From Hyphomicrobiales bacterium (GTDB lineage: Bacteria; Pseudomonadota; Alphaproteobacteria; Rhizobiales; Xanthobacteraceae): DNA of 64,000 nucleotides. The notes under the pieces are model-generated. The model searched no databases and had not been told where the DNA came from. It saw only the letters and a list, made by a program, of their open reading frames with translations. Each line of letters opens with the position of its first letter. The stretch's first letter is position 1. The DNA lies in contig JAFKKN010000004.1 of assembly GCA_017305535.1 (NCBI GenBank), positions 186,001 to 250,000 of the forward strand, in the 5' to 3' direction. The position numbers were made by a program, and so were the translations under genes. Positions 1-64,000 of this stretch are shown here, one piece after another.

Positions 1-44
1 GCCGCAATCCCGCAGGTTGCCTCAGGATCGTTCATGGCAAAGTG

Positions 45-93
45 GACACCGATTTGACGGCAAGAGCACGTGAAATCGGTGTCATTTTGTTTT
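45..93 (+). terminator. Rho-independent terminator-like hairpin
   Basis: An 11-bp perfect stem (bases 45-55 pair with 73-83, core ACACCGATTT / AAATCGGTGT) with a 17-nt loop is followed by ATTTTGTTTT. This is the form of an intrinsic terminator for a plus-strand gene that ends to the left of the window. That gene is not visible. Confidence 0.5.
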
Positions 94-117
94 GTGCGCG
101 GATTTGCAGCACAAAAA

Positions 118-262
118 CGCCGTCCCGCGCAGGCGGGGACACTCCATTCCGTTATGGCCAGATACAGCCGTTCGAAGAACGGCGTCGCTTCGCGCGCCTA
201 TGTCGCGGGCATCCACGTCTTGACAGAGTTTTGTAAACTCAGACGTGGATGGCCGGGACAGC
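118..262. repeat. Palindromic intergenic repeat, copy 1
   Basis: The segment contains GCGGGCATCCACGTCTT, then a short loop and the near-complement ACTCAGACGTGGATGGCC, forming a hairpin. The preceding GTTCGAAGAACGGCGTCGC block recurs in inverted form in the copy near 2,080. It belongs with the elements at 1,940, 4,701, 7,147 and 48,495. Confidence 0.6.
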
Positions 263-404
263 CCCACCGTTTCCGGTTTGCGAATTCGCGCACCGCCCAA
301 ATTGCACGCGTGAGCTGGTTCGGTTGTCGCGTGTGACCGCAGAAAGAGCCGGTCATTGCGAACGTAACGGAAAAGGCGCATGCAGCGCACCTTGCGCATG
401 TATT

Positions 405-426
405 CGCAATAATTATAAGTATTGCG
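405..426. promoter_or_regulatory. Inverted repeat at LysR start, possible autoregulatory site
   Basis: CGCAAT at 405-410 and ATTGCG at 421-426 form a dyad with a 10-nt AT-rich centre directly abutting the LysR start. LysR-type regulators commonly bind such AT-centred dyads (T-N11-A type). Binding by this protein is inferred. Confidence 0.35.
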
Positions 427-427
427 C

Positions 428-1345
428 ATGAATATTCAGGATATCGAAGCTTTTGTTGCAGTTGCAGAAACCGGTTCCGTAAGCCGGGCGGCTGCTCGGC
501 TCAACCTCACGCAGCCGGCAACAACACGACGCATCCAGAGTTTCGAGACGGCGGTTGGCGAAGGGCTCCTGTTCAATCGCACAGTGAAGCCCGCTGTGTT
601 GACGACGCTTGGCAACCATGTTCTCGGACATTGCAGGCGTGTTCTGGCGGCCATGGCGGAATTGGAAGCCTGCACGACAAGCGCGGCCGATCCCGCCGGA
701 GACTTGAAGGTTGGAATCGCCCACGGCTTGGGCGAGATGGTCCTGACAACGCCGTTCGATGCCCTTCGGCGGGAGTTTCCCCGCATCCGGCTTCAGATCA
801 ATTCACACTGGAGTGTGGGCCTCATCGAGGAGGTGCGCAGCGGTGCGATCGACTGCGCGATCGGCCTACTGACCGATCAGCACATGATCCCTGCCGGCCT
901 GCAGCGGATTGCACTTGGAGCCGAACAGGTCGTGGTGGTCTCCGCGTCGCGGTCACCCACCAAACGAGACGGCAGCCCCTGGCGGTTGCGCGATCTGGCG
1001 GAAGAGGACTGGTTTCTAAATCCATCGGGTTGCGGCTGCCGCGCCGCGCTCGTACGCGCATTTGACCGTCAACAGCTTCCCATGCGCATCGCTGCCGAAA
1101 TCTTTGGTGAAGATCTTCAGTTATCCCTTTTGTCAGCTAACGGCGGTCTGTCGCTTGTCCCGCGCCGCCTGTTCGAGGACAGCCAGCACCGCGATGGCCG
1201 CCAGATTCTGTCGGTGGTCGATTTCAACATGCCTGCAACGGTTGCCTTGATCCGACGCGCGATGCCGAGCCGGTTCGAACTGGCCATTGATCGGCTGGCT
1301 GCTGAACTGACGGCGAAGCTGGAAAAAACTCCAATTCAGGCATAA
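428..1345 (+). CDS. LysR-family transcriptional regulator
   Basis: This 305-residue protein has the length and layout of a LysR regulator: an N-terminal winged helix-turn-helix (about residues 1-60, with the SVSRAAARLNLTQPATTRRI type helix pair) and a C-terminal periplasmic-binding-like effector domain (about 90-295). I start it at ATG 428 rather than the in-frame TTG at 422, because the homologous N-terminus begins MNIQDIEAFV. The next gene, an ABM-domain monooxygenase, lies 120 bp downstream on the same strand behind an AT-rich dyad, so it is a plausible target. The effector is unknown. Confidence 0.9.
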   Translation: MNIQDIEAFVAVAETGSVSRAAARLNLTQPATTRRIQSFETAVGEGLLFNRTVKPAVLTTLGNHVLGHCRRVLAAMAELEACTTSAADPAGDLKVGIAHGLGEMVLTTPFDALRREFPRIRLQINSHWSVGLIEEVRSGAIDCAIGLLTDQHMIPAGLQRIALGAEQVVVVSASRSPTKRDGSPWRLRDLAEEDWFLNPSGCGCRAALVRAFDRQQLPMRIAAEIFGEDLQLSLLSANGGLSLVPRRLFEDSQHRDGRQILSVVDFNMPATVALIRRAMPSRFELAIDRLAAELTAKLEKTPIQA

Positions 1346-1347
1346 TC

Positions 1348-1376
1348 ATTATATTAATAATGCATTTGCATTATAT
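1348..1376. promoter_or_regulatory. AT-rich dyads between LysR and ABM genes
   Basis: The gap after the LysR gene contains CATTATATTAATAATG followed by AATGCATTTGCATT, two overlapping imperfect palindromes in otherwise GC-rich DNA. They suit a LysR operator or promoter for the ABM gene at 1,466. This is inference. Confidence 0.3.
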
Positions 1377-1465
1377 GGATGTGAGGATCATCTTTGTTCG
1401 GAGCTGCCGCGTCGAATGAAAAGACACGGCTCAGGTTGTTATTTTGGCTCCAGAGGACTTCCTTG

Positions 1466-1780
1466 ATGATCGTCACCGTATTTCGCTCCCACCTCGCTCC
1501 CAACGTTCAGGATGAATATGGCCCGATGGCCCGGCGCATGAGCGAACTTGCGCGAGGCATTCCCGGCTACATTTCCCATAAAGGGTTTATTGCCGAGGAC
1601 GGCGAGCGAGTAACCATCGTTGAATTCGAGTCTGAAGAAGCACTTCGCGCGTGGAAAGTTCATCCCGAACACCGTGAGGCCAAGAGGCTTGGCTTCACGA
1701 AATTCTTCAGCACGTTCAATTATCAAATATGCAACGTCATCAGTGGTCGTTCGTGGGAGAGCAAAGCTGGTGAAAAATGA
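1466..1780 (+). CDS. ABM-domain (antibiotic biosynthesis monooxygenase-like) protein
   Basis: A 104-residue protein with the ABM ferredoxin-like fold pattern: a first strand MIVTVFRSHL, a central VTIVEFESEEALRAWKVHPEH segment and a C-terminal strand ending in FSTFNYQICNV. ABM proteins are small dimeric cofactor-free oxygenases or heme-degrading enzymes; the family is broad and the substrate cannot be read here. The central E-x-W-x-x-H-P-E-H is typical of the YgiN-like members. ATG 1466 is chosen because AGAGGA lies 9 nt upstream and the upstream in-frame extension has no family similarity. It lies just downstream of a LysR gene, which may control it. Confidence 0.75.
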   Translation: MIVTVFRSHLAPNVQDEYGPMARRMSELARGIPGYISHKGFIAEDGERVTIVEFESEEALRAWKVHPEHREAKRLGFTKFFSTFNYQICNVISGRSWESKAGEK

Positions 1781-2201
1781 TGTCGGCGCCCCAGGATTGT
1801 CATTCACCCATCGACCGCACTGTTACGCCAGAATTAATCGACCATCACTGTCGCGCCGCTCATGAACTGCGCAACGCCGAAATTCGCCGCGCCTTCGGGC
1901 GATGCTTTCGTTTGTTTGCGTGCGGCTTGCTAAACGAAAATCGTCGTCCCCGCGCAGGCGGAAGCCCATCGTCACCGAACTTCCTCTTCGTCGTGATGCC
2001 CGTGCTTGTCGCGGGCATTCACGTCTTTACTGAGTTTCGCGAATTCAGACGTGGATGGCCGGGACATAGGCGAGCAAAGCGACGCCGTTCTTCGAACGGC
2101 TATGCCCGGCCATGATGACAATGAAGGCTCATGGCTCCGCCACGCCGACGTTGTTTGCCCAGTCCTGCGATCAAACCTCCATCTAACGCGGACAACAAAA
2201 A
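1781..2201. other. Intergenic region with repeat, no gene seen
   Basis: About 420 bp between the ABM gene and the cycM terminator. It is occupied largely by a palindromic intergenic repeat. No protein family signature was found on either strand. Confidence 0.55.
1940..2115. repeat. Palindromic intergenic repeat, copy 2
   Basis: The core TCGCGGGCATTCACGTCTT ... AATTCAGACGTGGATGGCC matches copy 1. The tail GCGACGCCGTTCTTCGAACG is the reverse complement of the head of copy 1, so the two copies represent opposite halves or orientations of one longer palindromic element. Confidence 0.6.
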
Positions 2202-2222
2202 AGGCCGGGGAAACCCGGCCTT
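2202..2222 (-). terminator. Intrinsic terminator of cycM
   Basis: On the minus strand GGCCGGGTTTCCCCGGCC is followed by TTTTTTGTTGT, a compact GC stem with a U-tract 30 bp past the cycM stop codon. Confidence 0.8.
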
Positions 2223-2252
2223 TCCTGCGCCATCACGAGGAGGCGAAAAGAT

Positions 2253-2804
2253 CTACTTCGACGCAGTCGGCAGCGGCGCCGGTTTGTCCGAGAGCGAATT
2301 GAGGTAGGCGATCACGTCGGCGCGCTCGCTGTCCTTGCTGAGGCCGGCGAAGCCCATCGCGGTGCCGGGGACGAAGCCCTTCGGGCTCTTCAGGAACTCG
2401 TTGAGATCGTCGAAGGTCCAGGTGCCGCCCTTTGCCTTCATCGCGGCCGAGAAATTGAAGCCGCCACGGCCCTCGCCCTTGTGGTCGTTGACAACGCCAT
2501 AGAGGTTCGGACCGACGCGGTTCGGACCGCCCTTCTCGAAGGTATGACAGGCGGCGCACTTCTTGGCGGCGGTCGCGCCCTTCTCCACCGAAGCGGTCTG
2601 CAACAGCTTCTCGATCGGTTCGGACTTCTCCGGCGCGGCGCCCTTGGCGTCGCCGCCGGCGGCTTCCTTCACGGCAATCTCAAAGCCCGGCTTGGCCGGC
2701 ACGACCGGCGCGAAAACCGCCTGGGCGGCAAAGCTGGTAACGAGAACGACAAGGCAGGTGGCGAGGATCGCCCCGAGAATCTTATTAAGCTCAAAGGAGT
2801 CCAT
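2253..2804 (-). CDS. cycM: Membrane-anchored c-type cytochrome CycM
   Basis: A 183-residue class I cytochrome c with an uncleaved N-terminal membrane anchor (about residues 10-33), a Pro/Ala/Lys linker and a cytochrome domain (about 70-180). The heme motif CAACH gives C83, C86 and H87 as attachment and proximal ligand; the FVPGTAMGFAG segment supplies the distal Met at 150. In Bradyrhizobium, CycM of near-identical size donates electrons to the aa3 oxidase at the cytoplasmic membrane. It is transcribed alone, with its own terminator, divergently from kdsB. The assignment rests on architecture and length. Confidence 0.88.
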   Translation of the reverse strand: MDSFELNKILGAILATCLVVLVTSFAAQAVFAPVVPAKPGFEIAVKEAAGGDAKGAAPEKSEPIEKLLQTASVEKGATAAKKCAACHTFEKGGPNRVGPNLYGVVNDHKGEGRGGFNFSAAMKAKGGTWTFDDLNEFLKSPKGFVPGTAMGFAGLSKDSERADVIAYLNSLSDKPAPLPTASK

Positions 2805-3018
2805 TGCGGATCAGGCTCCAGACCGGAAGGTCAACTTGTAGGCCGAACGAAGGCGACCAAGGATTTTTTCGCCCGGAATCGATCTAAAAAGACGGGGCGA
2901 TGGCGATGAGATACCGGTTTGCCCCGCCTCTGGCAACCCGTATAAACAGACCGTCACGGGAAAAAAGCCCCGCCATTCCGGCGCAACTCGCGCCCCTCGC
3001 CAGACCCGCAAACAGACG

Positions 3019-3750
3019 ATGTCACAGCCGCTTATCCTGATCCCCGCGCGCATGGCCGCGACCCGCCTGCCCGGCAAGCCGCTGGCCGATATCGGCGGCG
3101 TGCCGATGATTGTCCAGGTGCTGCGCCGCGCCCAGGAGGCCGCGCTCGGCCGCGTCGCAGTGGCGACCGATTCCCCGGAGATCGCCGCTGCCGTCACCGC
3201 CCATGGCGGCGAGGTGGTGATGACCCGCGCCGACCACCCCTCGGGCTCCGACCGCATCTTCGAGGCGATGGAAAAGCTCGATGGGGCGACTGCCCACCCG
3301 GTCGTCATCAATCTCCAGGGCGATTTTCCGACCATCCGGCCCGGCCACATTCGCGCCGTGCTCTCGCCACTGGATGACCCCAAGATTCCCATCGCCACCT
3401 TGGCCGCCGAAATCCACACCGAGGAGGAGGCCACCAACCCCAACGTGGTCAAGGTGATCGGCTCACCGCTCAGCCCCAACCGGCTGCGCGCGCTCTATTT
3501 CACCCGCGCCACCGCGCCCTACGGCGAGGGCCCGCGCTACCATCACATCGGGCTCTATGCCTATCGCCGCGAGGCGCTGGCCCGCTTCGTCGCGCTGCCG
3601 CCCTCGCCGCTCGAGCAACGCGAGAAGCTCGAACAACTCCGCGCCATCGAGGCCGGGATGCGGATCGACGTCACCATCGTCGATGAAGTGCCGCGCGGCG
3701 TCGATACGCCGGCCGATCTCGAAACCGCGCGGCGCGCGCTCGCATCCTAA
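3019..3750 (+). CDS. kdsB: 3-deoxy-manno-octulosonate cytidylyltransferase (CMP-KDO synthetase)
   Basis: A 243-residue cytoplasmic enzyme that activates KDO with CTP to give CMP-KDO for lipid A-core synthesis. The N-terminal nucleotide-binding signature [21 protein letters not shown] is intact, as are the [10 protein letters not shown] segment (the usual NxQGDEP has D-F here) and the [13 protein letters not shown] and [13 protein letters not shown] segments. Start ATG 3019 gives the normal family N-terminus, although no strong ribosome-binding site precedes it. It is followed 66 bp later by pheA on the same strand. Confidence 0.92.
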
Positions 3751-3816
3751 CAAACGCTTCCTTCAAACTTTTCGTTTCACCACTGGCAAAAGCCGAAACC
3801 GCTGATACAACGCGCC

Positions 3817-4677
3817 ATGACCCAACCGAAGACCATCTCATTCCAGGGCGAAATGGGAGCCAACTCCCACCTCGCCATCGTCGAAGCCTATCCCGACGCC
3901 AAGCCGCTGCCGTGCGCGACCTTCGAGGACGCGCTGTCGGCGATCTCCTCCGGCGAGGCCGATCTCGGCATGATCCCGATCGAGAACTCGATCGCCGGCC
4001 GCGTCACCGATATCCATTATCTGCTGCCGCGATCGGATCTCTCGATCATCGGCGAATGGTTTCTGCCGATCCGCCATCAACTGATGGCGCCGCGCGGCGC
4101 GAAACTCGAAGACATCAAGACCGTCGAGAGCCACGTACAGGCGCTGGGCCAGTGCCGCAACATCATCCGCAAGCTCGGCATCAAGGCGGTGGTCGCCGCC
4201 GATACCGCGGGCTCCGCGCGCGCCGTCGCCGAGCGCGGCGACAAGAGCTGCGCCGCGCTCGCCTCGCGCCTTGCCGCCGAGATCTACGGGCTCGATATCC
4301 TGGCGCAGGATGTCGAGGATGAAAGCAGCAACACCACGCGCTTCGTGGTGCTGGCGCGCGACCAGCAATGGGCCAAGCCGAACAACGGTCCCGTCGTCAC
4401 CAGCTTCGTGTTTCGCGTTCGCAACCTGCCGGCCGCGCTCTACAAGGCCATGGGCGGCTTCGCCACCAACGGCGTCAACATGACCAAGCTGGAAAGCTAC
4501 ATGGTGGACGGCAATTTCTTCGCCACGCAATTCTATGCCGACGTCGACGGCCATCCGGACGATCGCGGCCTTGCCTTCGCGCTGGAGGAATTGAAGTTCT
4601 TCTCCAAGGAATTGCGCATCGTCGGTGTCTACCCGGCGCACCCCTTCCGCGCGACCTTTAGTGAGCGCAAGGACTGA
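3817..4677 (+). CDS. pheA: Prephenate dehydratase
   Basis: A 286-residue monofunctional enzyme that converts prephenate to phenylpyruvate in phenylalanine synthesis. The N-terminal two-lobed catalytic domain (about 1-180) starts ISFQGEMGANSHLA and carries the catalytic TRF motif at T174-R175-F176. A C-terminal ACT regulatory domain (about 190-275) follows. In the ACT domain the classical ESRP phenylalanine-binding motif reads E226-S-Y-M, so feedback control may differ from the enteric enzyme. No chorismate mutase domain is fused, as is usual in alphaproteobacteria. It may be cotranscribed with kdsB. Confidence 0.93.
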   Translation: MTQPKTISFQGEMGANSHLAIVEAYPDAKPLPCATFEDALSAISSGEADLGMIPIENSIAGRVTDIHYLLPRSDLSIIGEWFLPIRHQLMAPRGAKLEDIKTVESHVQALGQCRNIIRKLGIKAVVAADTAGSARAVAERGDKSCAALASRLAAEIYGLDILAQDVEDESSNTTRFVVLARDQQWAKPNNGPVVTSFVFRVRNLPAALYKAMGGFATNGVNMTKLESYMVDGNFFATQFYADVDGHPDDRGLAFALEELKFFSKELRIVGVYPAHPFRATFSERKD

Positions 4678-4700
4678 GGCGATAGCAGACCGAATCCATT

Positions 4701-4775
4701 CGTCATTGCCGGGCTTGACCCGGCAATCCATCCTTCTGATGAAGATGGATGCGCGGATCAAGTCCGCGCATGACG
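4701..4775. repeat. Palindromic intergenic repeat, copy 3
   Basis: Two successive hairpins: CATTGCCGGGCTTGACCCGGCAATCC and GCGCGGATCAAGTCCGCGCATGACG, within outer GTCAT/ATGAC ends. It lies between the convergent pheA and flavin oxidoreductase genes, where it could also act as a terminator. Confidence 0.65.
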
Positions 4776-4788
4776 CCGTAGATACTGC

Positions 4789-5802
4789 CTAAGCCCCTTT
4801 ACCCAACCCGAACGCTTGCGCCAGCAATTCATACGAACGCCTGCGCGCGGCGTGGTCGAACACCGACGTGATCACCATCACCTCGTTGGCCTGTGTTGCC
4901 TCGACCAACGGTGTCAGCTTTTCGACAACGGTGGACGGTGACCCGACGAACAACCGCGCGCGGTTGCGTGCGATGATAGCGCGGTCGCTCTCCGTATAAG
5001 GATAAGCCAGCGCATCCTCGACGCTGATCAGCGGCGCATACTGGCCACGCTCGCGTTGCAGGCGATTGAAATCGGTGGACGCCGCGAGCCGCTCCGCGTC
5101 CGCATCGGTCTCGGCCACGATCGCCGCCACCGCGAGAATAGCATAAGGCGATGCGCGCCAGCCGGTGCTCACATAGTCGCGTCGATAGGTTCGCATCGCC
5201 TCAACCGCGTCATGCGTCGCGAAGTGATGCGCGAACGCAAAGCCCATGCCGACCTGCGCCGACAATTCCGCGCTGTAGCCGCTCGACCCCAGCAGCCAGA
5301 TCGGCGGCAGCGGCGTATCCGACGGCATCGCGACGACGTTGGTGTAAGGATGGTTCGGCGGAAAATCGCGCGTCTCCCACAACGTCAGTTCGTGCAGCCG
5401 TTCGAGAAAGTCATCGCCCTCGCGACCATCGAGCCGCCGGCGCAGCGCGTGTGCGGTGACGCCGTCGGTGCCCGGCGCGCGACCGAGCCCGAGATCGATG
5501 CGGCCAGGAAACAGCGCCTCCAGCAGCTTGAAGCGTTCCGCGATCACCAGCGGCGCGTGGTTCGGCAACATCACTCCGCCGGAGCCGACGCGAATCCGCT
5601 CCGTCGCGGCCGCGATCTGCCCGATCATCAGGTCCGGCGCGGGACTGGCGACCGACGGCAGGTTGTGATGCTCGGCCAGCCAGTAGCGAGCGTAGCCGAG
5701 CCGGTCGGCCAGTTGCGCAAGGTCGATCGTATTGCGCAGCGCCTGCGCCGGTGGCGTGGCGGTGGTCACCACCGAGAGATCAAGAATGGAAAGAGGGAGC
5801 AT
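4789..5802 (-). CDS. LLM-class flavin-dependent oxidoreductase (luciferase-like)
   Basis: A 337-residue bacterial-luciferase-like TIM-barrel protein. The first strand LPLSILDLS, the [12 protein letters not shown] segment and the [21 protein letters not shown] stretch are characteristic of the subgroup that includes YhbW-like proteins, which use reduced FMN. The substrate is not predictable. I use ATG 5802 ([10 protein letters not shown]) and not the TTG at 5811, since the family starts at this point. It is transcribed alone, divergently from metF. Confidence 0.85.
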
Positions 5803-6222
5803 GGCCGCCAAACCTAGACTATTCCCGGAATGGCACCAAAAGCTGCCGCGAAGGATATCGACCGAGGCTCAGCCGGACCACCCAATCGCCAGTGGGAAAT
5901 TCGACAAGAAATATCGCAAATTCCATCATTTCCCAAACACCGTCAGAGCTTAAGAATTGAAAACACAATAAATTATACTGATATTACATATATTTAATAC
6001 GATGAATGAGACCCCCAATCTTTATCCGCGCTGCCCACCAAGATGAAATTGGCAAACAACTTCTCCATTAACCCACCTATATGGGAAACTTCCCAATAGA
6101 GAATGATCATTTTGCCCGCGCCGAAATGGCCCGGCTGACATATGTTCCGCCGAAGACCTGATGAGCCCGAACAAATTGGCGGCTGACCGCAGCCGTCCGC
6201 AACCAGACCGAGCCTGTGCGCT
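5803..6222. other. Divergent promoter region upstream of metF
   Basis: A 420-bp gap between the divergent flavin oxidoreductase and metF genes. Its centre (about 5,940-6,005) is notably AT-rich and contains a possible sigma70 promoter. I looked for a known methionine-related riboswitch (SAM-II or SAH type) and could not recognise one by eye. Confidence 0.5.
5957..5985 (+). promoter_or_regulatory. Possible sigma70 promoter upstream of metF
   Basis: TTGAAA at 5957-5962 and GATATT at 5980-5985 are separated by 17 bp in an AT-rich patch. It lies about 240 bp before metF, so a long leader would be implied. Weak evidence. Confidence 0.25.
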
Positions 6223-7134
6223 ATGAGTGCCAACGTCCGACATCCTGAATCCGGCACTGCCAAATCCGGCCTGCCGAATATCTCGTTCGAGTTCTTCCCG
6301 CCGAAGACCGAGGAGATGGAGCGCAGCCTGTGGGACGTGATCGAGCGCCTCGCACCCCTCACTCCGAACTTCGTTTCGGTGACCTACGGCGCCGGCGGCT
6401 CGACGCGTGAGCGCACCCACGCCACCATTGCCCGCATCCTCAACGAGACCGACCTCATCCCGGCCGCGCACCTCACCTGCGTGAATGCGCCGCGCGCCGA
6501 CATCGACGACGTGGTGGCGCGCTATCACGAGGTCGGCGTCCGCCATATCGTGGCGTTGCGCGGCGATCCGACCACCGGCATCGGCACGCCTTACGTTGCG
6601 CATCCCGACGGCTATCAGACATCGGCCGAACTCGTCGCCAGCATTCGCAAGCGTTACCCCGATATCGACGTCACGGTGTCGGCCTATCCGGAGAAGCATC
6701 CCGAGAGCCGCGACTTCGATGCCGATCTCGACGTGCTGCAAGCCAAGGTCGATGCTGGCGCAACCCGCGCTATCACGCAGGTGTTCTTCGATAACGATCT
6801 CTACTTCCGCTATCTCGACCGCGTGCGGGCGCGCGGCATCGACATTCCAATCCTGCCGGGCATCATGCCGATGCACAACTTCAAGCAAGCCCGGAATTTC
6901 GTCACGCGTGCCGGCACCACCGTGCCGTCGTGGCTGGACGAGAAATTCGACGGACTCGATGACGATGCCGAGACCCGCAAGCTGGTGGCCGCCGCCGTCG
7001 CCGCCGGTCAGGTGCAGAAGCTTGCCAAGCACGGCGTCGAGAATTTCCATTTCTATACGATGAACCGCGCCGATCTGGTGTTCGCCATCTGCCACCTGCT
7101 CGGCATTCGGCCCGCAACCCAAAAGGCGGCCTAA
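6223..7134 (+). CDS. metF: 5,10-methylenetetrahydrofolate reductase
   Basis: A 303-residue FAD-dependent TIM-barrel enzyme that reduces methylene-THF to methyl-THF, the methyl donor for MetH. The N-terminus NISFEFFPPKTEEME contains the conserved catalytic Glu region, followed by FVSVTYGAGGSTRERT and HIVALRGDPT, the folate/FAD-binding strands; QVFFDNDLYFRY and GIMPMHNF are also family hallmarks. It is followed about 120 bp downstream by metH on the same strand, with a palindromic repeat in the gap. The pair forms one biochemical unit. Confidence 0.95.
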   Translation: MSANVRHPESGTAKSGLPNISFEFFPPKTEEMERSLWDVIERLAPLTPNFVSVTYGAGGSTRERTHATIARILNETDLIPAAHLTCVNAPRADIDDVVARYHEVGVRHIVALRGDPTTGIGTPYVAHPDGYQTSAELVASIRKRYPDIDVTVSAYPEKHPESRDFDADLDVLQAKVDAGATRAITQVFFDNDLYFRYLDRVRARGIDIPILPGIMPMHNFKQARNFVTRAGTTVPSWLDEKFDGLDDDAETRKLVAAAVAAGQVQKLAKHGVENFHFYTMNRADLVFAICHLLGIRPATQKAA

Positions 7135-7146
7135 CCTTAATCTTCC

Positions 7147-7236
7147 GTCGTGCCCGGCTTTATGCCGGGCATCCACGTCTTAAAGGCATTGCCAGTTCAA
7201 AGGCATGGATGGCCGGGATAGGCCCGGCCATGACGA
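7147..7236. repeat. Palindromic intergenic repeat, copy 4 (metF-metH gap)
   Basis: GTGCCCGGCTTTATGCCGGGCAT forms one hairpin and GGCCGGGATAGGCCCGGCC a second, joined by CATCCACGTCTT ... GCATGGATGGCC. The element sits inside the metF-metH interval and supplies a spurious in-frame ATG at 7205. Confidence 0.65.
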
Positions 7237-7252
7237 TCACAGGACGATTTCC

Positions 7253-10200
7253 GTGACCAAAGTTTCGAATCCCACCGCCGACCGTATCCGCGAACTCGCC
7301 CGCGAGCGCATTCTGGTGCTCGACGGCGCCATGGGCACCATGATCCAGGCGCTGCAATATGATGAGGCGGCCTTTCGCGGCGAACGCTTCAAGGACTTCC
7401 ATCGCGACCAGCGCGGCAACAACGACCTGTTGATCCTCACGCAACCCAAAGCGATCGAGGACATTCACGCGCAATATTTGCGCGCGGGCGCGGACATCGT
7501 CGCCACCAACACCTTCTCGTCGACCTCGATCGCGCAGGCCGATTACGACCTCAGCGATATCGTCTATGAGATGAACCGCGAAGGCGCGCGGCTGGCGCGG
7601 AACGCCGCCGAACGCGTCAGCGCCGAGGATGGCAAGCCGCGCTTTGTCGCTGGCGCCATCGGCCCGACCAACCGCACCGCATCGATCTCGCCGGACGTTT
7701 CCAATCCGGGCTATCGCGCCGTCACCTTCGACGACCTGCGCAAGGCCTATGCCGAACAGATCAACGGCCTGCTCGATGGCGGCGCCGATCTGCTCCTGGT
7801 CGAAACCATCTTCGATACGCTCAACGCCAAGGCTGCACTCTACGCGATCGCCGAGATTGGCGAGGAACGCGGCCTCGACATTCCCGTGATGATCTCCGGC
7901 ACCATCACCGATAAATCGGGCCGCCTGCTGTCGGGTCAGCTGCCGGAGGCGTTCTGGCATTCGGTGCGACATGCCAATCCGCTCACCATCGGCTTCAACT
8001 GCGCGCTCGGCGCGGAAGATTTGCGCGCACATGTCGCCGACATCGGCCGCGTCGCCGATACGCTGGTGTGCGCCTATCCGAACGCCGGCCTGCCGAACGA
8101 ATTCGGCCAGTACGACGAAAGCCCCGAATACATGGCGCGGCTGGTCGGCGAATTCGCCCAAGCCGGCCTCGTCAATATCGTCGGCGGTTGCTGCGGCACC
8201 ACGCCGGACCATATCGCTGCGATCGCCGCCGCCGTCGCGCCGCATCCGCCGCGCGTCGTGCCGGTGCTGGAGCCGCGGCTGCGGCTGTCGGGCCTCGAGC
8301 CCTTCTCGCTGACGGCCGACATTCCCTTTGTCAATGTCGGCGAGCGCACCAACGTCACTGGCTCTGCCAAATTCCGCAACCTCGTCAAGGCGGGCGATTA
8401 CACCGCAGCTCTTGATGTCGCGCGCAGCCAGGTCGAGAACGGCGCGCAGATCATCGACGTCAACATGGACGAAGGCCTGCTCGATTCCGAACAGGCAATG
8501 ATCACGTTCCTCAACCTGATCGCCGCCGAGCCCGACATCGCGCGCGTGCCGGTAATGGTCGACTCGTCGAAATTCTCGGTGATCGAGGCCGGGCTGAAAT
8601 GCCTGCAAGGCAAGCCGGTCGTGAACTCGATCTCGCTGAAGGAAGGCGAGGAGAAATTCCTGCACGAGGCACGAATCGCGCGCCGTCACGGCGCGGCCGT
8701 GGTGGTGATGGCGTTCGACGAAACCGGACAGGCCGATACCTATCAGCGCAAGACCGAAATCTGCAAACGCGCCTACGATATCCTCGTCGAGAAGGTCGGC
8801 TTCCCGCCGGAAGATATCATCTTCGATCCGAACATTTTTGCGATCGCAACCGGACTCGAGGAACATAACAACTACGGCGTCGACTTTATCGAGGCGACGC
8901 GCTGGATTCGTCAGAACCTGCCGCACGCCCATATTTCCGGCGGCGTGTCGAACCTGTCGTTCTCGTTCCGCGGCAACGAGCCGGTGCGCGAGGCGATGCA
9001 CTCGGTGTTCCTGTATCACGCCATCAAGGCCGGCATGGACATGGGCATCGTCAATGCCGGGCAGATGATCATCTATGACGACATCGATTCCGAGCTGCGG
9101 CAGGTCTGCGAGGACGTGATCCTCAACCGTGATCCCGGCGCGTCGGAGCGACTGCTCAACCTCGCGGAAAAATTCCGTGGCCAGAGCAAGCAGGCGAAAG
9201 AAGCCGATCTGACCTGGCGCGAATGGCCGGTGGAGAAGCGGCTGTCGCACGCACTGGTCAACGGCATTACCGAATACATCGAGCAGGACACCGAGGAAGC
9301 GCGGCAGAGCGTGGATCGTCCGCTCTCCGTGATCGAAGGTCCGCTGATGGCCGGCATGAACGTGGTCGGTGACCTGTTCGGCGACGGCAAGATGTTTTTG
9401 CCGCAGGTGGTGAAGTCCGCACGCGTGATGAAACAGGCGGTCGCCTACCTGATGCCGTTCATGGAAGAGGAGAAGGCCCGCAACCAGGCCGCCGGCATCG
9501 CCGGGGACGGGAGGAATTCCGCCGGCAAGATCGTGCTTGCCACGGTGAAGGGCGATGTCCACGACATCGGCAAGAACATCGTCGGCATCGTACTCCAGTG
9601 CAACAACTACGAGGTGATCGACCTCGGCGTAATGGTGCCGGCCGCCAAAATCATCGAGACCGCGCGCGACGAGGAGGCCGACATCGTCGGGCTCTCGGGC
9701 CTGATCACGCCGTCGCTGGATGAAATGGGTTACTTCGCCGCCGAGCTGGAACGGCAGGGCTTGAAGCTGCCGCTGCTGATCGGCGGCGCTACCACCAGCC
9801 GCGTGCATACCGCGGTGAAGATCGATCCCAACTACCAGAGCGGTCCGGTGGTGCACGTCAACGACGCCAGCCGCGCGGTCGGCGTGGTCGCTTCGCTGAT
9901 GTCGCCGGAGCGGCGCGAGGCTTACGCATCCGAAGTGCGCGCCGAATACGCCAAGATTTCCGCCGCGCATTTTCGCGCCCAGCAGGACAAGAAGCGGATT
10001 ACGTTGGCCGCCGCGCGTGCCAATGCGGTACCGATCGACTGGAGCAGCTATCGCCCGACCACGCCGACCTTCCTCGGCACGAAAGTGTTCACCGACTATC
10101 CGCTGGAGGAGCTGGTCGAGGTGATCGACTGGACGCCGTTCTTCCAGGTCTGGGAATTGTCCGGCCGCTTCCCGGCCATTCTCGACGACAAGGTGGTCGG

Positions 10201-11125
10201 CGAAACCGCGCGCTCGCTCTACGACGACGCGCGCAAGATGCTGGAGAAAATCGTCAAGGAGAAGTGGTTCAAGGCGTCCGGCGTGATCGGCTTCTGGCCC
10301 GCCAACAGCGTCGGCGACGACGTCGTGGTCTACAGCGACGAAAGCCGAACCACGCCAATCGCGACCTATCACACATTGCGCCAGCAGCTCGAGAAGCGCG
10401 AAGGCCGCCGCAACGCCGCGCTGGCGGACTTCATCGCGCCGAAGGACACCGGCATTTCCGACTATATCGGCGGCTTCGCGGTGACCGCCGGGCTTGGCGA
10501 GGATGAGATCGCGATGCGTTTCAAGAACGCCAACGACGACTATTCGTCGATCCTGGTGAAGGCGCTGGCGGATCGTCTCGCCGAAGCCTTCGCCGAGCGG
10601 ATGCATCAACGCGTGCGCAGAGAATTCTGGGGCTACGCTCCGGACGAAGCGCTCGACAACGAACAGCTCATCAAGGAAGAATACAAAGGCATTCGCCCTG
10701 CGCCGGGTTATCCGGCGCAGCCCGACCACACCGAGAAGGCGACGCTGTTCAGCCTGCTCGATGCGACGCGCGCGACCGGCGTCGAGTTGACCGAAAGCTT
10801 CGCGATGTGGCCCGGTTCGTCAGTGTCGGGCCTCTATTATAGCCATCCCGAAAGCTATTACTTCGGCGTCGGCAAGATCGAGCGCGATCAGGTCGAGGAT
10901 TATGCCGCTCGCAAGGGGCGATCGCTTCAGGAAATGGAGCGCTGGCTGGCGCCGATCCTCAATTACATTCCGTCGCGCGACGCTCCCGTGAGCAGCATTT
11001 CGAGCAGCGACGCGCCCGCTCCGGCCAACGACGTCACCGATGGCGATCCGTTATCGCATCCGCCGGGCTGCGGCTGTGCTTTCCATCTGCGCTATCGCAA
11101 CAAGAAGGCGGGCGCGAACGGCTGA
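7253..11125 (+). CDS. metH: Cobalamin-dependent methionine synthase
   Basis: A 1,290-residue cytoplasmic enzyme that transfers a methyl group from methyl-THF to homocysteine through cobalamin. Four modules are visible: the homocysteine domain (about 1-330) with zinc ligands C250, C313 and C314; the pterin domain (about 350-620, [14 protein letters not shown]); the cobalamin module (about 640-890) with the DVHDIGKN motif and axial H770; and the C-terminal AdoMet-reactivation domain (about 950-1270). I start it at GTG 7253 because the upstream ATG at 7205 lies inside a palindromic repeat and would add 16 unrelated residues. The protein ends in an [13 protein letters not shown] tail. Confidence 0.95.
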
Positions 11126-11182
11126 TCGCTCCATCACGGCGCTGTTGCACGTTGCGCGATTTGATGCGTCAATACGCAGGGT

Positions 11183-11289
11183 AGAGCCATTTCCGTTCCG
11201 ATGGAATCGGAACGGAAATGGCTCTGGATTTTTGTTTTGACGCGTTTTCTTCACGCGAACCGGTATCCACTTCGCTTGAAAACGCTATA
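11183..11289. repeat. Perfect 20-bp inverted repeat plus conserved tail element
   Basis: Arms at 11183-11202 and 11206-11225 are perfect complements around a GGA centre and are followed by GGATTTTTGTTTTG, so the hairpin can terminate metH transcription. The following GACGCGTTTTCTTCACGCG ... CTTCGCTTGAAAACGCTAT stretch is an element I recognise as repeated in Bradyrhizobium-group genomes. A degenerate opposite-oriented copy is at 32,781. Confidence 0.65.
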
Positions 11290-11312
11290 GTCACGCGACG
11301 CGCGGTGCCGTG

Positions 11313-11651
11313 ATGGTTCCGGAGAAGCTGATCATCCTGTTGTTCGCCGTTCTCGGCAACGCCACCTGGGCCGATGCGGACGTCGTCGATGTGCGCAACG
11401 CCGGGCCGGTCGATCTCGCACCGTTCGTCTGCACCGACATCACTCGCAGCACCATGATCGGCCGCGCCTGCTACAATGAGGCAAAACGCTCCGCCGTCAT
11501 CGAAATCCGCTCGACCTATCGGCGGTTCTGCGACATGCCGAAAGCGACTTTCGACGCGCTGCTCGACGCGCCTTCGATGGGGCAGTTCTACCTGAAGCAA
11601 ATCCGGGGGAAGCCATCCGACCGGTCCTACGCCTGCCCGCACCCGTCATAG
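11313..11651 (+). CDS. Exported KTSC-domain protein
   Basis: A 112-residue protein with an N-terminal signal peptide (about 1-20, LIILLFAVLGNATWADA) and a KTSC-like domain: SAVIEIRSTYRRFCDMP ... ALLDAPSMGQFYLKQIRGK. KTSC domains are small folds related to the C-terminus of lysyl-tRNA synthetase, of unknown role. ATG 11313 is preferred over GTG 11310. Four Cys residues in the mature part (PFVCTD, RACYN, RFCDM, YACPH) could form disulfides in the periplasm. It directly follows the conserved repeat tail, which may contain its promoter. Confidence 0.75.
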   Translation: MVPEKLIILLFAVLGNATWADADVVDVRNAGPVDLAPFVCTDITRSTMIGRACYNEAKRSAVIEIRSTYRRFCDMPKATFDALLDAPSMGQFYLKQIRGKPSDRSYACPHPS

Positions 11652-11746
11652 CCGCGTGGTTAACACTTTTGGGCCGATGCGCGGTCAGACAATTTTAATC
11701 AAATTGCTCCCAGCTTGAGCCATCGCGGACAAGTTGGGAGTGCCCG

Positions 11747-11914
11747 ATGAAAGTATTCGCGTGGTTGGGCCGCTGGACCCGTGGCTGGCACAAGGTTGCC
11801 GAGGAGCCCTCCGAGTTCTCGTCGGCCCTCGACGAAGACCGTTCCAGCATGGCGGAGTTCGTCAAAATCCTGACCCGCATCGATCGAAGCGACAGTCCGC
11901 GCGCCTCACGCTAA
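11747..11914 (+). CDS. Small hypothetical protein, 55 residues
   Basis: A short frame from ATG 11747 to TAA 11914, preceded by GGGAG at a spacing of 6 nt. The product begins MKVFAWLGRWTRGWHKVAEE and is Trp-rich and basic at the start, acidic in the middle and basic at the end. No family was recognised. It lies between the KTSC gene and tRNA-His on the opposite strand. Codon use matches its neighbours and the ribosome-binding site is good, which supports a real gene. Confidence 0.5.
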   Translation: MKVFAWLGRWTRGWHKVAEEPSEFSSALDEDRSSMAEFVKILTRIDRSDSPRASR

Positions 11915-11951
11915 TGCTGCCGGCCGACGATGATATGCTGATGGGTGTTGT

Positions 11952-12028
11952 TGGTACAGTTGGGTGGGCTCGAACCACCGACCTCCTGTTCCACAGACAG
12001 GCGCTCTAACCAACTGAGCTACAACTGC
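11952..12028 (-). tRNA. tRNA-His (anticodon GUG)
   Basis: The minus strand reads as a full cloverleaf: acceptor GCAGTTG pairs with CAACTGT, D-arm GCTCAGTTGGTTAGAGC, anticodon stem CCTGT/ACAGG with loop CTGTGGA (anticodon GTG), T-arm GGTTCGAGC, and encoded 3' A-CCA. Position -1 would be T in the gene, so there is no encoded G-1, and the discriminator is A73. That matches the atypical tRNA-His reported for many alphaproteobacteria, which is paired with a divergent histidyl-tRNA synthetase. Confidence 0.95.
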
Positions 12029-12175
12029 ATCGTGCCCCGCGAGAGGCGGGTGCGAACGGGCCGGAAACTAGGTGCAACGCCGCTGTTTGGCAAGTCCCGC
12101 CAATGCGGCGTTTCGGGTCCCCGCACCGAAAATAAGACCCTGTCTAGCGACCCGCGCAAGGAACGGCGGCGGAAA

Positions 12176-12610
12176 TCACGCCGCCGGCTGGAACAGCTTG
12201 GCAACGCTGTCCTTAAACGGCTCAACAGCGTCGGTTGCGACCTTGCGCGAGAGTTCAGCCAATTCCCGCGACTGGTCCGTGAGGGTCTCGATCTGCTTGC
12301 GCGCGTGGGACTGCCACAGCTCGGCGGCCTGCGAGACGGATTTCACACCGGCGAGTTGCTGCGCGAGGTCGAACGCCGCAAACGTATTGGCCTGAAAGAA
12401 TCCCAGCATTTTGGAGGAATAGTCGCTGATGCCCTTGCTGGCGACGCCAAATACCGCTTCGACCGCGACGTTATTGCCCTGGGCAGCGTCCTTGAGCCGA
12501 TCGTAGTTCTGCTGCGCCTGGGCGAAGCCGCTTTCGACGAACGCCCGAACCGGCTCGGGAATACCGAAGACTGTCGGGGGAACGGTAAAGGAATGGGTGA
12601 AATCGGCCAT
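12176..12610 (-). CDS. Phasin-family protein
   Basis: A 144-residue, largely alpha-helical protein without signal peptide. The FVESGFAQAQQNYDRLKDAA, ISDYSSKMLGFFQANTFAAFD and SVSQAAELWQSHARKQIETL segments fit the phasin domain (phasin_2 type). Phasins coat polyhydroxyalkanoate granules and control their size; some family members have other roles. AAGGGG lies upstream of the ATG. No other PHA gene is nearby, although the acetoacetate-handling scoAB genes lie 5 kb away. The family call is good, the role is inferred. Confidence 0.85.
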   Translation of the reverse strand: MADFTHSFTVPPTVFGIPEPVRAFVESGFAQAQQNYDRLKDAAQGNNVAVEAVFGVASKGISDYSSKMLGFFQANTFAAFDLAQQLAGVKSVSQAAELWQSHARKQIETLTDQSRELAELSRKVATDAVEPFKDSVAKLFQPAA

Positions 12611-12995
12611 GACAGCGCCCCTTATTCGATGAGTTCAAGCTGGCGCCAATCCACATGTGACGCGACATCTTGCCGAACCGGGCCGCATATGCGTCGCCCA
12701 TCAAGGTCCCCAGCGTCTTCTATCTACCAAGATTTTTTGTGCGATGCAACATAATCTCCGATTCGGTTCGAAAGGACAGCGCCCATTGCGCCCGCCAGCG
12801 TCCGACAAGGGCGCTTCACGGCCTGAAGCTCGTGACAGTCGCCAAATTAACGCTATTCCGGCTTTCACTTGCATGGTTCCGAGCTAACCGTGGACCGGAT
12901 CGCCGCCGGAGGCGATACTAACCAAATGTTAAGCCTATTCGCTCGAGCGCGCCCTCGGGCAGCGATTCCTTAGACATCCGGACCTCAATCATGGC
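12611..12995. other. Divergent promoter region, phasin and kinase
   Basis: A 385-bp gap between divergent genes with no credible coding frame. It holds a CtrA-box-like motif about 70 bp before the kinase start. Nothing else was recognised. Confidence 0.5.
12918..12933. promoter_or_regulatory. CtrA-box-like motif upstream of the PAS kinase
   Basis: CTAA-CCAAATG-TTAAG: the spacing matches the alphaproteobacterial CtrA consensus TTAA-N7-TTAAC with one mismatch in each half. It precedes a PdhS-like kinase gene, which would be a sensible CtrA target. Sequence-only inference. Confidence 0.3.
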
Positions 12996-15900
12996 GTGGC
13001 GATGAACAACGCGGAATTCCAGTTGCGAGGGGTACACGACGCCCGACTGGCGGTTCACGCCATCAGTGCGTCGCCGTCGTGGCTGTGGACTTTCGACGGC
13101 GCTCGCGTGCTGTGGGCAAACCCGGTCGGCGTGGCGCTGCTCGGCGCGACCGATGCCGGGACGTTGGCCGCTCGGACCTTCAGCCCCGCCGACCAGCAGC
13201 GCCGCCAGGTCGCCCATCTCGCAGGGCGGCTGTCGTCAAACGCGGTCCCGCGTCTGGAGCGGCTACGAGGGTTCGGCGCGCCGCTCGGCAGCCTCGTCAC
13301 CTGTATCTGCACCCGTCTGCCGTTCGCCAATGGCGACAGCGGAATCCTGATCGTTGCCGCCACGACCGGAGGACGAGCGATGCCGCTCGACGAACGGCTG
13401 CGACGCATCGTCGAGACCGTCGAGATGCCGATGGCAGCGTTCACGCACGACGGCAAGTTGGTCGGCGCCAGCGAAACGGCGCGCGCGTTGCTCAATGGCC
13501 GCAATCTGGTCGATATCGGTCTTGGGCGGACACGTGACGACGCGCTGAGCACGGGCCATGCCGAAGCGACCATCGACGCCGGGCATGTCACGCTGCAACG
13601 TATCGGCAGCGGCAACGACATCGGTTTAATCGCGACCATTGCTCCGGCCATTATGCCGACCGCGATCCTCCCCGTGGACAACGCGTCGCCAGAACCAATC
13701 GCGCCCCCGCCTCCGGAGTCCATCGAGCCAACGATGGCGCACGCGTCGCCATCGGAAGCGATCGTCGATCGGGACAACGACGCGAACGTGCCGATGCAGG
13801 ATGCACCGGTCGCCGACGAAATGGCAGCCAGCACGTCAGAGGTCGATGCAGCAGCAACGCCGAAAGCAGCGCCCACGGACGATCCAGTCGAGGTGCCGAA
13901 GCCGATCTGGCCCCATGCGTCTGATCATGATGAAGCGGAGACCGCCGACGCATCGGCTCCCGCTCCGCGAACTGACCTACCTGCGGCCGATCACGTCGCT
14001 CAAGGCGCCCGGGCGGCCGCGTCAGTTAACGTCTCGCCGCCACGCGACGCGGTACAGCCGGTCCGTTTCGTCTGGCAGATGGACGCGGACGGCCGTTTCC
14101 TGCTCGGCTCCGACGATTTCATGCGATTGATCGGCACCCGGACCGCCGGTGCATTCGGGCGGCCATGGGATGAAATCGTCGCGGCCCTCGACCTCGACCC
14201 GCAGGGCCTCGTCGCAAAGGCCGTGGCGACCCATGAAACCTGGAGCGGCATCACGCTGAACTGGCCGGTGGACAATCACGGTCAGCGTTTGCCGGTGGAG
14301 TTGTCCGGGCTGCCGGTGTTCGACCGTGCACGCAGCTTCGCGGGCTATCGCGGTTTTGGTGTCTGCCGCGATCTCGCGCGGCTCAGCGAACTGGCGAACG
14401 GTCAACACACAACGCTCTTCCACGATCTTCCCGCGCCGCGCCCGCTCGCGGCCGACGTCCCGCATGCGTCGGCACCGAGCGCGGACGCCGCGCCGATGCC
14501 GCCTTCCCACGAACACGCGCCTTCTCCGGTGGAAGCATCGTTTTCACCGCCAACCGATCCGGATACGACTTTGGATAACGTCTTAGAGAATTCCCAAAAC
14601 GTGGTGCCGTTCAGGCTTGCGCCCGATGCGAAGCTGCCGACGCTGACACCCGTGGAAAACAACGCCTTCCACGAACTGGCCCGGCAACTGTCGGCGCGAT
14701 TGGAAAGCGAGACCGGCGAAACGGAGACCCCGTCATCCGACCACGACGATGCCGCTGCAAACGTTGATGCGCCCACGCGACCGGAAGCCGGGCACAACGA
14801 GACCACCCTCAACTCGCGCCAGCCGCCGACGTTGCCTCACGGCGAAAGCGCGCGCGATACGCAACTTCTCGACCTGATGCCGTCCGGCGTATTGATCTAC
14901 CGGCTGGAGCGGCTGCTCTACGTCAACCGCGCTTTCCTCTCGCGTCTCGGATTTAACGATCCCGACACGCTCCACGCCGCAGGTGGTCTCGACGCACTTT
15001 ACATCGATCCGGCGGATGCCGTCGCGAACAGCATCAACGACGCTGGTGCGGCAGTGACGATCGCCACGCAAAATGCGCTGGTTGCGCCGGCTCAGGCTCA
15101 CTTGTCCGCCATCGCATGGGACGGCGAACCGGCGCTGGCTCTGATCCTGACGGACACCGCACATACATCGGCGGCGGCACCTGCCGCGGTCGCGATCACC
15201 TCACCTCCACCTCCCGCCGACGGCCGGGTTAACGCCGAAGAACTGGGCGCCATCCTCGACACCATGGCGGAAGGCGTGGTGATGTTCGACGGGGGCGGTC
15301 GCATCAGCGCCTGCAACCGCAGCGCCGAGGCATTGTTCGGCGTCAGTGGAGACGAACTCACGCGACGGACTTTGTCGGAACTATTCGCGCCGGAAAGCGA
15401 AAAGGCCGTGCGGGACTATTTCGACAGCATCGCCAACGCCGATGCCGCCAGTCTGCTCGATCATGGCCGCGAAGTTCTGGGCCGCGTGCATGAGGGTGGC
15501 TTCCTGCCGCTAGCCATGACGATGGGCCGCACCATGCCCGGCAGTCCGAACTACTTCGCGGTGTTTCGCGATCTGACGCAAAGCAAGAAAGACGAAGCCG
15601 CGCAGCATCTGGCGCGACGCCAGACCGAACGCGCCGCGACCGCGAAGGCCGACGTGCTGGCCCGCGTCAGCCACGAAATCCGCACACCGCTCAACGCCAT
15701 TATCGGCTTCGCCGATGTGATGATCGACGAACGTTTCGGGCCGCTGGGGCACGAGCGTTATACCGAATATCTCAAGGACATTCGCGCATCCGGCGAGCGC
15801 GTTTCCTCCATCGTCGATGAAATGCTCGATTTGTCACGGGCCGAGACCGGCAAACTCGATCTGGCTTTCGGCCGTCACAACCTCAACGATTTGCTGGAGC

Positions 15901-16334
15901 AATGTGTTGCGGTGATGCAGCCGCGCGCCAATCGCGAGCGGATTATCATTCGCACGTCGCTTGCTCATACGCTGCCCGACATTGTCGCAGACGCACGTAC
16001 GCTGCGGCAGGTCGCGCTGAACCTGATCGGCAACTCGATCCGCCTTGCCAATGCCGGCGGTCAGGTGATCGTCTCCACCGCGCTCTCGGACGAGGGCGAC
16101 GTCGTACTGCGTGTGCGCGATACCGGGCACGGCATGAACGACAACGAACTCGCCGCCGCCGTCGAGCCGTTCGGAACACCGATGCCGGATCAGACGCCGG
16201 GCCATGTCGGCGTCAGTCTCGCGCTGACCAAGGCGTTGGTCGAAGCCAACCGCGCCCGGTTCCAGATCAAGAGCGTGCCGCGATCCGGCACGTTGATCGA
16301 AGTGACCTTCCCACAGGTCACGGCGCGGGCATAA
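12996..16334 (+). CDS. Multi-PAS sensor histidine kinase, PdhS/PleC/DivJ-like
   Basis: A 1,112-residue kinase with no transmembrane segment seen, so probably cytoplasmic. An N-terminal PAS-like region (about 20-150) is followed by long Pro/Ala/Asp-rich linkers (about 215-350 and 470-620), PAS-like domains near 355-455, 622-700 and 750-870, then HisKA (about 880-955; H893 in VSHEIRTPLNAIIGFADVM) and HATPase_c (990-1105; N box NLIGNSIRLA, G box DTGHGMND). The FADVMIDERFGPLGHERYTEYLKDI stretch after the His resembles the kinases acting on DivK/PleD. No response regulator is adjacent. The start is GTG 12996 or ATG 13002. Confidence 0.85.
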   Translation: MAMNNAEFQLRGVHDARLAVHAISASPSWLWTFDGARVLWANPVGVALLGATDAGTLAARTFSPADQQRRQVAHLAGRLSSNAVPRLERLRGFGAPLGSLVTCICTRLPFANGDSGILIVAATTGGRAMPLDERLRRIVETVEMPMAAFTHDGKLVGASETARALLNGRNLVDIGLGRTRDDALSTGHAEATIDAGHVTLQRIGSGNDIGLIATIAPAIMPTAILPVDNASPEPIAPPPPESIEPTMAHASPSEAIVDRDNDANVPMQDAPVADEMAASTSEVDAAATPKAAPTDDPVEVPKPIWPHASDHDEAETADASAPAPRTDLPAADHVAQGARAAASVNVSPPRDAVQPVRFVWQMDADGRFLLGSDDFMRLIGTRTAGAFGRPWDEIVAALDLDPQGLVAKAVATHETWSGITLNWPVDNHGQRLPVELSGLPVFDRARSFAGYRGFGVCRDLARLSELANGQHTTLFHDLPAPRPLAADVPHASAPSADAAPMPPSHEHAPSPVEASFSPPTDPDTTLDNVLENSQNVVPFRLAPDAKLPTLTPVENNAFHELARQLSARLESETGETETPSSDHDDAAANVDAPTRPEAGHNETTLNSRQPPTLPHGESARDTQLLDLMPSGVLIYRLERLLYVNRAFLSRLGFNDPDTLHAAGGLDALYIDPADAVANSINDAGAAVTIATQNALVAPAQAHLSAIAWDGEPALALILTDTAHTSAAAPAAVAITSPPPPADGRVNAEELGAILDTMAEGVVMFDGGGRISACNRSAEALFGVSGDELTRRTLSELFAPESEKAVRDYFDSIANADAASLLDHGREVLGRVHEGGFLPLAMTMGRTMPGSPNYFAVFRDLTQSKKDEAAQHLARRQTERAATAKADVLARVSHEIRTPLNAIIGFADVMIDERFGPLGHERYTEYLKDIRASGERVSSIVDEMLDLSRAETGKLDLAFGRHNLNDLLEQCVAVMQPRANRERIIIRTSLAHTLPDIVADARTLRQVALNLIGNSIRLANAGGQVIVSTALSDEGDVVLRVRDTGHGMNDNELAAAVEPFGTPMPDQTPGHVGVSLALTKALVEANRARFQIKSVPRSGTLIEVTFPQVTARA

Positions 16335-16459
16335 CGCGGGCGTGAACGACGAGCGCGGCGACAATCCAACGGTTCCGGGCTGCCACGACATGAAGCGGCA
16401 TGCTGGTCTCTGAAACGTGCGCGTCGTATAGTCGTTGCGCACGGATCAATGGAGCGCGG

Positions 16460-17068
16460 ATGTCGACGTCTTCGGGGAAATGCGGTCTCGCCATCCTGGC
16501 GACGGTGTTGTGCCTGACCGGGTCCGTCGCGCACGCCCAATCCGAGCCGGTGCGTTACTGGATTCCGTTCGGTCCCTTTGGTTTCGGCGGCGGCGCGGCC
16601 GAGACGACGGGCATGGAGACGTACAGCAACGTTCCGGATTTCAACTTCGGGGAAGCCGACAAGACCGGCTTCGTGTTTAGAAGTTACAGCACTCCGGTCA
16701 CTGCGCTAACGTCTGGTTTCGGATGGAGCGGGCTCGGCAACACGACTGCGTTCAGCACACTCGATTCGCTGTCCCACGAGCGCACCCAGTTCGGCTACAG
16801 CTTCAAAGGCGCGGGCAACATGCCGGTGACGTTGTTCGGTAGCGTCGATACTCTGAAATACAATCCGGACGCGTTCAGCAGCATCACCTCTTTCAGTTCA
16901 TCCCCCGGCACGCCTGCCGCTTACGGCGTTCATGCCGGCATCGAGGTGCGGCCGACATCAAATCTCAGCCTGTCTTTCTCGGCTGGCTACACGCAAGAGC
17001 AACCCGGCCTCGCAGGTGGCGACCTGAGTTCATCCCTGCTGCCACGAGCCCTCGGCGGAACGCGCTAG
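16460..17068 (+). CDS. Exported hypothetical protein, beta-rich
   Basis: A 202-residue protein with a clear signal peptide cleaved after about residue 26 (ATVLCLTGSVAHA-QS). The mature part is rich in Gly, Ser, Thr and Phe with alternating hydrophobic strands (YGVHAGIEVRPTSNLSLSFS), as in small outer-membrane or surface barrels. The GFGGGAAETTGMETYSN segment is low complexity. No family was recognised. GGAG precedes ATG 16460. It stands alone after the kinase gene. Confidence 0.65.
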   Translation: MSTSSGKCGLAILATVLCLTGSVAHAQSEPVRYWIPFGPFGFGGGAAETTGMETYSNVPDFNFGEADKTGFVFRSYSTPVTALTSGFGWSGLGNTTAFSTLDSLSHERTQFGYSFKGAGNMPVTLFGSVDTLKYNPDAFSSITSFSSSPGTPAAYGVHAGIEVRPTSNLSLSFSAGYTQEQPGLAGGDLSSSLLPRALGGTR

Positions 17069-17098
17069 ACGTCATTTCCACGCTTTCTGGCAAAGAAG

Positions 17099-17130
17099 AA
17101 GCGCCCCGGCATGACGAACCGGAGCGCTTC
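17099..17130 (-). terminator. Terminator of the scoAB operon
   Basis: On the minus strand AAGCGCTCCGG and CCGGGGCGCTT form an 11-bp stem with one G-T pair, followed by CTTCTTTG, about 40 bp past the scoB stop codon. Confidence 0.55.
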
Positions 17131-17167
17131 AACCCAACTCGAAAATCTGCGGTCGCTCGATCGGCGC

Positions 17168-17818
17168 TCAAGCGTTCTTCAGCGCGACGCGGAAGTCGGC
17201 ATCGGTCTTCGATTTCACCTCGTCGAGGGTGACGCCGTCCGCCAGTTCGATCAGCGCCATGCCGTCGTTGCCGTGCTTGTCGATGGTGAACACCGCGAGG
17301 TCGGTGATCACCATGTCCACCACGCGCTCGCCGGTCAGCGGCAGGTTGCACTGCTTGAGCAGCTTGGGGCCGTCCTTGGCAGAATGCTCCATCACCACCA
17401 CGACGCGCTTGACGCCGGCGACGAGATCCATCGCGCCGCCCATGCCCTTGACCATCTTGCCGGGGATCATCCAGTTGGCGAGGTCGCCGTTCTGCGCGAC
17501 CTGCATCGCGCCGAGGATCGACAGGTCGATATGGCCGCCGCGCACCATGCCGAAAGAATCGGCGCTGGAGAAATAGCTGGTGTCCGGCAGTTCGGTCACG
17601 GTCTGCTTGCCGGCGTTGATGAGATCGGGGTCTTCGTCACCCTCATACGGAAACGGCCCCATGCCGAGCATGCCGTTCTCGCTCTGCAACGAGACGTCGA
17701 CGCCGTCCGGGATGAAGTTCGATACCAGCGTCGGGATGCCGATGCCGAGGTTGACGTAGAAGCCGTCGCGCAATTCCTTCGCCGCGCGGGCGGCCATCTG
17801 ATCGCGGGTCCATGCCAT
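17168..17818 (-). CDS. scoB: Succinyl-CoA:3-ketoacid CoA-transferase, subunit B
   Basis: A 216-residue family I CoA-transferase beta subunit. The catalytic Glu is expected at E47 in the SENGMLG motif; [31 protein letters not shown] and [10 protein letters not shown] are hallmark segments. With subunit A it moves CoA from succinyl-CoA to acetoacetate. The gene starts 23 bp after scoA with a strong AGGAGAG site, so the two form an operon. A ketoadipate transferase (PcaJ) is a possible alternative, but these lengths and motifs fit SCOT better. Confidence 0.9.
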
Positions 17819-17841
17819 CGCTCTCTCCTGTATCCTGAACG

Positions 17842-18546
17842 TTACGCGGGGCGCTTGCGCAGGGTGCGCTGCTCGATGCGCTTCTTGTCGGTGCCCACCT
17901 CGATGATGCGCTGAACGAAGATGCCCGGCGTATGGATGTGGTCCGGATCGATTTCGCCGGCCGGCACCAGATGCTCGACCTCGGCAACGGTGATCTTGGC
18001 GGCGGTCGCCATCATCGGGTTAAAGTTACGCGCAGTCTTGCGGTAGACCAGATTGCCAGCGGTATCGCCCTTCCAGGCGTGGACGATGGCCAGATCGCCG
18101 AAAAGGCCGCGTTCCATCAGGTACTTCTGGCCGTCGAATTCCTTCACTTCCTTGCCTTCGGCGATCAGCGTGCCGACACCGGTCTTGGTGTAGAACGCCG
18201 GAATGCCGGCACCGCCGGCACGGATGCGCTCGGCCAATGTGCCCTGCGGACAGAATTCCAATTCCAGTTCGCCGGCGAGATATTGCTGCGCGAACAGCTT
18301 GTTCTCACCCACGTAGGAAGAAATCATCTTCTTGATCTGGCGTGTCTCCAGCAGGCGGCTGAGCCCGATGCCGTCGACACCGGCATTGTTCGACACCACG
18401 GTCAGATTCTTGACCCCGGACTCGCGCAAGGCATCCGACAACGTCTCGGCGATACCGCACAGGCCGAAGCCGCCGGACATCACCATCATGCCGTCCTTGA
18501 GAATGCCGTCGAATGCCGATTTGGCGTCGGGAAAAACCTTGTTCAT
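17842..18546 (-). CDS. scoA: Succinyl-CoA:3-ketoacid CoA-transferase, subunit A
   Basis: A 234-residue alpha subunit. The glycine-rich [14 protein letters not shown] near residue 23, [14 protein letters not shown], and [15 protein letters not shown] are the family's CoA-site segments, and [16 protein letters not shown] with [20 protein letters not shown] closes the domain. It is the first gene of the scoAB pair on the minus strand. Together they permit use of acetoacetate and thus of PHB breakdown products. Confidence 0.9.
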
Positions 18547-18803
18547 GGGATAAGACCTGATCGAGGAAAGACGCGGGAATTGGGCGTGCCGGGGTGGCGA
18601 ACGTCAAATCTAAGTTGTAGTTGTATTAGGCGAAATCGCCGAGGGACGTCAATTGCGGCAGCCCCGTGCGGCGAGACGGGCCCGAGCGGCCTTGAAAGCG
18701 TCAAGAAAACCCATCAAGTTGCGCCGGATCGTGGTCCCGGGAAGGCCGGCGCCCACCTCAAGCATCAACCGACCCGAGTAGACCATTGACCATTGCCCAA
18801 GGA

Positions 18804-20720
18804 ATGAAGCGCCTGGGGTTGCCGATTGCGGCAATCTTGGGCGTCGTACTGGCCGGTTTGGCCAGCATGTCCTTGCTGCTCGATCGGGATGCCCTGCGCC
18901 AGGCGGTCGAGACACAAATCCGGGCCGTCACCGGGCTCGATCTGGTGGTGAATGGCGGGATCGACGTTTCGGTGTTTCCGCAGAGCCGCGTGGTCTTCCA
19001 CAGTGTCGGATTGAAGGGCGGCGGCGCGACCGACGCGGCACTCAGCGTCGATACCATGGTCGCGAACCTCCGATTGCTGCCGTTGTTGATGCAGCGCTTC
19101 CAGATCGCCGACGTCATTCTCACGCGGCCGCAAATCCGGGTGGCGCGGGAAGCCGACGGCAGCAGCAACTGGACGCCGTTCATCGACACCCTGACCCGCA
19201 CCGTCAAGCCGGGTGCCGATAGCCCATTGTCGTTCTCGGAAATTCGTATCCAGGACGGCACCCTGACCTATTCCGATGCCGCCAGGCAGGTCGAAACCAT
19301 CCGGGATATCAATCTCTCGCTGGCGTGGCCTTCAATCTCGCGTTCGTTCGCCGCCACCGGGCAATTCGACTGGCGCGGGGCGCGCGTCGACGGCAGCATC
19401 AGCGTCAACGATTTCATCGCCGCGCTGTCCGGCGAACGGTCGGGGTTGAAGATCCGCGTCGCCGCGCCGTCCCTGAAGCTCGGATTCGACGGGGCTGTCG
19501 CCAACAAGACCAACCTCATGATGGACGGCACGCTGACGGCCGACAGTGGTTCGCTGCGCAATGCGTTGCGCTGGATCGGACAAGCGCCCCCCGGCCGCGG
19601 CGGCTTCGGACGGTTCGCGCTTAAAGCCCGCGCCAATTTGGTCGGCCCGTCGCTGGCGCTGACCAACGTCAACGTCGAACTCGACGGCAATGCCGCCGAA
19701 GGCGTGATGACCTACAGCAACATCGGGCGACAGACCCTGCAAGCGACGCTGGCCGCCGGAACGCTCGATTTCACGCCCTACATCAGCACATTCCGGTGGC
19801 TCGCCTCCGGCGCGCGTGATTGGAATCGTCAACTGTTCGACCTGAGCGCGCTCTCCACCACCGATCTCGACATTCGCCTGTCCGCGGCAAAGCTGACGGT
19901 TGGCTCGTCGAGGCTCGGTCGCACCGCGCTTGGCGCCAACCTGCGAAACGGCGCGCTGGCGCTCAGCGTGGCGGAAGCGCAAATCTTTGGTGGCATCGCC
20001 AAAGGCTCGTTCGGCATCGCGCGCGACGATGTCGCCGCCGACATCAAGGCGCAGTTTCAACTGGTGGACGTCGACCTGCAAAGCTGTGCCAGCGAATTGT
20101 TCGGCACAAGCAAGCTCTCCGGGCGCGGCAACCTCAGCGTCGTTCTGAATGCGACAGGTTCAAGCCCCTTCGGGCTGGCACAGACACTCGCCGGCACCGC
20201 CACGTTGATCGGACACGACGGCGCCATCAGCGGGTTCAACGTCGAGCAGCTTTTGAAACGGCTGGAGCGCCGACCATTGTCCGGCGGCGGCAACTTCCGC
20301 AACGGCCAGACGCCGTTCGAGACCCTGAAAATCTCAGTCCACTTCAATGACGGCGTGGCCACCGCCGACGATATCGCGATCAACGGCCCGAATGCCAATC
20401 TGACCCTGACCGGCACCGCCTCGGTGCCATTGCGCGAATACGACCTCAAGGGCGTCGCAAGCCTGGTCTCGACGTCGGCGGACGCATCGAAATTCGAACT
20501 GCCGTTCGTGGTGCAAGGTCCTTGGGATGATCCGCTGATCTTTCCCGACCCGGTCAGCCTGATCCGTCGCTCGCCGGCCTCGGCGCCATTGCTTGACGCC
20601 GTCAAGGATCGCCGGACCCGCGACGCCGTCCGCTCGGTTCTGGAGCGCATCACCGGGCAGAAGTCCGCGCCGGCCACCACGACGGAGGCCGGCGCCGCGC
20701 CGCCGCCCAAATCCAACTAA
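18804..20720 (+). CDS. AsmA-family protein
   Basis: A roughly 638-residue protein with one N-terminal membrane anchor (about 4-26, LGLPIAAILGVVLAGLASMSLLL) and a long periplasmic beta-rich region. The N-terminal pattern LRQAVETQIRAVTGLDLVVNGGIDVSVFPQSRVVF is typical of AsmA, and the C-terminal AsmA_2-like part (about 400-600) has GRGNLSVVLNATGSSPFGLAQTLAGTA. AsmA-like proteins are thought to act in lipid transport between membranes and in outer-membrane assembly. ATG 18804 is preferred from the anchor; an in-frame TTG at 18786 is an alternative start. Confidence 0.85.
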   Translation: MKRLGLPIAAILGVVLAGLASMSLLLDRDALRQAVETQIRAVTGLDLVVNGGIDVSVFPQSRVVFHSVGLKGGGATDAALSVDTMVANLRLLPLLMQRFQIADVILTRPQIRVAREADGSSNWTPFIDTLTRTVKPGADSPLSFSEIRIQDGTLTYSDAARQVETIRDINLSLAWPSISRSFAATGQFDWRGARVDGSISVNDFIAALSGERSGLKIRVAAPSLKLGFDGAVANKTNLMMDGTLTADSGSLRNALRWIGQAPPGRGGFGRFALKARANLVGPSLALTNVNVELDGNAAEGVMTYSNIGRQTLQATLAAGTLDFTPYISTFRWLASGARDWNRQLFDLSALSTTDLDIRLSAAKLTVGSSRLGRTALGANLRNGALALSVAEAQIFGGIAKGSFGIARDDVAADIKAQFQLVDVDLQSCASELFGTSKLSGRGNLSVVLNATGSSPFGLAQTLAGTATLIGHDGAISGFNVEQLLKRLERRPLSGGGNFRNGQTPFETLKISVHFNDGVATADDIAINGPNANLTLTGTASVPLREYDLKGVASLVSTSADASKFELPFVVQGPWDDPLIFPDPVSLIRRSPASAPLLDAVKDRRTRDAVRSVLERITGQKSAPATTTEAGAAPPPKSN

Positions 20721-20733
20721 GCCTGTTTTTAAC

Positions 20734-21552
20734 TTACATCGGCGCGGCGTTGCCACCCCGCCGGCTGGAGAGTTTCGTCGCCAACGACGCGGTGACGATG
20801 GCCAATGTGACGGCGCCGATGATCAACGCGCAGATCGCATTGATCTCCGGCTTCACGCCCAGCCGCACCTCGGAATAGATCCGGATCGGCAAGGTCGCCG
20901 AGCCCGGCCCGGTGGTGAAACTGGCGATCACCAGATCGTCCAGCGACAGTGTGAAGGCCAGCATCCAGCCTGCCGCGATGGCCGGCGCGATCAACGGCAG
21001 CGTCACCGCGACGAAAGCCTTCACCGGGCCACAGCCGAGGTCCATTGCCGCTTCTTCCAGACTGCGGTCGATACTGCCCAGCCGCGACTGCACGATCACC
21101 GCGACGAAGCACATCGTCAGCGTGGTGTGGGCGATGGTCACCGTCCAGAAACCGCGCTCCGCACCGAGTGCCACGAACAGCAACAGCAGCGACAGGCCGG
21201 TGATCACTTCCGGCATCACCAGCGGCGCATACAACATGCCGGAGAATAGCGTGCGTCCCTTGAAGCGTTCGCCGCGCACCAGCGCTAGCGCTGCCAGCGT
21301 TCCGAGCACGGCGGCCAGCGTCGCCGAGACCGCGGCTACGCGTAGACTCGTGCCGGCGGCCGTCAGCATCGCCTCGTCGTTGAAGAACGCGGTGTACCAG
21401 CGCAATGACCAGCCGCCCCAGACGGTGACCAGTTGCGAACCGTTGAACGAATAGATCACCAGGATCACGATCGGCAGATACAGAAACGCAAGGCCGAGCG
21501 CCAGCGAGGCGACGTTGAACCGCGACATCGCGGCAAAGCGGCGGGCACTCAT
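20734..21552 (-). CDS. ABC transporter permease, PotI-like
   Basis: A 272-residue inner-membrane permease with about six transmembrane helices and the EAAxxLG-type loop EEAAMDLGCGPVKAFVAVTLPLIAPAI that contacts the ATPase. It is the last gene of a three-gene transporter operon. Its ATG overlaps the stop of the preceding permease (ATGA). The ATPase/permease/permease order matches polyamine (PotGHI) importers. A longer overlapping reading frame continues upstream to 22041 but lies antisense to family expectations; the permease begins MSARRFAAMSRFN. Confidence 0.88.
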   Translation of the reverse strand: MSARRFAAMSRFNVASLALGLAFLYLPIVILVIYSFNGSQLVTVWGGWSLRWYTAFFNDEAMLTAAGTSLRVAAVSATLAAVLGTLAALALVRGERFKGRTLFSGMLYAPLVMPEVITGLSLLLLFVALGAERGFWTVTIAHTTLTMCFVAVIVQSRLGSIDRSLEEAAMDLGCGPVKAFVAVTLPLIAPAIAAGWMLAFTLSLDDLVIASFTTGPGSATLPIRIYSEVRLGVKPEINAICALIIGAVTLAIVTASLATKLSSRRGGNAAPM

Positions 21553-22460
21553 GACCGGACCATCTGGCGGCGCTGAAACCGGTCGTAGATCACGAGCGGC
21601 AACAGCAGGATCAACAACAGCATCACCGCCGTCGCTGCGGCGACCGGCCAATCGCGATTGGTGAAGAACTCGAGCCACAAGGTCTGGCCGATCATCAGCG
21701 AATCCGATCCGGCCAACAGATCGGGGATGACGAATTCGCCGACCAGCGGAATGAAACACAGCAACGCGCCGGCGCCCACTCCCGGCAACGATAGCGGCAG
21801 CGTCACCCGCCAGAAGCTCTGCAACGGCGAACTGCCGAGATCGGCGGCGGCTTCCAGCAACGCCGGATCGAGTTTCGACAGTGTCGCGTAAAGCGGCAGG
21901 ATCATGAACGGCAGATAGGAATAGACCATGCCGATATACATCGCCGTATCGGTCGACAGCCACACTACCGGCTCGGACACGATATGCAACGCCAGCAGAA
22001 CCTGATTGAGCAACCCGTCGTGTTGCAAGATATTGATCCACGCATAGACCCGGATCAGGAACGAGGTCCAGAACGGCACGATCACCAGCATCATCGCCAG
22101 CGGTTGCCAGCGCCGTGGCAGCCGCGCCATCGCATAGGCGATCGGATAGCCGATCAACAGCAGCAGCGCGGTCGCGGTCGCGGCCACGGTCAGGCTGCGC
22201 AGGCCCGCCATCAAATAGAGATTATCCGAGAGCAATAGGCGGAAATTGTCGAGCGACAACGCCGAAAAGGCCGCGAACAATACCTGCCAGCCCGCGCCCA
22301 GATCGAATACCGGCAGATAAGGCGGCTGGGCGTTGACCACCTGCGACAGGCTGAGCTTGAGCACGAACCCGAACGGCACAAGGAAGAACAGCACCATCCA
22401 GCCGTAGGGCGCGATGGCGGCAAGACGTGCCGGCCGTGTGAAGATATTGCGCGCGCTCAT
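21549..22460 (-). CDS. ABC transporter permease, PotH-like
   Basis: A 303-residue permease with about six membrane helices and the coupling loop LEAAADLGSSPLQSFWRVTLPLSLPGV. I start at ATG 22460 (MSARNIFTRPARLA), which lies one base after the stop codon of the ATPase gene, so the two are translationally coupled; an upstream start at 22496 would overlap that gene. The large periplasmic loop SQVVNAQPPYLPVFDL is typical of PotB/PotH-type subunits. Confidence 0.88.
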   Translation of the reverse strand: MSARNIFTRPARLAAIAPYGWMVLFFLVPFGFVLKLSLSQVVNAQPPYLPVFDLGAGWQVLFAAFSALSLDNFRLLLSDNLYLMAGLRSLTVAATATALLLLIGYPIAYAMARLPRRWQPLAMMLVIVPFWTSFLIRVYAWINILQHDGLLNQVLLALHIVSEPVVWLSTDTAMYIGMVYSYLPFMILPLYATLSKLDPALLEAAADLGSSPLQSFWRVTLPLSLPGVGAGALLCFIPLVGEFVIPDLLAGSDSLMIGQTLWLEFFTNRDWPVAAATAVMLLLILLLPLVIYDRFQRRQMVRS

Positions 22461-22461
22461 C

Positions 22462-23694
22462 TCATCGATCCAGGACGATGCAATCTTCGGGCGCAAACCA
22501 GGCCGTCACGCGCTGCCCGACCGCGTAGGCGTCCGCGCTGACGCGCGCGGCATTGGCCAGCGATGCGCGCAGCGTCGCACCGCCGTCGAGCGCGATGGTG
22601 TAGGACGACACGCTGCCGAGATAGCTGACGTTCGCAATCGTCCCTTCCAGCCGGTTGATCGTGCCGGCGGCGAAATCCTGCGCCGGCGCGCGCTGCGACA
22701 CTCTGATCTTTTCCGGTCGGATGGCAACGCAGACATCGGCAGCATCGCCAAGATGGCGCGGTGCCAGCGCCGTCAGCGCGCCCGCGCCTTGCGTCGTTAC
22801 GCGCAGGCGACCCGCCTCACGCGTCTCGATCCGTCCCTCGATGATATTGACGTCGCCGACGAATTCGGCGACCCACCGCGAGCGCGGCTCCTCGTAGAGC
22901 TGGCGCGGTGTCGCGACCTGCGCAAGCCGGCCCGCGTTCATCACACCGATCCGATCCGCCAGCGTCATCGCCTCGTCCTGATCGTGGGTCACCACAATGA
23001 ACGTGAGACCGAGCTTGCGCTGCAAGGCCAGCAGTTCGCGCTGGGTGCTGTCGCGCAGTTTCTTGTCGAGCGCCGCCAGCGGCTCGTCGAGCAGCAGCAA
23101 TTGCGGCCGCCGTGCCACCGCCCGTGCCAGCGCCACTCGCTGACGCTGGCCGCCCGACAGTTGTTCGGGACGCCGTTTCTCCAGACCTTCCAGACGAACC
23201 AGCGCCAGCAGTTCGGCAACGCGCGCGTTGATCTCGGCACGCGGCATGCCGGCGCGCCGCAACCCGAAGGCAATGTTGTCGCGCACGTTGAGGTGCGGGA
23301 ACAGCGCATAGCTCTGGAACATCATGTTGACGGGGCGCTGATGCGGCGGCATCCGCGCGACATCCTCGCCGTGCAGAAGAATACGCCCGGTATCCGGCGT
23401 CTCGAAGCCCGCCAGCATCCGCAACAGCGTGGTCTTGCCGCAACCACTCGGCCCCAGCAGCGCGAAAAACTCGCCTGCCTTGATATCGAGCGATACGCCG
23501 TCGACGGCCGTGAAGCCGCCAAACTGCTTCCCGACCGTGTCGATGCGCAGCAGCGGTAACGCCGCATCCGCGCTCGCCTGTGGCGTCGTTTCTGAAAGTG
23601 GCCCCACCCTTGTCACTCCCGAGGATGCCGCAGTCGCATCATGCAAAAAAATCCGGCGAGCCGGAACGTCCGGCCGCGCAGGATTTTGAAGCAA
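22462..23694 (-). CDS. ABC transporter ATP-binding protein, PotG-like
   Basis: A 410-residue ATPase with Walker A GPSGCGKT (81-88), signature LSGGQRQ (179-185), Walker B LLLLDEP ending at D203-E204, and the switch His in VVTHDQDEAM. A C-terminal TOBE domain (about 320-405) marks the spermidine/putrescine/iron-type subfamily. The first 45 residues are a variable extension, so a start further in is possible. It heads the operon ATPase-permease-permease. No periplasmic binding protein gene is adjacent on either side, which is unusual for this importer type. Confidence 0.88.
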   Translation of the reverse strand: MLQNPARPDVPARRIFLHDATAASSGVTRVGPLSETTPQASADAALPLLRIDTVGKQFGGFTAVDGVSLDIKAGEFFALLGPSGCGKTTLLRMLAGFETPDTGRILLHGEDVARMPPHQRPVNMMFQSYALFPHLNVRDNIAFGLRRAGMPRAEINARVAELLALVRLEGLEKRRPEQLSGGQRQRVALARAVARRPQLLLLDEPLAALDKKLRDSTQRELLALQRKLGLTFIVVTHDQDEAMTLADRIGVMNAGRLAQVATPRQLYEEPRSRWVAEFVGDVNIIEGRIETREAGRLRVTTQGAGALTALAPRHLGDAADVCVAIRPEKIRVSQRAPAQDFAAGTINRLEGTIANVSYLGSVSSYTIALDGGATLRASLANAARVSADAYAVGQRVTAWFAPEDCIVLDR

Positions 23695-23768
23695 TCATGT
23701 AGCCGGGGATGCGCGCGGGCTCAACCGCCACGCGACAAAACGCAGCGGAACGCGGAATTTCGGACGGT

Positions 23769-26459
23769 TCAACTGGCCTTGCGGCCGACGACAGGCAATC
23801 TGGGCACGGCGCGGCCGACCAGCGCGGCATATTGCTCGATCGGCGCGGGCCGGCCGATGAAAAAGCCCTGGATCACGTCGCAGGACTCATCGGCGAGGAA
23901 GCCCAGTTGCTCGTAGGTTTCGACGCCCTCGGCGACAATCGACATGTGCAGGCCGTGGCCGAGCCCAATCACCGCGCGAATGATCGCGGCCGATTGCGGC
24001 GTGTGGCCGAGATTCATGACAAAGGCTCGATCGACCTTGATCTTGTCGAACGGGAAGGCCTGCAAATAGGTCAGCGAGGAATAGCCGCTGCCGAAATCGT
24101 CCATCGAAATGCGCACGCCAAGTGCCTTGAGACGGCGCAGCAAGCCCAGGCCGCGGTCGAAATCCTCGATCAGCACGCCTTCGGTGATTTCCAGTTCGAG
24201 ACGCCCCGGCGCAAGACCGGTTTCAAGCAGCACCGCATGCAGGAAATTGACCAGATCGCTGTGCATGAATTGCGCCGGCGACAAGTTGACCGCGATCTGC
24301 AACGGCTTCGGCCACGACGCCGCTTCGCGGCAGGCTTCGCGCAAAATCCATTGCCCCATCTCGACGATCAGCCCGCTTTCTTCAGCCAGCGGAATGAAAT
24401 CGCTTGGCGGAACAGAGCCGCGCGTCGGATGATTCCAGCGCGCCAAGGCCTCGAAGCCGATGGTTTCACGCCCGGCCTCATCGCGGCTGGCGCGGGCCTG
24501 CGGCTGGTAGTGCAACGACAGTTCACCGTTGCGGATCGCCATCGACAGGTCTTGATGCAGAACGCGCCGGTCACGGACCTGGCGATCCATCTCCGGCTCG
24601 TAGATATTGATCGAACCGCGCGAGCGCGCCTTGGCTCGGAACAACGCGGCGCCGGCATTCGCGAGCAACGACGCCGCGTCGGTGCCGTTGGCGGGAAAAA
24701 TCGCGATGCCGGTGGTAAGGCCGGTGCGAACCGATTTGCCGTCGATGCGGAATTCATCCGCCATGGTTTCGACCAGCCGATTGGCGACGGTCAACGCCGC
24801 TTCGGGCTGCGATCCGTCGATGATCAAGCCGAATTCGTCGCCGCTCAGCCGTGCGACAACACCGCCGCGGGCAGCATTCTGAATCCGCTGCGATACCTCG
24901 ACCAGCAGCTTGTCGCCGATAGCGTGGCCGAACACGTCGTTGATTTCCTTGAGGCCGTCGAGATCGACCGACAGCACGGCGAATTTCTCGTCGGTCCCTT
25001 CGCAAGCCTCGATCATTTGGGCCAACGCTTGCAGGAACGCGGGACGGTTCGGCAGATCGGTCAAACCGTCGTGATAGGCCATGTGCGCCATGCGCGCCTC
25101 GGTCTGACGCCGGTCGGTGACATCTTCGTGGGTTTTGATGAGATATTGCGGGCCGCCCGTCTCGCCGGCGACTGTCACGCGCCGGGTCAGGAACAGCCGC
25201 AAACCATCTTTGGTGCTGATCGGATGCTCCTCGGTCTGCATTCCGCCTTTCTTGATCGCGGCATCGTCCCGGCTGATGATCACGGAAGCTTCGCGCGGAT
25301 TGAACAATTCCGCCGAGGTCAATCCGGTGACATCCTCGCGACGGCGATTGAGAATGGTTTCGGCGCGACGATTCGCAAGCAGGTAGCGCCGGTCATCGAT
25401 GCTTTCGACCGTGACCGCGATCGGAATATGATCCACCACCAGTTCCAGGAACGCCTTGGCATTCTCCAGCTGCTCGGAGAGCGACACACGCTCGGTCACG
25501 TCATCAAACAGAGCGACAAGGAATTCCGGTTCATTGTCCTGATTGCGAACGAGAACCCGATTGTTGGCGAGGACGCATGGCCGACCATTACGCTGAATAT
25601 GGATCTCACCACTGGTTCGCCCTGTCGGAGACTCGATCGCCTTCCGATCCGCCGCATCGAGTGCGGCGGCCGTTGCCGGCGTATAGAGTTCTTCAACCCT
25701 TTTGCCGACGATCATATCGCGTGAGAAGCCAGAAAAGCGCTCGAAGGCCCGGTTGGCAAAGATGTAGCGACCGTTCTCGACGCTCTTCGCAGCGATACAA
25801 ACCGGAACGTTGTCGATGATCGATTCCAGAAAACTGTTGGCGGAGGCCAGTTGTTTGGCGAGGTCACGCTGCTCGGTGCAGTCTTCATACGTCGCCACCG
25901 CGTTGCCGTTCGGCAGGACGTAACGTTTCATCAGGATCGACCGGCCGTTGACCAGTTCGACGACCATGCCATTGGCATCGACCGCGTAGGAACCGCCGGG
26001 GCCGGCAACCTCCGGAATTCCCCGGCTGCGACGCAACGCAATCAATTCGGTGCCTGTGATGCCACGCGTAATATCCGCACGCGCAAGGCCGTAGATCTCA
26101 AGATAGCGATTGTTGCAGAAAACCACCTTATCCTGGCGACTGACAATCACGACGCCATGACTAAGCGTGTTCAGCGCCGTCGTGACAAGCGCGGTGCCAT
26201 GCGAGAAGGCACGCTTCATCCGGTTCAGGGCCGCGACGGTCCAAAGAATGGCTGCGATCAAAAACGCAAGAGCCACAACTCCGCCAATGACAAACTGCCA
26301 AAGCAGGATGGGATCGGTCGCTCCAAATGAAACCGTGTAATCAAAGTTCGCAGGCAACGCCGATGCTGCCGTGAACGGCATCATCGTCATCAAAACAAAC
26401 GCCGCACTCCAAGCAGGATTCGCTCCGTTGCCGCCTGCCTGCCACTTCTTGCCAGCCAT
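23769..26459 (-). CDS. Membrane PAS-GGDEF-EAL cyclic-di-GMP protein
   Basis: An 896-residue protein: N-terminal signal or first helix (about 15-36), a second helix (about 54-76, LLWQFVIGGVVALAFLIAAILW), three PAS-like segments (about 90-200, 210-330, 335-450), a GGDEF domain (about 455-620) and an EAL domain (about 635-890). The GGDEF site reads S539-GDEF, so cyclase activity is uncertain. The EAL site looks intact: E670-A-L, the NLSPAQF, ELEITEG, DDFGSGYSS and VAEGVET motifs, so phosphodiesterase activity is likely. ATG 26459 is chosen over GTG 26462. Confidence 0.92.
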   Translation of the reverse strand: MAGKKWQAGGNGANPAWSAAFVLMTMMPFTAASALPANFDYTVSFGATDPILLWQFVIGGVVALAFLIAAILWTVAALNRMKRAFSHGTALVTTALNTLSHGVVIVSRQDKVVFCNNRYLEIYGLARADITRGITGTELIALRRSRGIPEVAGPGGSYAVDANGMVVELVNGRSILMKRYVLPNGNAVATYEDCTEQRDLAKQLASANSFLESIIDNVPVCIAAKSVENGRYIFANRAFERFSGFSRDMIVGKRVEELYTPATAAALDAADRKAIESPTGRTSGEIHIQRNGRPCVLANNRVLVRNQDNEPEFLVALFDDVTERVSLSEQLENAKAFLELVVDHIPIAVTVESIDDRRYLLANRRAETILNRRREDVTGLTSAELFNPREASVIISRDDAAIKKGGMQTEEHPISTKDGLRLFLTRRVTVAGETGGPQYLIKTHEDVTDRRQTEARMAHMAYHDGLTDLPNRPAFLQALAQMIEACEGTDEKFAVLSVDLDGLKEINDVFGHAIGDKLLVEVSQRIQNAARGGVVARLSGDEFGLIIDGSQPEAALTVANRLVETMADEFRIDGKSVRTGLTTGIAIFPANGTDAASLLANAGAALFRAKARSRGSINIYEPEMDRQVRDRRVLHQDLSMAIRNGELSLHYQPQARASRDEAGRETIGFEALARWNHPTRGSVPPSDFIPLAEESGLIVEMGQWILREACREAASWPKPLQIAVNLSPAQFMHSDLVNFLHAVLLETGLAPGRLELEITEGVLIEDFDRGLGLLRRLKALGVRISMDDFGSGYSSLTYLQAFPFDKIKVDRAFVMNLGHTPQSAAIIRAVIGLGHGLHMSIVAEGVETYEQLGFLADESCDVIQGFFIGRPAPIEQYAALVGRAVPRLPVVGRKAS

Positions 26460-26573
26460 CACTCACCTGCGGATACCGCAGGTAATATCTGGCAACCCAA
26501 ATTTGAATCAGGTAAACGAGTAGCGCTCGCTTGCCGTAATTTGGCTCAAATTCGGGCAAATGCGGCGTTATGA

Positions 26574-26589
26574 TTAATGGTTTGCTAAC
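26574..26589. promoter_or_regulatory. CtrA-box-like motif between EAL and oxidase genes
   Basis: TTAA-TGGTTTG-CTAAC differs from the CtrA consensus TTAA-N7-TTAAC at one position. It lies in the 207-bp divergent gap, about 115 bp before the c-di-GMP gene and 80 bp before the flavoprotein gene. Confidence 0.35.
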
Positions 26590-26666
26590 ATCGCGCGGCG
26601 CAGGTTTCGAAAGCCAGAGACCGGGACGACTTCATTCGGATCGCTTCCGTCTCAATCACCTCGCCA

Positions 26667-27785
26667 ATGAGCCGAATACCGATGGATCAGGTCGAATGTG
26701 TCATCGTCGGAGCGGGTGTCGTCGGCCTGGCGATCGCACGTCGGCTGGCGCGCTCCGGCCGCGAAGTCATCGTCCTGGAAGCCGCCGAAACGATCGGCAC
26801 GGGCACCTCGTCGCGCAACAGCGAAGTCATTCACGCCGGTATCTACTATGCCGCCGGCAGCATGATGGCGCGAATGTGCGTAACCGGCAAAGCCGCGCTC
26901 TACGCTTACTGTCGTGACCACGATATCCCGCACCGCAACTGCGGCAAGTTGATCGTGGCAACGCGCCCTGCGGAAGTCGATAAGCTGCAATCGATCAAGG
27001 CACGCGCCGAAGCCAACGGTGTTCACGATCTGCAATTTCTTGGCGGCGAAGACGCCTGTGCGCTGGAACCGGCACTCGACTGTCAGGCGGCGCTGCTCTC
27101 ACCCTCGACGGGGATCATCGACAGCCATGCCTTGATGCTGTCGCTGCGTGGCGAAGCCGAAACCGCCGGCGCTGCCTTCGCTTTTCATGCACCGCTGCTG
27201 CAGGCGCGCATTCAGGGTGAAGGCATCGAGATTGATGTCGGCGGCGAGGCGCCAATGTCGTTGCAATGCCGTCTGCTGATCAATGCTGCCGGACTTGCCG
27301 CGACCGCCGTGGCACGGCGGATCGACGGGATGCCCATCGACCGCATTCCCCCGGCCTATCTTGCAAAGGGCAATTACTTCAGTTGCAACGCCCGCTCGCC
27401 GTTTTCACACCTGATCTATCCGGTGCCAGAACCCGGCGGACTCGGCGTTCACTTGACATTGGATCTCGCCGGCCAAGCCAAATTCGGACCCGACGTCGAA
27501 TGGATCGACACAGTCGATTATGTCGTCGATCCCGAGCGGGCAAACAGGTTCTATCCGGCCATTCGCCGCTACTGGCCCGCCCTTCCCGACGGCGCGCTGA
27601 TCCCCGGCTACGTCGGCATACGGCCAAAGATCGTCCCGCCCGCCGTGGCCGTGCAGGACTTCGTGATTCAAGGCCCACGCGAGCACGGTGTTTCCGGGCT
27701 GATCAATCTGTTCGGAATCGAGTCGCCCGGACTGACGTCATGCCTCGCGATCGCCGATCACGTTGCGAATTTGGCGCAAGCCTGA
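26667..27785 (+). CDS. FAD-dependent oxidoreductase, L-2-hydroxyglutarate oxidase-like
   Basis: A 372-residue DAO-fold flavoprotein. The dinucleotide motif [20 protein letters not shown] with the following Glu (VIVLEAAE) binds [27 protein letters not shown] is the hallmark of the LhgO/L2HGDH subfamily, as are [21 protein letters not shown] and the C-terminal [20 protein letters not shown]. It probably oxidises L-2-hydroxyglutarate or a similar 2-hydroxyacid at the membrane, feeding electrons to quinone. It is transcribed divergently from the c-di-GMP gene and alone. Confidence 0.85.
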
Positions 27786-27953
27786 CGCTGCTTCGCTTGT
27801 CGGACCGCACCACGATCACCATCGTATCGGCCGCAAAAGCATCCGCCGCGGAAGTTTCGTCGCTATCGGCGCACCGCAAAGAATGCGCCGAGCGAAATAC
27901 CGCGCGTAGCAGCAACGATTGTAGGTCGTGATGGCGCTCGACTTCGGCGCGAA

Positions 27954-27987
27954 AACTTCGCTTCCGATTCAATCGGAAGCAGAAGTT
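27954..27987. repeat. Palindromic hairpin
   Basis: AACTTC-G-CTTCCGATT and AATCGGAAGC-GAAGTT form a nearly perfect 16-bp stem with one bulge. The TTCCGATTCAATCGGAA core resembles the palindrome at 11,183. It lies just past the end of the DUF465 gene on the minus strand and may terminate it. Confidence 0.5.
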
Positions 27988-27998
27988 ACGTGCGCTGC

Positions 27999-28184
27999 CT
28001 AGTGCAGCGTCGCGTCGCCGTTTTGCCGGAGCTTTTCGATTTCATCCTTGAGGAGAAGTTTTCGGCGCTTGAGTTCGACGATACGAAGATCGTCGGTGGA
28101 CAGATGCCTAAGAGCCTCGTGCAATTCACTCTCGAGAACGCGGTGTTTCCGTTCCAGTTCAACGAGATGCGACTGAACCGCCAT
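27999..28184 (-). CDS. DUF465 (YdcH-family) small coiled-coil protein
   Basis: A 61-residue helical hairpin protein with the DUF465 pattern: HLVELERKHRVLESELHEAL, then IVELKRRKLLLKDEIEKLR. The KRRKL-LKDEI core is the most conserved part of the family. The function is unknown. A strong GAGGAGG site sits 7 nt before the ATG. It is divergent from a second DUF465 gene 240 bp away. Confidence 0.85.
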   Translation of the reverse strand: MAVQSHLVELERKHRVLESELHEALRHLSTDDLRIVELKRRKLLLKDEIEKLRQNGDATLH

Positions 28185-28422
28185 ATAAAACCTCCTCGGG
28201 CTGGGATGAATCTCAAACGCGATTTGGATGATGAAGTCTACATGACATGGGAAATCTGTCGATAGTTATAAGGTCGCGGATTTCCATTTCGGCGTACTCA
28301 TGAAAAACAAAACGTGAGTACGGAACTGCGCCGCTTGCGCGGTCTATCGATCGTCAAGATAATGCCAAAGGCGCGACCAACGATTTGCCGCAACCGTTTC
28401 GCGATGCAAGATTTCGGATAAC

Positions 28423-28629
28423 ATGACCGACGACGACGAACGCGAACTCGGTGCCCAACTGGCACGGCTGCAACAAGAACACCGTGATCTCGACGCGGCC
28501 ATCGATGCGCTGCATCAATCGCCCGCGCCCGACCTGTTGCAATTGCAGCGGCTGAAGAAGCGCAAGCTGCTGCTGCGTGATCGCATTGCCTTCATCGAAG
28601 ATCAAATTACGCCGGATATCATCGCCTAG
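28423..28629 (+). CDS. DUF465 (YdcH-family) small protein, second copy
   Basis: A 68-residue coiled-coil protein with [22 protein letters not shown] and [21 protein letters not shown], the same architecture as the gene at 27,999. The two proteins share the K(R/K)RKLLL core but differ elsewhere, so they are old paralogues. A GC-rich hairpin GCCCGG/CCGGGC follows at 28,632-28,653. The function is unknown. Confidence 0.82.
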
Positions 28630-28862
28630 TCGGCCCGGCCGCGCCTTCCGGGCGGCCTGACGTCAACGACCACCTCCGTCAATCTTCCAGCGCCCGGACC
28701 GAAACGACGCTTTGGCCCTTGGCGCTCGCGGGTCATCATGGCCCTTGCTGGCCTTCCCGAAGGCAGGCTAGTCAAAACAGGGCGGGACAAGACGCCTTGC
28801 TCCCGTCGGACGAAACCTATAATCCAGCCTATGTTTCTGGATTCTCAAAAAGAATTGACGCT

Positions 28863-29351
28863 ATGACCGCCCCCGTCACCATCATCATGGGCAGCCAGTC
28901 GGACTGGGAGACCATGCGCCACGCGGCAGAGACGCTGGCCGCGCTCGGCGTTACGCACCAGGCGCTGATCGTCTCCGCCCATCGCACGCCCGACCGGCTC
29001 TATGCCTTCGCCAAGGGCGCCAAGGCGGCCGGCTGCAAGATCATCATCGCCGGGGCCGGCGGCGCGGCGCACCTGCCGGGCATGACGGCGGCCCTGACCG
29101 AATTGCCGGTGTTCGGGGTGCCGGTCGAATCCAAGGCCCTGTCCGGCGTCGATTCTCTCTATTCCATCGTCCAGATGCCCGCCGGCATTCCGGTCGGAAC
29201 CCTGGCGATCGGCCGGGCTGGCGCCATCAACGCCGCCCTGCTCGCCGCCAGCGTGCTGGCGCTCACCGATGCCGCCCTTGCCGGCCGGCTGGTGGAGTGG
29301 CGCCGGCAGCAGACCGCGGCCGTGGCCGAGCGTCCGGAGGGTGCGACGTGA
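28863..29351 (+). CDS. purE: N5-carboxyaminoimidazole ribonucleotide mutase
   Basis: A 162-residue class I PurE that converts N5-CAIR to CAIR in purine synthesis. Hallmarks are [15 protein letters not shown], the [13 protein letters not shown] loop with the catalytic His, [14 protein letters not shown], and [25 protein letters not shown] 28863 gives the standard N-terminus; longer upstream frames do not match the family. Its stop codon overlaps the GTG of purK (GTGA), so the genes are translationally coupled. Confidence 0.96.
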
Positions 29352-30457
29352 CGGCGTCGGGTCTGCTAAAGCTCAAGCCCGGCGATACCATCGGAATTCT
29401 CGGCGGCGGCCAGTTGGGTCGAATGCTGGCGCTGGCCGCTGCGCGGCTCGGGCTGCGCTGCCAGGTGTTTTCGCCCGACCCGGATTCGCCGGCATTCGAT
29501 GTCGTGCAATACGCGACCTGCGCCGAATATGCCGACGTCGAGGCACTCGAACTGTTCGCGGCCGACGTCGATGTCGTAACCTACGAATTCGAGAACGTTC
29601 CGGCGGCCACCGCGATGGTGCTGTCCGCGCGCCGCCCGGTGCTGCCGAACCACAAGGTGCTGGAGATCACCCAGGATCGGCTTGCGGAAAAGGACTTCGT
29701 CAATAGCCTCGGTATTGCCACTGCACCTTATGCCGACGTCGCATCGGCGGCCGGGCTGCGGGCCGCGATCACGACGATCGGTCTGCCTGCCGTGGTGAAA
29801 ACCCGCCGCTTCGGCTACGACGGCAAGGGACAGGCCATGTTGCGCGAGGGCGTCGATATCGACGCGGCATGGACCGATCTCGAAACCAAGTCCGCGATTC
29901 TCGAAGGCTTCGTGCCTTTCGAACGCGAGATATCGGTGATCGCGGCGCGCGGCGCCGACGGCCAGGTCGAATGCTTCGACGTGACCGAGAACGAGCATCG
30001 CGACCACATCCTGAAGCATTCCCATGCACCGGCGCGCATCCCGGAGACACTGGCGGAACAGGCCCGCAGCATCGCGACTCGTATCGCAACGGCGCTGGAC
30101 TACATCGGCGTGCTGGCGGTCGAGATGTTCGTCGTCCCCGGCGAGCGTGGCCCGACCTTGCTGGTGAATGAAATTGCACCACGCGTGCACAACTCCGGCC
30201 ACTGGACACTGGACGGAGCATCGGTCTCGCAATTCGAGCAACACATCCGCGCTATTGCCGGTTGGCCGCTCGCCAAGCCGGTACGCCATGGCGCGGTGAC
30301 GATGACCAATCTCATCGGCGACGAGGTCAACGATTATACGCGTTGGCTGATGGTGCCCGGCGCCACCGTGCATCTCTACGGCAAGGGCGCGGCGCGCCCC
30401 GGCCGCAAGATGGGTCATGTCACGGAGGTGGCGCCGCCGACCTCGCGCAAGCCATAA
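29348..30457 (+). CDS. purK: N5-carboxyaminoimidazole ribonucleotide synthase
   Basis: A 369-residue ATP-grasp enzyme that carboxylates AIR using bicarbonate and ATP, the step before PurE. The N-terminal [39 protein letters not shown] and [14 protein letters not shown] (metal-binding Glu/Asn) are all present. GTG 29348 overlaps the purE stop. A terminator follows 50 bp downstream. Confidence 0.96.
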
Positions 30458-30462
30458 ATCTG

Positions 30463-30506
30463 CCAGCACCTGCCCCACAAATAACCAGCACCTATCCCAC
30501 AAACAA
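30463..30506. repeat. Tandem duplication of a 22-bp unit
   Basis: CCAGCACCTGCCCCACAAAT and CCAGCACCTATCCCACAAAC occur head to tail, differing at three positions over 22 bp, directly after the purK stop and before the terminator. Confidence 0.6.
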
Positions 30507-30535
30507 AAAGGACCATGGCGAGCCATGGTCCTTTT
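30506..30535. terminator. Bidirectional terminator between purK and aqpZ
   Basis: AAAAGGACCATGG-CGAG-CCATGGTCCTTTT is a perfect stem flanked by A and T runs, so it can stop transcription from both convergent genes. Confidence 0.85.
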
Positions 30536-30556
30536 GTCGTTATGATCCCGCGCCGA

Positions 30557-31273
30557 TCACTTGCCGGACACGACTCCGGCTGGTTCGTCCGGGCTGAGCC
30601 AGCGATAGAGTAGGCCGCCGAGCACACCGCCGACCAGCGGCGCAACCCAGAACAGCCACAACTGCTGAAGCGCCCAACCGCCGACGAACAGTGCCGGACC
30701 GGTGCTGCGAGCCGGATTGACCGAGGTGTTGGTCACCGGAATGCTGACGAGGTGGATCATCGTCAACGTCAGGCCGATCGCCAGCGGCGCGAAGCCTGCG
30801 GGGGCCTTGCCGTGGGTCGAGCCCATGATGACGAACAGGAACACCATGGTCATCACCACTTCGCTGATAAGGCACGCAACCAGATTGTAGTACCCCGGCG
30901 AATGCTCGCCGTAGCCGTTGGATGCGAAACCCTTGGCGAGGTCGAAGCCGGCGGCGCCGCTGGCGATCAGATAGAGTACCGCCGAGGCAACGATGGCGCC
31001 GATCACTTGCGCAATGATGTAGGGAACCACCTGTCCGGCGGGGAACCGGCCGCCTGCGGCCAATCCCAGCGTCACGGCCGGATTGAGATGCGCCCCGGAA
31101 ATGTGACCGATGGCATAGGCCATGGTCACGACGCTAAGGCCGAAAGCCAGCGCAACCCCGAGCAGACCAATGCCAACCTGTGGAAACCCGGCCGCGATAA
31201 CGGCGCTGCCGCAACCGGCAAAGGTGAGCCAGAAGGTTCCAATGGCCTCAGCGACGTATTTTTGGGTATTCAT
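30557..31273 (-). CDS. aqpZ: Aquaporin Z
   Basis: A 238-residue water channel with six membrane helices and two NPA motifs at 64-66 ([11 protein letters not shown]) and 186-188 ([11 protein letters not shown]). The selectivity-filter positions F44, H174, T183 and R189 match those of E. coli AqpZ, indicating a water-specific and not a glycerol pore. It is transcribed alone and convergent with purEK. Confidence 0.95.
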
Positions 31274-31534
31274 CGTTTTGCCCTTTTCCCATTAAAATCG
31301 CGAATCGCCCCGCGACTATGGAAGCAGGTACCGGAGACTGTCGAGTTGTCGATGACAGGACAGCCGCAAGAATAGGTGGAAACGGCCATTAAATACCGCC
31401 AACCGGTCCCACGGGCCCGGTGGACATTCCCTATCCGATCTGGTACAGCGACGCCCTTGAGGTGAGGGATACGGCCCTTTGTCGCCCCCTGCCTTCCCAG
31501 ATTCCAATCCGGTTTATTGAAAAGAGGATGGCGC

Positions 31535-31834
31535 GTGCAGGTTCTCGTCCGCGATAATAATGTCGATCAGGCTCTCAAGGCGCTCAAGAAGAAGATGCAG
31601 CGCGAGGGCATTTTCCGCGAGATGAAGCTCCGCGGCCATTACGAAAAGCCGTCCGAGAAGAAGGCCCGCGAAAAGGCCGAAGCCGTGCGCCGCGCGCGCA
31701 AGCTGGCCCGCAAGAAGTTGCAGCGCGAAGGCCTGCTGCCGATGAAGCCGAAGCCGGTGTTCGGCGCCGGTCCAGGCGGCGACCGCGGCGCGCGTGGTCC
31801 GGGTGCTGGCGCGGGTCCGCGCGGACCGCGCTGA
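31535..31834 (+). CDS. rpsU: 30S ribosomal protein bS21
   Basis: A 99-residue bS21 that begins [20 protein letters not shown] and carries the basic [21 protein letters not shown] core. The C-terminal Gly/Pro/Arg tail (about 75-99) is longer than in E. coli and is usual in this family of bacteria. The start is GTG 31535 with GAGG 8 nt upstream. bS21 helps the 30S subunit pair with mRNA at initiation. Confidence 0.93.
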
Positions 31835-31860
31835 GCCAAGTTTAGATTATCAACTTACGA

Positions 31861-31890
31861 AAACGCGGGCCTCACGGCTCGCGTTTTTGT
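31861..31890 (+). terminator. rpsU terminator
   Basis: AAACGCG-GGCCTCACGGCT-CGCGTTTTTGTT: a GC stem followed by a T-tract about 25 bp past the rpsU stop codon. Confidence 0.75.
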
Positions 31891-31901
31891 TCGTGGTCGG
31901 C

Positions 31902-32645
31902 CTATCGCGGCAATACCGCATGGAAAACCGATTTCGCGGTCGTCACGAGACCGTCTGCCGCTGACTGCGTCTGCGACACGAGCGTCGTTTCCACATCGGT
32001 CGAAAACACCGACAGCCGCTTCATCAGCGGAAGCTCTGTTGCGGGCGGAATGATGCGATCCTGGCCGACATGCGTCGGGCTGGCCGCCGTCCCGATCCGG
32101 GCCTGGGCCGCCGCTTCCCTGTTTTGTTCGTCAGGCACGATATCGACGGCCGGCATCAAGATTTGATTGGGCGGCGGCAGTGACCGCGCGGTGGAGGTTG
32201 TCGCGATACCGGCATGGACCCGTTCGCGCGACAGCGCCGACGTTTCAGCCAGACGGCCGCCACGATTGGCGACGCTGGGCCGCTCGCCGGTCGAACGCGC
32301 CAGCGGATGCGCATTCCGCATATGCACGGCACTGCGTTTATCCCGCCCCGCAGTGGTCGTTTCCGATGCCGGGACAACCATGCCCGGCTCCGCCCGCTCA
32401 GGCGCGGCAATCGGCGCCTCCGCCTCGACGACCTTGATATTGACCGGAATCGGCGTGACGGAGGGCACGTTGTCCGCGCGGGCGCCATCAGCCTTCGGCG
32501 CGAACATCGATGCGGCGATGGCCGATGGCGACTCGGCAGGTTTCGCGCTGATGTAGATGTAGTTATTGACGATGTAAGCCCCGATCACCGACGCGGCCAC
32601 GGACGGGAAAATATTCAGGACAAACTTCGAAATGAACTTGAGCAT
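31902..32645 (-). CDS. Hypothetical anchored protein, disordered
   Basis: A 247-residue protein with one N-terminal membrane segment (about 8-30, VLNIFPSVAASVIGAYIVNNYIY) and a long Pro/Ala/Glu-rich, probably disordered region, ending in a helical stretch (VETTLVSQTQSAADGLVTTAKS). No domain is recognised. ATG 32645 is chosen for the GGGGAG site 9 nt upstream. It may be a spacer-type membrane protein. Confidence 0.6.
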   Translation of the reverse strand: MLKFISKFVLNIFPSVAASVIGAYIVNNYIYISAKPAESPSAIAASMFAPKADGARADNVPSVTPIPVNIKVVEAEAPIAAPERAEPGMVVPASETTTAGRDKRSAVHMRNAHPLARSTGERPSVANRGGRLAETSALSRERVHAGIATTSTARSLPPPNQILMPAVDIVPDEQNREAAAQARIGTAASPTHVGQDRIIPPATELPLMKRLSVFSTDVETTLVSQTQSAADGLVTTAKSVFHAVLPR

Positions 32646-32733
32646 CGGCGACAACTCCCCGAGGCGATCCAGCGGATGCCCTCACCCAATCATCGATTGT
32701 TGCGGGAGCTTTGGGGCCGATTCAGGGATCAAT

Positions 32734-32768
32734 CGCGACGGATCGGTGGCAAGCCCCGATCCGTCGCG
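32734..32768. repeat. 13-bp perfect inverted repeat
   Basis: CGCGACGGATCGG (32734-32746) and CCGATCCGTCGCG (32756-32768) form a perfect stem with a 9-nt loop between two minus-strand genes. It may be a transcription terminator without a T-tract. Confidence 0.5.
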
Positions 32769-32780
32769 TTGTGGATCATG

Positions 32781-32827
32781 GCGTTTTCGCGCGAAGCGGA
32801 AACCCTGCTCGCGTGAAAAACGCATCA
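32781..32827. repeat. Degenerate copy of the GACGCGTTTTC tail element
   Basis: GCGTTTTCGCGCGAAGCGGAAA ... GCGTGAAAAACGCATCA reads as an inverted, diverged version of the tail element at 11,235-11,289. Confidence 0.45.
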
Positions 32828-32836
32828 GGCAAGCCC

Positions 32837-34330
32837 CTAGAAGAACTTCAACCGTCCGAACAGCATGTAGCTGGTAAGATCGCGGCCGTACTCGGCCTTG
32901 ATTTCCTCCGGCAGCCCATAGCGACTGACCAGCCCACCGATTCCGAACTTGGTCCGCTCGGTGCGAATGAAATCGTAGATTCCGCCGACCGACACCTTGT
33001 TGACGGTAAAGGTCTTGCCGTCGAGGCCAAGCACGTCGTGCATCAGTTCATTCTGATCGACCCGCTCGGCGCGCATGAACAACGTGACGTTGTCCTTCAG
33101 GATCACCGAACTTTCCAGCAGGAAGGCATCGAGCGTATCGCCCGGCCGCAACATCTTGCGACCCCAGGCCAGCGTCGTGCTCCACAGATGTCCGTCACCG
33201 AACGGCGTGGTGTAGATCGCCGACGCGGTGAGGCGGTTTTCGTTCATCGTCGGGGCAAGTTGCTCCGGCGAATTGAGCTGACCGTAGGACACCTGCAACG
33301 ACCATTCGCGGCTCGGATTCCAGCTCACGCGCCCGGCGAAACTATCGAGTGTCGGGCGCTCGATATCGTAGCGATACTGATCCGGCTCGCGGCCACGAAA
33401 GGCCGACGCCTCGAACTTCCAGTTGTCAACGACCATGCCGGCGGTCACCACGCCGAACGTGATGTGCGTCGAATCGAGCCAATGATGGCTGATCGGCGCC
33501 TCGGGATTATCCATGCCGCTGGTGCGATGCATGAACGCGGGTGGCCCCAACGCCGGCTCGCCCGGCAGACCGCCATAGACGAACACGCTGGATGTCTTGG
33601 AGAGATTGACGCTATAGGTCGCCGCCATCTCCATGAACAGATCGTGCGGATGCTGTCGGTCGACCAGGTGATGGCGGCCGTCCGCCGTCTCGCCGACCGC
33701 AAGCAGCAGCGGGTAACCCGAAGCGCCCATGAAGGGCTCCGGCGACAGCATCGCGCGCAGACCCAGGGTCCCATCGCCGAGCGGACGTTGCCCCATCACC
33801 ATCAACATGCCGCTGGCAAACGTCTGGCCGGCGCCGCGCGGGCCCGCCTGACGGTCGTAGATCAGATTCAACGCACCGTGCGTCATCACGCTCCAGTCGC
33901 CCAGCTTCTGATGCATGCCTTCGTGCGGCGTGGCGTCGGGCACCCAGCTGGTGCCGGACCCCTCGCGCGTCATCGCATAGGGGCCGAGCCATGCGGCCAT
34001 ATGCCCGCCATGGCCTGCCGCCGCATGCATCGCCATGTCGTGGCCGGCATGACCGGCTGCCGGCGCCGGCGTGGCTGATGTCGCCCGCCGTTGATGTGCG
34101 CGGGTTGCCGTCTTGCGCGCGGGCCGTGATCTTGGCGGGCGCGCGGCGTGATGGCGATGCGCCGCATGGTCGGACGACGATACGGCAGGGGCTTGATGGG
34201 ATGCGGCGTGATCATGCTGCGCCGTCTGTTGCGCGTGAACCGCGGTGGGAATGACGATCAGCACGGCAGCCGAGCCGAGCAGGATCGATAGAATGCGGCC
34301 TCGGCCGCGATGAAACGGGAATGGAAACAT
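32837..34330 (-). CDS. Exported His-rich outer-membrane barrel, metal-related
   Basis: A 497-residue protein with a signal peptide (about 1-33, ending TAVHA-QQ). The mature N-terminus is a His/Ala/Arg-rich linker (about 34-115) with HDHAASHQ and AGHAGHDMAMHAAAGHGGHM, resembling the His/Met clusters of CopB-type proteins. The rest (about 120-497) is beta-rich, with repeated aromatic-alternating strands (WSLQVSYGQL, LTASAIYTTP) and the C-terminal SYMLFGRLKFF typical of outer-membrane barrels. GAGG precedes ATG 34330. It is the last gene of a four-gene operon. Copper export is a guess. Confidence 0.72.
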   Translation of the reverse strand: MFPFPFHRGRGRILSILLGSAAVLIVIPTAVHAQQTAQHDHAASHQAPAVSSSDHAAHRHHAARPPRSRPARKTATRAHQRRATSATPAPAAGHAGHDMAMHAAAGHGGHMAAWLGPYAMTREGSGTSWVPDATPHEGMHQKLGDWSVMTHGALNLIYDRQAGPRGAGQTFASGMLMVMGQRPLGDGTLGLRAMLSPEPFMGASGYPLLLAVGETADGRHHLVDRQHPHDLFMEMAATYSVNLSKTSSVFVYGGLPGEPALGPPAFMHRTSGMDNPEAPISHHWLDSTHITFGVVTAGMVVDNWKFEASAFRGREPDQYRYDIERPTLDSFAGRVSWNPSREWSLQVSYGQLNSPEQLAPTMNENRLTASAIYTTPFGDGHLWSTTLAWGRKMLRPGDTLDAFLLESSVILKDNVTLFMRAERVDQNELMHDVLGLDGKTFTVNKVSVGGIYDFIRTERTKFGIGGLVSRYGLPEEIKAEYGRDLTSYMLFGRLKFF

Positions 34331-34407
34331 CGGAATCCTCGAATTGTCAGGACAATGAGATCGAGCGCCCCGTGGGCGCGTCGGTTTGGCGGCTGATCGC
34401 CGCCACC

Positions 34408-34845
34408 TCATGCCGTGAGAATGGGAATTCCGGGATCGATGAACTGAATGCCGTCGGGAGCGGCCTGCTCCATCACGACGTAATCGACGTCGATGGCCTG
34501 ACGCTCCAGCACCTCAACCCGCGCCGGCGCGGCGCTCATGGTGCCGCACAGGCTGAAGCATCCGCAATTGCAGGCCGGCGCGGTGGCGGCGTGATCATTG
34601 TGATCGGCCGCATGATCCGGCGACGCGATCCCGGCGCCATGGCCGGCGTCGAACACGTGCGAGGATGAAGCGTGATGCTTCCCCGCTTCATGCACGCCTT
34701 GAGCATGATGATGGGCGGGCACCGACGTCGAAGTCATGCCGCCCGACGGTGCGGATGCGCACGGCATCGCATGCGCCGGCAAGAGGCCGTTGACGGTCAG
34801 CCCCAGTGCCAGACAAACGATCAGAATGTACCGGACAATCCGCAT
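34408..34845 (-). CDS. His/Cys-rich exported protein
   Basis: A 145-residue protein with a signal peptide (about 1-26, ending LLPAHA). The mature part has PAHHHAQGVHEAGKHHASSSH, HAADHNDHAA and a compact CNCGCFSLCG cluster, typical of periplasmic metal binding. The C-terminal end (VEVLERQAIDVDYVVMEQ) is hydrophilic. It may be related to small copper-resistance proteins near DUF2946, but I cannot place it firmly. It lies 77 bp upstream of the barrel gene and 10 bp after the cupin gene. Confidence 0.65.
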   Translation of the reverse strand: MRIVRYILIVCLALGLTVNGLLPAHAMPCASAPSGGMTSTSVPAHHHAQGVHEAGKHHASSSHVFDAGHGAGIASPDHAADHNDHAATAPACNCGCFSLCGTMSAAPARVEVLERQAIDVDYVVMEQAAPDGIQFIDPGIPILTA

Positions 34846-34855
34846 CCGTACCGCG

Positions 34856-35143
34856 CTATGCCTTCAATTCGACTTCGAGGAAAACGATGGCGTCCTTGGT
34901 TTCGTTGAGCACATCATGCTCGACGCCGGCCTTGCGGAAATAGGATTTCCCGATGCGGAGCTGTGCGATGGAGCGTGTGCCGTCCGGCGCGACGATGGTC
35001 ATGTCGCTGTTGGTCACCGGAACGATGACGTAATCCATCCCGTGGCGATGATGACCGGTGGCGCTGCCGGGCGCGAGCCGCCATTCGGTGACGCGAACCT
35101 CGTCATTGTCGATCTGAACGTCGGATGTCGCAGCGATCGCCAT
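34856..35143 (-). CDS. Small cupin-domain protein
   Basis: A 95-residue single-domain cupin. Motif 1 is GSATGHHRHGMDYVIVPV, with H31, H32 and H34 near the usual metal-binding positions, and motif 2 is KAGVEHDVLNETKDAIVFLEVEL. Such small cupins bind a metal ion or act as sensors. It sits between the antiporter and the His/Cys-rich gene on the minus strand, with GAGAGG before ATG 35143. Confidence 0.82.
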   Translation of the reverse strand: MAIAATSDVQIDNDEVRVTEWRLAPGSATGHHRHGMDYVIVPVTNSDMTIVAPDGTRSIAQLRIGKSYFRKAGVEHDVLNETKDAIVFLEVELKA

Positions 35144-35160
35144 GGGAACCTCTCGCAAGC

Positions 35161-36252
35161 TTACGGAACAAATGCCGTGAAAAGGAATACGGCAAACACC
35201 AACACATGAACCAGCCCGAACAGGATGTTGGTGCGGCCGTTGCCCAGCGTCAACATACTGATCAGAATCGTCATCGCCAGCAGAACCATCTCGCGCGGAC
35301 TCAAGCCGAGAACCAGATCCTTGCCCAGGACGATCACGGCCACCGACACCGCGGGGATGGTCAGACCGATGGTCGCGAGCGACGATCCGAGCGCGAGATT
35401 GATGCTGCGCTGAAGCTGGTCTCGCTTCGCCGCCCCGATGGCCGCGACGCTTTCCGGCAACAGGATCAACAGCGCCACGACGATGCCGGCGAAGGCCGGC
35501 GGCGCGCCGATCTCGAGGGCGGCGGCATCGATCACGACGGAAAATTTCTTCGCCAGCACCACGACGCCGACCAGCGCCAGCAGCAGCAACGCAACGCTGG
35601 TCCACAACATCCGGTTCGACACTGGATGCTGTTCTCCCTCGTCGTTCCCACCAATGAAATAGTCACGATGGCGGATGGTCTGAATGTAGAGAAACACACC
35701 ATAAAGAATGATGGTGACGAAGCTGACGAAGGCGAGTTGCACGGTCGAATAGAACGGGCCGGGCGTCGTCAGCGTATAATTCGGCAAGACCAGCGTGATG
35801 GTCGCCAGCACGATCAGCACGCTGAGATAGACGCTGGCGCCGGTCGCCTGAATGTCCTGCTCACGATAGCGGAAGCCGCCGCTCATGATGCAGACACCGA
35901 CGAGGCCGTTGCAGACGATCATGACGACCGCGAACACGGTATCCCGCGCCAAGGTCGGCACTTCGTTTTCACCGAGCATGATGGTCGCGATCACCGCGAC
36001 TTCGATCACGGTAACGGCCAGCGTCAGGACTAGCGTGCCGTAGGGCTCGCCGACCCGCTCGGCGATCACGTCGGCATGGTGGACGGCGGCAAATACGGTG
36101 CCAAACAGGATAACGAGGACAATGGCCGCGTAGGCCAGCCCGGAAAGCGAGCGCGAGAACTCCCAGCCGATGCCGGTGGCAAAGAAAAAGAACGCAACGG
36201 CCAGCACGGGAAACAACCAGGCCGACCGGGGCATCGTGGCATGTGCGCTCAT
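35161..36252 (-). CDS. Calcium/cation:proton antiporter (CaCA family, ChaA-like)
   Basis: A 363-residue membrane protein with about 11 helices. The two alpha-repeats carry the acidic pore motifs: LAVTVIEVAVIATIML (about 78-93) and IVVALLILLPESVAAIGAAKRDQLQ (about 260-285), the second ending in the family motif for the Cax/ChaA group. It exports Ca2+ (or another cation) in exchange for protons. It is the first gene of a four-gene minus-strand operon with a cupin 17 bp downstream. Confidence 0.85.
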   Translation of the reverse strand: MSAHATMPRSAWLFPVLAVAFFFFATGIGWEFSRSLSGLAYAAIVLVILFGTVFAAVHHADVIAERVGEPYGTLVLTLAVTVIEVAVIATIMLGENEVPTLARDTVFAVVMIVCNGLVGVCIMSGGFRYREQDIQATGASVYLSVLIVLATITLVLPNYTLTTPGPFYSTVQLAFVSFVTIILYGVFLYIQTIRHRDYFIGGNDEGEQHPVSNRMLWTSVALLLLALVGVVVLAKKFSVVIDAAALEIGAPPAFAGIVVALLILLPESVAAIGAAKRDQLQRSINLALGSSLATIGLTIPAVSVAVIVLGKDLVLGLSPREMVLLAMTILISMLTLGNGRTNILFGLVHVLVFAVFLFTAFVP

Positions 36253-36309
36253 GAATTCAACTTAAAGCATTTTCATCAATGCGAAAGCGTTCTCATCCCG
36301 GGAAGCAAA

Positions 36310-36336
36310 AACAAACGGCCGGGACAAACCCGGCCG
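36310..36336 (-). terminator. pnt operon terminator
   Basis: GGCCGGG-TTTGT-CCCGGCC on the minus strand is followed by GTTTGTTTTTGC, about 35 bp past the pntB stop. Confidence 0.8.
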
Positions 36337-36370
36337 CTCGCATCTTTTTACCGCCCTCGAAAGACCGTCG

Positions 36371-37771
36371 TTACATCGCCTTGACGATGTTCTCGGTCAT
36401 TTTCTTGGCGTCGCCGAGCAGCATCATGGTGTTGTCACGATAGAACAGCGGATTGTCGATGCCGGCATAGCCGGACGCCAGCGAACGCTTGATGAACATC
36501 ACGGTGCCGGCCTTCCAGACCTGCAACACCGGCATTCCGTAGATCGGGGAGGTCTTGTCTTCCTCCGCCGCCGGGTTGGTGACGTCATTGGCGCCTATCA
36601 CGAAGGCGACGTCGGCCTGGGCGAACTCCGAGTTGATGTCCTCGAGTTCGAACACTTCGTCGTAAGGCACGTTGGCTTCCGCCAGCAGCACGTTCATGTG
36701 GCCCGGCATGCGGCCCGCCACCGGATGGATGGCGTATTTGACCTCGACGCCTTCCTTCTTGAGGTTGTCGGCCATCTCGCGCAGCGCGTGCTGCGCCTGC
36801 GCCACCGCCATGCCGTAGCCCGGCACGATGATCACCTTCTGCGCGTTCTTCATGATGAAAGCTGCGTCGTCGGCCGAGCCGAGCTTGACGGGCTTCACCT
36901 CGCCGCCACCACCTCCGCCGGCCGCGGCGGTCTCGCCGCCGAAGCCGCCGAGGATCACCGAGATGAACGAACGGTTCATGGCGTGACACATGATGTAGGA
37001 CAGGATCGCGCCCGAGGAGCCGACCAGCGCGCCGGTGATGATCAGCGCCGAATTGCCCAGCGTGAAGCCGATGCCCGCCGCCGCCCAGCCCGAGTAGGAG
37101 TTGAGCATCGAGATCACAACCGGCATGTCGGCGCCGCCGATCGGAATGATCAGCAGCGCGCCGAGCACCAGCGCGATCACGGTGATCAGCCAGAAGTCGA
37201 GCACCGACCCGGAATGCACCAGACCGTAGATGAAGAAGATCAACGCCAGGCCGAGCACGATGTTGATGATGTGCCGCGCCGGCAGGATGATCGGCGCGCC
37301 CGACATGCGGCCTGACAGTTTCAGGAACGCGATCACCGAACCGGTGAAGGTCAGCGCGCCGATGGCAACGCCGAGCGACATTTCGACGAGGCTGGCGCCG
37401 TGGATATGGCCGGGCGTACCGATGCCGAAGGCTTCCGGCGCATAGAACGCGCCCGCCGCCACCAGCACCGCCGCCATACCGACCAGCGAGTGGAACGCCG
37501 CCACCAGTTCGGGCATCGCCGTCATCGGCACCCGTCGCGCGATCAGCGCGCCGATGCCACCGCCGATGGCGATGCCGAGCACCACCAGAAGCCAAGCCAG
37601 ACCATCGGCCGGCGGATGCGCCGCCAGCGTGGTGGCGATCGCGATCACCATGCCGATCATGCCGAGCAGGTTGCCCTGACGGCTCGACGCCGGACTCGAG
37701 AGTCCGCGCAGCGACAGGATGAACAGCACACCCGCGACAAGATACAATACTGCTGACAGATTGGCGTTCAT
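36371..37771 (-). CDS. pntB: NAD(P) transhydrogenase beta subunit
   Basis: A 466-residue protein with about eight or nine membrane helices (about 1-260) and a cytoplasmic NADP-binding domain III (about 290-466) with VIIVPGYGMAVAQAQHALREM, HPVAGRMPGHMNVLLAEANVPY and VIGANDVTNPAAE. It couples NADPH formation from NADH to the proton gradient. It is the third gene of the pntAA-pntAB-pntB operon. Confidence 0.95.
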   Translation of the reverse strand: MNANLSAVLYLVAGVLFILSLRGLSSPASSRQGNLLGMIGMVIAIATTLAAHPPADGLAWLLVVLGIAIGGGIGALIARRVPMTAMPELVAAFHSLVGMAAVLVAAGAFYAPEAFGIGTPGHIHGASLVEMSLGVAIGALTFTGSVIAFLKLSGRMSGAPIILPARHIINIVLGLALIFFIYGLVHSGSVLDFWLITVIALVLGALLIIPIGGADMPVVISMLNSYSGWAAAGIGFTLGNSALIITGALVGSSGAILSYIMCHAMNRSFISVILGGFGGETAAAGGGGGGEVKPVKLGSADDAAFIMKNAQKVIIVPGYGMAVAQAQHALREMADNLKKEGVEVKYAIHPVAGRMPGHMNVLLAEANVPYDEVFELEDINSEFAQADVAFVIGANDVTNPAAEEDKTSPIYGMPVLQVWKAGTVMFIKRSLASGYAGIDNPLFYRDNTMMLLGDAKKMTENIVKAM

Positions 37772-37813
37772 CTCATGCCCCCGTTGTCATCGTCACCTTG
37801 AGGTGCACGCCGT

Positions 37814-38134
37814 TCACTTCTGCTTCTTCTTGTACATCGCCAGCATGCGCTGGGTGACCAGGAAGCCGCCGAAGATATTCACCGATGCGAAGATCAGCGC
37901 GACGAAGCCGAAGCCGCGCGCCCACAGCGGCCCGTTGCTATCGCCTACCAGCGACACGCCGACCGCGAGCAGCGCGCCGACGATGATCACCGACGAAATC
38001 GCGTTGGTCACGCTCATCAGCGGCGTATGCAACGCGGGCGTCACCGACCACACCACGAAGTAGCCGACAAACACCGCGAGCACGAAGATCGACAGACGGA
38101 AAACGAACGGATCGACCATCTCAATGGCGTGCAT
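37814..38134 (-). CDS. pntAB: NAD(P) transhydrogenase alpha subunit, part 2 (membrane)
   Basis: A 106-residue protein with three membrane helices (about 8-26, 36-55, 66-90), the domain II fragment of the alpha subunit that is a separate polypeptide in alphaproteobacteria. Motifs [41 protein letters not shown] are typical. ATG 38134 is 11 bp after the stop of pntAA. Confidence 0.93.
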
Positions 38135-38145
38135 GGCTTGAGCCC

Positions 38146-39273
38146 CTATGCTTTCGGCTGGAAGTTCGGATGGATGACCGCGCCATCTTTCGTCAACGCC
38201 GTCGCCTTGACCAGTTCGTCGTCCCAATTGACGGCGAGCGCCTTGGTCGACTTGTCGATCATGGTTTCGATAAACGACAGCAGGTTCTTCGAGTAGAGGC
38301 TCGAGGCCGATGCCGCGACCCGCCCGGCAAGGTTCGGAATGCCGACGATCTTGACGCCATTCACCTCGACGGTCTGGCCGCTCGTAACGCCCTCGACATT
38401 GCCACCACGTTCGACCGCGAGGTCCACCAGCACCGAGCCGGGCTTCATCGACTTCACCATGTCGGCCGAGACCAACCGTGGCGCGGGACGCCCCGGAATC
38501 AGCGCCGTGGTGATGACGATGTCCTGCTTCTTGATGTGCTCGGCGGTGAGCGCGGCCTGCTTGGCCTGGTATTCCTTGGACATTTCCTTGGCGTAACCGC
38601 CCGCGGTCTGCGCGTTCTTGAACTCTTCGTCCTCGACCGCGAGGAACTTGGCGCCGAGCGATTCAACCTGCTCCTTCACCGCCGGCCGCACGTCGGTCGC
38701 GGTCACCACCGCGCCGAGACGCTTGGCGGTGGCGATCGCCTGCAAGCCGGCGACGCCGACGCCCATCACGAACACTTTCGCCGCCGGCACGGTGCCGGCC
38801 GCCGTCATCATCATCGGGAAGGCGCGGCCAAAGGCTTCCGCCGCCTCGATCACCGCGCGATAGCCGGCGAGGTTGGCCTGTGACGACAGCACGTCCATGA
38901 CCTGCGCGCGGGTGATGCGCGGCATCAATTCCATCGCGAACGCGGCGACGCCGGCATCCGCCATCGTCTTCAGCGCAGCGTCGTTGCCGTACGGGTCCAT
39001 GATGGCAACGACCAGCGCGCCCTTCTTGTAGCGCGTGACTTCGCTAGCTTCCGGACGCTTCACCTTGACGACGATATCGGCGTCCCTGACCGCATCAGCG
39101 CTGATCGTGGCACCGGCCGCCTCGTAATCGGAATCGAGCAGACCGGATTTGATTCCGGCACCCGGCTCAACCGCGACGTCCGCGCCCAGTGCCTTGAACT
39201 TCTTCACCGTGTCCGGAGTAGCTCCGACGCGCGGCTCGGCCGCGTCGATCTCCTTCGCCACACCAATCTTCAT
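38146..39273 (-). CDS. pntAA: NAD(P) transhydrogenase alpha subunit, part 1
   Basis: A 375-residue soluble NAD-binding domain [27 protein letters not shown] opens the family; [31 protein letters not shown] is the NAD Rossmann motif and [22 protein letters not shown] follows. It starts at ATG 39273, after a GGAGG site. Upstream of it lies the oxidase subunit IV gene on the same strand. Confidence 0.95.
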
Positions 39274-39346
39274 AAAGCCTCCGGCGACACTCGATGCGTG
39301 GGGAAACAAACGGCGGCACGCCCTCTTGGGCGACGCCCGAAAGCCG

Positions 39347-39499
39347 TCAGAGCAGGAAGATAGCCATCAGGACGACGATCAGAACGACCGCGGCGGTCCC
39401 GTACTTTACCAGCCCGATGAAGAAATTATAGGTCGCCTCGTGCTCGGCATAGTCGTTACCGTCGGCGGTTGAGTAGGCGACTTCGCTATGATCGGACAT
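39347..39499 (-). CDS. aa3-type cytochrome c oxidase subunit IV (small)
   Basis: A 50-residue protein with one C-terminal membrane helix (about 25-48, VKYGTAAVVLIVVLMAIFLL) and a short acidic N-terminus (YAEHEATYNFFIGL), the pattern of bacterial aa3-type oxidase subunit IV (COX4_pro_2). GGAGGGA sits before ATG 39499. It lies 70 bp upstream of pntAA on the same strand, so it may be the first gene of the pnt operon. It is a tiny accessory subunit of uncertain role. Confidence 0.85.
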   Translation of the reverse strand: MSDHSEVAYSTADGNDYAEHEATYNFFIGLVKYGTAAVVLIVVLMAIFLL

Positions 39500-39600
39500 C
39501 TGTCCCTCCAGTCCAATTCCACAATTTCGTTGCAATTAGCGCAATCGGCATGGGAGAGCAACGGCAGCCGGCTAACTGAAGGCTTCGAGTCGTCGTCCAT

Positions 39601-40002
39601 TCAGGTTTTTTCGGACGGCCAGTTGTCCTTTACCCACCGGATCAGACTTTCCTCGCTAACCTCACCGGCGGCGAGCGCAAGAATGATGGCCGTGGCGTGA
39701 GCGGGTGGAGGTTCGAAATGAACCCCATTTTTCAAGAGAAAAATCATCATGCTCATAAAGGCGATGCGCTTGTTGCCATCGACAAAAGCGTGATTTTTGG
39801 CCAGCCCGTAAGCGTACGCCGCCGCAAGCTCGGGCAACGCCGCTTGCTCATAGCGCCATTTATTGATCGGCCGCTCGAGTGCCGAATGCAGCATCCCCTC
39901 GTCACGCAGACCCGGCGCACCGCCGAAACGCCGCAGTTGGCGAGCGTGTATCGCAATGACCTGCTCGTACGTAATCCAGTGTGGGTCGGCCGAATCACTC
40001 AC
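39601..40002 (-). CDS. Doc/Fic-type toxin
   Basis: A 133-residue Doc-like protein (death-on-curing). The Fic core motif is H71-A-F-V-D-G-N77-K-R-I, the Doc version of HxFxxGNKR, with the N-terminal YEQVIAIHARQLRRFGGAPGLRDEGMLHSAL and the central AAYAYGLAKN segment. Doc toxins phosphorylate EF-Tu and stop translation. The start is GTG 40002, 7 bp after the antitoxin stop codon, so the pair is a single operon. Confidence 0.9.
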   Translation of the reverse strand: MSDSADPHWITYEQVIAIHARQLRRFGGAPGLRDEGMLHSALERPINKWRYEQAALPELAAAYAYGLAKNHAFVDGNKRIAFMSMMIFLLKNGVHFEPPPAHATAIILALAAGEVSEESLIRWVKDNWPSEKT

Positions 40003-40009
40003 AAGCCGC

Positions 40010-40234
40010 TCATTTGGCCAGCGCCGCTAGCGTATCGCGATACTTGTCCATGATTTCATCCGCGATTTCCAAGGTCTTCGCGAAATCGGGATCGTAAGGC
40101 ATCGCCTGAAACCCCCCTCCCGGCAGTTCCGTAATATGCAATTCCTGACCACGCTTGAGGTCGAGGCGCTGCATAAGTTCCCGGGGGAGCAGAAACCCAT
40201 CGGAATTGCCGATTTTCCTGATCTCAATCTTCAC
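40010..40234 (-). CDS. AbrB/MazE-type antitoxin
   Basis: A 74-residue protein with a SpoVT-AbrB DNA-binding fold (about 1-45, VKIEIRKIGNSDGFLLPRELM) and a C-terminal acidic helix (DPDFAKTLEIADEIMDKYRD) that would bind the toxin. It begins at GTG 40234 after a GGAGGAGG site. Such antitoxins bind DNA upstream of their own operon. Doc toxins are more often paired with Phd-type antitoxins, but AbrB-Doc pairs are known. Confidence 0.87.
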   Translation of the reverse strand: MKIEIRKIGNSDGFLLPRELMQRLDLKRGQELHITELPGGGFQAMPYDPDFAKTLEIADEIMDKYRDTLAALAK

Positions 40235-40277
40235 GGCGACCTCCTCCGGCAAATGACGCGACCGCCCGCAAGCTGGC

Positions 40278-40316
40278 GTTATACAACCGTATAACACCGC
40301 TCCACCCCACGTTCAA
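40278..40316 (-). promoter_or_regulatory. Promoter and operator of the AbrB/Doc operon
   Basis: On the minus strand TTGAAC (40311-40316) and TTATAC (40289-40294) are spaced by 16 bp, a good sigma70 promoter. The -10 box is one arm of the dyad GTTATAC-AACC-GTATAAC (40278-40295), the form of an operator for autoregulation. The dyad ends about 44 bp before the antitoxin start. Confidence 0.6.
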
Positions 40317-40347
40317 CACGTGTTTAACAATCCGCAGAGAAGCCCGC

Positions 40348-42279
40348 TTAGTCCATCGCTTCCAGTTCGTCGATCATCCCGGCGATGACCGAGAGGCCGC
40401 CGTCCCAGAATTTCGGGTCGCGCGCATCGAGACCGAACGGCTTGAGCAGTTCGGAATAGTGCTTGGTGCCACCCGCCGACAGCATATCGAGATAGCGCCC
40501 GGCGAATCCTTCGGCGGCATTCTCGTAGACCGCATAAAGCGAGTTCACCAGACAATCGCCGAACGCGTAGGCATAGACGTAGAATGGCGAATGGATGAAG
40601 TGCGGAATGTACATCCAGAAATTCTCGTAGCCCGGCTTGATCTCGATCGCGGGTCCAAGACTTTCGCCCTGCACGCCGAGCCAGAGCTGACCGAGACGTT
40701 CGGCGGTCAGTTCGCCGCTCTTGCGTTCGGTATGCACGGCGCGCTCGAACGAATAGAACGCGATCTGACGCACCACGGTATTGATCATATCCTCGACCTT
40801 GCCGGCGAGCAGCGCCTGCCGCTGCCTGGCGTCCCTGGTCTGGCCGAGCAGCCGCTTGAAGGTGAGCATCTCGCCGAACACGCTGGCGGTCTCGGCCAGC
40901 GTCAGCGGCGTCGGCGCCATCAGTGCACCGTTCTTGGCCGCGAGCACCTGATGCACGCCATGGCCGAGTTCATGCGCCAGCGTCATCACGTCTCTAGGCT
41001 TGCCCTGATAATTCATCAGCACATAGGGGTGCGCGGACGGCGTGGTCGGGTGCGAGAACGCGCCCGGCGCCTTGCCGGGACGCACCGGCGCATCGATCCA
41101 GCGATCGTCGAAGAAGCGTTCGGCGATCCGCGCCATCTCCGGCGAGAACGCGCCATAGGCGGTCAGCACCGTCTTGCGCGCATCGGGCCACGAGATGCGA
41201 CCAGTCGCGGCAAACGGCAGCGGCGCATTGCGGTCCCAATGCGCCAGCTTCTTCTTTTTGAACCAGCCGGCCTTCAACGCGTAATAACGATGCGACAGCC
41301 GCGGATAGGCCGCGCGCACCGAGGCCACCAGCGCATCGACCACCTCGCCCTCAACGCGGTTGGCGAGATGCCGCGAATCCGCGACGTCCTTGAAGCCGCG
41401 CCAGCGGTCGGCGATTTCCTTGTCCTTCGCGAGCGTGTTGGTAATCAGCGCAAACGTACGCTCGTTGGCCTTGAAGGTTTTGGCCAGCGCCTGCCCCGCC
41501 GCCTTGCGTTTCTCCGGGGAGCGGTCCTGCAACAGGCTCAGCGTCGGCTCGATCGCCAGCTCCTTGCCGCCGATCCTGAAGCGCAGCGACGAGATGGTCT
41601 GGTCAAACAACCTGTTCCACGCGGCATAACCCGAGACCGACTTCTCGTGGAAGAGCTGCTCGACGCGATCCTCGAGCTGATAGGGCTTGTCCTTGCGGCT
41701 GTCCTCGATCCACGGTCGATAGTGCGCCAATTCCGGCGCCTGCATCGCCTGTTCGATCACCGCGTCGTCGATCCGGTTCAATTCCAGCGCGAAGAACAAC
41801 AGATTGACCGAGGCGGCGGTAAGCCGCTCCGACACGTCGCCGTAAAACTTCGAGATCGCCGGATCGACGCTGTCGCCGGCATGGATCAGGCCGGCATACG
41901 AGCCGAGCCGGCCGGCGAGATCGTCGATCGCCTCATAGCGTCGCACGGCTTCCGCAAGCCACTTGCCACCCTCGGGCTTCGCCGTTTCCTCGGCCAGCCT
42001 GCCCTTGTAATCGGTGGCGAACGCCGCGCAGTCCTTGTCCAGGGCATCGAGATCGCGCGCCACCTCCGGCGCATCGATCCCGGCATAAAGATCGGTCAGA
42101 TTCCATTCCGGCAGCTTGCCTAGTCCCGACGCGGCCTCGGCCTTGCTCTTGGCCTTCGCCGGGGTCTTGGCCGGTGCAACCTTGGACACGCTTTTAGCTT
42201 TCGCGAGCTTCGATTTCGCAGCGCTCGTCGCGCGCCGGGGAGCTGATTTGCGGAGGGTCGAGGAAGAACGCGAGGCCAT
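40348..42279 (-). CDS. M3-family oligoendopeptidase (PepF-like)
   Basis: A 643-residue zinc peptidase. The N-terminus (about 1-60) is Lys/Ala-rich, with SKLAKAKSVSKVAPAKTPAKAK, a low-complexity extension outside the usual fold. The zinc motif is H436-E-L-G-H in LAHELGHGVHQVLAA, with the downstream Glu region TLAETASVFGEMLTF. The C-terminal FYVYAYAFGDCLVNSLY segment is the M3B/PepF signature. It cleaves short peptides in the cytoplasm. I start at ATG 42279 (MASRSSSTLR). It is transcribed divergently from the sigma54 regulator. Confidence 0.9.
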   Translation of the reverse strand: MASRSSSTLRKSAPRRATSAAKSKLAKAKSVSKVAPAKTPAKAKSKAEAASGLGKLPEWNLTDLYAGIDAPEVARDLDALDKDCAAFATDYKGRLAEETAKPEGGKWLAEAVRRYEAIDDLAGRLGSYAGLIHAGDSVDPAISKFYGDVSERLTAASVNLLFFALELNRIDDAVIEQAMQAPELAHYRPWIEDSRKDKPYQLEDRVEQLFHEKSVSGYAAWNRLFDQTISSLRFRIGGKELAIEPTLSLLQDRSPEKRKAAGQALAKTFKANERTFALITNTLAKDKEIADRWRGFKDVADSRHLANRVEGEVVDALVASVRAAYPRLSHRYYALKAGWFKKKKLAHWDRNAPLPFAATGRISWPDARKTVLTAYGAFSPEMARIAERFFDDRWIDAPVRPGKAPGAFSHPTTPSAHPYVLMNYQGKPRDVMTLAHELGHGVHQVLAAKNGALMAPTPLTLAETASVFGEMLTFKRLLGQTRDARQRQALLAGKVEDMINTVVRQIAFYSFERAVHTERKSGELTAERLGQLWLGVQGESLGPAIEIKPGYENFWMYIPHFIHSPFYVYAYAFGDCLVNSLYAVYENAAEGFAGRYLDMLSAGGTKHYSELLKPFGLDARDPKFWDGGLSVIAGMIDELEAMD

Positions 42280-42375
42280 GAAATTCAATCCGTCAGGTGT
42301 GTCGAATCCGAAGGTTGGCTTTTTTGTCACCGCCTCGCAAGACGGCACAAAGAAGCGACATCCCGATGACAATTC

Positions 42376-42391
42376 TTAAGAGGGCGTTAAT
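42376..42391. promoter_or_regulatory. CtrA-box-like motif upstream of the sigma54 regulator
   Basis: TTAA-GAGGGCG-TTAAT matches both TTAA half-sites of the CtrA consensus with 7-bp spacing; only the last base differs. It is about 60 bp before the regulator start, where CtrA could act as activator. It is the best CtrA-like match in the window. Confidence 0.45.
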
Positions 42392-42449
42392 CGGCATCGG
42401 TGAGAGTGCCCCGATTCGAAACAGATAGTTGTTCCGTGCGGGGAGTGCC

Positions 42450-43946
42450 ATGGCTGCCACCATTTTGATCGCCGATGATGACGCCGTACAGCGTCGTCTC
42501 GTGGAAAACATGGTGCAGCGGGGCGGCTACGAGGCCGTCGTGGTCGACAACGGCGATGCTGCGCTGGCGCGGCTGACCGACCCGGACGCAACCCCGATCG
42601 ACGCCGTGGTGCTCGATCTGGTGATGCCCGGCCTCGACGGCATGGGCGTGCTGAGCGGAATGCGCGAGGCCGGACTCAATACACCCGTCATCGTGCAGAC
42701 TGCCCATGGTGGCATCGACAACGTGGTCTCGGCGATGCGCGCCGGCGCCCACGATTTCGTGGTCAAGCCGGTCGGCGTCGAGCGCTTGCAGGTGTCCTTG
42801 CGCAACGCGCTCAACACCAGCGCGCTGAAGGGTGAACTCCAGCGAATCAAGCACAGCCGCGAAGGCAAACTGACCTTCGCCGACATCGTCACCCGCAACG
42901 AGGCGATGGCTACCGTGCTGCGCACCGCGCGCAAGGCCGCCACCTCGACCATTCCGGTGCTGATCGAAGGCGAATCCGGTGTCGGCAAGGAATTGATGGC
43001 CCGTGCCATTCACGGCAGCGGCGAACGCGCCAGCAGGCCCTTCATCGCCGTCAACTGCGGCGCGATCCCGGACAATCTGGTGGAATCGATCCTGTTCGGC
43101 CACGAGAAGGGCGCGTTCACCGGTGCCACCGAGCGCCACACCGGCAAGTTCGTCGAAGCCTCCGGCGGCACGCTGTTTCTCGACGAGATCAGTGAACTGC
43201 CGCTCAGTGCGCAGGTGAAGCTGTTGCGCGCGTTGCAGGAAGGCACCGTGGAAGCGGTCGGCGGCCGCCGCCCGGTCAAGATCGATGTCCGAATTATCTC
43301 GGCGACCAACCGCAAGCTGCTGGATCAGGTCAAAGCCGGCCATTTCCGCGAGGATCTGTTCTACCGCCTGCATGTGCTGCCGCTCACCGTGCCGCCGTTG
43401 CGCACCCGCCGCGAGGACATTCCGCATCTGGTGCGACATTTCCTGGCGCGGTTCTGCGCCGAGGAAAATCGTGTCATCACCAGCGTCAGCGGCGAGGCGA
43501 TGACCCGCCTTGCGCAACTTGAGTGGCCCGGCAACATCCGGCAGCTTGAAAACACGGTTTACCGCGCCGTGGTGCTCAGCGAGAGCGATCAACTCGGGCT
43601 GGCCGACTTTCCACAACTCTCTGCACCGCCGCTCGACGCCCTCGACTATTCCGAGGAGCCGCTGACGATCGAACCCGCCTTCCATCCGACCGCGCCGGAA
43701 CTTGCGGGTAATGACATACCCATCGCACCGTTCCCGAACGGCTCCCTCGCCATGCTCACCGATGCCGGCGAGATGCGCCCGCTGGAAGAGATCGAAAACG
43801 AGGTCATCCGCTTCGCGATCTCGCACTATCGCGGCCAAATGTCCGAGGTGGCGCGGCGACTGAAGATCGGGCGATCGACACTCTACCGGAAGCTCGACGA
43901 CGCGGCTGCTGTCGACGCGATGGATGCGCCCGAAAAGAACCGGTGA
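42450..43946 (+). CDS. Sigma54-dependent response regulator, TacA-like
   Basis: A 498-residue regulator: receiver domain (about 4-120, phospho-acceptor D56 in VVLDLVMPG), AAA+ domain (about 145-380) with Walker A GESGVGKE, the sigma54 contact motif GAFTGA and Walker B GGTLFLDEI, and a C-terminal Fis-type HTH (about 445-485, MSEVARRLKIGRSTLYRKL). It resembles Caulobacter TacA in architecture, but orthology is not proven. The linker between AAA+ and HTH (390-440) is low complexity. ATG 42450 has GGGAG before it. No kinase is adjacent. Confidence 0.9.
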   Translation: MAATILIADDDAVQRRLVENMVQRGGYEAVVVDNGDAALARLTDPDATPIDAVVLDLVMPGLDGMGVLSGMREAGLNTPVIVQTAHGGIDNVVSAMRAGAHDFVVKPVGVERLQVSLRNALNTSALKGELQRIKHSREGKLTFADIVTRNEAMATVLRTARKAATSTIPVLIEGESGVGKELMARAIHGSGERASRPFIAVNCGAIPDNLVESILFGHEKGAFTGATERHTGKFVEASGGTLFLDEISELPLSAQVKLLRALQEGTVEAVGGRRPVKIDVRIISATNRKLLDQVKAGHFREDLFYRLHVLPLTVPPLRTRREDIPHLVRHFLARFCAEENRVITSVSGEAMTRLAQLEWPGNIRQLENTVYRAVVLSESDQLGLADFPQLSAPPLDALDYSEEPLTIEPAFHPTAPELAGNDIPIAPFPNGSLAMLTDAGEMRPLEEIENEVIRFAISHYRGQMSEVARRLKIGRSTLYRKLDDAAAVDAMDAPEKNR

Positions 43947-44420
43947 AACGACAAGGCAAGATTGCAGACTTGGAGCGTGGCATGGATGTCACACACGGGT
44001 GGCATCTCGCAAACGCTGGATGTCAATTGAACCGTTGCGGTCCGGTGACATACACACGCAAAAGCGACCGGTAGGCCACGGCGCGCGTTGCAAACGATCG
44101 ATTTCCCGGTCAGTTTGTCGTGAACCATTCGGTGCCGCGCTGGTTGCTTGAGCGCTATGCGTGTATCCTGCGAATGAATCGCGGCGTACTCGCGATGTGC
44201 TGTATTTCGCGGGGCTTCATGTTCGCGGGACCACATCACGGAACCGCGCATCCACCGCAGTGTTAGGTTGCGGACAGTCAACGTGACAGTGTCGAGCGGC
44301 ACGAGCCGGCGATGTTGACACTTTGGCAAAGTCGCCGTGACAGGCTGCACGTACTTGGAACCAGAACTGCTCTCAACGCTGAGCGGTTTCGCCGAGAGGT
44401 TAGAGCGAAAGGTTAGAGGA
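43947..44420. other. Intergenic region before the L,D-transpeptidase
   Basis: A 474-bp gap with short A/T-rich patches and one TTGACA at about 44,315, but no clear -10. No gene or repeat was recognised, and no CtrA-like motif was found. Confidence 0.4.
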
Positions 44421-46553
44421 ATGCGGAACGACTCGACTGGCCGACATGGAATGAGCCGAGGTGGATTTGACCGCGTGCTGATGGCGGTCGCGGCGACATT
44501 CCTGACGGTTTCGGCCTCGAACGCATTCGCGCAGACCGCGCCGGCGCAAAACAACGCCGCCGAGCTGGCGATCGATGCCGCGGTTCCGGTGCCGGACACC
44601 AGCATCGTACCGCCGCCGACCGCCGCCGATATCACCGCGACACCGTCGAATGCGGCGGCCAGCACCGCCGCCGCTCCCGCATCGGCCGACAAGACCGAAA
44701 CCACCGCAAGCACCACGCCGGCCACCGCACCGGCTGCCAGCGTGACGACACCGGCGGCACCGTCCGACGCCGCTGCCCAGCAGGCCAAGGAGCCGGCTGC
44801 CGCGCCCGCCGCTCAGGAGCCAGCAAAAACCGCCAGCAAGGTCGCACCAGCCGACCAGCCTGTCGCCGACAAGCTGCGCGATACGCTGCAAACCCAGGCC
44901 AGCAAATTCTTCGATCGCAAAAACGAACGCGCCGCCGTCGAGAAATTCTATGCCGCGCGCGATTACGCTCCGCTGTGGACCGAGGGCGGCACCCTGACCG
45001 CGCGGGCCAAGAGCGTGGTGTCGCGCCTCAACGATGCCGCCGCCGATGGCCTCAATCCAGCCGAATACCCGGTGCCGAATTTCGGCTCCGCGACCGGCCC
45101 CGACGCGCTGGCGGAAGCCGACCTCAAGCTGACCGCAAGCATGCTGGATTACGCACGCCAGGCGCAGAGCGGCCAGATGCACTGGTCGCAGGTCAGCGCC
45201 GACATCCAGTATCCCGAACACCCGGTCGATCCCAACGAGGTGCTCGCCAACATCTCGACGGCGAAGGACGCCTCGATGGCGTTGCAAGCCTACAACCCGC
45301 CGCAGAAACTCTATAAGGAACTGCGCGCCAAACTCGCCGAGCTGCGCGGCCAGTCCGAGGGTCCGGTGACGCTGCTGCCGGACGGTCCGAAACTCTCGCT
45401 CGCCAAAAAGACCAAGAAAAATCCGAACCCGGTCGCGATGGAAGACGCTCGCGTCCCGCAACTGCGCGCCAAGCTGGGCGTCACCGAAAATCCCGACGAC
45501 ACCCATTACGACGCCACCGTCGCCGCCGCCGTGCGCAAGTTTCAGGCCCATGCCGGCCTGAAGGCAACCGGCGTGCTCGACGACCACACCGTGAAGGCGA
45601 TCAACAGCCCGAAGCGCGACCGCGAGATCGACACCATCGTCGTCAACATGGAACGTTGGCGCTGGCTGCCGCGCCAGCTCGGCGCGCCGGCGCTGGGCAA
45701 TGCCTATGCCATCCTCAACATTCCGGACTTCACGCTGAAGGTGATGCATAACGGTGCCGAAGTCTGGAAGACCCGCGTGGTGGTCGGCAAGCCCGGCAAG
45801 CACGCCACGCCGCTTCTGACCGAGACGATGAAATACATCACGGTCAATCCGACCTGGAACGTGCCGCCGTCGATCATCAACAACGAATACCTGCCGGCGT
45901 TGCAGCAGGACCCGACCGTGCTCGACCGCATGGGCCTGAAGCTGCAACAGAACCGCGACGGCACCATTCACATCTCGCAGCCGCCGGGCGAGCGCAACGC
46001 GCTCGGTCGCATCCGCTTCAACTTCCCGAACAAGTTCCTGGTGTATCAGCACGACACGCCGGACAAGAACCTGTTCTCGCGCGACGTCCGCGCGTTCAGC
46101 CACGGCTGCATGCGCGTGCAGAACCCCGATCAATATGCGTCGGTGCTTCTGAACATCGCGATGCCGAACGAGCACTACACGCCGGAGAAAATCCGCTCGA
46201 TGTACGGCAACAGCGAACGCGACATCAAATTCGCGACGCCGATTCCGGTGAACATCACCTATCAGACCGCCTTCGTCGACGATGCCGGCAAGCTGCATAC
46301 CCGCAGCGACATCTACGGACGCGACTCGGCGATGCTGGCGCTGCTGCGCAACAGCAAGAACAAGAACCTCGAAGCCGTCGTGGCCCACGCCCAGCCGAAT
46401 TATTCGCGGCCGCGCGCCCAGCTTCCGGTCGCGGTCAACGACCGCAGCGGCTACGATAGCGGCCCGAATTTCTTCGAGCGGCTGTTCGGCATCCCGACCC
46501 AGGCCCCGCCGCCGGCCGCCGAATACGGCCAGCGCCGAAGAATTTACCGCTAG
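44421..46553 (+). CDS. L,D-transpeptidase, YcbB-like
   Basis: A 710-residue exported enzyme. The N-terminal signal or anchor (about 16-40, VLMAVAATFLTVSASNAFAQ) is followed by a long Ala/Thr/Pro-rich linker (about 40-165). The peptidoglycan-binding-like helix region spans about 170-410 (KFYAARDYAPLWTEGG, VRKFQAHAGLKATGVLD) and the YkuD catalytic domain about 420-590, with the catalytic Cys at 563 in SHGCMRV and the TPLLTETMKYITVNPTWNVP segment. It makes 3-3 cross-links in peptidoglycan. The start is chosen at ATG 44421 with AAGG 8 nt before it. It lies just upstream of a MepK-like gene. Confidence 0.9.
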   Translation: MRNDSTGRHGMSRGGFDRVLMAVAATFLTVSASNAFAQTAPAQNNAAELAIDAAVPVPDTSIVPPPTAADITATPSNAAASTAAAPASADKTETTASTTPATAPAASVTTPAAPSDAAAQQAKEPAAAPAAQEPAKTASKVAPADQPVADKLRDTLQTQASKFFDRKNERAAVEKFYAARDYAPLWTEGGTLTARAKSVVSRLNDAAADGLNPAEYPVPNFGSATGPDALAEADLKLTASMLDYARQAQSGQMHWSQVSADIQYPEHPVDPNEVLANISTAKDASMALQAYNPPQKLYKELRAKLAELRGQSEGPVTLLPDGPKLSLAKKTKKNPNPVAMEDARVPQLRAKLGVTENPDDTHYDATVAAAVRKFQAHAGLKATGVLDDHTVKAINSPKRDREIDTIVVNMERWRWLPRQLGAPALGNAYAILNIPDFTLKVMHNGAEVWKTRVVVGKPGKHATPLLTETMKYITVNPTWNVPPSIINNEYLPALQQDPTVLDRMGLKLQQNRDGTIHISQPPGERNALGRIRFNFPNKFLVYQHDTPDKNLFSRDVRAFSHGCMRVQNPDQYASVLLNIAMPNEHYTPEKIRSMYGNSERDIKFATPIPVNITYQTAFVDDAGKLHTRSDIYGRDSAMLALLRNSKNKNLEAVVAHAQPNYSRPRAQLPVAVNDRSGYDSGPNFFERLFGIPTQAPPPAAEYGQRRRIYR

Positions 46554-46594
46554 GCCAAATTCGCTTCGATTGAACGAAATTTATCTGCAATATC

Positions 46595-46625
46595 AACGGG
46601 CTCCGTCATAGCGACGGGGCCCGTT
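46595..46625 (+). terminator. Hairpin after the L,D-transpeptidase gene
   Basis: AACGGGCTCCGTC and GACGGGGCCCGTT form a 13-bp stem with one G-T pair and a 5-nt loop. No T-tract follows, so it may be a weak or Rho-aided terminator. Confidence 0.45.
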
Positions 46626-46715
46626 CCGTTAACCATTGTCCACCTCGCCGCTGGGCGCGGGCTATTTTTTGCCATACTCGCTGGGCTAGGTTTCTTTCTT
46701 CAATCCGATTTGGGG

Positions 46716-46731
46716 GTAAATCTCGATTAAC
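46716..46731. promoter_or_regulatory. CtrA-box-like motif upstream of the DUF882 gene
   Basis: GTAA-ATCTCGA-TTAAC has a perfect right half and one mismatch in the left half. It is about 75 bp before the peptidase start, within promoter range. Confidence 0.4.
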
Positions 46732-46806
46732 CCTCCTGATTTAAGCCTCGTTATCCCTCTTTCGCCGCATGGGGTTGCGAAAGGGTTTTGACTGAACGTC
46801 CTCTGG

Positions 46807-48435
46807 GTGGGCTCATTCGTGCCGGTCGGTTTCGCACGCGTTCTCAAATCGCTGACCTTATCGCGCGCCGGTTATGGCCTTGGCCTGACGTCGCTGCTGT
46901 TGCTTGCCGGCGCCGGTTCGGTTCATGACGCCACCGCGTCGCGCGAAACCCGTACGCTGTCGTTCCATCACACCCACTCCGGCGAAGATCTGACCATCAC
47001 CTACAAGCGCAACGGCCGTTACGACGAAGCTGCGCTCAAGCAACTCAATCATTTCCTGCGCGACTGGCGTAACCAGGCGCAGACCACGATGGACCCGCAC
47101 CTGTTCGACATTTTGTGGGAAGTCTATCGCGACGTCGACGGCAAGAAGCCGATCCAGATCATTTCGTCCTACCGCTCCCCCGCCACCAATTCCATGCTTC
47201 GCCGCCGCTCCGCCCACACCGGCGTCGCGCGCCACAGCCAGCACATGCTCGGCCGCGCCATGGACTTCTTCATTCCCGGCGTGCCGCTGGAGCAGATCCG
47301 CTTCGCCGGGCTTCGCCTGCAACGCGGCGGCGTCGGCTTCTACCCGACCTCGGGATCGCCGTTCGTCCATCTCGATACCGGCAGCATCCGTCACTGGCCG
47401 CGCATGACTCACGATCAGTTGGTCCGCGTCTTCCCCAACGGCCGCACCGTCCACGTGCCCTCCGACGGCAAGCCACTGGCCGGCTATCAACTGGCGCTGG
47501 CCGATATTCAAAAGCGCGGCAAGGGCGACGACAGCTTCTCGTTCGAAAAACCCAAGAGCCTGCTCGCATCGCTGTTCAAGTCGAAATCCAACGACGAGGA
47601 TGACGAGGCACCGGCAAGTAACGCAGCGTCTTCCGGCAAGGCTTCCGCCGCCCAGCCCGCACCGGCTCCTGTCGTAACCGCGGCAGCCATCCCGGCCGAA
47701 CCTGTGCCGCTACCGCGCGCCAAGCCCGCCATCGCGGTCAGCTATCAAGTCGCCTCGGCGGACAACGTCGTCCCGACGCCCGCGCCCGCCAGACAGGAAG
47801 CGGTGGCCAGCACCGAACCTAAATTCAGGACGCCGGCCGATATCATCAATTCACGCGGCTTCTGGGGTGATACGCCGCCGACCAAGCCGAAGCAGGCGAC
47901 GCCGGCGCAGGTCGCCGCGATCAGCGCACGACAGGCGCTCTCCAACGCCGTCGATCCGCAGTCGACTGCCAGCATCGATCACGCCTTCCACGCCCTCGCT
48001 TTTGCCCCGGTGGCCTCACCAATTGATCGCGCTCATATCGTCGCCGCCAGCGCGCCGATCCCGCGCCATCTGCGCCCGCGCGCGGCCAAGCACAATCCGA
48101 TGTCCGTCAACGACGTGACGACCGTGGTGGAGAAAGGCCGTCAGGGTCGCGACGGCCGGATCACGGTGTCGACGCGACTGGCCTCGGCCGCGAAGGGCGA
48201 CACCGTCTGGATGCGCGCGATGATCCTGTCGCCGAGCGCAACCACGGCAATGTCCTCGACTGTCTTTGGCGAACCGGACATGGCGGCAATGCGGGTGCAC
48301 TTCGTGAAGCCGCAAACCACCGTCGCCGCGAACTTCTCCAGCGACCCGCACCCCGGCATGGTCTGCGACCGCTTCACCGGCACCGCTGTCGCCAGCCTGC
48401 CCACGGTCACCTTCCAGACCGCCGCTCTGCGCTAA
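46807..48435 (+). CDS. DUF882 peptidoglycan peptidase, MepK/YcbK-like
   Basis: A 542-residue exported protein. After a signal or anchor (about 15-42) comes a DUF882 domain (about 45-215) in the peptidase M15 superfamily. The zinc ligands are expected at H146, D153 (HSQHMLGRAMDFF) and H188 (FVHLDTG); SSYRSPATNSML precedes them. E. coli MepK cuts the 3-3 cross-links made by L,D-transpeptidases. The C-terminal half (about 225-540) is Ala/Pro-rich and disordered, and much longer than in MepK. The start is GTG 46807 or the in-frame GTG 46819. Confidence 0.87.
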   Translation: MGSFVPVGFARVLKSLTLSRAGYGLGLTSLLLLAGAGSVHDATASRETRTLSFHHTHSGEDLTITYKRNGRYDEAALKQLNHFLRDWRNQAQTTMDPHLFDILWEVYRDVDGKKPIQIISSYRSPATNSMLRRRSAHTGVARHSQHMLGRAMDFFIPGVPLEQIRFAGLRLQRGGVGFYPTSGSPFVHLDTGSIRHWPRMTHDQLVRVFPNGRTVHVPSDGKPLAGYQLALADIQKRGKGDDSFSFEKPKSLLASLFKSKSNDEDDEAPASNAASSGKASAAQPAPAPVVTAAAIPAEPVPLPRAKPAIAVSYQVASADNVVPTPAPARQEAVASTEPKFRTPADIINSRGFWGDTPPTKPKQATPAQVAAISARQALSNAVDPQSTASIDHAFHALAFAPVASPIDRAHIVAASAPIPRHLRPRAAKHNPMSVNDVTTVVEKGRQGRDGRITVSTRLASAAKGDTVWMRAMILSPSATTAMSSTVFGEPDMAAMRVHFVKPQTTVAANFSSDPHPGMVCDRFTGTAVASLPTVTFQTAALR

Positions 48436-48494
48436 CGCGAGATCAAGCGGACAACACGCCTGCCGTCATCCTGAGAGCCTCACCGAAAATGAGG

Positions 48495-48596
48495 CGTCAT
48501 CGTCCGCGAAGGCGGACGATCCAGTAATCCGGGCAGTCGCGGAAGATATCAGACTCGATATGGGTACTGGATACTCCGCTTTCGCTGAGTATGACG
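48495..48596. repeat. Palindromic intergenic repeat, copy 5
   Basis: Outer ends CGTCAT and ATGACG bracket CGTCCGCGAAGGCGGACG and the complementary CCAGTA/TACTGG pair, with a second arm ATACTCCGCTTTCGCTGAGTAT. The structure resembles the palindromes at 4,701 and 7,147 though the sequence is a different subfamily. Confidence 0.6.
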
Positions 48597-48644
48597 TTTC
48601 CCGTGTTGCGCGCCTTTGCGGAAACCGAACTCCCGGTCAGTCCC

Positions 48645-48914
48645 TCAGAGCATTCCCAGCGCCTGGAGATAGGTCTCCAGAATGGTTTCCTGCTCGGCGC
48701 GCTCGTTAGCGTCCTGCTTGCGCATCCGCACGATGGTGCGCAGCGCCTTGACATCGTAACCGTTGCCCTTGGCCTCGGCATAGACATCGCGGATGTCGTC
48801 GGAAATCGCCTTTTTCTCTTCTTCCAGCCGCTCGATGCGTTCGATGATGGCCTTGAGTTGATCCTTGGCAAATCGGGTCGCGGGCTCGTCCTTGACGGCG
48901 GCTGCGGTGGCCAT
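48645..48914 (-). CDS. gapR: GapR nucleoid-associated protein (DUF2312)
   Basis: An 89-residue protein that matches the GapR/DUF2312 length and pattern: [40 protein letters not shown], then [21 protein letters not shown]. In Caulobacter, GapR binds overtwisted DNA and supports replication and cell division. It is helical and forms an antiparallel coiled coil. AGGAG precedes the ATG. It is the downstream neighbour of DUF1244 on the minus strand. Confidence 0.93.
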
Positions 48915-49081
48915 CGTGCACTCCTACTTGAACTGAATATGATTGGCGGACGCCGGAAGCGCACCGCATTGCCGGGTGACACTCAAGAGTGGAGCACCAT
49001 TCGTCAAGGCGGCATGCGGCTCATCCACAGCGGCCCCACAGAAGAAAAAATCCCGAGGCCTCGCACCCCGTCATTGTGGCC

Positions 49082-49384
49082 TCAATGGCCCGCTTGCGCC
49101 TTGGCCATGGCGGCCAGTTGCTCCGGCGTGGCACCGCCCTGATATTTCGCCTTCCAGGTTTCGTAAGGCATGCCGTAGACCGCCTCGCGGCTTTCGTCCT
49201 TGCTGAGCGGAACGCCCTTGGCGTCGGCGGCTTCCTTCATCCAGTTGGACAGGCAGTTGCGGCAGAAACCGGCGAGATTCATCAGATCGATGTTCTGCAC
49301 GTCGGTTCGCTCACGCAGATGCGCCACCAGGCGGCGAAATACGGCAGCTTCCAGTTCGGTGGTGGTTTTCTCGTCGATCGCCAT
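49082..49384 (-). CDS. DUF1244 protein
   Basis: A 100-residue protein of the DUF1244 family, with VFRRLVAHLRERTDVQNIDLMNLAGFCRNCLSNWM and the C-terminal YGMPYETWKAKYQ. Its function is unknown; the Cys pair C-R-N-C at about 41-44 could bind metal. It is located next to gapR and DUF1036 in many alphaproteobacteria. Confidence 0.85.
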   Translation of the reverse strand: MAIDEKTTTELEAAVFRRLVAHLRERTDVQNIDLMNLAGFCRNCLSNWMKEAADAKGVPLSKDESREAVYGMPYETWKAKYQGGATPEQLAAMAKAQAGH

Positions 49385-49580
49385 GGTGCAACTCTCGTAT
49401 GAACTCTGGACGTTAACCCAAAATGGGTCCGATCACAGATTTTTCCACCTTGATGTGTAAAAAAGCGGCCTCGCGTGAAGGTTCGCACCTACATTCAGCG
49501 GCACCGGTCCGGTCACCATCGGTTGAGCCGGCCGCGTTGGTGCGCGCCAAATCGCCAATGCTTTGCTATAGCTGGACGGG

Positions 49581-50153
49581 ATGACCCGAGACGATTCTCC
49601 ACGCCGCCCGATCCTGCGCCCCCTGCGCGCCGCCATCCCGATGTGCGCCATTGCACTTGCCGCGATGTGCTGGTCGATCGCGCCCGCTCACGCGGACTTC
49701 CGGCTCTGCAACAACACCTCGAGCCGCGTCGGCATCGCGCTCGGCTATAAGGATGCCGAAGGCTGGGTCACGGAAGGCTGGTGGAATGTGTCGTCGCGCA
49801 GTTGCGAAACCCTGCTAAGGGGAACGCTGATCGCGCGGTACTATTACATCTACGCCCTCGATTACGACCGCGGCGGCGAATGGTCGGGTCAGGCTTTCAT
49901 GTGTTCACGCGACAAGGAATTCACCATCCGGGGGACCGAGAACTGCTTGGCGCGCGGCTTTGACCGCACCGGCTTTTTCGAAGTCGACACTGGCGAACAA
50001 CGCTCATGGACCGTCCAATTGACCGAAGCCGGCCAACAGAATCCCAACGGCGCAGCACCCGGCCCGCTGCCGGGACTTCCGAACGCCCCGCACACCACGA
50101 CGCCGGGAGGCCCCGGCCTGCCGCCAGCGACGCTGCCCGGGACCAAGCAATGA
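49581..50153 (+). CDS. DUF1036 exported protein
   Basis: A 190-residue protein with a signal peptide (about 18-38, AAIPMCAIALAAMCWSIAPAHA) and a DUF1036 domain (about 39-150): DFRLCNNTSSRVGIALGYKD, WVTEGWWNVSSRSCETLLRG and YYIYALDYDRGGEWSGQAFMCSRD. Several conserved Cys suggest disulfides in the periplasm. The C-terminal tail is Pro/Gly-rich. Its stop overlaps the ATG of pyk (ATGA), so the two genes are coupled. Function unknown. Confidence 0.83.
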   Translation: MTRDDSPRRPILRPLRAAIPMCAIALAAMCWSIAPAHADFRLCNNTSSRVGIALGYKDAEGWVTEGWWNVSSRSCETLLRGTLIARYYYIYALDYDRGGEWSGQAFMCSRDKEFTIRGTENCLARGFDRTGFFEVDTGEQRSWTVQLTEAGQQNPNGAAPGPLPGLPNAPHTTTPGGPGLPPATLPGTKQ

Positions 50154-51586
50154 GACGCCTGCGCCGCATCAAGATCCTTGCCACGCTCGGCCCCGCCTCC
50201 TCCGACAGCACCATGATCCGGAGGCTGTTCGAAGCCGGCGCCGACGTGTTCCGTATCAACATGAGCCACACGCCGCACGACAAGATGCGCGAGTTGGTCA
50301 ACACCATCCGCAATGTCGAAAGCAGCTACGGCCGCCCGATCGGCATTCTGGTCGATCTTCAGGGGCCGAAGCTGCGGCTTGGCTCGTTCGCCGACGGCGC
50401 GATCCAGCTTCACAACGGCGCGCGCTTCACGCTCGACTCCAATAAGGAGCCCGGCGACGCCACACGCGTGCAACTGCCCCACCCCGAAATTCTCGCCGCG
50501 CTGAAACCCGGCCACGCCCTACTGCTCGACGACGGCAAGGTTCGCCTGATCGTCGAGGAAGCAGCAGTGGATCACGCCGTTACCCGCGTCGTGATTGGCG
50601 GCAAGATGTCGGATCGCAAGGGCGTCAGCCTGCCGGATACCGACCTGCCGATGTCGGCGATGACACCGAAGGATCGCGCCGACCTCGAAGCCGCGCTGGT
50701 CGCCGGCATCGACTGGGTGGCGCTCTCCTTCGTGCAGCGCGCAGAAGATGTGATCGAGGCCAAGAAGCTGATCCGTGGCCGTGCCTCGGTGATGGCCAAG
50801 ATCGAGAAGCCGCAGGCGATCGAACGGCTCGCCGACATCATGGAGGTCTCGGACGCGCTGATGGTGGCGCGCGGCGATCTCGGCGTGGAACTGCCGGTCG
50901 AACGCGTGCCGAGCCTGCAAAAACAAATGACGCGCATGGCGCGCAAGGCCGGCAAGCCGGTGGTGGTGGCGACGCAGATGCTGGAATCGATGATCCAGTC
51001 GCCGGTGCCGACCCGCGCCGAAGTGTCCGACGTCGCCACCGCGGTCTATGAAGGCGCCGACGCCATCATGCTCTCCGCCGAATCGGCCGCCGGCAAATTC
51101 CCGGTGGAAGCGGTCTCCACGATGAATCGCATCGGCGAGGAAGTCGAACGCGATCCGACCTATCGCGGCGTGCTGACCGCGCAGCGGCCCGAGCCGGAAG
51201 CCACCATCGGCGATGCCATCGCCGATGCCGCGCGGCAGATCGCAGAGACGCTCGAACTCTCCGCCATCATCTGCTGGACCAGTTCGGGCTCGACCGGCCT
51301 CCGCGTCGCGCGCGAACGTCCGAAGCCGCCGGTGGTCGCGATCACGCCAAGCCTCGCCACCGGACGAAAACTGTCATTGGTGTGGGGCGTGCATTGCGTC
51401 GTGGCCGAAGACGCCCACGACCAGGACGACATGGTCGACCGCGCCGGCAGCATCGCGTTTCGCGACGGCTTCGCCAAGGCCGGCCAGCGCGTCATCATCG
51501 TCGCCGGCGTGCCGCTCGGCACGCCCGGCGCGACCAACATGCTGCGCATCGCCTATGTCGGGCCGAACAGCGACGCCGCGCAGTAA
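50150..51586 (+). CDS. pyk: Pyruvate kinase
   Basis: A 478-residue glycolytic enzyme that makes pyruvate and ATP from PEP and ADP. IKILATLGPASSDSTMIRRLFEAGADVFRINMSHT is the N-terminal signature, followed by the MAKIEKPQAIERL active-site Lys region, MVARGDLGVELP and QMLESMIQSPVPTRAEVSDVATAVYEGADAIMLSAESAAGK. ATG 50150 overlaps the DUF1036 stop codon. The C-terminal domain (about 350-470) is present but the allosteric site cannot be judged. Confidence 0.95.
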   Translation: MRRLRRIKILATLGPASSDSTMIRRLFEAGADVFRINMSHTPHDKMRELVNTIRNVESSYGRPIGILVDLQGPKLRLGSFADGAIQLHNGARFTLDSNKEPGDATRVQLPHPEILAALKPGHALLLDDGKVRLIVEEAAVDHAVTRVVIGGKMSDRKGVSLPDTDLPMSAMTPKDRADLEAALVAGIDWVALSFVQRAEDVIEAKKLIRGRASVMAKIEKPQAIERLADIMEVSDALMVARGDLGVELPVERVPSLQKQMTRMARKAGKPVVVATQMLESMIQSPVPTRAEVSDVATAVYEGADAIMLSAESAAGKFPVEAVSTMNRIGEEVERDPTYRGVLTAQRPEPEATIGDAIADAARQIAETLELSAIICWTSSGSTGLRVARERPKPPVVAITPSLATGRKLSLVWGVHCVVAEDAHDQDDMVDRAGSIAFRDGFAKAGQRVIIVAGVPLGTPGATNMLRIAYVGPNSDAAQ

Positions 51587-51787
51587 CGTGCCGCACGCCT
51601 AGGTCGATCCATCGCATCACCACCCTTGCGAAGCGCGGCTTCCGGGATCATTCTGCCTATTCTCTAAGCGACTTCGAACTGCTGGCTTCCTGTCCGGTCG
51701 TCAGCGTCGAGGTTGAAAGCGGGCGCGCGCCGGTATCCGGCCTCTGCCCGTCAAAAATGGACTGTGGGTCCAACAAGGAGGAGCATC

Positions 51788-52996
51788 ATGCTCGACAGAC
51801 GTCGTCTGCTCGCGGGCACCACCGCGACCGTCGCCACACTGGGCGCCGGATCTTTCCTCGGCTCGATCAAGGCCCTCGCCGAAACTGTCACGCTGCCGTT
51901 CGAGAACGGCGAGCGGCCGATGGCGAAATATCCGCAGAAACGTCCGCTCATTTTGCAGACGAGCCGCCCGCCGCAGCTGGAAACGCCGTTCTCTGTCTAC
52001 AACGAGGGCGTCATCACTCCGAACGACGCGTTCTTCGTCCGCTATCACCTCGCCGACATTCCGCTCGAGATCGATCCCGCGAAATTCACCATCGAGGTGA
52101 AGGGCAAGGTCGACAAGCCGCTCAAGCTGTCGCTGGCAGACCTGAAGAAAATGCCGGCGCAGGAAATTGTCGCGGTGACGCAGTGCTCCGGCAACAGCCG
52201 TGGCTTCTCGACGCCGCGCGTTGCCGGCGGCCAGTCCGGCAACGGTGCAATGGGTAACGCGCGCTGGAAGGGCGTGCCGCTCAAGACCGTGCTGGAGAAA
52301 GCCGGTGTGCAGGCCGGCGCCAAGCAGGTGGTGTTCGGCGGCCTCGACGGCCCGGTGAGCGACAAGACGCCGGACTTCGCCAAGGCGCTCGACCTCGACC
52401 ATGCTCGCGACGGCGAGGTGATGCTGGCCTATTCGATGAACGGCACCGACCTGCCGATGCTCAACGGCTTCCCGGTGCGCCTCGTGGTGCCTGGCTATTA
52501 CGGCACCTACTGGGTCAAGCACCTCAACGAAATCACCGTGATCGACAGCGTCTACGATAACTTCTGGATGAAGACCGCCTATCGGATTCCCGACAACGAT
52601 TGCAACTGCGTCGAGCCGGGCACCGCGCCGAAGGCGACCGTTCCGATCAACCGCTTCACGGTGCGCTCGTTCATCACCAACGTGAAGGATGGTGCCAAGG
52701 TGAAGGCCGGCGAGACGCGCCTGAAAGGCATCGCCTTCGACGGCGGCAAGGGCATCAAGGAGGTCGCGGTCTCGATCGACGGCGGCAAGACCTGGTTGCC
52801 GACCAAACTCGGCAAGAACCTCGGCAACTACTCGTTCCGCGAATGGCACACCACCGTCAAATTGCCGGCGGGCGCCCACGAGTTGAAGGTGCGCGCCACC
52901 AGCAACGACGGCAAGACGCAGCCGATGCAGGCGCTGTGGAATCCGGCCGGCTATCTGCGCAACGTCGTCGAAACCGTTCGCGTCACGGCAGCCTGA
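51788..52996 (+). CDS. sorA: Sulfite dehydrogenase molybdopterin subunit, SorA-like
   Basis: A 402-residue periplasmic enzyme of the sulfite oxidase family. A Tat signal (DRRRLLAGT, about 1-31) precedes the molybdopterin domain, with the Mo-ligand Cys at C133 (VTQCSGNSRGF) and RWKGVPLKTVLEKAG. A dimerisation domain follows (about 290-400). The strong AAGGAGGAG site supports ATG 51788. With SorB it oxidises sulfite to sulfate and passes electrons to cytochrome c. SoxC-like enzymes are an alternative, but the adjacent small cytochrome supports SorAB. Confidence 0.88.
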   Translation: MLDRRRLLAGTTATVATLGAGSFLGSIKALAETVTLPFENGERPMAKYPQKRPLILQTSRPPQLETPFSVYNEGVITPNDAFFVRYHLADIPLEIDPAKFTIEVKGKVDKPLKLSLADLKKMPAQEIVAVTQCSGNSRGFSTPRVAGGQSGNGAMGNARWKGVPLKTVLEKAGVQAGAKQVVFGGLDGPVSDKTPDFAKALDLDHARDGEVMLAYSMNGTDLPMLNGFPVRLVVPGYYGTYWVKHLNEITVIDSVYDNFWMKTAYRIPDNDCNCVEPGTAPKATVPINRFTVRSFITNVKDGAKVKAGETRLKGIAFDGGKGIKEVAVSIDGGKTWLPTKLGKNLGNYSFREWHTTVKLPAGAHELKVRATSNDGKTQPMQALWNPAGYLRNVVETVRVTAA

Positions 52997-53001
52997 GGAG
53001 A

Positions 53002-53343
53002 ATGACTATGAAAGCAACGATGCGCCTCGCTGCCGCTGCGCTTACGCTCGCGACCGGCATGGGCTTTGCCGCTATTGCCCAAACTAACGCCGAAGCCAAG
53101 CCGCTCAAGATCACGCTGCCGGACGACACCGCGGCCTTCAAGCCGGGGACCAACCGCGAGGTAGTGATGAACAACTGCACGGCGTGCCACTCGTCGGACT
53201 ACATCCAGACCCAGCCGCGCGGCCCGAAGTTCAAGAAGGATTTCTGGACCGCCGAGGTCAACAAGATGATCAAGGTCTACGGCGCGCCAATCGAGGAAGG
53301 CGATATTCCGAAGATCGTCGACTATCTGACGGAGAACTATTAG
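53002..53343 (+). CDS. sorB: Sulfite dehydrogenase cytochrome c subunit, SorB-like
   Basis: A 113-residue monoheme cytochrome c with a signal peptide (about 1-27, ending AAIAQ) and a heme motif CTACH (C59, C62, H63). M89 in AEVNKMIKVYG is a candidate distal ligand. The size and context fit SorB. It starts 5 bp after the sorA stop codon with a GAGGAG site overlapping the end of sorA, so the two form an operon. Confidence 0.88.
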   Translation: MTMKATMRLAAAALTLATGMGFAAIAQTNAEAKPLKITLPDDTAAFKPGTNREVVMNNCTACHSSDYIQTQPRGPKFKKDFWTAEVNKMIKVYGAPIEEGDIPKIVDYLTENY

Positions 53344-53410
53344 GACGGCTCTCCAGTCAATCGCGATTCAACACATATTCTCTCTAAGAAAAACAGCATT
53401 GGTGATGTGG

Positions 53411-53522
53411 TCCTCTCCCCCGCTTGCGGGGGAGAGACAGAGAGGGGGCATTCAAGCCACTTAATCTCTCTCAATTCAGATGCGCCCCCTCCCCAACCCT
53501 CCCCCGCAAGCGGGAGAGGGAG
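53411..53522. repeat. Long inverted repeat of C/G-rich hairpins
   Basis: CTCTCCCCCGCTTGCGGGGG (53413-53432) with its AGAG closure is a hairpin; CCCTCCCCCGCAAGCGGGAG (53498-53517) is a second. The two are themselves approximate inverted copies about 60 bp apart, an element often seen between genes in Bradyrhizobium-like genomes. It lies between the convergent sorB and MscS genes. Confidence 0.7.
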
Positions 53523-53528
53523 AAGTAA

Positions 53529-55964
53529 CTACCCCGCCGCGCGGCGCTGCGATGACGGCGGCATTTCGATCTCCACCGGGACTGGCGCCTGCAAGAGAAT
53601 CGTCTGGCTGTTGGTGGCGATTTCGATGCCGTTTTCCTGGAAGCTCAGCTTCATGCGACGGTTGAATTCGCGCTGCACCGGCCAGCGCCCGCCGTGGGTA
53701 CAGCGAATCTGCCCGACGATGGTGGCCATCGAGCCGTCGACTTTATCGACGCCCCACAATTCGAGATCGCTGCGGATCAGCGGCCGATATTCGGCCTCCT
53801 CGCGCATCTGCTTGACGATATCCTTGAGCAGTTCGCTGACCCGATCGGTATTCTCCTTGTAGGAGACGCTGACATTGACCGCCGCGTTACCGGCGCCACG
53901 GCTGGCATTGGTGACGCTGGTGACCGCGCTGAACGGCACGATGTGCACCGCGCCGTCGCTCGCACGCAGCCGGATGGTGCGGATGGAGACGTTCTCCACC
54001 GTGCCGGACAGTCCCGACACGGTGACAAAATCGCCGACCTGCACCACGTTTTCCAGCAGCAGGAACAGCCCGGTGATGACATCCTGCACGAGCTTCTGCG
54101 AACCGAAACCAACCGCGATGCCGACGATGCCGGCGCCGGCGAGCAGCGGCGCGATATTGACGCCGATCTCGCTCAGCGCGGTCAGCGCCACCACCGCGAA
54201 GATGACGCACAATAACGCGGTGCGCAGCATCGGTTGGAAGGTGCGCAGCCGCGCCGCGCGCGCCGCATGGCCCTCGCGGGTCAGCGCCGCCAGTTGATGA
54301 TCCATCAACGCATTGATCGCCTCCCAGATGGCAACCGCCACCACCACGGCGATGCCGATGGTAACGATCGCCGACAAGAGGCGGCTGCCGATCTGACCAC
54401 CGTAGAACCACACCACGGTATCGACACCCCACACTTGCAACAAGGCGACGACGGCAAGCGCCGTCACCACCCACGAGGCAACGCGACGCAACAGCGGCAG
54501 ATAGCGGTTCGCCCGCGTCTCCAGTCCCGGAAAGCGTTGCAGGATATCGGCATTGATGCGGAAGCCGCGATCGATCAGGCTGAGCAGTACGATCAGCAGC
54601 AGCCGCGCCACCACCACCACAGCGACGGTGCCGGCGACATATTGCAGCAGCAGCGAGTAGCCGTCGCGGATGTTCAGCGCCCATACCACCCACAGCGCCA
54701 TCACGATGAAAATCGCGAAGTAGTGCCACAGGCTGGCGATGCGATTACGCGTCGTGGCGAAAGCGCCCTTCTGATCGCGCTTGGCGCGGATGATGCGCGC
54801 CACTGGCGCACGGCATTGCAGGATAACGACCACCACCAACAGGTGAACCGCGAGCATCATCAGCCGCACCAGCGCGAAATAGCCGACGCGATGCAGGCCG
54901 AGTAGCAGTGCGATGTTGGCGAAGGTGATGCCGGCGACGCCGACCGTGACGATGCGCCGGGTCCAGACCTCGATATAGGCGGCGGTTTCCTCGCGGGTGG
55001 AGAACACGCCGAGCGGCCCGACCAGCGCGCGCATCACACAGACCGATCCGCGACACAGCGCGTAGGCATTGATAATCGCGAGAATCACCAGCCGCGTCGT
55101 CGTCACATCGCCGATCTGGGTGCCCAACATCAGCGTGGCGACGGCGACAAAGGCCAGCACCGGCACCAGTTCAAGTACCAGTCGCGCCAGCACGTAAGGC
55201 AGACGCAGCAAGGATTGCCAGACCCGCGTCAATTTCAGCCGGCGCCGGTTCTTGCCGGATTCCGGCGTCAGATCCTCGGCGGAGGACGGCGGATCTGACA
55301 CCGTCACCTCCGGCGCGGGCACCTTGGCGATACGCGGAATGCGCGCTTCCAGTGCCCGCAGCGGCCGCCGCATCGCCCACCACACCAGCCATTCGACCGC
55401 GAATGCGCCGCCGAACACCAGCACGAACTTCCAGGCGATATCGAGCAGCAGGTTGTAGTAGTAGGGGTCGGTGGTGGTTTGCACCACCCAGTACCACAGC
55501 GCGGGGAAGTGCGTGACACTGCGGGCGGCCCAGGTCACCTCGCGCGTGGCGTCAGCGACCCAACCGGAAATCGTCAGCAGCAATTGCGCGCCGAGGCTAT
55601 CGGCGTTGAGCGTCGGCAACGCCGGCTTTTCGGCTGCGGCGGCATCCGGCTTGGCGTCTGGTTTGGCCGCATCCGCAGCTCCCGCCGCCTGTGTATCCTC
55701 GGGCGCGGTCTTCGCGCCCGTCGGCGCAGTCTTGTTATTCGCCGGCGCGGTTTTAGCGATCGCACGCAGCGTCTCGATCATCTGCGCGCGCTTGGCGTCG
55801 TCCTGCAGGGTATCGAGCGCGCGGCGGGCCTGCTCCGGCGTCAACGCCTCGCTTGATGCCTGAGGCGCGCCCGCGTGCGCGGGAGCCGCGCCCTTCTGAG
55901 CCAGCGCCGGGCCTGCGATCAGCAGCAACCCGATAACGATGAGAGGCAAAACCTTTCGTGACAC
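53529..55964 (-). CDS. Large MscS-family mechanosensitive channel
   Basis: An 811-residue membrane protein. A signal peptide (about 1-23, VLPLIVIGLLLIAGPALAQ) and an Ala-rich periplasmic segment (about 24-150) precede roughly ten helices and the MscS pore/beta domain (about 600-780): LLAGAGIVGIAVGFGSQKLVQDVITG lines the pore, then VVQVGDFVTVSGLSGTVENV. GTG 55964 with GGAG 6 nt before it is chosen; a longer frame begins at 56060. It probably releases solutes in hypoosmotic shock. Confidence 0.88.
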   Translation of the reverse strand: MSRKVLPLIVIGLLLIAGPALAQKGAAPAHAGAPQASSEALTPEQARRALDTLQDDAKRAQMIETLRAIAKTAPANNKTAPTGAKTAPEDTQAAGAADAAKPDAKPDAAAAEKPALPTLNADSLGAQLLLTISGWVADATREVTWAARSVTHFPALWYWVVQTTTDPYYYNLLLDIAWKFVLVFGGAFAVEWLVWWAMRRPLRALEARIPRIAKVPAPEVTVSDPPSSAEDLTPESGKNRRRLKLTRVWQSLLRLPYVLARLVLELVPVLAFVAVATLMLGTQIGDVTTTRLVILAIINAYALCRGSVCVMRALVGPLGVFSTREETAAYIEVWTRRIVTVGVAGITFANIALLLGLHRVGYFALVRLMMLAVHLLVVVVILQCRAPVARIIRAKRDQKGAFATTRNRIASLWHYFAIFIVMALWVVWALNIRDGYSLLLQYVAGTVAVVVVARLLLIVLLSLIDRGFRINADILQRFPGLETRANRYLPLLRRVASWVVTALAVVALLQVWGVDTVVWFYGGQIGSRLLSAIVTIGIAVVVAVAIWEAINALMDHQLAALTREGHAARAARLRTFQPMLRTALLCVIFAVVALTALSEIGVNIAPLLAGAGIVGIAVGFGSQKLVQDVITGLFLLLENVVQVGDFVTVSGLSGTVENVSIRTIRLRASDGAVHIVPFSAVTSVTNASRGAGNAAVNVSVSYKENTDRVSELLKDIVKQMREEAEYRPLIRSDLELWGVDKVDGSMATIVGQIRCTHGGRWPVQREFNRRMKLSFQENGIEIATNSQTILLQAPVPVEIEMPPSSQRRAAG

Positions 55965-56104
55965 GAAAGCTCCTTTGCGATAGCGCCAAATGCTACGCGA
56001 TTGAGAAATACGCCAGACGATCCCCGCAAACAGGCGTGTCTTGATACGTGATTCCGGCATGAACAGGGCATTCCCGCCCCTGCAGGCAACATCAAATGCC
56101 GCGG

Positions 56105-56776
56105 TCAGATATCGCGGCCCTCGACCTTTTCGGTCAGCGTCTTGACCAGTTCGGGAATCTTGTCGAGGTGCGGATTGATCGCCAGTGCTTTGCGGAAGGC
56201 ATCGAGCGCGCGCTTGTCGTCACCAAGGTCGCGCATGATCATGCCAAGCCCGGCGAGCGCCCCGAAGTGGCGCGGCTCGCGCGCCAGCACTTGCTCGAGG
56301 TCGCGCAGGGCGTGATCATAATCGTCCTTCAGATAATAAACCGTCGCTCGCCGATTCCACGCCTCGATATAGTCGGGCCGCAATTTGACGATGGCATCGA
56401 GTAATTCGAGCGCCACGTCGAACTGCTTGGCGTCGACAGCAGCCTTCGCCCGCGTCATCAGCAATTGCGCGGTGTCGCTCGGCGTCGCAATCCACTGCGC
56501 CCAGATGCGCGCCTCGACATGCTTGGCGCTGGCTTCATCGGGTGCCGCCTTCAGCGCACCGAACAGAAAATCCAGCCCGCGTGCACGATCGGCCTTGATG
56601 ACCGGCAGCTTGGACGGTGGCTCCGGCGGCTTTTCCAGTTGCCTGTTGAGTGGCTTTCCCGGCCGCGCGTCTTGCGCTTGCCCGGCGACCGGCGCCGCCG
56701 CCAGCATCAAGGCTGCCATGACACCGCATCCCAGGCGGGCGGCAACGGGGAATCGCAAAATCGCTTTCACGGCCAT
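56105..56776 (-). CDS. Exported TPR-repeat protein
   Basis: A 223-residue protein with a signal peptide (about 1-33, ending AGQA) and three or so TPR repeats (about 110-215): FDVALELLDAIVKLRPDYIEAW, DDYDHALRDLEQVLAREPRHFGAL and DKRALDAFRKALAINPHLDKIPEL. TPR proteins act as scaffolds; the partner is unknown. It lies just downstream of no other minus-strand gene except the MscS gene. Confidence 0.82.
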   Translation of the reverse strand: MAVKAILRFPVAARLGCGVMAALMLAAAPVAGQAQDARPGKPLNRQLEKPPEPPSKLPVIKADRARGLDFLFGALKAAPDEASAKHVEARIWAQWIATPSDTAQLLMTRAKAAVDAKQFDVALELLDAIVKLRPDYIEAWNRRATVYYLKDDYDHALRDLEQVLAREPRHFGALAGLGMIMRDLGDDKRALDAFRKALAINPHLDKIPELVKTLTEKVEGRDI

Positions 56777-56911
56777 GACGTGAGTCTAGCCATGAGTTAT
56801 GGCGCTGAAAAGACGACAAAGCCGCCCGACGCACCATGGCGCCGCGCGGCTGGGCCTTTAAAATCGGGGAAAGCGGCTTAGGCGGGCCGGATTCGGCCGA
56901 AGCCAGAACTC

Positions 56912-57037
56912 TTAGCCCTGGCGCGCCTTGAACCGGCGTTGCACCTTGTTGATCACGTAGACGCGACCCTTGCGGCGCACGAGGCGGTTGTTGCGGTTGC
57001 GGCTGCGCAGCGATTTCAATGAGTTACGGACCTTCAT
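56912..57037 (-). CDS. rpmJ: 50S ribosomal protein bL36
   Basis: A 41-residue frame read on the minus strand: [17 protein letters not shown], then [20 protein letters not shown]. It is the C-minus (zinc-free) type of L36, lacking the four zinc ligands, and is typical of alphaproteobacteria. AGGATT precedes the ATG. It is too short for standard gene-length filters but the match is unambiguous. Confidence 0.93.
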
Positions 57038-57355
57038 GGAACAATCCTACAGCGTGTTGAAAGGCCGTGTGCGACAGGCCGAATCTGGCAATAAAAGGAT
57101 AAGCCCGCCAGCGGCCAAGCCGCCCGGGACGCCTGCGTTCTAATGCAGCCATGCCGCATCTGTCAATGTTTGGTGGGCGCGATCCGGGGATTTTGCCGCT
57201 ATCGAGCCGCCAGCCGAGCGAGATGGAACCCGAACGCCGTCATGCGACCGCATACGCGGGCCCGATCGGAAGGCGCTTTACGCCCGCGTAGATTTAATTA
57301 TACAATATAACTATTCTGCCGACGCCCTTTCAAGGACGCGCCCGAGGGAGTGACC
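57038..57355. other. Divergent promoter region, rpmJ and amidohydrolase
   Basis: A 318-bp gap. No gene is seen. It contains a plausible promoter for the amidohydrolase on the right; the rpmJ promoter was not identified. Confidence 0.5.
57277..57304 (+). promoter_or_regulatory. Possible sigma70 promoter of the amidohydrolase gene
   Basis: TTTACG (57277-57282) and TATACA (57299-57304) are 16 bp apart in an AT-rich patch, about 50 bp before the ATG. Confidence 0.4.
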
Positions 57356-58225
57356 ATGCCCAATCTCGACGACGTCATCGCCATCGACATCCACACCCAT
57401 GCCGAGGAGCCCTGCGGCACCCACGGCGACGACGGCTACGACGATTTCCAGGCGGCGATGGCGGAATATTTCAAGTCGCCGCACAAGCATCCGCCGACCG
57501 TGCCGGAAACCGCCGCCTACTACCGATCCAAGAACATCGCCGCGGTGATCTTCCCGGTCGATGCCGAGCGCGAGACCGGTTTCCGCCGCTACAACAATTA
57601 CGAGATGGCCGAACTCGCCGCGCAGAATTCCGACGTGCTGATCCCGTTCGCCAGCATCGATCCCGCCAAGGGCAAGGTCGGCGCCCGCGAAGCGCGCAAC
57701 CTGATCGAGAACTACGGCATCAAGGGCTTCAAGTTTCATCCCACCATGCAGGGCTTCTATCCGAACGACCGCATGGCCTATCCGCTCTACGAAGCGATCG
57801 CCGAAGCCGGCTCGATCGCGCTGTTCCACACCGGACAAACCGGCGTCGGCTCCGGCATGCCGGGCGGCAACGGCATGCGGCTGAAATATTCCAACCCGAT
57901 GTATATCGACGACGTCGCGGTGGATTTTCCCGAGATGAAGATCATTCTCGCGCATCCCTCCTTCCCGTGGCAGGAGGAAGCGTTGTCGGTCGCGACCCAC
58001 AAGCCGAACGTCTACATCGACCTCTCGGGCTGGTCGCCGAAATACTTCCCGCCGATCCTGGTGCGCTACGCCAACACGCTGTTGCAGGACAAGATGCTGT
58101 TCGGCTCCGACTGGCCGGTGATCACGCCGGACCGCTGGTTGTCGGACTTTTCCAAGATCGACATCCGCGACGACGTGCGGCCGAAAATCCTGAAGGCCAA
58201 CGCGCGCAAGCTGCTCGGGATGTGA
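57356..58225 (+). CDS. Amidohydrolase-2 family protein
   Basis: A 289-residue metal-dependent hydrolase. The N-terminal metal motif is IDIHTHAEEP, followed by GFKFHPTMQGF, ALFHTGQTG and IILAHPSFPWQEEA; the C-terminal MLFGSDWPVITPDRWLSDF carries the catalytic Asp. This is the ACMSD / gamma-resorcylate decarboxylase-like subgroup, so a decarboxylase or hydratase role is possible. GGGAG lies before ATG 57356. The substrate is unknown. It is convergent with an acyl-CoA dehydrogenase gene. Confidence 0.85.
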   Translation: MPNLDDVIAIDIHTHAEEPCGTHGDDGYDDFQAAMAEYFKSPHKHPPTVPETAAYYRSKNIAAVIFPVDAERETGFRRYNNYEMAELAAQNSDVLIPFASIDPAKGKVGAREARNLIENYGIKGFKFHPTMQGFYPNDRMAYPLYEAIAEAGSIALFHTGQTGVGSGMPGGNGMRLKYSNPMYIDDVAVDFPEMKIILAHPSFPWQEEALSVATHKPNVYIDLSGWSPKYFPPILVRYANTLLQDKMLFGSDWPVITPDRWLSDFSKIDIRDDVRPKILKANARKLLGM

Positions 58226-58230
58226 ACGCA

Positions 58231-59466
58231 CTACAGCTCGACGTCACCGGCGAGCAGCCGCTGCGCGATGGTGCGCGCAAGGATTTCGTTGGTGCCGTCG
58301 GCAATATTGACGATGCGCAAGTCGTGCCACGCATGCACGAGGCCGACCTCGTTGGTCAGCCCCATGCCGCCGTGGGTCTGCATCGCACGGTCCACCGCGC
58401 GAAAGCCCGCCTGCACCGCATAGGCTTTGGCCATCGACAATTCCTTCACCGCCTTGTCACCCTGATCGAGCAGCATCGCGGCATTCAATCCCATCAGATG
58501 CGCGGCGTGCAGTTCGGTCGCGGCCTCCGCGAGCGGCAATGACACGCCCTGATAATCGGCGATGACGTGGCCGAATGCCTCACGCTGCTTGGCGTAGTCG
58601 AGCGCCATCTCCAGCGCCCAACGCCCCTGCCCCACCGCGCGCGCGGAATTGTAGACGCGGCCGAGCGACACACCATAGAGCGCGAGCTTGAAGCCCTCGT
58701 TCAATTGCCCGACCAGTTGCCACGGCGCGACCTCGACATCTTCCAGCACCAGCGCGCCCTCATGACCGCCGGCGTGGCCGAACAGCCGCACCACGCTTTC
58801 CACCGCAAAGCCCGGCGCATCGGTCGGCACCATAAACGCGCTGATGCCGCCGGCCTTGCGCGCCGCCTTCTCCGCGTCGGTGATCGCGAACACGATGCAC
58901 CATTCGGCGGTCGGCGCGTTGCTGGTCCACAGCTTGCGGCCGGTGATGCGCCAGCCGCTGCCGGTCTTCACCGCGCGGGTCTGGATCATGCTGGCGTCGG
59001 AGCCGGCGCCGGGCTCCGACAGGCCGAAGCACATCGAGGTGTCGCCGCTCATCATGCCGGCGAGGCAACGGCTGCGGGCTTCATCGGTTACTTGCGTGAG
59101 CAAGCGGCTCGGCCCGAACGCCCAATGCGCGATCACCCACGGGATGACCGTGCCCTGTCCGCCGAGCCGGCGATAGATCGCCTCCCACGCGACGTAATAG
59201 ACCAGATGGCCGAGCCCGCCGCCGCCCAGTTCGGTCGGCGCGCACATCGCGTAGAAGCCGGCCTCCGCCGACAGCATCCGCACCTCGCGGATCAGCGCGC
59301 GCACTTCCGGCGTGTAGCGGCCAGTCTCATCGTAGAGCCGCCGCTGATCCTCCAGCACCGCATGATGCCGGTCGAGCCGCGGCGCAACCTGCGATTCAAC
59401 GAAGCGCAGCACGCCGTCGCGCACCGCAATCACATCCTCCGGAAGATCGAACGCCACCCCGCCCAT
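58231..59466 (-). CDS. Acyl-CoA dehydrogenase family protein
   Basis: A 411-residue acyl-CoA dehydrogenase with all three domains: N-terminal helical (about 1-130), beta (about 140-240, CFGLSEPGAGSDASMIQTRA and WTSNAPTAEW), C-terminal helical (about 250-405, LGRVYNSARAVGQGRWALEMALDYAKQREAFG). The usual catalytic Glu position in the YEGT motif of medium-chain enzymes aligns with A389-D390 (ADGTNEI), so the base may be Asp, as in the ACAD10/11-like group. The substrate is unknown. It is convergent with the amidohydrolase. Confidence 0.88.
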   Translation of the reverse strand: MGGVAFDLPEDVIAVRDGVLRFVESQVAPRLDRHHAVLEDQRRLYDETGRYTPEVRALIREVRMLSAEAGFYAMCAPTELGGGGLGHLVYYVAWEAIYRRLGGQGTVIPWVIAHWAFGPSRLLTQVTDEARSRCLAGMMSGDTSMCFGLSEPGAGSDASMIQTRAVKTGSGWRITGRKLWTSNAPTAEWCIVFAITDAEKAARKAGGISAFMVPTDAPGFAVESVVRLFGHAGGHEGALVLEDVEVAPWQLVGQLNEGFKLALYGVSLGRVYNSARAVGQGRWALEMALDYAKQREAFGHVIADYQGVSLPLAEAATELHAAHLMGLNAAMLLDQGDKAVKELSMAKAYAVQAGFRAVDRAMQTHGGMGLTNEVGLVHAWHDLRIVNIADGTNEILARTIAQRLLAGDVEL

Positions 59467-59634
59467 GCGCCACCCCTTGTCGTCTTCTTGTCAGGCAAAT
59501 CCTTTCGCCAAGGTAACGAAGCCGCTATGAACCACAAGCGGCACAACCATCTACGCCGTGTTCTTGCAACGCATGGCGAAACCGGCAACAACAGCCACTG
59601 CGTGGCTTGCGAAGGTGCACGAAGGAGAATCCCG

Positions 59635-60375
59635 GTGACGATCAAGGCCGTCGTTTTCGATGCATATGGCACGCTGTTCGACGTGCAGTCGGTCGCCGCC
59701 ATCACCGAGGAGACGTTTCCCGGCCACGGCGACATCATCACGCAGATCTGGCGCATCAAGCAGCTCGAATATAGCTGGCTGCGCTCGCTGATGGGCCGCT
59801 ACGCGGATTTCTCCGCGATCACCCGCGATGCGCTGTCCTATACGCTGCGCTGCCTCGGCCTGCCTAGCGACGAGGCCACCTTCGCGCGGATCATGGAGAA
59901 ATATCTGCATCTCGACCTTTATCCCGATGCGCGCGCGGCGCTCGATGCGATGCGCGACCGCAAGCTCGCGATCCTCTCCAACGGCAGCAGCGACATGCTC
60001 AATGCGCTGGTGCGCAACAGCCGGCTCGATACCGTTCTCGACGCCACCATCAGCGTCGACACGAAGCGCATCTTCAAGCCGCACCGCGATGCCTACGTCC
60101 TGATCGAGGAAAAACTCGGCGTCGCGCCCGCCGACGTGCTGTTCATTTCGTCGAACCCGTGGGACGCCTGCGGCGCCAAGGCGTTCGGCCTGCGCGTCGC
60201 GTGGATCGAGCGCGTGACGCCGGAGGCGATGGCGCGCGAGTGTGCGCGGACCGATCTGATCGCGCCGCTGACGATGTTCAAGGCGCTGCGCATGCAGATG
60301 GATGAACTCGGCGTCGAACCCGACCACCGCATCGCCGCGCTGTCCGACCTGCCGAAACTCGTCGCCGCTGGCTGA
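59635..60375 (+). CDS. Type II haloacid dehalogenase (S-2-haloacid)
   Basis: A 246-residue HAD-superfamily enzyme. The nucleophile motif is VVFDAYGTLFD (D9), then SNGSSDML (motif II), a Lys in FKPHRDAYV (motif III) and the SSNPWDACGAKAFGL segment typical of L-2-haloacid dehalogenases. The RIKQLEYSWLRSLMGRY stretch holds the conserved substrate Arg/Tyr. It hydrolyses short 2-haloacids with inversion. The start is GTG 59635 after GGAG. The adjacent gene is a tRNA-editing protein. Confidence 0.88.
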   Translation: MTIKAVVFDAYGTLFDVQSVAAITEETFPGHGDIITQIWRIKQLEYSWLRSLMGRYADFSAITRDALSYTLRCLGLPSDEATFARIMEKYLHLDLYPDARAALDAMRDRKLAILSNGSSDMLNALVRNSRLDTVLDATISVDTKRIFKPHRDAYVLIEEKLGVAPADVLFISSNPWDACGAKAFGLRVAWIERVTPEAMARECARTDLIAPLTMFKALRMQMDELGVEPDHRIAALSDLPKLVAAG

Positions 60376-60407
60376 TCCTGCCGCCGCCCATCTTACGGAA
60401 GCCGAAA

Positions 60408-60875
60408 ATGAGTGTTGAATCCGTTCGCGCGTTCTTCCAGACGCATGCTCCCGAATTTGAGGTGATCGAATCCGACAAGAGCTCGGCGACCGTGCCGCTA
60501 GCCGCCGAAGCCTTCGGCGTGAAACCGGAAGAGATCGCCAAGACATTGTCGCTGCGCGTCGGCGAACGTTTCGTATTGGTGGTGACGAAGGGCACCGCGC
60601 GGCTCGACAACAAGAAGGCGAAGACGGCCTTCGGCGCCAAACCGCGCATGCTTGGCGCCGAAGAGGTCGTCGATATCACCGGCCATCCGGTCGGCGGCGT
60701 CTGCCCGTTCGGGCTGAAGACGCCGTTACAGGTCTATTGCGACGTCTCGCTGCAAGCGTTCGATATCGTGGTTCCGGCGGCGGGCTCGACCAACAGCGCC
60801 GTCCGCATCTCGCCACGACGCATGGCGGAACTGACCTCCGCCGAATGGGTCGACGTGTGCCAGACGCAGGACTGA
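60408..60875 (+). CDS. YbaK/EbsC-type aminoacyl-tRNA deacylase
   Basis: A 155-residue YbaK-fold protein that hydrolyses mischarged tRNA. K45 in EEIAKTLSLRV is the catalytic Lys expected for YbaK; VLVVTKGTARLDNKKAK and TGHPVGGVCPFGLKTPLQVYCD are also conserved. The likely specificity is Cys-tRNA-Pro or a related mischarged tRNA. It lies 32 bp after the dehalogenase gene on the same strand. Confidence 0.88.
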   Translation: MSVESVRAFFQTHAPEFEVIESDKSSATVPLAAEAFGVKPEEIAKTLSLRVGERFVLVVTKGTARLDNKKAKTAFGAKPRMLGAEEVVDITGHPVGGVCPFGLKTPLQVYCDVSLQAFDIVVPAAGSTNSAVRISPRRMAELTSAEWVDVCQTQD

Positions 60876-61275
60876 CGATCGCGACCATGTACACATCAGA
60901 CGCCGCACTCTCATACATTCATCGGAAATCTCGATGATGATCTTATCCTTTCGCATGCAAGGGTGAATATCGGACACGTCGCGCATAACATTTGCGAAGC
61001 GCGATATTTTCCGCCGCGATCCGCTCTTTGTTATCACGGCCTTGTTCCATATTGCCTTTTCTCGCAAGCACGGGCGATGTCGCGATTCACTATATTTTCA
61101 GGTGTTCGGGCGCCCGCTCGCGCCAGCCGATTACCGTCCGGCAAGCGTCTCGTTTTATCGAGCCAAATTGTTATTGCGCTCCGACTTCGTTTTAGTCTTT
61201 GATGATCGAACGCGATCAGAGGCCGCGCGAGCATAACAAGAGAAACAACGTGCTCGCGTGAGAACGGAGGAAACC
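60876..61275. other. Intergenic region before the CoA ligase
   Basis: A 400-bp gap, more AT-rich than its flanks near 60,890-61,080. No gene, repeat or clear promoter was identified. A GGAGG site at 61,266 belongs to the ligase. Confidence 0.45.
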
Positions 61276-62988
61276 ATGAGCGAGCAACCCTGGATCAAGT
61301 CCTATCCGCCGGGCGTGAGGTGGGATGCTGAAATTCCGCTGGTGCCGGTTCAGCAGATCCTCGAGGATGCCGCGGCGACCTGGCCCGACAATTCGGCGGT
61401 CGACTTCATGGGCCGCAAAATCTCCTATCGCGAACTCAACGACCTCGCCAATCGCGCAGCGCTCGGCTTCCAGAAGCTCGGCGTCAAACCCGGCGTCCAT
61501 GTCGGCCTTTATCTGCCCAACACGCCGCATTATCTCGTCAGCCTGTTCGGCGTTCTGAAGGCCGGCGGTACGCTGGTCAATTATTCGCCGCTCGATGCCG
61601 AGAAGGTTCTCGAACACAAGATCGACGACAGCGAAACCGATTTTCTCGTCACCCTCGATCTCCCCGCGCTTTATCCGCAGATGGGTCGGCTGCTTGGCCA
61701 TACCCGGCTGAAAAAACTGATCGTTGGCAACATCGCCGAAATGACAGGCCAGCCGGAAGCGGTGGCCGCGCAGATGCGGGCAACCAAGCAGACGGTCGAT
61801 ATTCCGTCAGACGACAAACACGTCACGTTTCAGACGCTGCTGAATAACGACGGCATCTATCGCGCCTATCCGATTGCCGATCTGGCCGATGCCATTGCCG
61901 TCCTCCAGTATACCGGCGGCACGACCGGCCTGCCGAAAGGCGCGATGCTGACACACGCCAACCTCTCGGCGGCGACCCATCAATGCCTGGAGACCACCCG
62001 CACCGATCCGCCGGTGCTGGAGCTGGGCAAGGAGCGCGTTCTCGCGGTGCTGCCGCCGTTCCATATCTATGCGCTCACCGTCAACATGCTGCTGGGAATC
62101 CGGATCGGCGCGGAGCTTGTCCTGCACACGCGCTTCGATGCCGACGCGATCGTCCGGGATCTCAGCGAGAAGAAGATCACCGCGTTCCCCGGCGTTCCGA
62201 CGATGTTCGTCGCCGTGATCAATCATCCGGCGTCCGCGACCGCCGATCTCAGTTCGCTGAAGTGGTGCAACTCCGGCGGCGCGCCGCTGCCGCTGGAAGT
62301 GCAGCAGGGTTTCGAGAAGCTGACGGGATGCAATCTCGCCGAAGGCTGGGGCATGACCGAAACCTCGCCCACCGGCACCTTCACGCCAACGCCGAACACG
62401 CCGCGGCCCGGCTCGTGCGGGGTGCCGAGTCCCGGCATCACCATCAAGTTCCTCAATGTCGACGACAGCAAGACCTACGTGCCGCTCGGCGAGCGCGGCG
62501 AATTGTGCATTCGCGGCGCCAACGTCATGAAGGGCTACTGGAAGCGTGCGGATGCCACCGCCGCCATCATGACGGAAGACGGCTTCATGCGCACCGGCGA
62601 CGTCGGCTACATGGATGCCGATGGCTACGTCTATATCGTCGACCGCACCAAGGACATGCTGCTGTGCGGCGGCTTCAATGTCTATCCGCGCACCATCGAA
62701 GAAGCGATCTACCAGCATCCGTCGGTCGAGGAAGTCAGCGTCATCGGCATTCGCGATGAGTATCGCGGGCAGTCGCCGAAGGCTTTCATCAAGCTGAAGA
62801 ACGGCGCCACCGGATTCACGCTCGATGAGTTGAAAGCCTTTCTCAAGGACAAGCTCGGCAAGCACGAGATGATTGGCGCGATGGAGATCCGGCCGGAATT
62901 GCCGAAAACAGCCGTGGGCAAACTCTCCAAGAAAGAGCTTTATGACGAGGAGGAACGCAAGGCGGCTTCGGTGAAGGGAGCTGCTTGA
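61276..62988 (+). CDS. Long-chain fatty acid / dicarboxylate CoA ligase
   Basis: A 570-residue AMP-forming ligase. The ATP-binding motif YTGGTTGLPKGAML, the GWGMTETSPTGTF, GDVGYMDADGYVYIVDRTKDM and C-terminal PKTAVGKLSKKEL motifs are all intact, so the enzyme should be active. The N-terminal MSEQPWIKSYPPGVRWD resembles FadD and the dicarboxylate ligase PimA of Rhodopseudomonas; PimA is my first guess but is not provable here. GGAGG precedes ATG 61276. It lies 164 bp upstream of a periplasmic binding protein gene. Confidence 0.9.
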   Translation: MSEQPWIKSYPPGVRWDAEIPLVPVQQILEDAAATWPDNSAVDFMGRKISYRELNDLANRAALGFQKLGVKPGVHVGLYLPNTPHYLVSLFGVLKAGGTLVNYSPLDAEKVLEHKIDDSETDFLVTLDLPALYPQMGRLLGHTRLKKLIVGNIAEMTGQPEAVAAQMRATKQTVDIPSDDKHVTFQTLLNNDGIYRAYPIADLADAIAVLQYTGGTTGLPKGAMLTHANLSAATHQCLETTRTDPPVLELGKERVLAVLPPFHIYALTVNMLLGIRIGAELVLHTRFDADAIVRDLSEKKITAFPGVPTMFVAVINHPASATADLSSLKWCNSGGAPLPLEVQQGFEKLTGCNLAEGWGMTETSPTGTFTPTPNTPRPGSCGVPSPGITIKFLNVDDSKTYVPLGERGELCIRGANVMKGYWKRADATAAIMTEDGFMRTGDVGYMDADGYVYIVDRTKDMLLCGGFNVYPRTIEEAIYQHPSVEEVSVIGIRDEYRGQSPKAFIKLKNGATGFTLDELKAFLKDKLGKHEMIGAMEIRPELPKTAVGKLSKKELYDEEERKAASVKGAA

Positions 62989-63152
62989 CCGCAAGGCTTT
63001 TCACGTCAAGGCCATCTGCATTAACCGCGATCATCACAAGATCGCTACGTGAACTCTTGCCGCACACGTCGGTGCACGAAGTCATTTACTCTTACGCGCG
63101 CGAGTGGCATTTTCGCCATTCGACCAGAAACGATCATCTAAGGGAGAACATG

Positions 63153-64000
63153 ATGCGTAAATTGATGCTTGCCGCATTGGCGTTGCCGGTGCTGGCTTTG
63201 CCGGTCTTCGGCACCGCCGCGAAGGCGGCGGACACCGTGAAGATCGGCTACATCGATCCGCTCTCCGGCGGCGGCGCCAGTGTCGGCGAAGGCGGCCTGA
63301 AAACCTTTCAATACCTTGCCGACGAGATCAATGCCGCCGGCGGCATCCTCGGCCAGAAAGTCGAAATCGTCCCGCTCGACAACAAGACCAATCCACAGGA
63401 AAGCCTGATCCAGGCGCAGAAGGCGGTCGATGCCGGCATTCACTACATTACGCAGGGCAACGGCTCGGCCGTCGCCGCCGCGCTGTCGGAATTCGTCGCC
63501 AAGCACAATTCCCGCAATCCCGGCAAGGAAATGCTCTATTTCAATTATGCCGCGGTCGATCCGATCCTGACCAACGAGAAGTGCAATTACTGGCATTTCC
63601 GCTGGGATGCGAACTCCGACATCAAGATGGAAGCGCTCACCAACTACATGAAGGGCGTTCCGTCGATCAAGAAGGTCTACTTGATCAATCAGGACTATTC
63701 GTTCGGCCAGTCGGTCCGCACCGAAGCCCGCAAGATGCTGGCGGCCAAGCGGCCTGACGTCCAGATCGTCGGCGACGAATTGCATCCGCTGCTGAAGATC
63801 ACCGATTTCGCTCCCTACATCGCCAAGATCAAGGCGTCGGGCGCGGATTCCGTCGTCACCGGCAACTGGGGCCAGGATATCGCGCTGCTGCTGAAGGCCG
63901 CGGCCGACGCCGGCCTGAAGGTCAACTGGTACACCTACTACGCGGGTGGCGCTGGCGGCCCGACCGCGATCAAGCAGACCGGCCTTGACCATCAGGTGTT
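63153..64000 (+). CDS. Branched-chain-type ABC substrate-binding protein, partial
   Basis: The 5' part (about 282 residues) of a periplasmic binding protein, cut by the window end with no stop. A signal peptide (about 1-25, LALPVLALPVFGTAAKAA) precedes the Peripla_BP_6 (LivJ-like) domain: TVKIGYIDPLSGGGASVGEGGLK, NAAGGILGQKVEIVPLDNKTNPQESLIQAQKAVD, ITQGNGSAVAAALSEF and KKVYLINQDYSFGQSVR. The ligand may be an amino acid, an aromatic or a dicarboxylate. ATG 63153 has GGGAG 6 nt before it; ATG 63150 is an alternative. Confidence 0.9.
   Translation, partial: MRKLMLAALALPVLALPVFGTAAKAADTVKIGYIDPLSGGGASVGEGGLKTFQYLADEINAAGGILGQKVEIVPLDNKTNPQESLIQAQKAVDAGIHYITQGNGSAVAAALSEFVAKHNSRNPGKEMLYFNYAAVDPILTNEKCNYWHFRWDANSDIKMEALTNYMKGVPSIKKVYLINQDYSFGQSVRTEARKMLAAKRPDVQIVGDELHPLLKITDFAPYIAKIKASGADSVVTGNWGQDIALLLKAAADAGLKVNWYTYYAGGAGGPTAIKQTGLDHQV

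Follow-up and report, generated by a model that had tools for sequence, protein, structure and literature searches.

Does a CtrA-type site ahead of a PdhS-like gene mark one more kinase of the DivK-CtrA circuit, or has the encoded protein taken on another role? The question is raised by a gene at positions 12996-16334 on the forward strand of the window (the whole 64,000-nucleotide stretch of Hyphomicrobiales contig JAFKKN010000004.1 analysed here), which encodes a soluble protein of the PdhS/CbrA type. The circuit helps to set the timing of replication and division in alphaproteobacteria. From GTG 12996 the frame is uninterrupted across 1112 codons and gives a protein of 1112 aa and 118 kDa; an equally good start at ATG 13002 would give 1110 aa. 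The first-pass annotation had pointed to a kinase-like frame of this length behind a CTAA-N7-TTAAG motif, and the positions of both frame and site bear this out. Overall, its observations (the site, a soluble multi-PAS protein and the linkers) are confirmed, and its interpretation is partly supported.

A large soluble protein of the PdhS family

Soluble PdhS kinases are described in an excerpt of PMC3577659 as larger than 100 kDa and without membrane domains. The window protein is of this kind in both respects: hydropathy reaches at least 1.6 in one of its 1094 19-residue segments, compared with 17, 32 and 45 segments in the PleC-like, DivJ-like and 550-aa proteins of its own genome (solubility is judged here by hydropathy only, not by a topology program).

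The proposed kinship with PdhS holds. The NCBIfam PdhS model (NF041593) scores 553.6 bits, against 131.5 bits for the DivJ model, and the kinase core, for which a position outside the PdhS group had been named as the point that would speak against kinship, groups with soluble PdhS proteins in a clade of 66 of the 90 tree rows (support 100/100, with the bootstrap not fully settled). The clade holds orthologues from Rhizobium, Roseibium, Oceaniradius, Ancylobacter, Methylovirgula and Methylorubrum; PleC-like, DivJ-like and 550-aa rows fall outside it. The tree is without sequences of Brucella, Agrobacterium and Sinorhizobium, the tie to these being made through NF041593. The curated cut-off of that model, 2000 bits, is not reached by the window protein, and is narrower than the family because the Rhizobium orthologue also falls below it (1016 bits). 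The names DivK-like, PleC-like and DivL-like come from recognition and from the position in the tree; the threshold applied with NCBIfam, E 1e-70, is too strict as a test.

The large soluble PdhS class comprises B. abortus PdhS, S. meliloti CbrA and A. tumefaciens PdhS1, for all of which localisation at the old pole is reported (PMC7003649). The window protein shares with it a mass above 100 kDa, few hydrophobic stretches, multiple PAS modules and an upstream CtrA-type site; that members of this class are large, soluble and under CtrA control was known before. The difference lies in the ATP lid and N box, which are degenerate in the window's lineage, whereas CbrA is reported to be a DivK kinase (PMC11500502). 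The PleC-like, DivJ-like and 550-aa (PdhS2-like) kinases of the same genome have a DHp of the same superfamily and probably also meet DivK, but they belong to separate clades and their catalytic motifs are intact.

At the N terminus, two PAS-like folds (aa 28-123 and 131-217; 13077-13646), recognised in the AF2 model by the order of strands and helices, are followed by linker 1 (aa 219-354; 13650-14057), a third PAS-like fold (aa 356-457; 14061-14366; AF2, with orthologues at a median of 64% identity to the window protein), linker 2 (aa 461-622; 14376-14861), a fourth PAS-like fold (aa 619-720; 14850-15155; AF2) and PAS 5 (aa 747-860; 15234-15575), seen in AF2 and matched by Pfam PAS, PAS_8 and PAS_9. 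Across the whole protein, Pfam marks three PAS_8 stretches. The HisKA/DHp domain (aa 861-950; 15576-15845; Pfam, 65.1 bits) contains the phospho-acceptor His893 (15672-15674) and Thr897, and the HATPase_c/CA domain (aa 958-1107; 15867-16316; Pfam, 58.9 bits) has a histidine-kinase fold with derived N box and ATP lid.

The long Pro/Ala/Asp-rich linkers noted earlier between the PAS modules are real. In the full-length AF2 model (based on a shallow alignment of seven sequences and poor overall, with mean pLDDT 54.7) pLDDT is below 50 at residues 219-354, 461-550, 567-622 and 721-750; three linker stretches consist to 61-71% of P, A, D, E, S and T, and linker lengths vary among 60 orthologues (13 to 270 residues for linker 1). 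Both of the two linkers are present, but the second, mostly disordered, is interrupted by a conserved segment (aa 534-575, helix 552-572; 14595-14720), whose median identity among orthologues is 62% against 21-24% in the linkers on either side; a search of the own genome at E 1 returned no second copy of this segment. That such linkers are uncommon for a soluble kinase found no support, and we rejected them as a remarkable feature, the class being described as large and soluble in the excerpt cited above (PMC3577659). The AF2 model of aa 736-1112 (mean pLDDT 82.3) resembles histidine kinases, including DivL (4q20); pLDDT of the ATP lid is below 50 in both models, and neither fixes its shape.

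The upstream CtrA-type site

The CtrA-like site (CTAA-N7-TTAAG, CTAACCAAATGTTAAG; 12918-12933, forward strand) has one mismatch to TTAA-N7-TTAA and starts 78 bp upstream of GTG 12996, or 84 bp upstream of ATG 13002. Six sites of this type occur in the whole window against 2.16 expected; the site in the window alone is a weak signal, because 2 of 100 shuffles also reach six. It is conserved, however, across orthologues. Within -350 to +120 relative to the open frame, 76 of 114 orthologous loci (48/56 in the window's lineage, as defined below, and 28/58 elsewhere) have a site with no more than one mismatch. Of 647 gene-body segments of equal length, a control that differs in composition from upstream DNA, 4 have one. 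An earlier count, in which each upstream stretch had its own Markov null, gave 77 loci against 5.3 expected among 118, a set that included four loci with cut-off upstream DNA. These counts are not independent, since the loci are related. Chance was rejected as the origin of the site by both the Markov null and the gene-body comparison, and the motif claimed ahead of the gene is upheld.

In ChIP-seq, the cbrA promoter is reported to be bound by CtrA (PMC4433202), and the A. tumefaciens pdhS1 promoter is reported to contain a predicted CtrA site and to respond to mutations in pdhS2 and divK (PMC7003649). We infer from the predicted site that CtrA binds here, and transcription of the gene is probably under CtrA control; a sigma-70 promoter scan of 12600-13100 gave no match.

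A degenerate ATP-binding core in one lineage

An active HisKA kinase is expected to have an intact N box and a G-x-G-L-G-L lid. In the window protein the G2 box (16203-16232) reads HVGVSLALTK against GTGLGLPLTK, with Gly1070 changed to His and Gly1074 to Ser, and in the N box (16005-16055) Lys1016 is replaced by Arg and Phe1017 by Leu. The comparison drew on 116 loci. The window's lineage supplies 56 (13 genera), further genera of the family 39, and other families or named genomes 16; the last five were left out of the groups, three of them from genus g10, which keep Gly1074, and a single locus from each of g15 and g50, which lack it. Gly1074, the last glycine of the lid, is gone in all 56 lineage loci (Ser in 46, Asn in 8, Asp in 2) and kept in 38/39 and 16/16 of the others, i.e., 54 of 55 canonical loci, L052 being the exception. 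Lys1016 is present in 0/56 lineage loci against 34/39 and 13/16, and Phe1017 in 1/56 against 35/39 and 13/16. As the window's Arg1016 and Leu1017 also occur in 8/55 and 3/55 canonical loci, and the first lid glycine is also absent from two further own-genome kinases, Gly1074 is the one firm difference. Nucleotide may still bind, because the G1-box residues Asp1042 and Gly1044 are retained in 56/56 lineage loci; Gly1072 is kept in 40/56.

The phospho-acceptor His is kept in 55 of the 56 lineage loci; a few orthologues (those of G014, G021 and G036, and that of Methylorubrum) have also lost it. The phosphatase residue Thr897 is absent in 17/56. On a 60-row tree its distribution (absent in 14/41 derived and 0/19 canonical rows) needs at least 11 changes. 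The window's own genus keeps both residues in 8/8 C-terminal loci.

Which genera belong to the lineage was decided once the residues had been inspected, and a tree made without the CA domain and residues 893-898 provides an independent check. The lineage is monophyletic in this tree (SH-aLRT 100), which covers 60 of the 116 loci, including 41/56 lineage loci and 12/13 genera; the genus absent from it, g8, lies inside the lineage in the 90-row tree. Since the same clade is recovered, we rejected the grouping as an artefact of common lid residues. The Gly1074 change may be one node older, because the nearest rows outside the lineage in the 90-row tree are those of g15 and g50. Ancylobacter enters each of the two comparison groups with one and the same gene (L257 and L154), three of the 16 loci (L067-L069) are divergent best matches not placed in a tree, and in two genomes of the window's genus the gene is split over contigs, the pieces being used separately. 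Among the 80 matches listed in a scan of genome contigs, six (L074-L079) are clear orthologues and the others weaker kinase matches; eight of the 80 were used to reach genomes and 14 for structure alignments. The lineage very probably includes Bradyrhizobium (g40, the largest genus sampled, with 76 of the 284 genomes listed); the main text of PMC2877005 makes no mention of PdhS, CbrA, Bradyrhizobi, Rhodopseudomonas or TTAA.

The CA domain is under purifying selection, with dN/dS of 0.01-0.17 in 17 pairs (values for the whole frame take in some codons upstream of the start). Between genera, mean pairwise identity is 0.70 in the lineage and 0.71 elsewhere for the CA core, 0.48 against 0.70 for the lid, slightly lower in the lineage for the DHp (0.71 against 0.79), and 0.73 in both for the presumed docking stretch 899-934. 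HExxTP, the K-F of the N box and GxGxGL are intact in all 44 clear paralogues (17 PleC-like, 9 DivJ-like and 18 550-aa; C-terminal identity to the own-genome proteins at least 63%), of which 43 come from lineage genomes and one (L312) from genome G021, outside the lineage. The 54 paralogue loci examined also included one DivL-like protein and nine other kinases of 35-40% identity, seven of which show the G2 pattern. Ten other own-genome kinases, those among the 14 non-window matches for which loci were retrieved, keep GLG.

Possible roles on DivK

Loss of the ATP-lid residue suggests a 'dead' kinase reused for docking or phosphate handling. The reading to which we give a little more than even weight is that a CtrA-controlled PdhS has turned into a pseudo-histidine kinase whose His domain acts on DivK. 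CtrA would drive transcription of this soluble PdhS/CbrA-type regulator of the circuit, in which the lid glycine and the N-box residues expected for self-phosphorylation have been lost in the window's lineage. The PAS modules and linkers may position and tune the protein, the DHp helices would dock DivK and perhaps PleD, and the retained His could accept a phosphoryl group from DivK~P or, in trans, from another kinase as partner; where Thr is retained as well, as in the window's genus, DivK~P dephosphorylation might still be possible. With DivJ and the 550-aa kinase as the putative providers of phosphate, the net effect would be DivK~P lowered or buffered rather than made, a sign opposite to that of CbrA. 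The circuit is present in the genome: a DivK-like protein (L277) adjoins PleD (L267), and there are also CtrA (L272) and, with Tyr for His, the DivL-like L006. Phosphotransfer to DivK, the check proposed in the first-pass annotation, presumes a working kinase, and transfer from ATP to DivK is doubtful because the core is degenerate. Only tentatively, and with clear doubt, do we extend this to a single conversion of a soluble PdhS into a CtrA-controlled pseudokinase that serves as a His phosphate sink or relay on DivK and reverses the sign of the Sinorhizobium CtrA-CbrA-DivK loop across genera very probably including Bradyrhizobium.

Loss of Thr with His kept would also suit a kinase-only enzyme, and the protein could still be an active CbrA-type DivK kinase with an unusual lid, Ser or Asn at 1074 and His or Arg at 1016 being tolerated or compensated. 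Such an enzyme would accord with the report on CbrA (PMC11500502), the retention of Asp1042, Gly1044 and His, the Arg1016 of some canonical loci and the strong purifying selection on the CA domain; we regard it as unlikely, given that Gly1074 is kept almost throughout the canonical loci, in all clear paralogues and in the ten own-genome kinases checked, and that lineage members show freer variation in the lid. A protein acting only as DivK~P or PleD~P phosphatase, in the manner of PleC, is improbable: Thr897 is missing from 17 lineage loci, and retention of His where Thr is gone would be left unexplained. In its favour, A. tumefaciens PdhS2 is reported to complement with H271A and not with T275A (PMC7003649), and in the window's genus a sink and a phosphatase are indistinguishable because Thr is kept in 8/8 loci.

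Quite improbable, too, is a DivL-like sensor whose DHp-CA binds DivK~P and signals to a partner, e.g., CckA, without phosphoryl chemistry. Caulobacter DivL is reported as a pseudokinase with such a role (PMC4211667), the AF2 model matches its structure 4q20 and the docking stretch is equally conserved, but His is kept, unlike in DivL, and the genome already has a DivL-like protein. Decay of the gene towards loss is scarcely credible. No match at E 1e-60 was found in 27 of 291 family genomes and some orthologues have lost His as well, but the open frame, predicted fold and upstream site are all conserved, and the selection test led us to reject decay for the window's lineage.

The favoured pseudo-histidine kinase would resemble DivL in combining a histidine-kinase fold, without expected autokinase activity, with a DivK-facing DHp. 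The residue pattern is reversed: DivL has Tyr for His and, in the own-genome homologue L006, an intact GAGLGL lid, whereas the window protein has His893 and a changed lid. If the reading is true, DivL would be joined by a second naturally repurposed histidine kinase in the same circuit, with the opposite residues lost. ChpT and Spo0B are phosphotransferases on a kinase-like fold, in which the phosphorylatable His is kept and the ATPase-like domain is not a kinase. What the window protein has in common with them is the retained His (55/56 lineage loci); its CA domain still matches HATPase_c well, and PAS modules are attached. A version of the histidine kinase ChrS of Corynebacterium glutamicum is also described as a pseudokinase, in an unrelated heme-stress pathway (PMC9491836). 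The CbrA branch is reported to be required for symbiosis in S. meliloti (PMC11500502). Should the reading be true, Sinorhizobium-based conclusions on the sign of this branch would not be transferable to a Bradyrhizobium-type lineage.

The assignment of g40 to Bradyrhizobium, besides the size of the genus in the sample, draws on a FixL of one g40 genome; by eye, it is near-identical to the kinase portion of FixL in PDB 4gcz, which we take to be from B. japonicum.

Kinship and architecture of the PdhS-type protein

The 118-kDa product of the open reading frame at 12996-16334 (plus strand, 1112 codons) has a single hydropathy window above 1.6 among 1094 and matches PAS, HisKA (65.1 bits) and HATPase_c (58.9 bits) in Pfam. 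The top NCBIfam model is PdhS (553.6 bits; DivJ, 131.5 bits); the protein lies below the strict PdhS cut-off of 2000 bits, as does the Rhizobium orthologue (1016 bits). Phylogenetic analysis of 90 DHp-CA domains, with a bootstrap that had yet to converge completely, places the soluble PdhS proteins in one 66-row clade (support 100/100). The HisKA domain falls inside this clade, in line with the kinship proposed in the first-pass annotation, and the PleC-like, DivJ-like and 550-aa kinases, whether from this genome or from named ones, fall outside it. In the columns compared, one orthologue (genome G077, genus g38) does not differ from the Ancylobacter defluvii sequence, which assigns this genome to Ancylobacter; genus g40 is probably Bradyrhizobium, partly on the evidence of FixL. 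A search at E 1e-60 gave no hit in 27 of 291 family genomes, and seven of 41 genera lacked any at this threshold. The gene is preceded by MTHFR (6223-7134), B12-dependent methionine synthase (7205-11125) and phasin (12176-12610, minus strand) genes, and followed by those for two CoA-transferase subunits (17168-18546, minus strand).

The full-length AF2 model was built from seven sequences and is of low overall quality (mean pLDDT 54.7). By our own reading of strand and helix order it contains five PAS-like folds (residues 28-123, 131-217, 356-457, 619-720 and 747-860), followed by a long DHp hairpin and the CA domain. The large disordered linkers noted earlier are borne out by pLDDT below 50 (residues 219-354, 461-550, 567-622 and 721-750), by a linker 1 of 13-270 residues among 60 orthologues and by a median linker identity to the window of 21-24%, except that linker 2 is interrupted by a conserved segment of 42 residues (534-575; 14595-14720; median identity 62%). 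This segment, partly helical by AF2 prediction and recognisable also in the Rhizobium orthologue, is a candidate localisation or binding element. The linkers had also been considered uncommon for a soluble kinase. The size and solubility of this protein are not new, since they agree with what has been published on the large soluble class of PdhS kinases (PMC3577659).

Changes in the kinase core

Core residues were compared over 116 orthologous loci: 56 from the 13 genera of the window's lineage, 39 from genera elsewhere in the family, 16 belonging to other families or to named genomes, and five (genera g10, g15 and g50; three with Gly1074, two without) assigned to neither group. GTGLGLPLTK is replaced in the lineage by motifs such as HVGVSLALTK and SSGVSLSLTK. 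Gly1074 is absent from 56/56 lineage loci (Ser in 46, Asn in eight, Asp in two), whereas 38/39 loci of other genera and 16/16 of the remainder keep it. The N-box residues Lys1016 (0/56 versus 34/39 and 13/16) and Phe1017 (1/56 versus 35/39 and 13/16) follow the same pattern, but since the window's Arg1016 and Leu1017 also occur in eight and three of 55 comparison loci, the firm difference lies at Gly1074. All 56 loci keep G1-box Asp1042 and Gly1044 as well as Glu894, 55 keep His893, and 39 keep Thr897 (versus 38/39 and 14/16).

A control tree of the N-terminal modules, linker-2 segment and DHp, excluding the CA domain and residues 893-898, recovered the lineage as one clade with one change (SH-aLRT 100; 41 of 56 loci, 12 of 13 genera). 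On this tree Thr897 requires at least 11 changes and is missing in 14/41 derived versus 0/19 canonical rows. HExxTP, N-box K-F and GxGxGL are intact in all 44 clear orthologues of this genome's PleC-like, DivJ-like and 550-aa kinases; lineage genomes supplied 43 of the 44. Ten other kinases of the same genome, the DivL-like one included, keep the GLG core; the first lid glycine is absent in two of them.

Counting-method dN/dS, calculated for 17 within-lineage pairs, ranges from 0.06 to 0.37 over the whole frame and from 0.01 to 0.17 over the CA domain, which is therefore maintained. Mean pairwise identity between genera is 0.48 in the lineage versus 0.70 elsewhere for the lid, and 0.70 versus 0.71 for the CA core; judged by these values, the lid is less constrained in the lineage and the CA core is not. 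DHp identity is slightly lower (0.71 versus 0.79), and that of the presumed DHp docking stretch is equal (0.73 in both). AF2 still predicts a histidine-kinase fold for the PAS5-DHp-CA segment (mean pLDDT 82.3; below 50 in the lid), with DivL (4q20) among the PDB matches.

The phospho-His was lost in further PdhS orthologues, to Leu in L058 (genome G036), Glu in L063 (G021), and Arg in L066 (G014) and L159 (Methylorubrum). Some of these losses are recent, because two relatives of G036 (G317 and G318) retain it.

The upstream CtrA-type site

The CTAA-N7-TTAAG motif reported ahead of the gene is present at 12918-12933 (CTAACCAAATGTTAAG) and differs from the CtrA core TTAA-N7-TTAA at one position. 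Judged in the window alone it is weak evidence (six sites of this type versus 2.16 expected); judged across orthologues it is strong. Among the 114 loci with enough upstream DNA, scanned from -350 to +120 of the open frame, 76 carry a CtrA-type site, versus 4/647 gene-body segments of equal length; under a Markov null built from the upstream stretches, 77 of 118 loci carry one where 5.3 were expected. The site occurs in 48/56 loci (11/13 genera) of the window's lineage, usually as CTAAC-N6-TTAAG, and in 28/58 loci (18/32 groups) outside it. Work on Agrobacterium used TTAA-N6-GTTAAC, with at least seven matching bases, as the recognition sequence (PMC7003649). Because the upstream site is conserved, the S. 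meliloti cbrA promoter is bound by CtrA in ChIP-seq (PMC4433202), and the A. tumefaciens pdhS1 promoter, which responds to pdhS2 and divK mutations, has a predicted CtrA site (PMC7003649), CtrA control through this candidate site would be the expected reading. The sole exact TTAA-N7-TTAA in the window (42376-42390) lies directly ahead of a gene for an NtrC/NtrX-type response regulator (42429-43946; 505 aa; receiver, sigma-54 activator and Fis-type HTH).

Possible activities and the DivK circuit

An autokinase would depend on both His and a functional lid. A phosphatase would require Thr and could dispense with His, because in A. tumefaciens PdhS2 H271A complements and T275A does not (PMC7003649). 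His alone would suffice for a phosphotransfer protein or phosphate sink, and a pure scaffold would need neither residue. Because His is retained in the lineage, the lid is altered and Thr is being lost, phosphotransfer or phosphorylation in trans would be the best fit. In the window's own genus, where Thr897 is still present in 8/8 loci, the protein may also act as a phosphatase. The main rival, a kinase working with an unusual lid, seems rather unlikely. If autokinase activity was lost, the CbrA-type DivK branch would be removed or reversed, since CbrA reportedly acts as a kinase of DivK in S. meliloti (PMC11500502).

The other members of the circuit are also encoded in this genome: a DivK-like protein next to PleD, which scores above cut-off with the PRK09581 model; CtrA, which does so with NF045991; DivJ-like and PleC-like kinases; and a DivL-like protein. 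The names DivK-like, PleC-like and DivL-like are our own labels. DivL is the established pseudokinase of the DivK-CtrA circuit (PMC4211667); no report of a degenerate PdhS was found in the literature searched, mostly outside subscription journals and in the text available. In the DivL-like protein of this genome (L006:1474-3753) Tyr replaces the phospho-His and the GAGLGL lid is intact; it thus mirrors the window's PdhS, which combines His with a changed lid. Two PleC-like genes (L319 and L321) occur in one genome (G061, genus g55), each product being 70% identical to the PleC-like protein of the window's genome.
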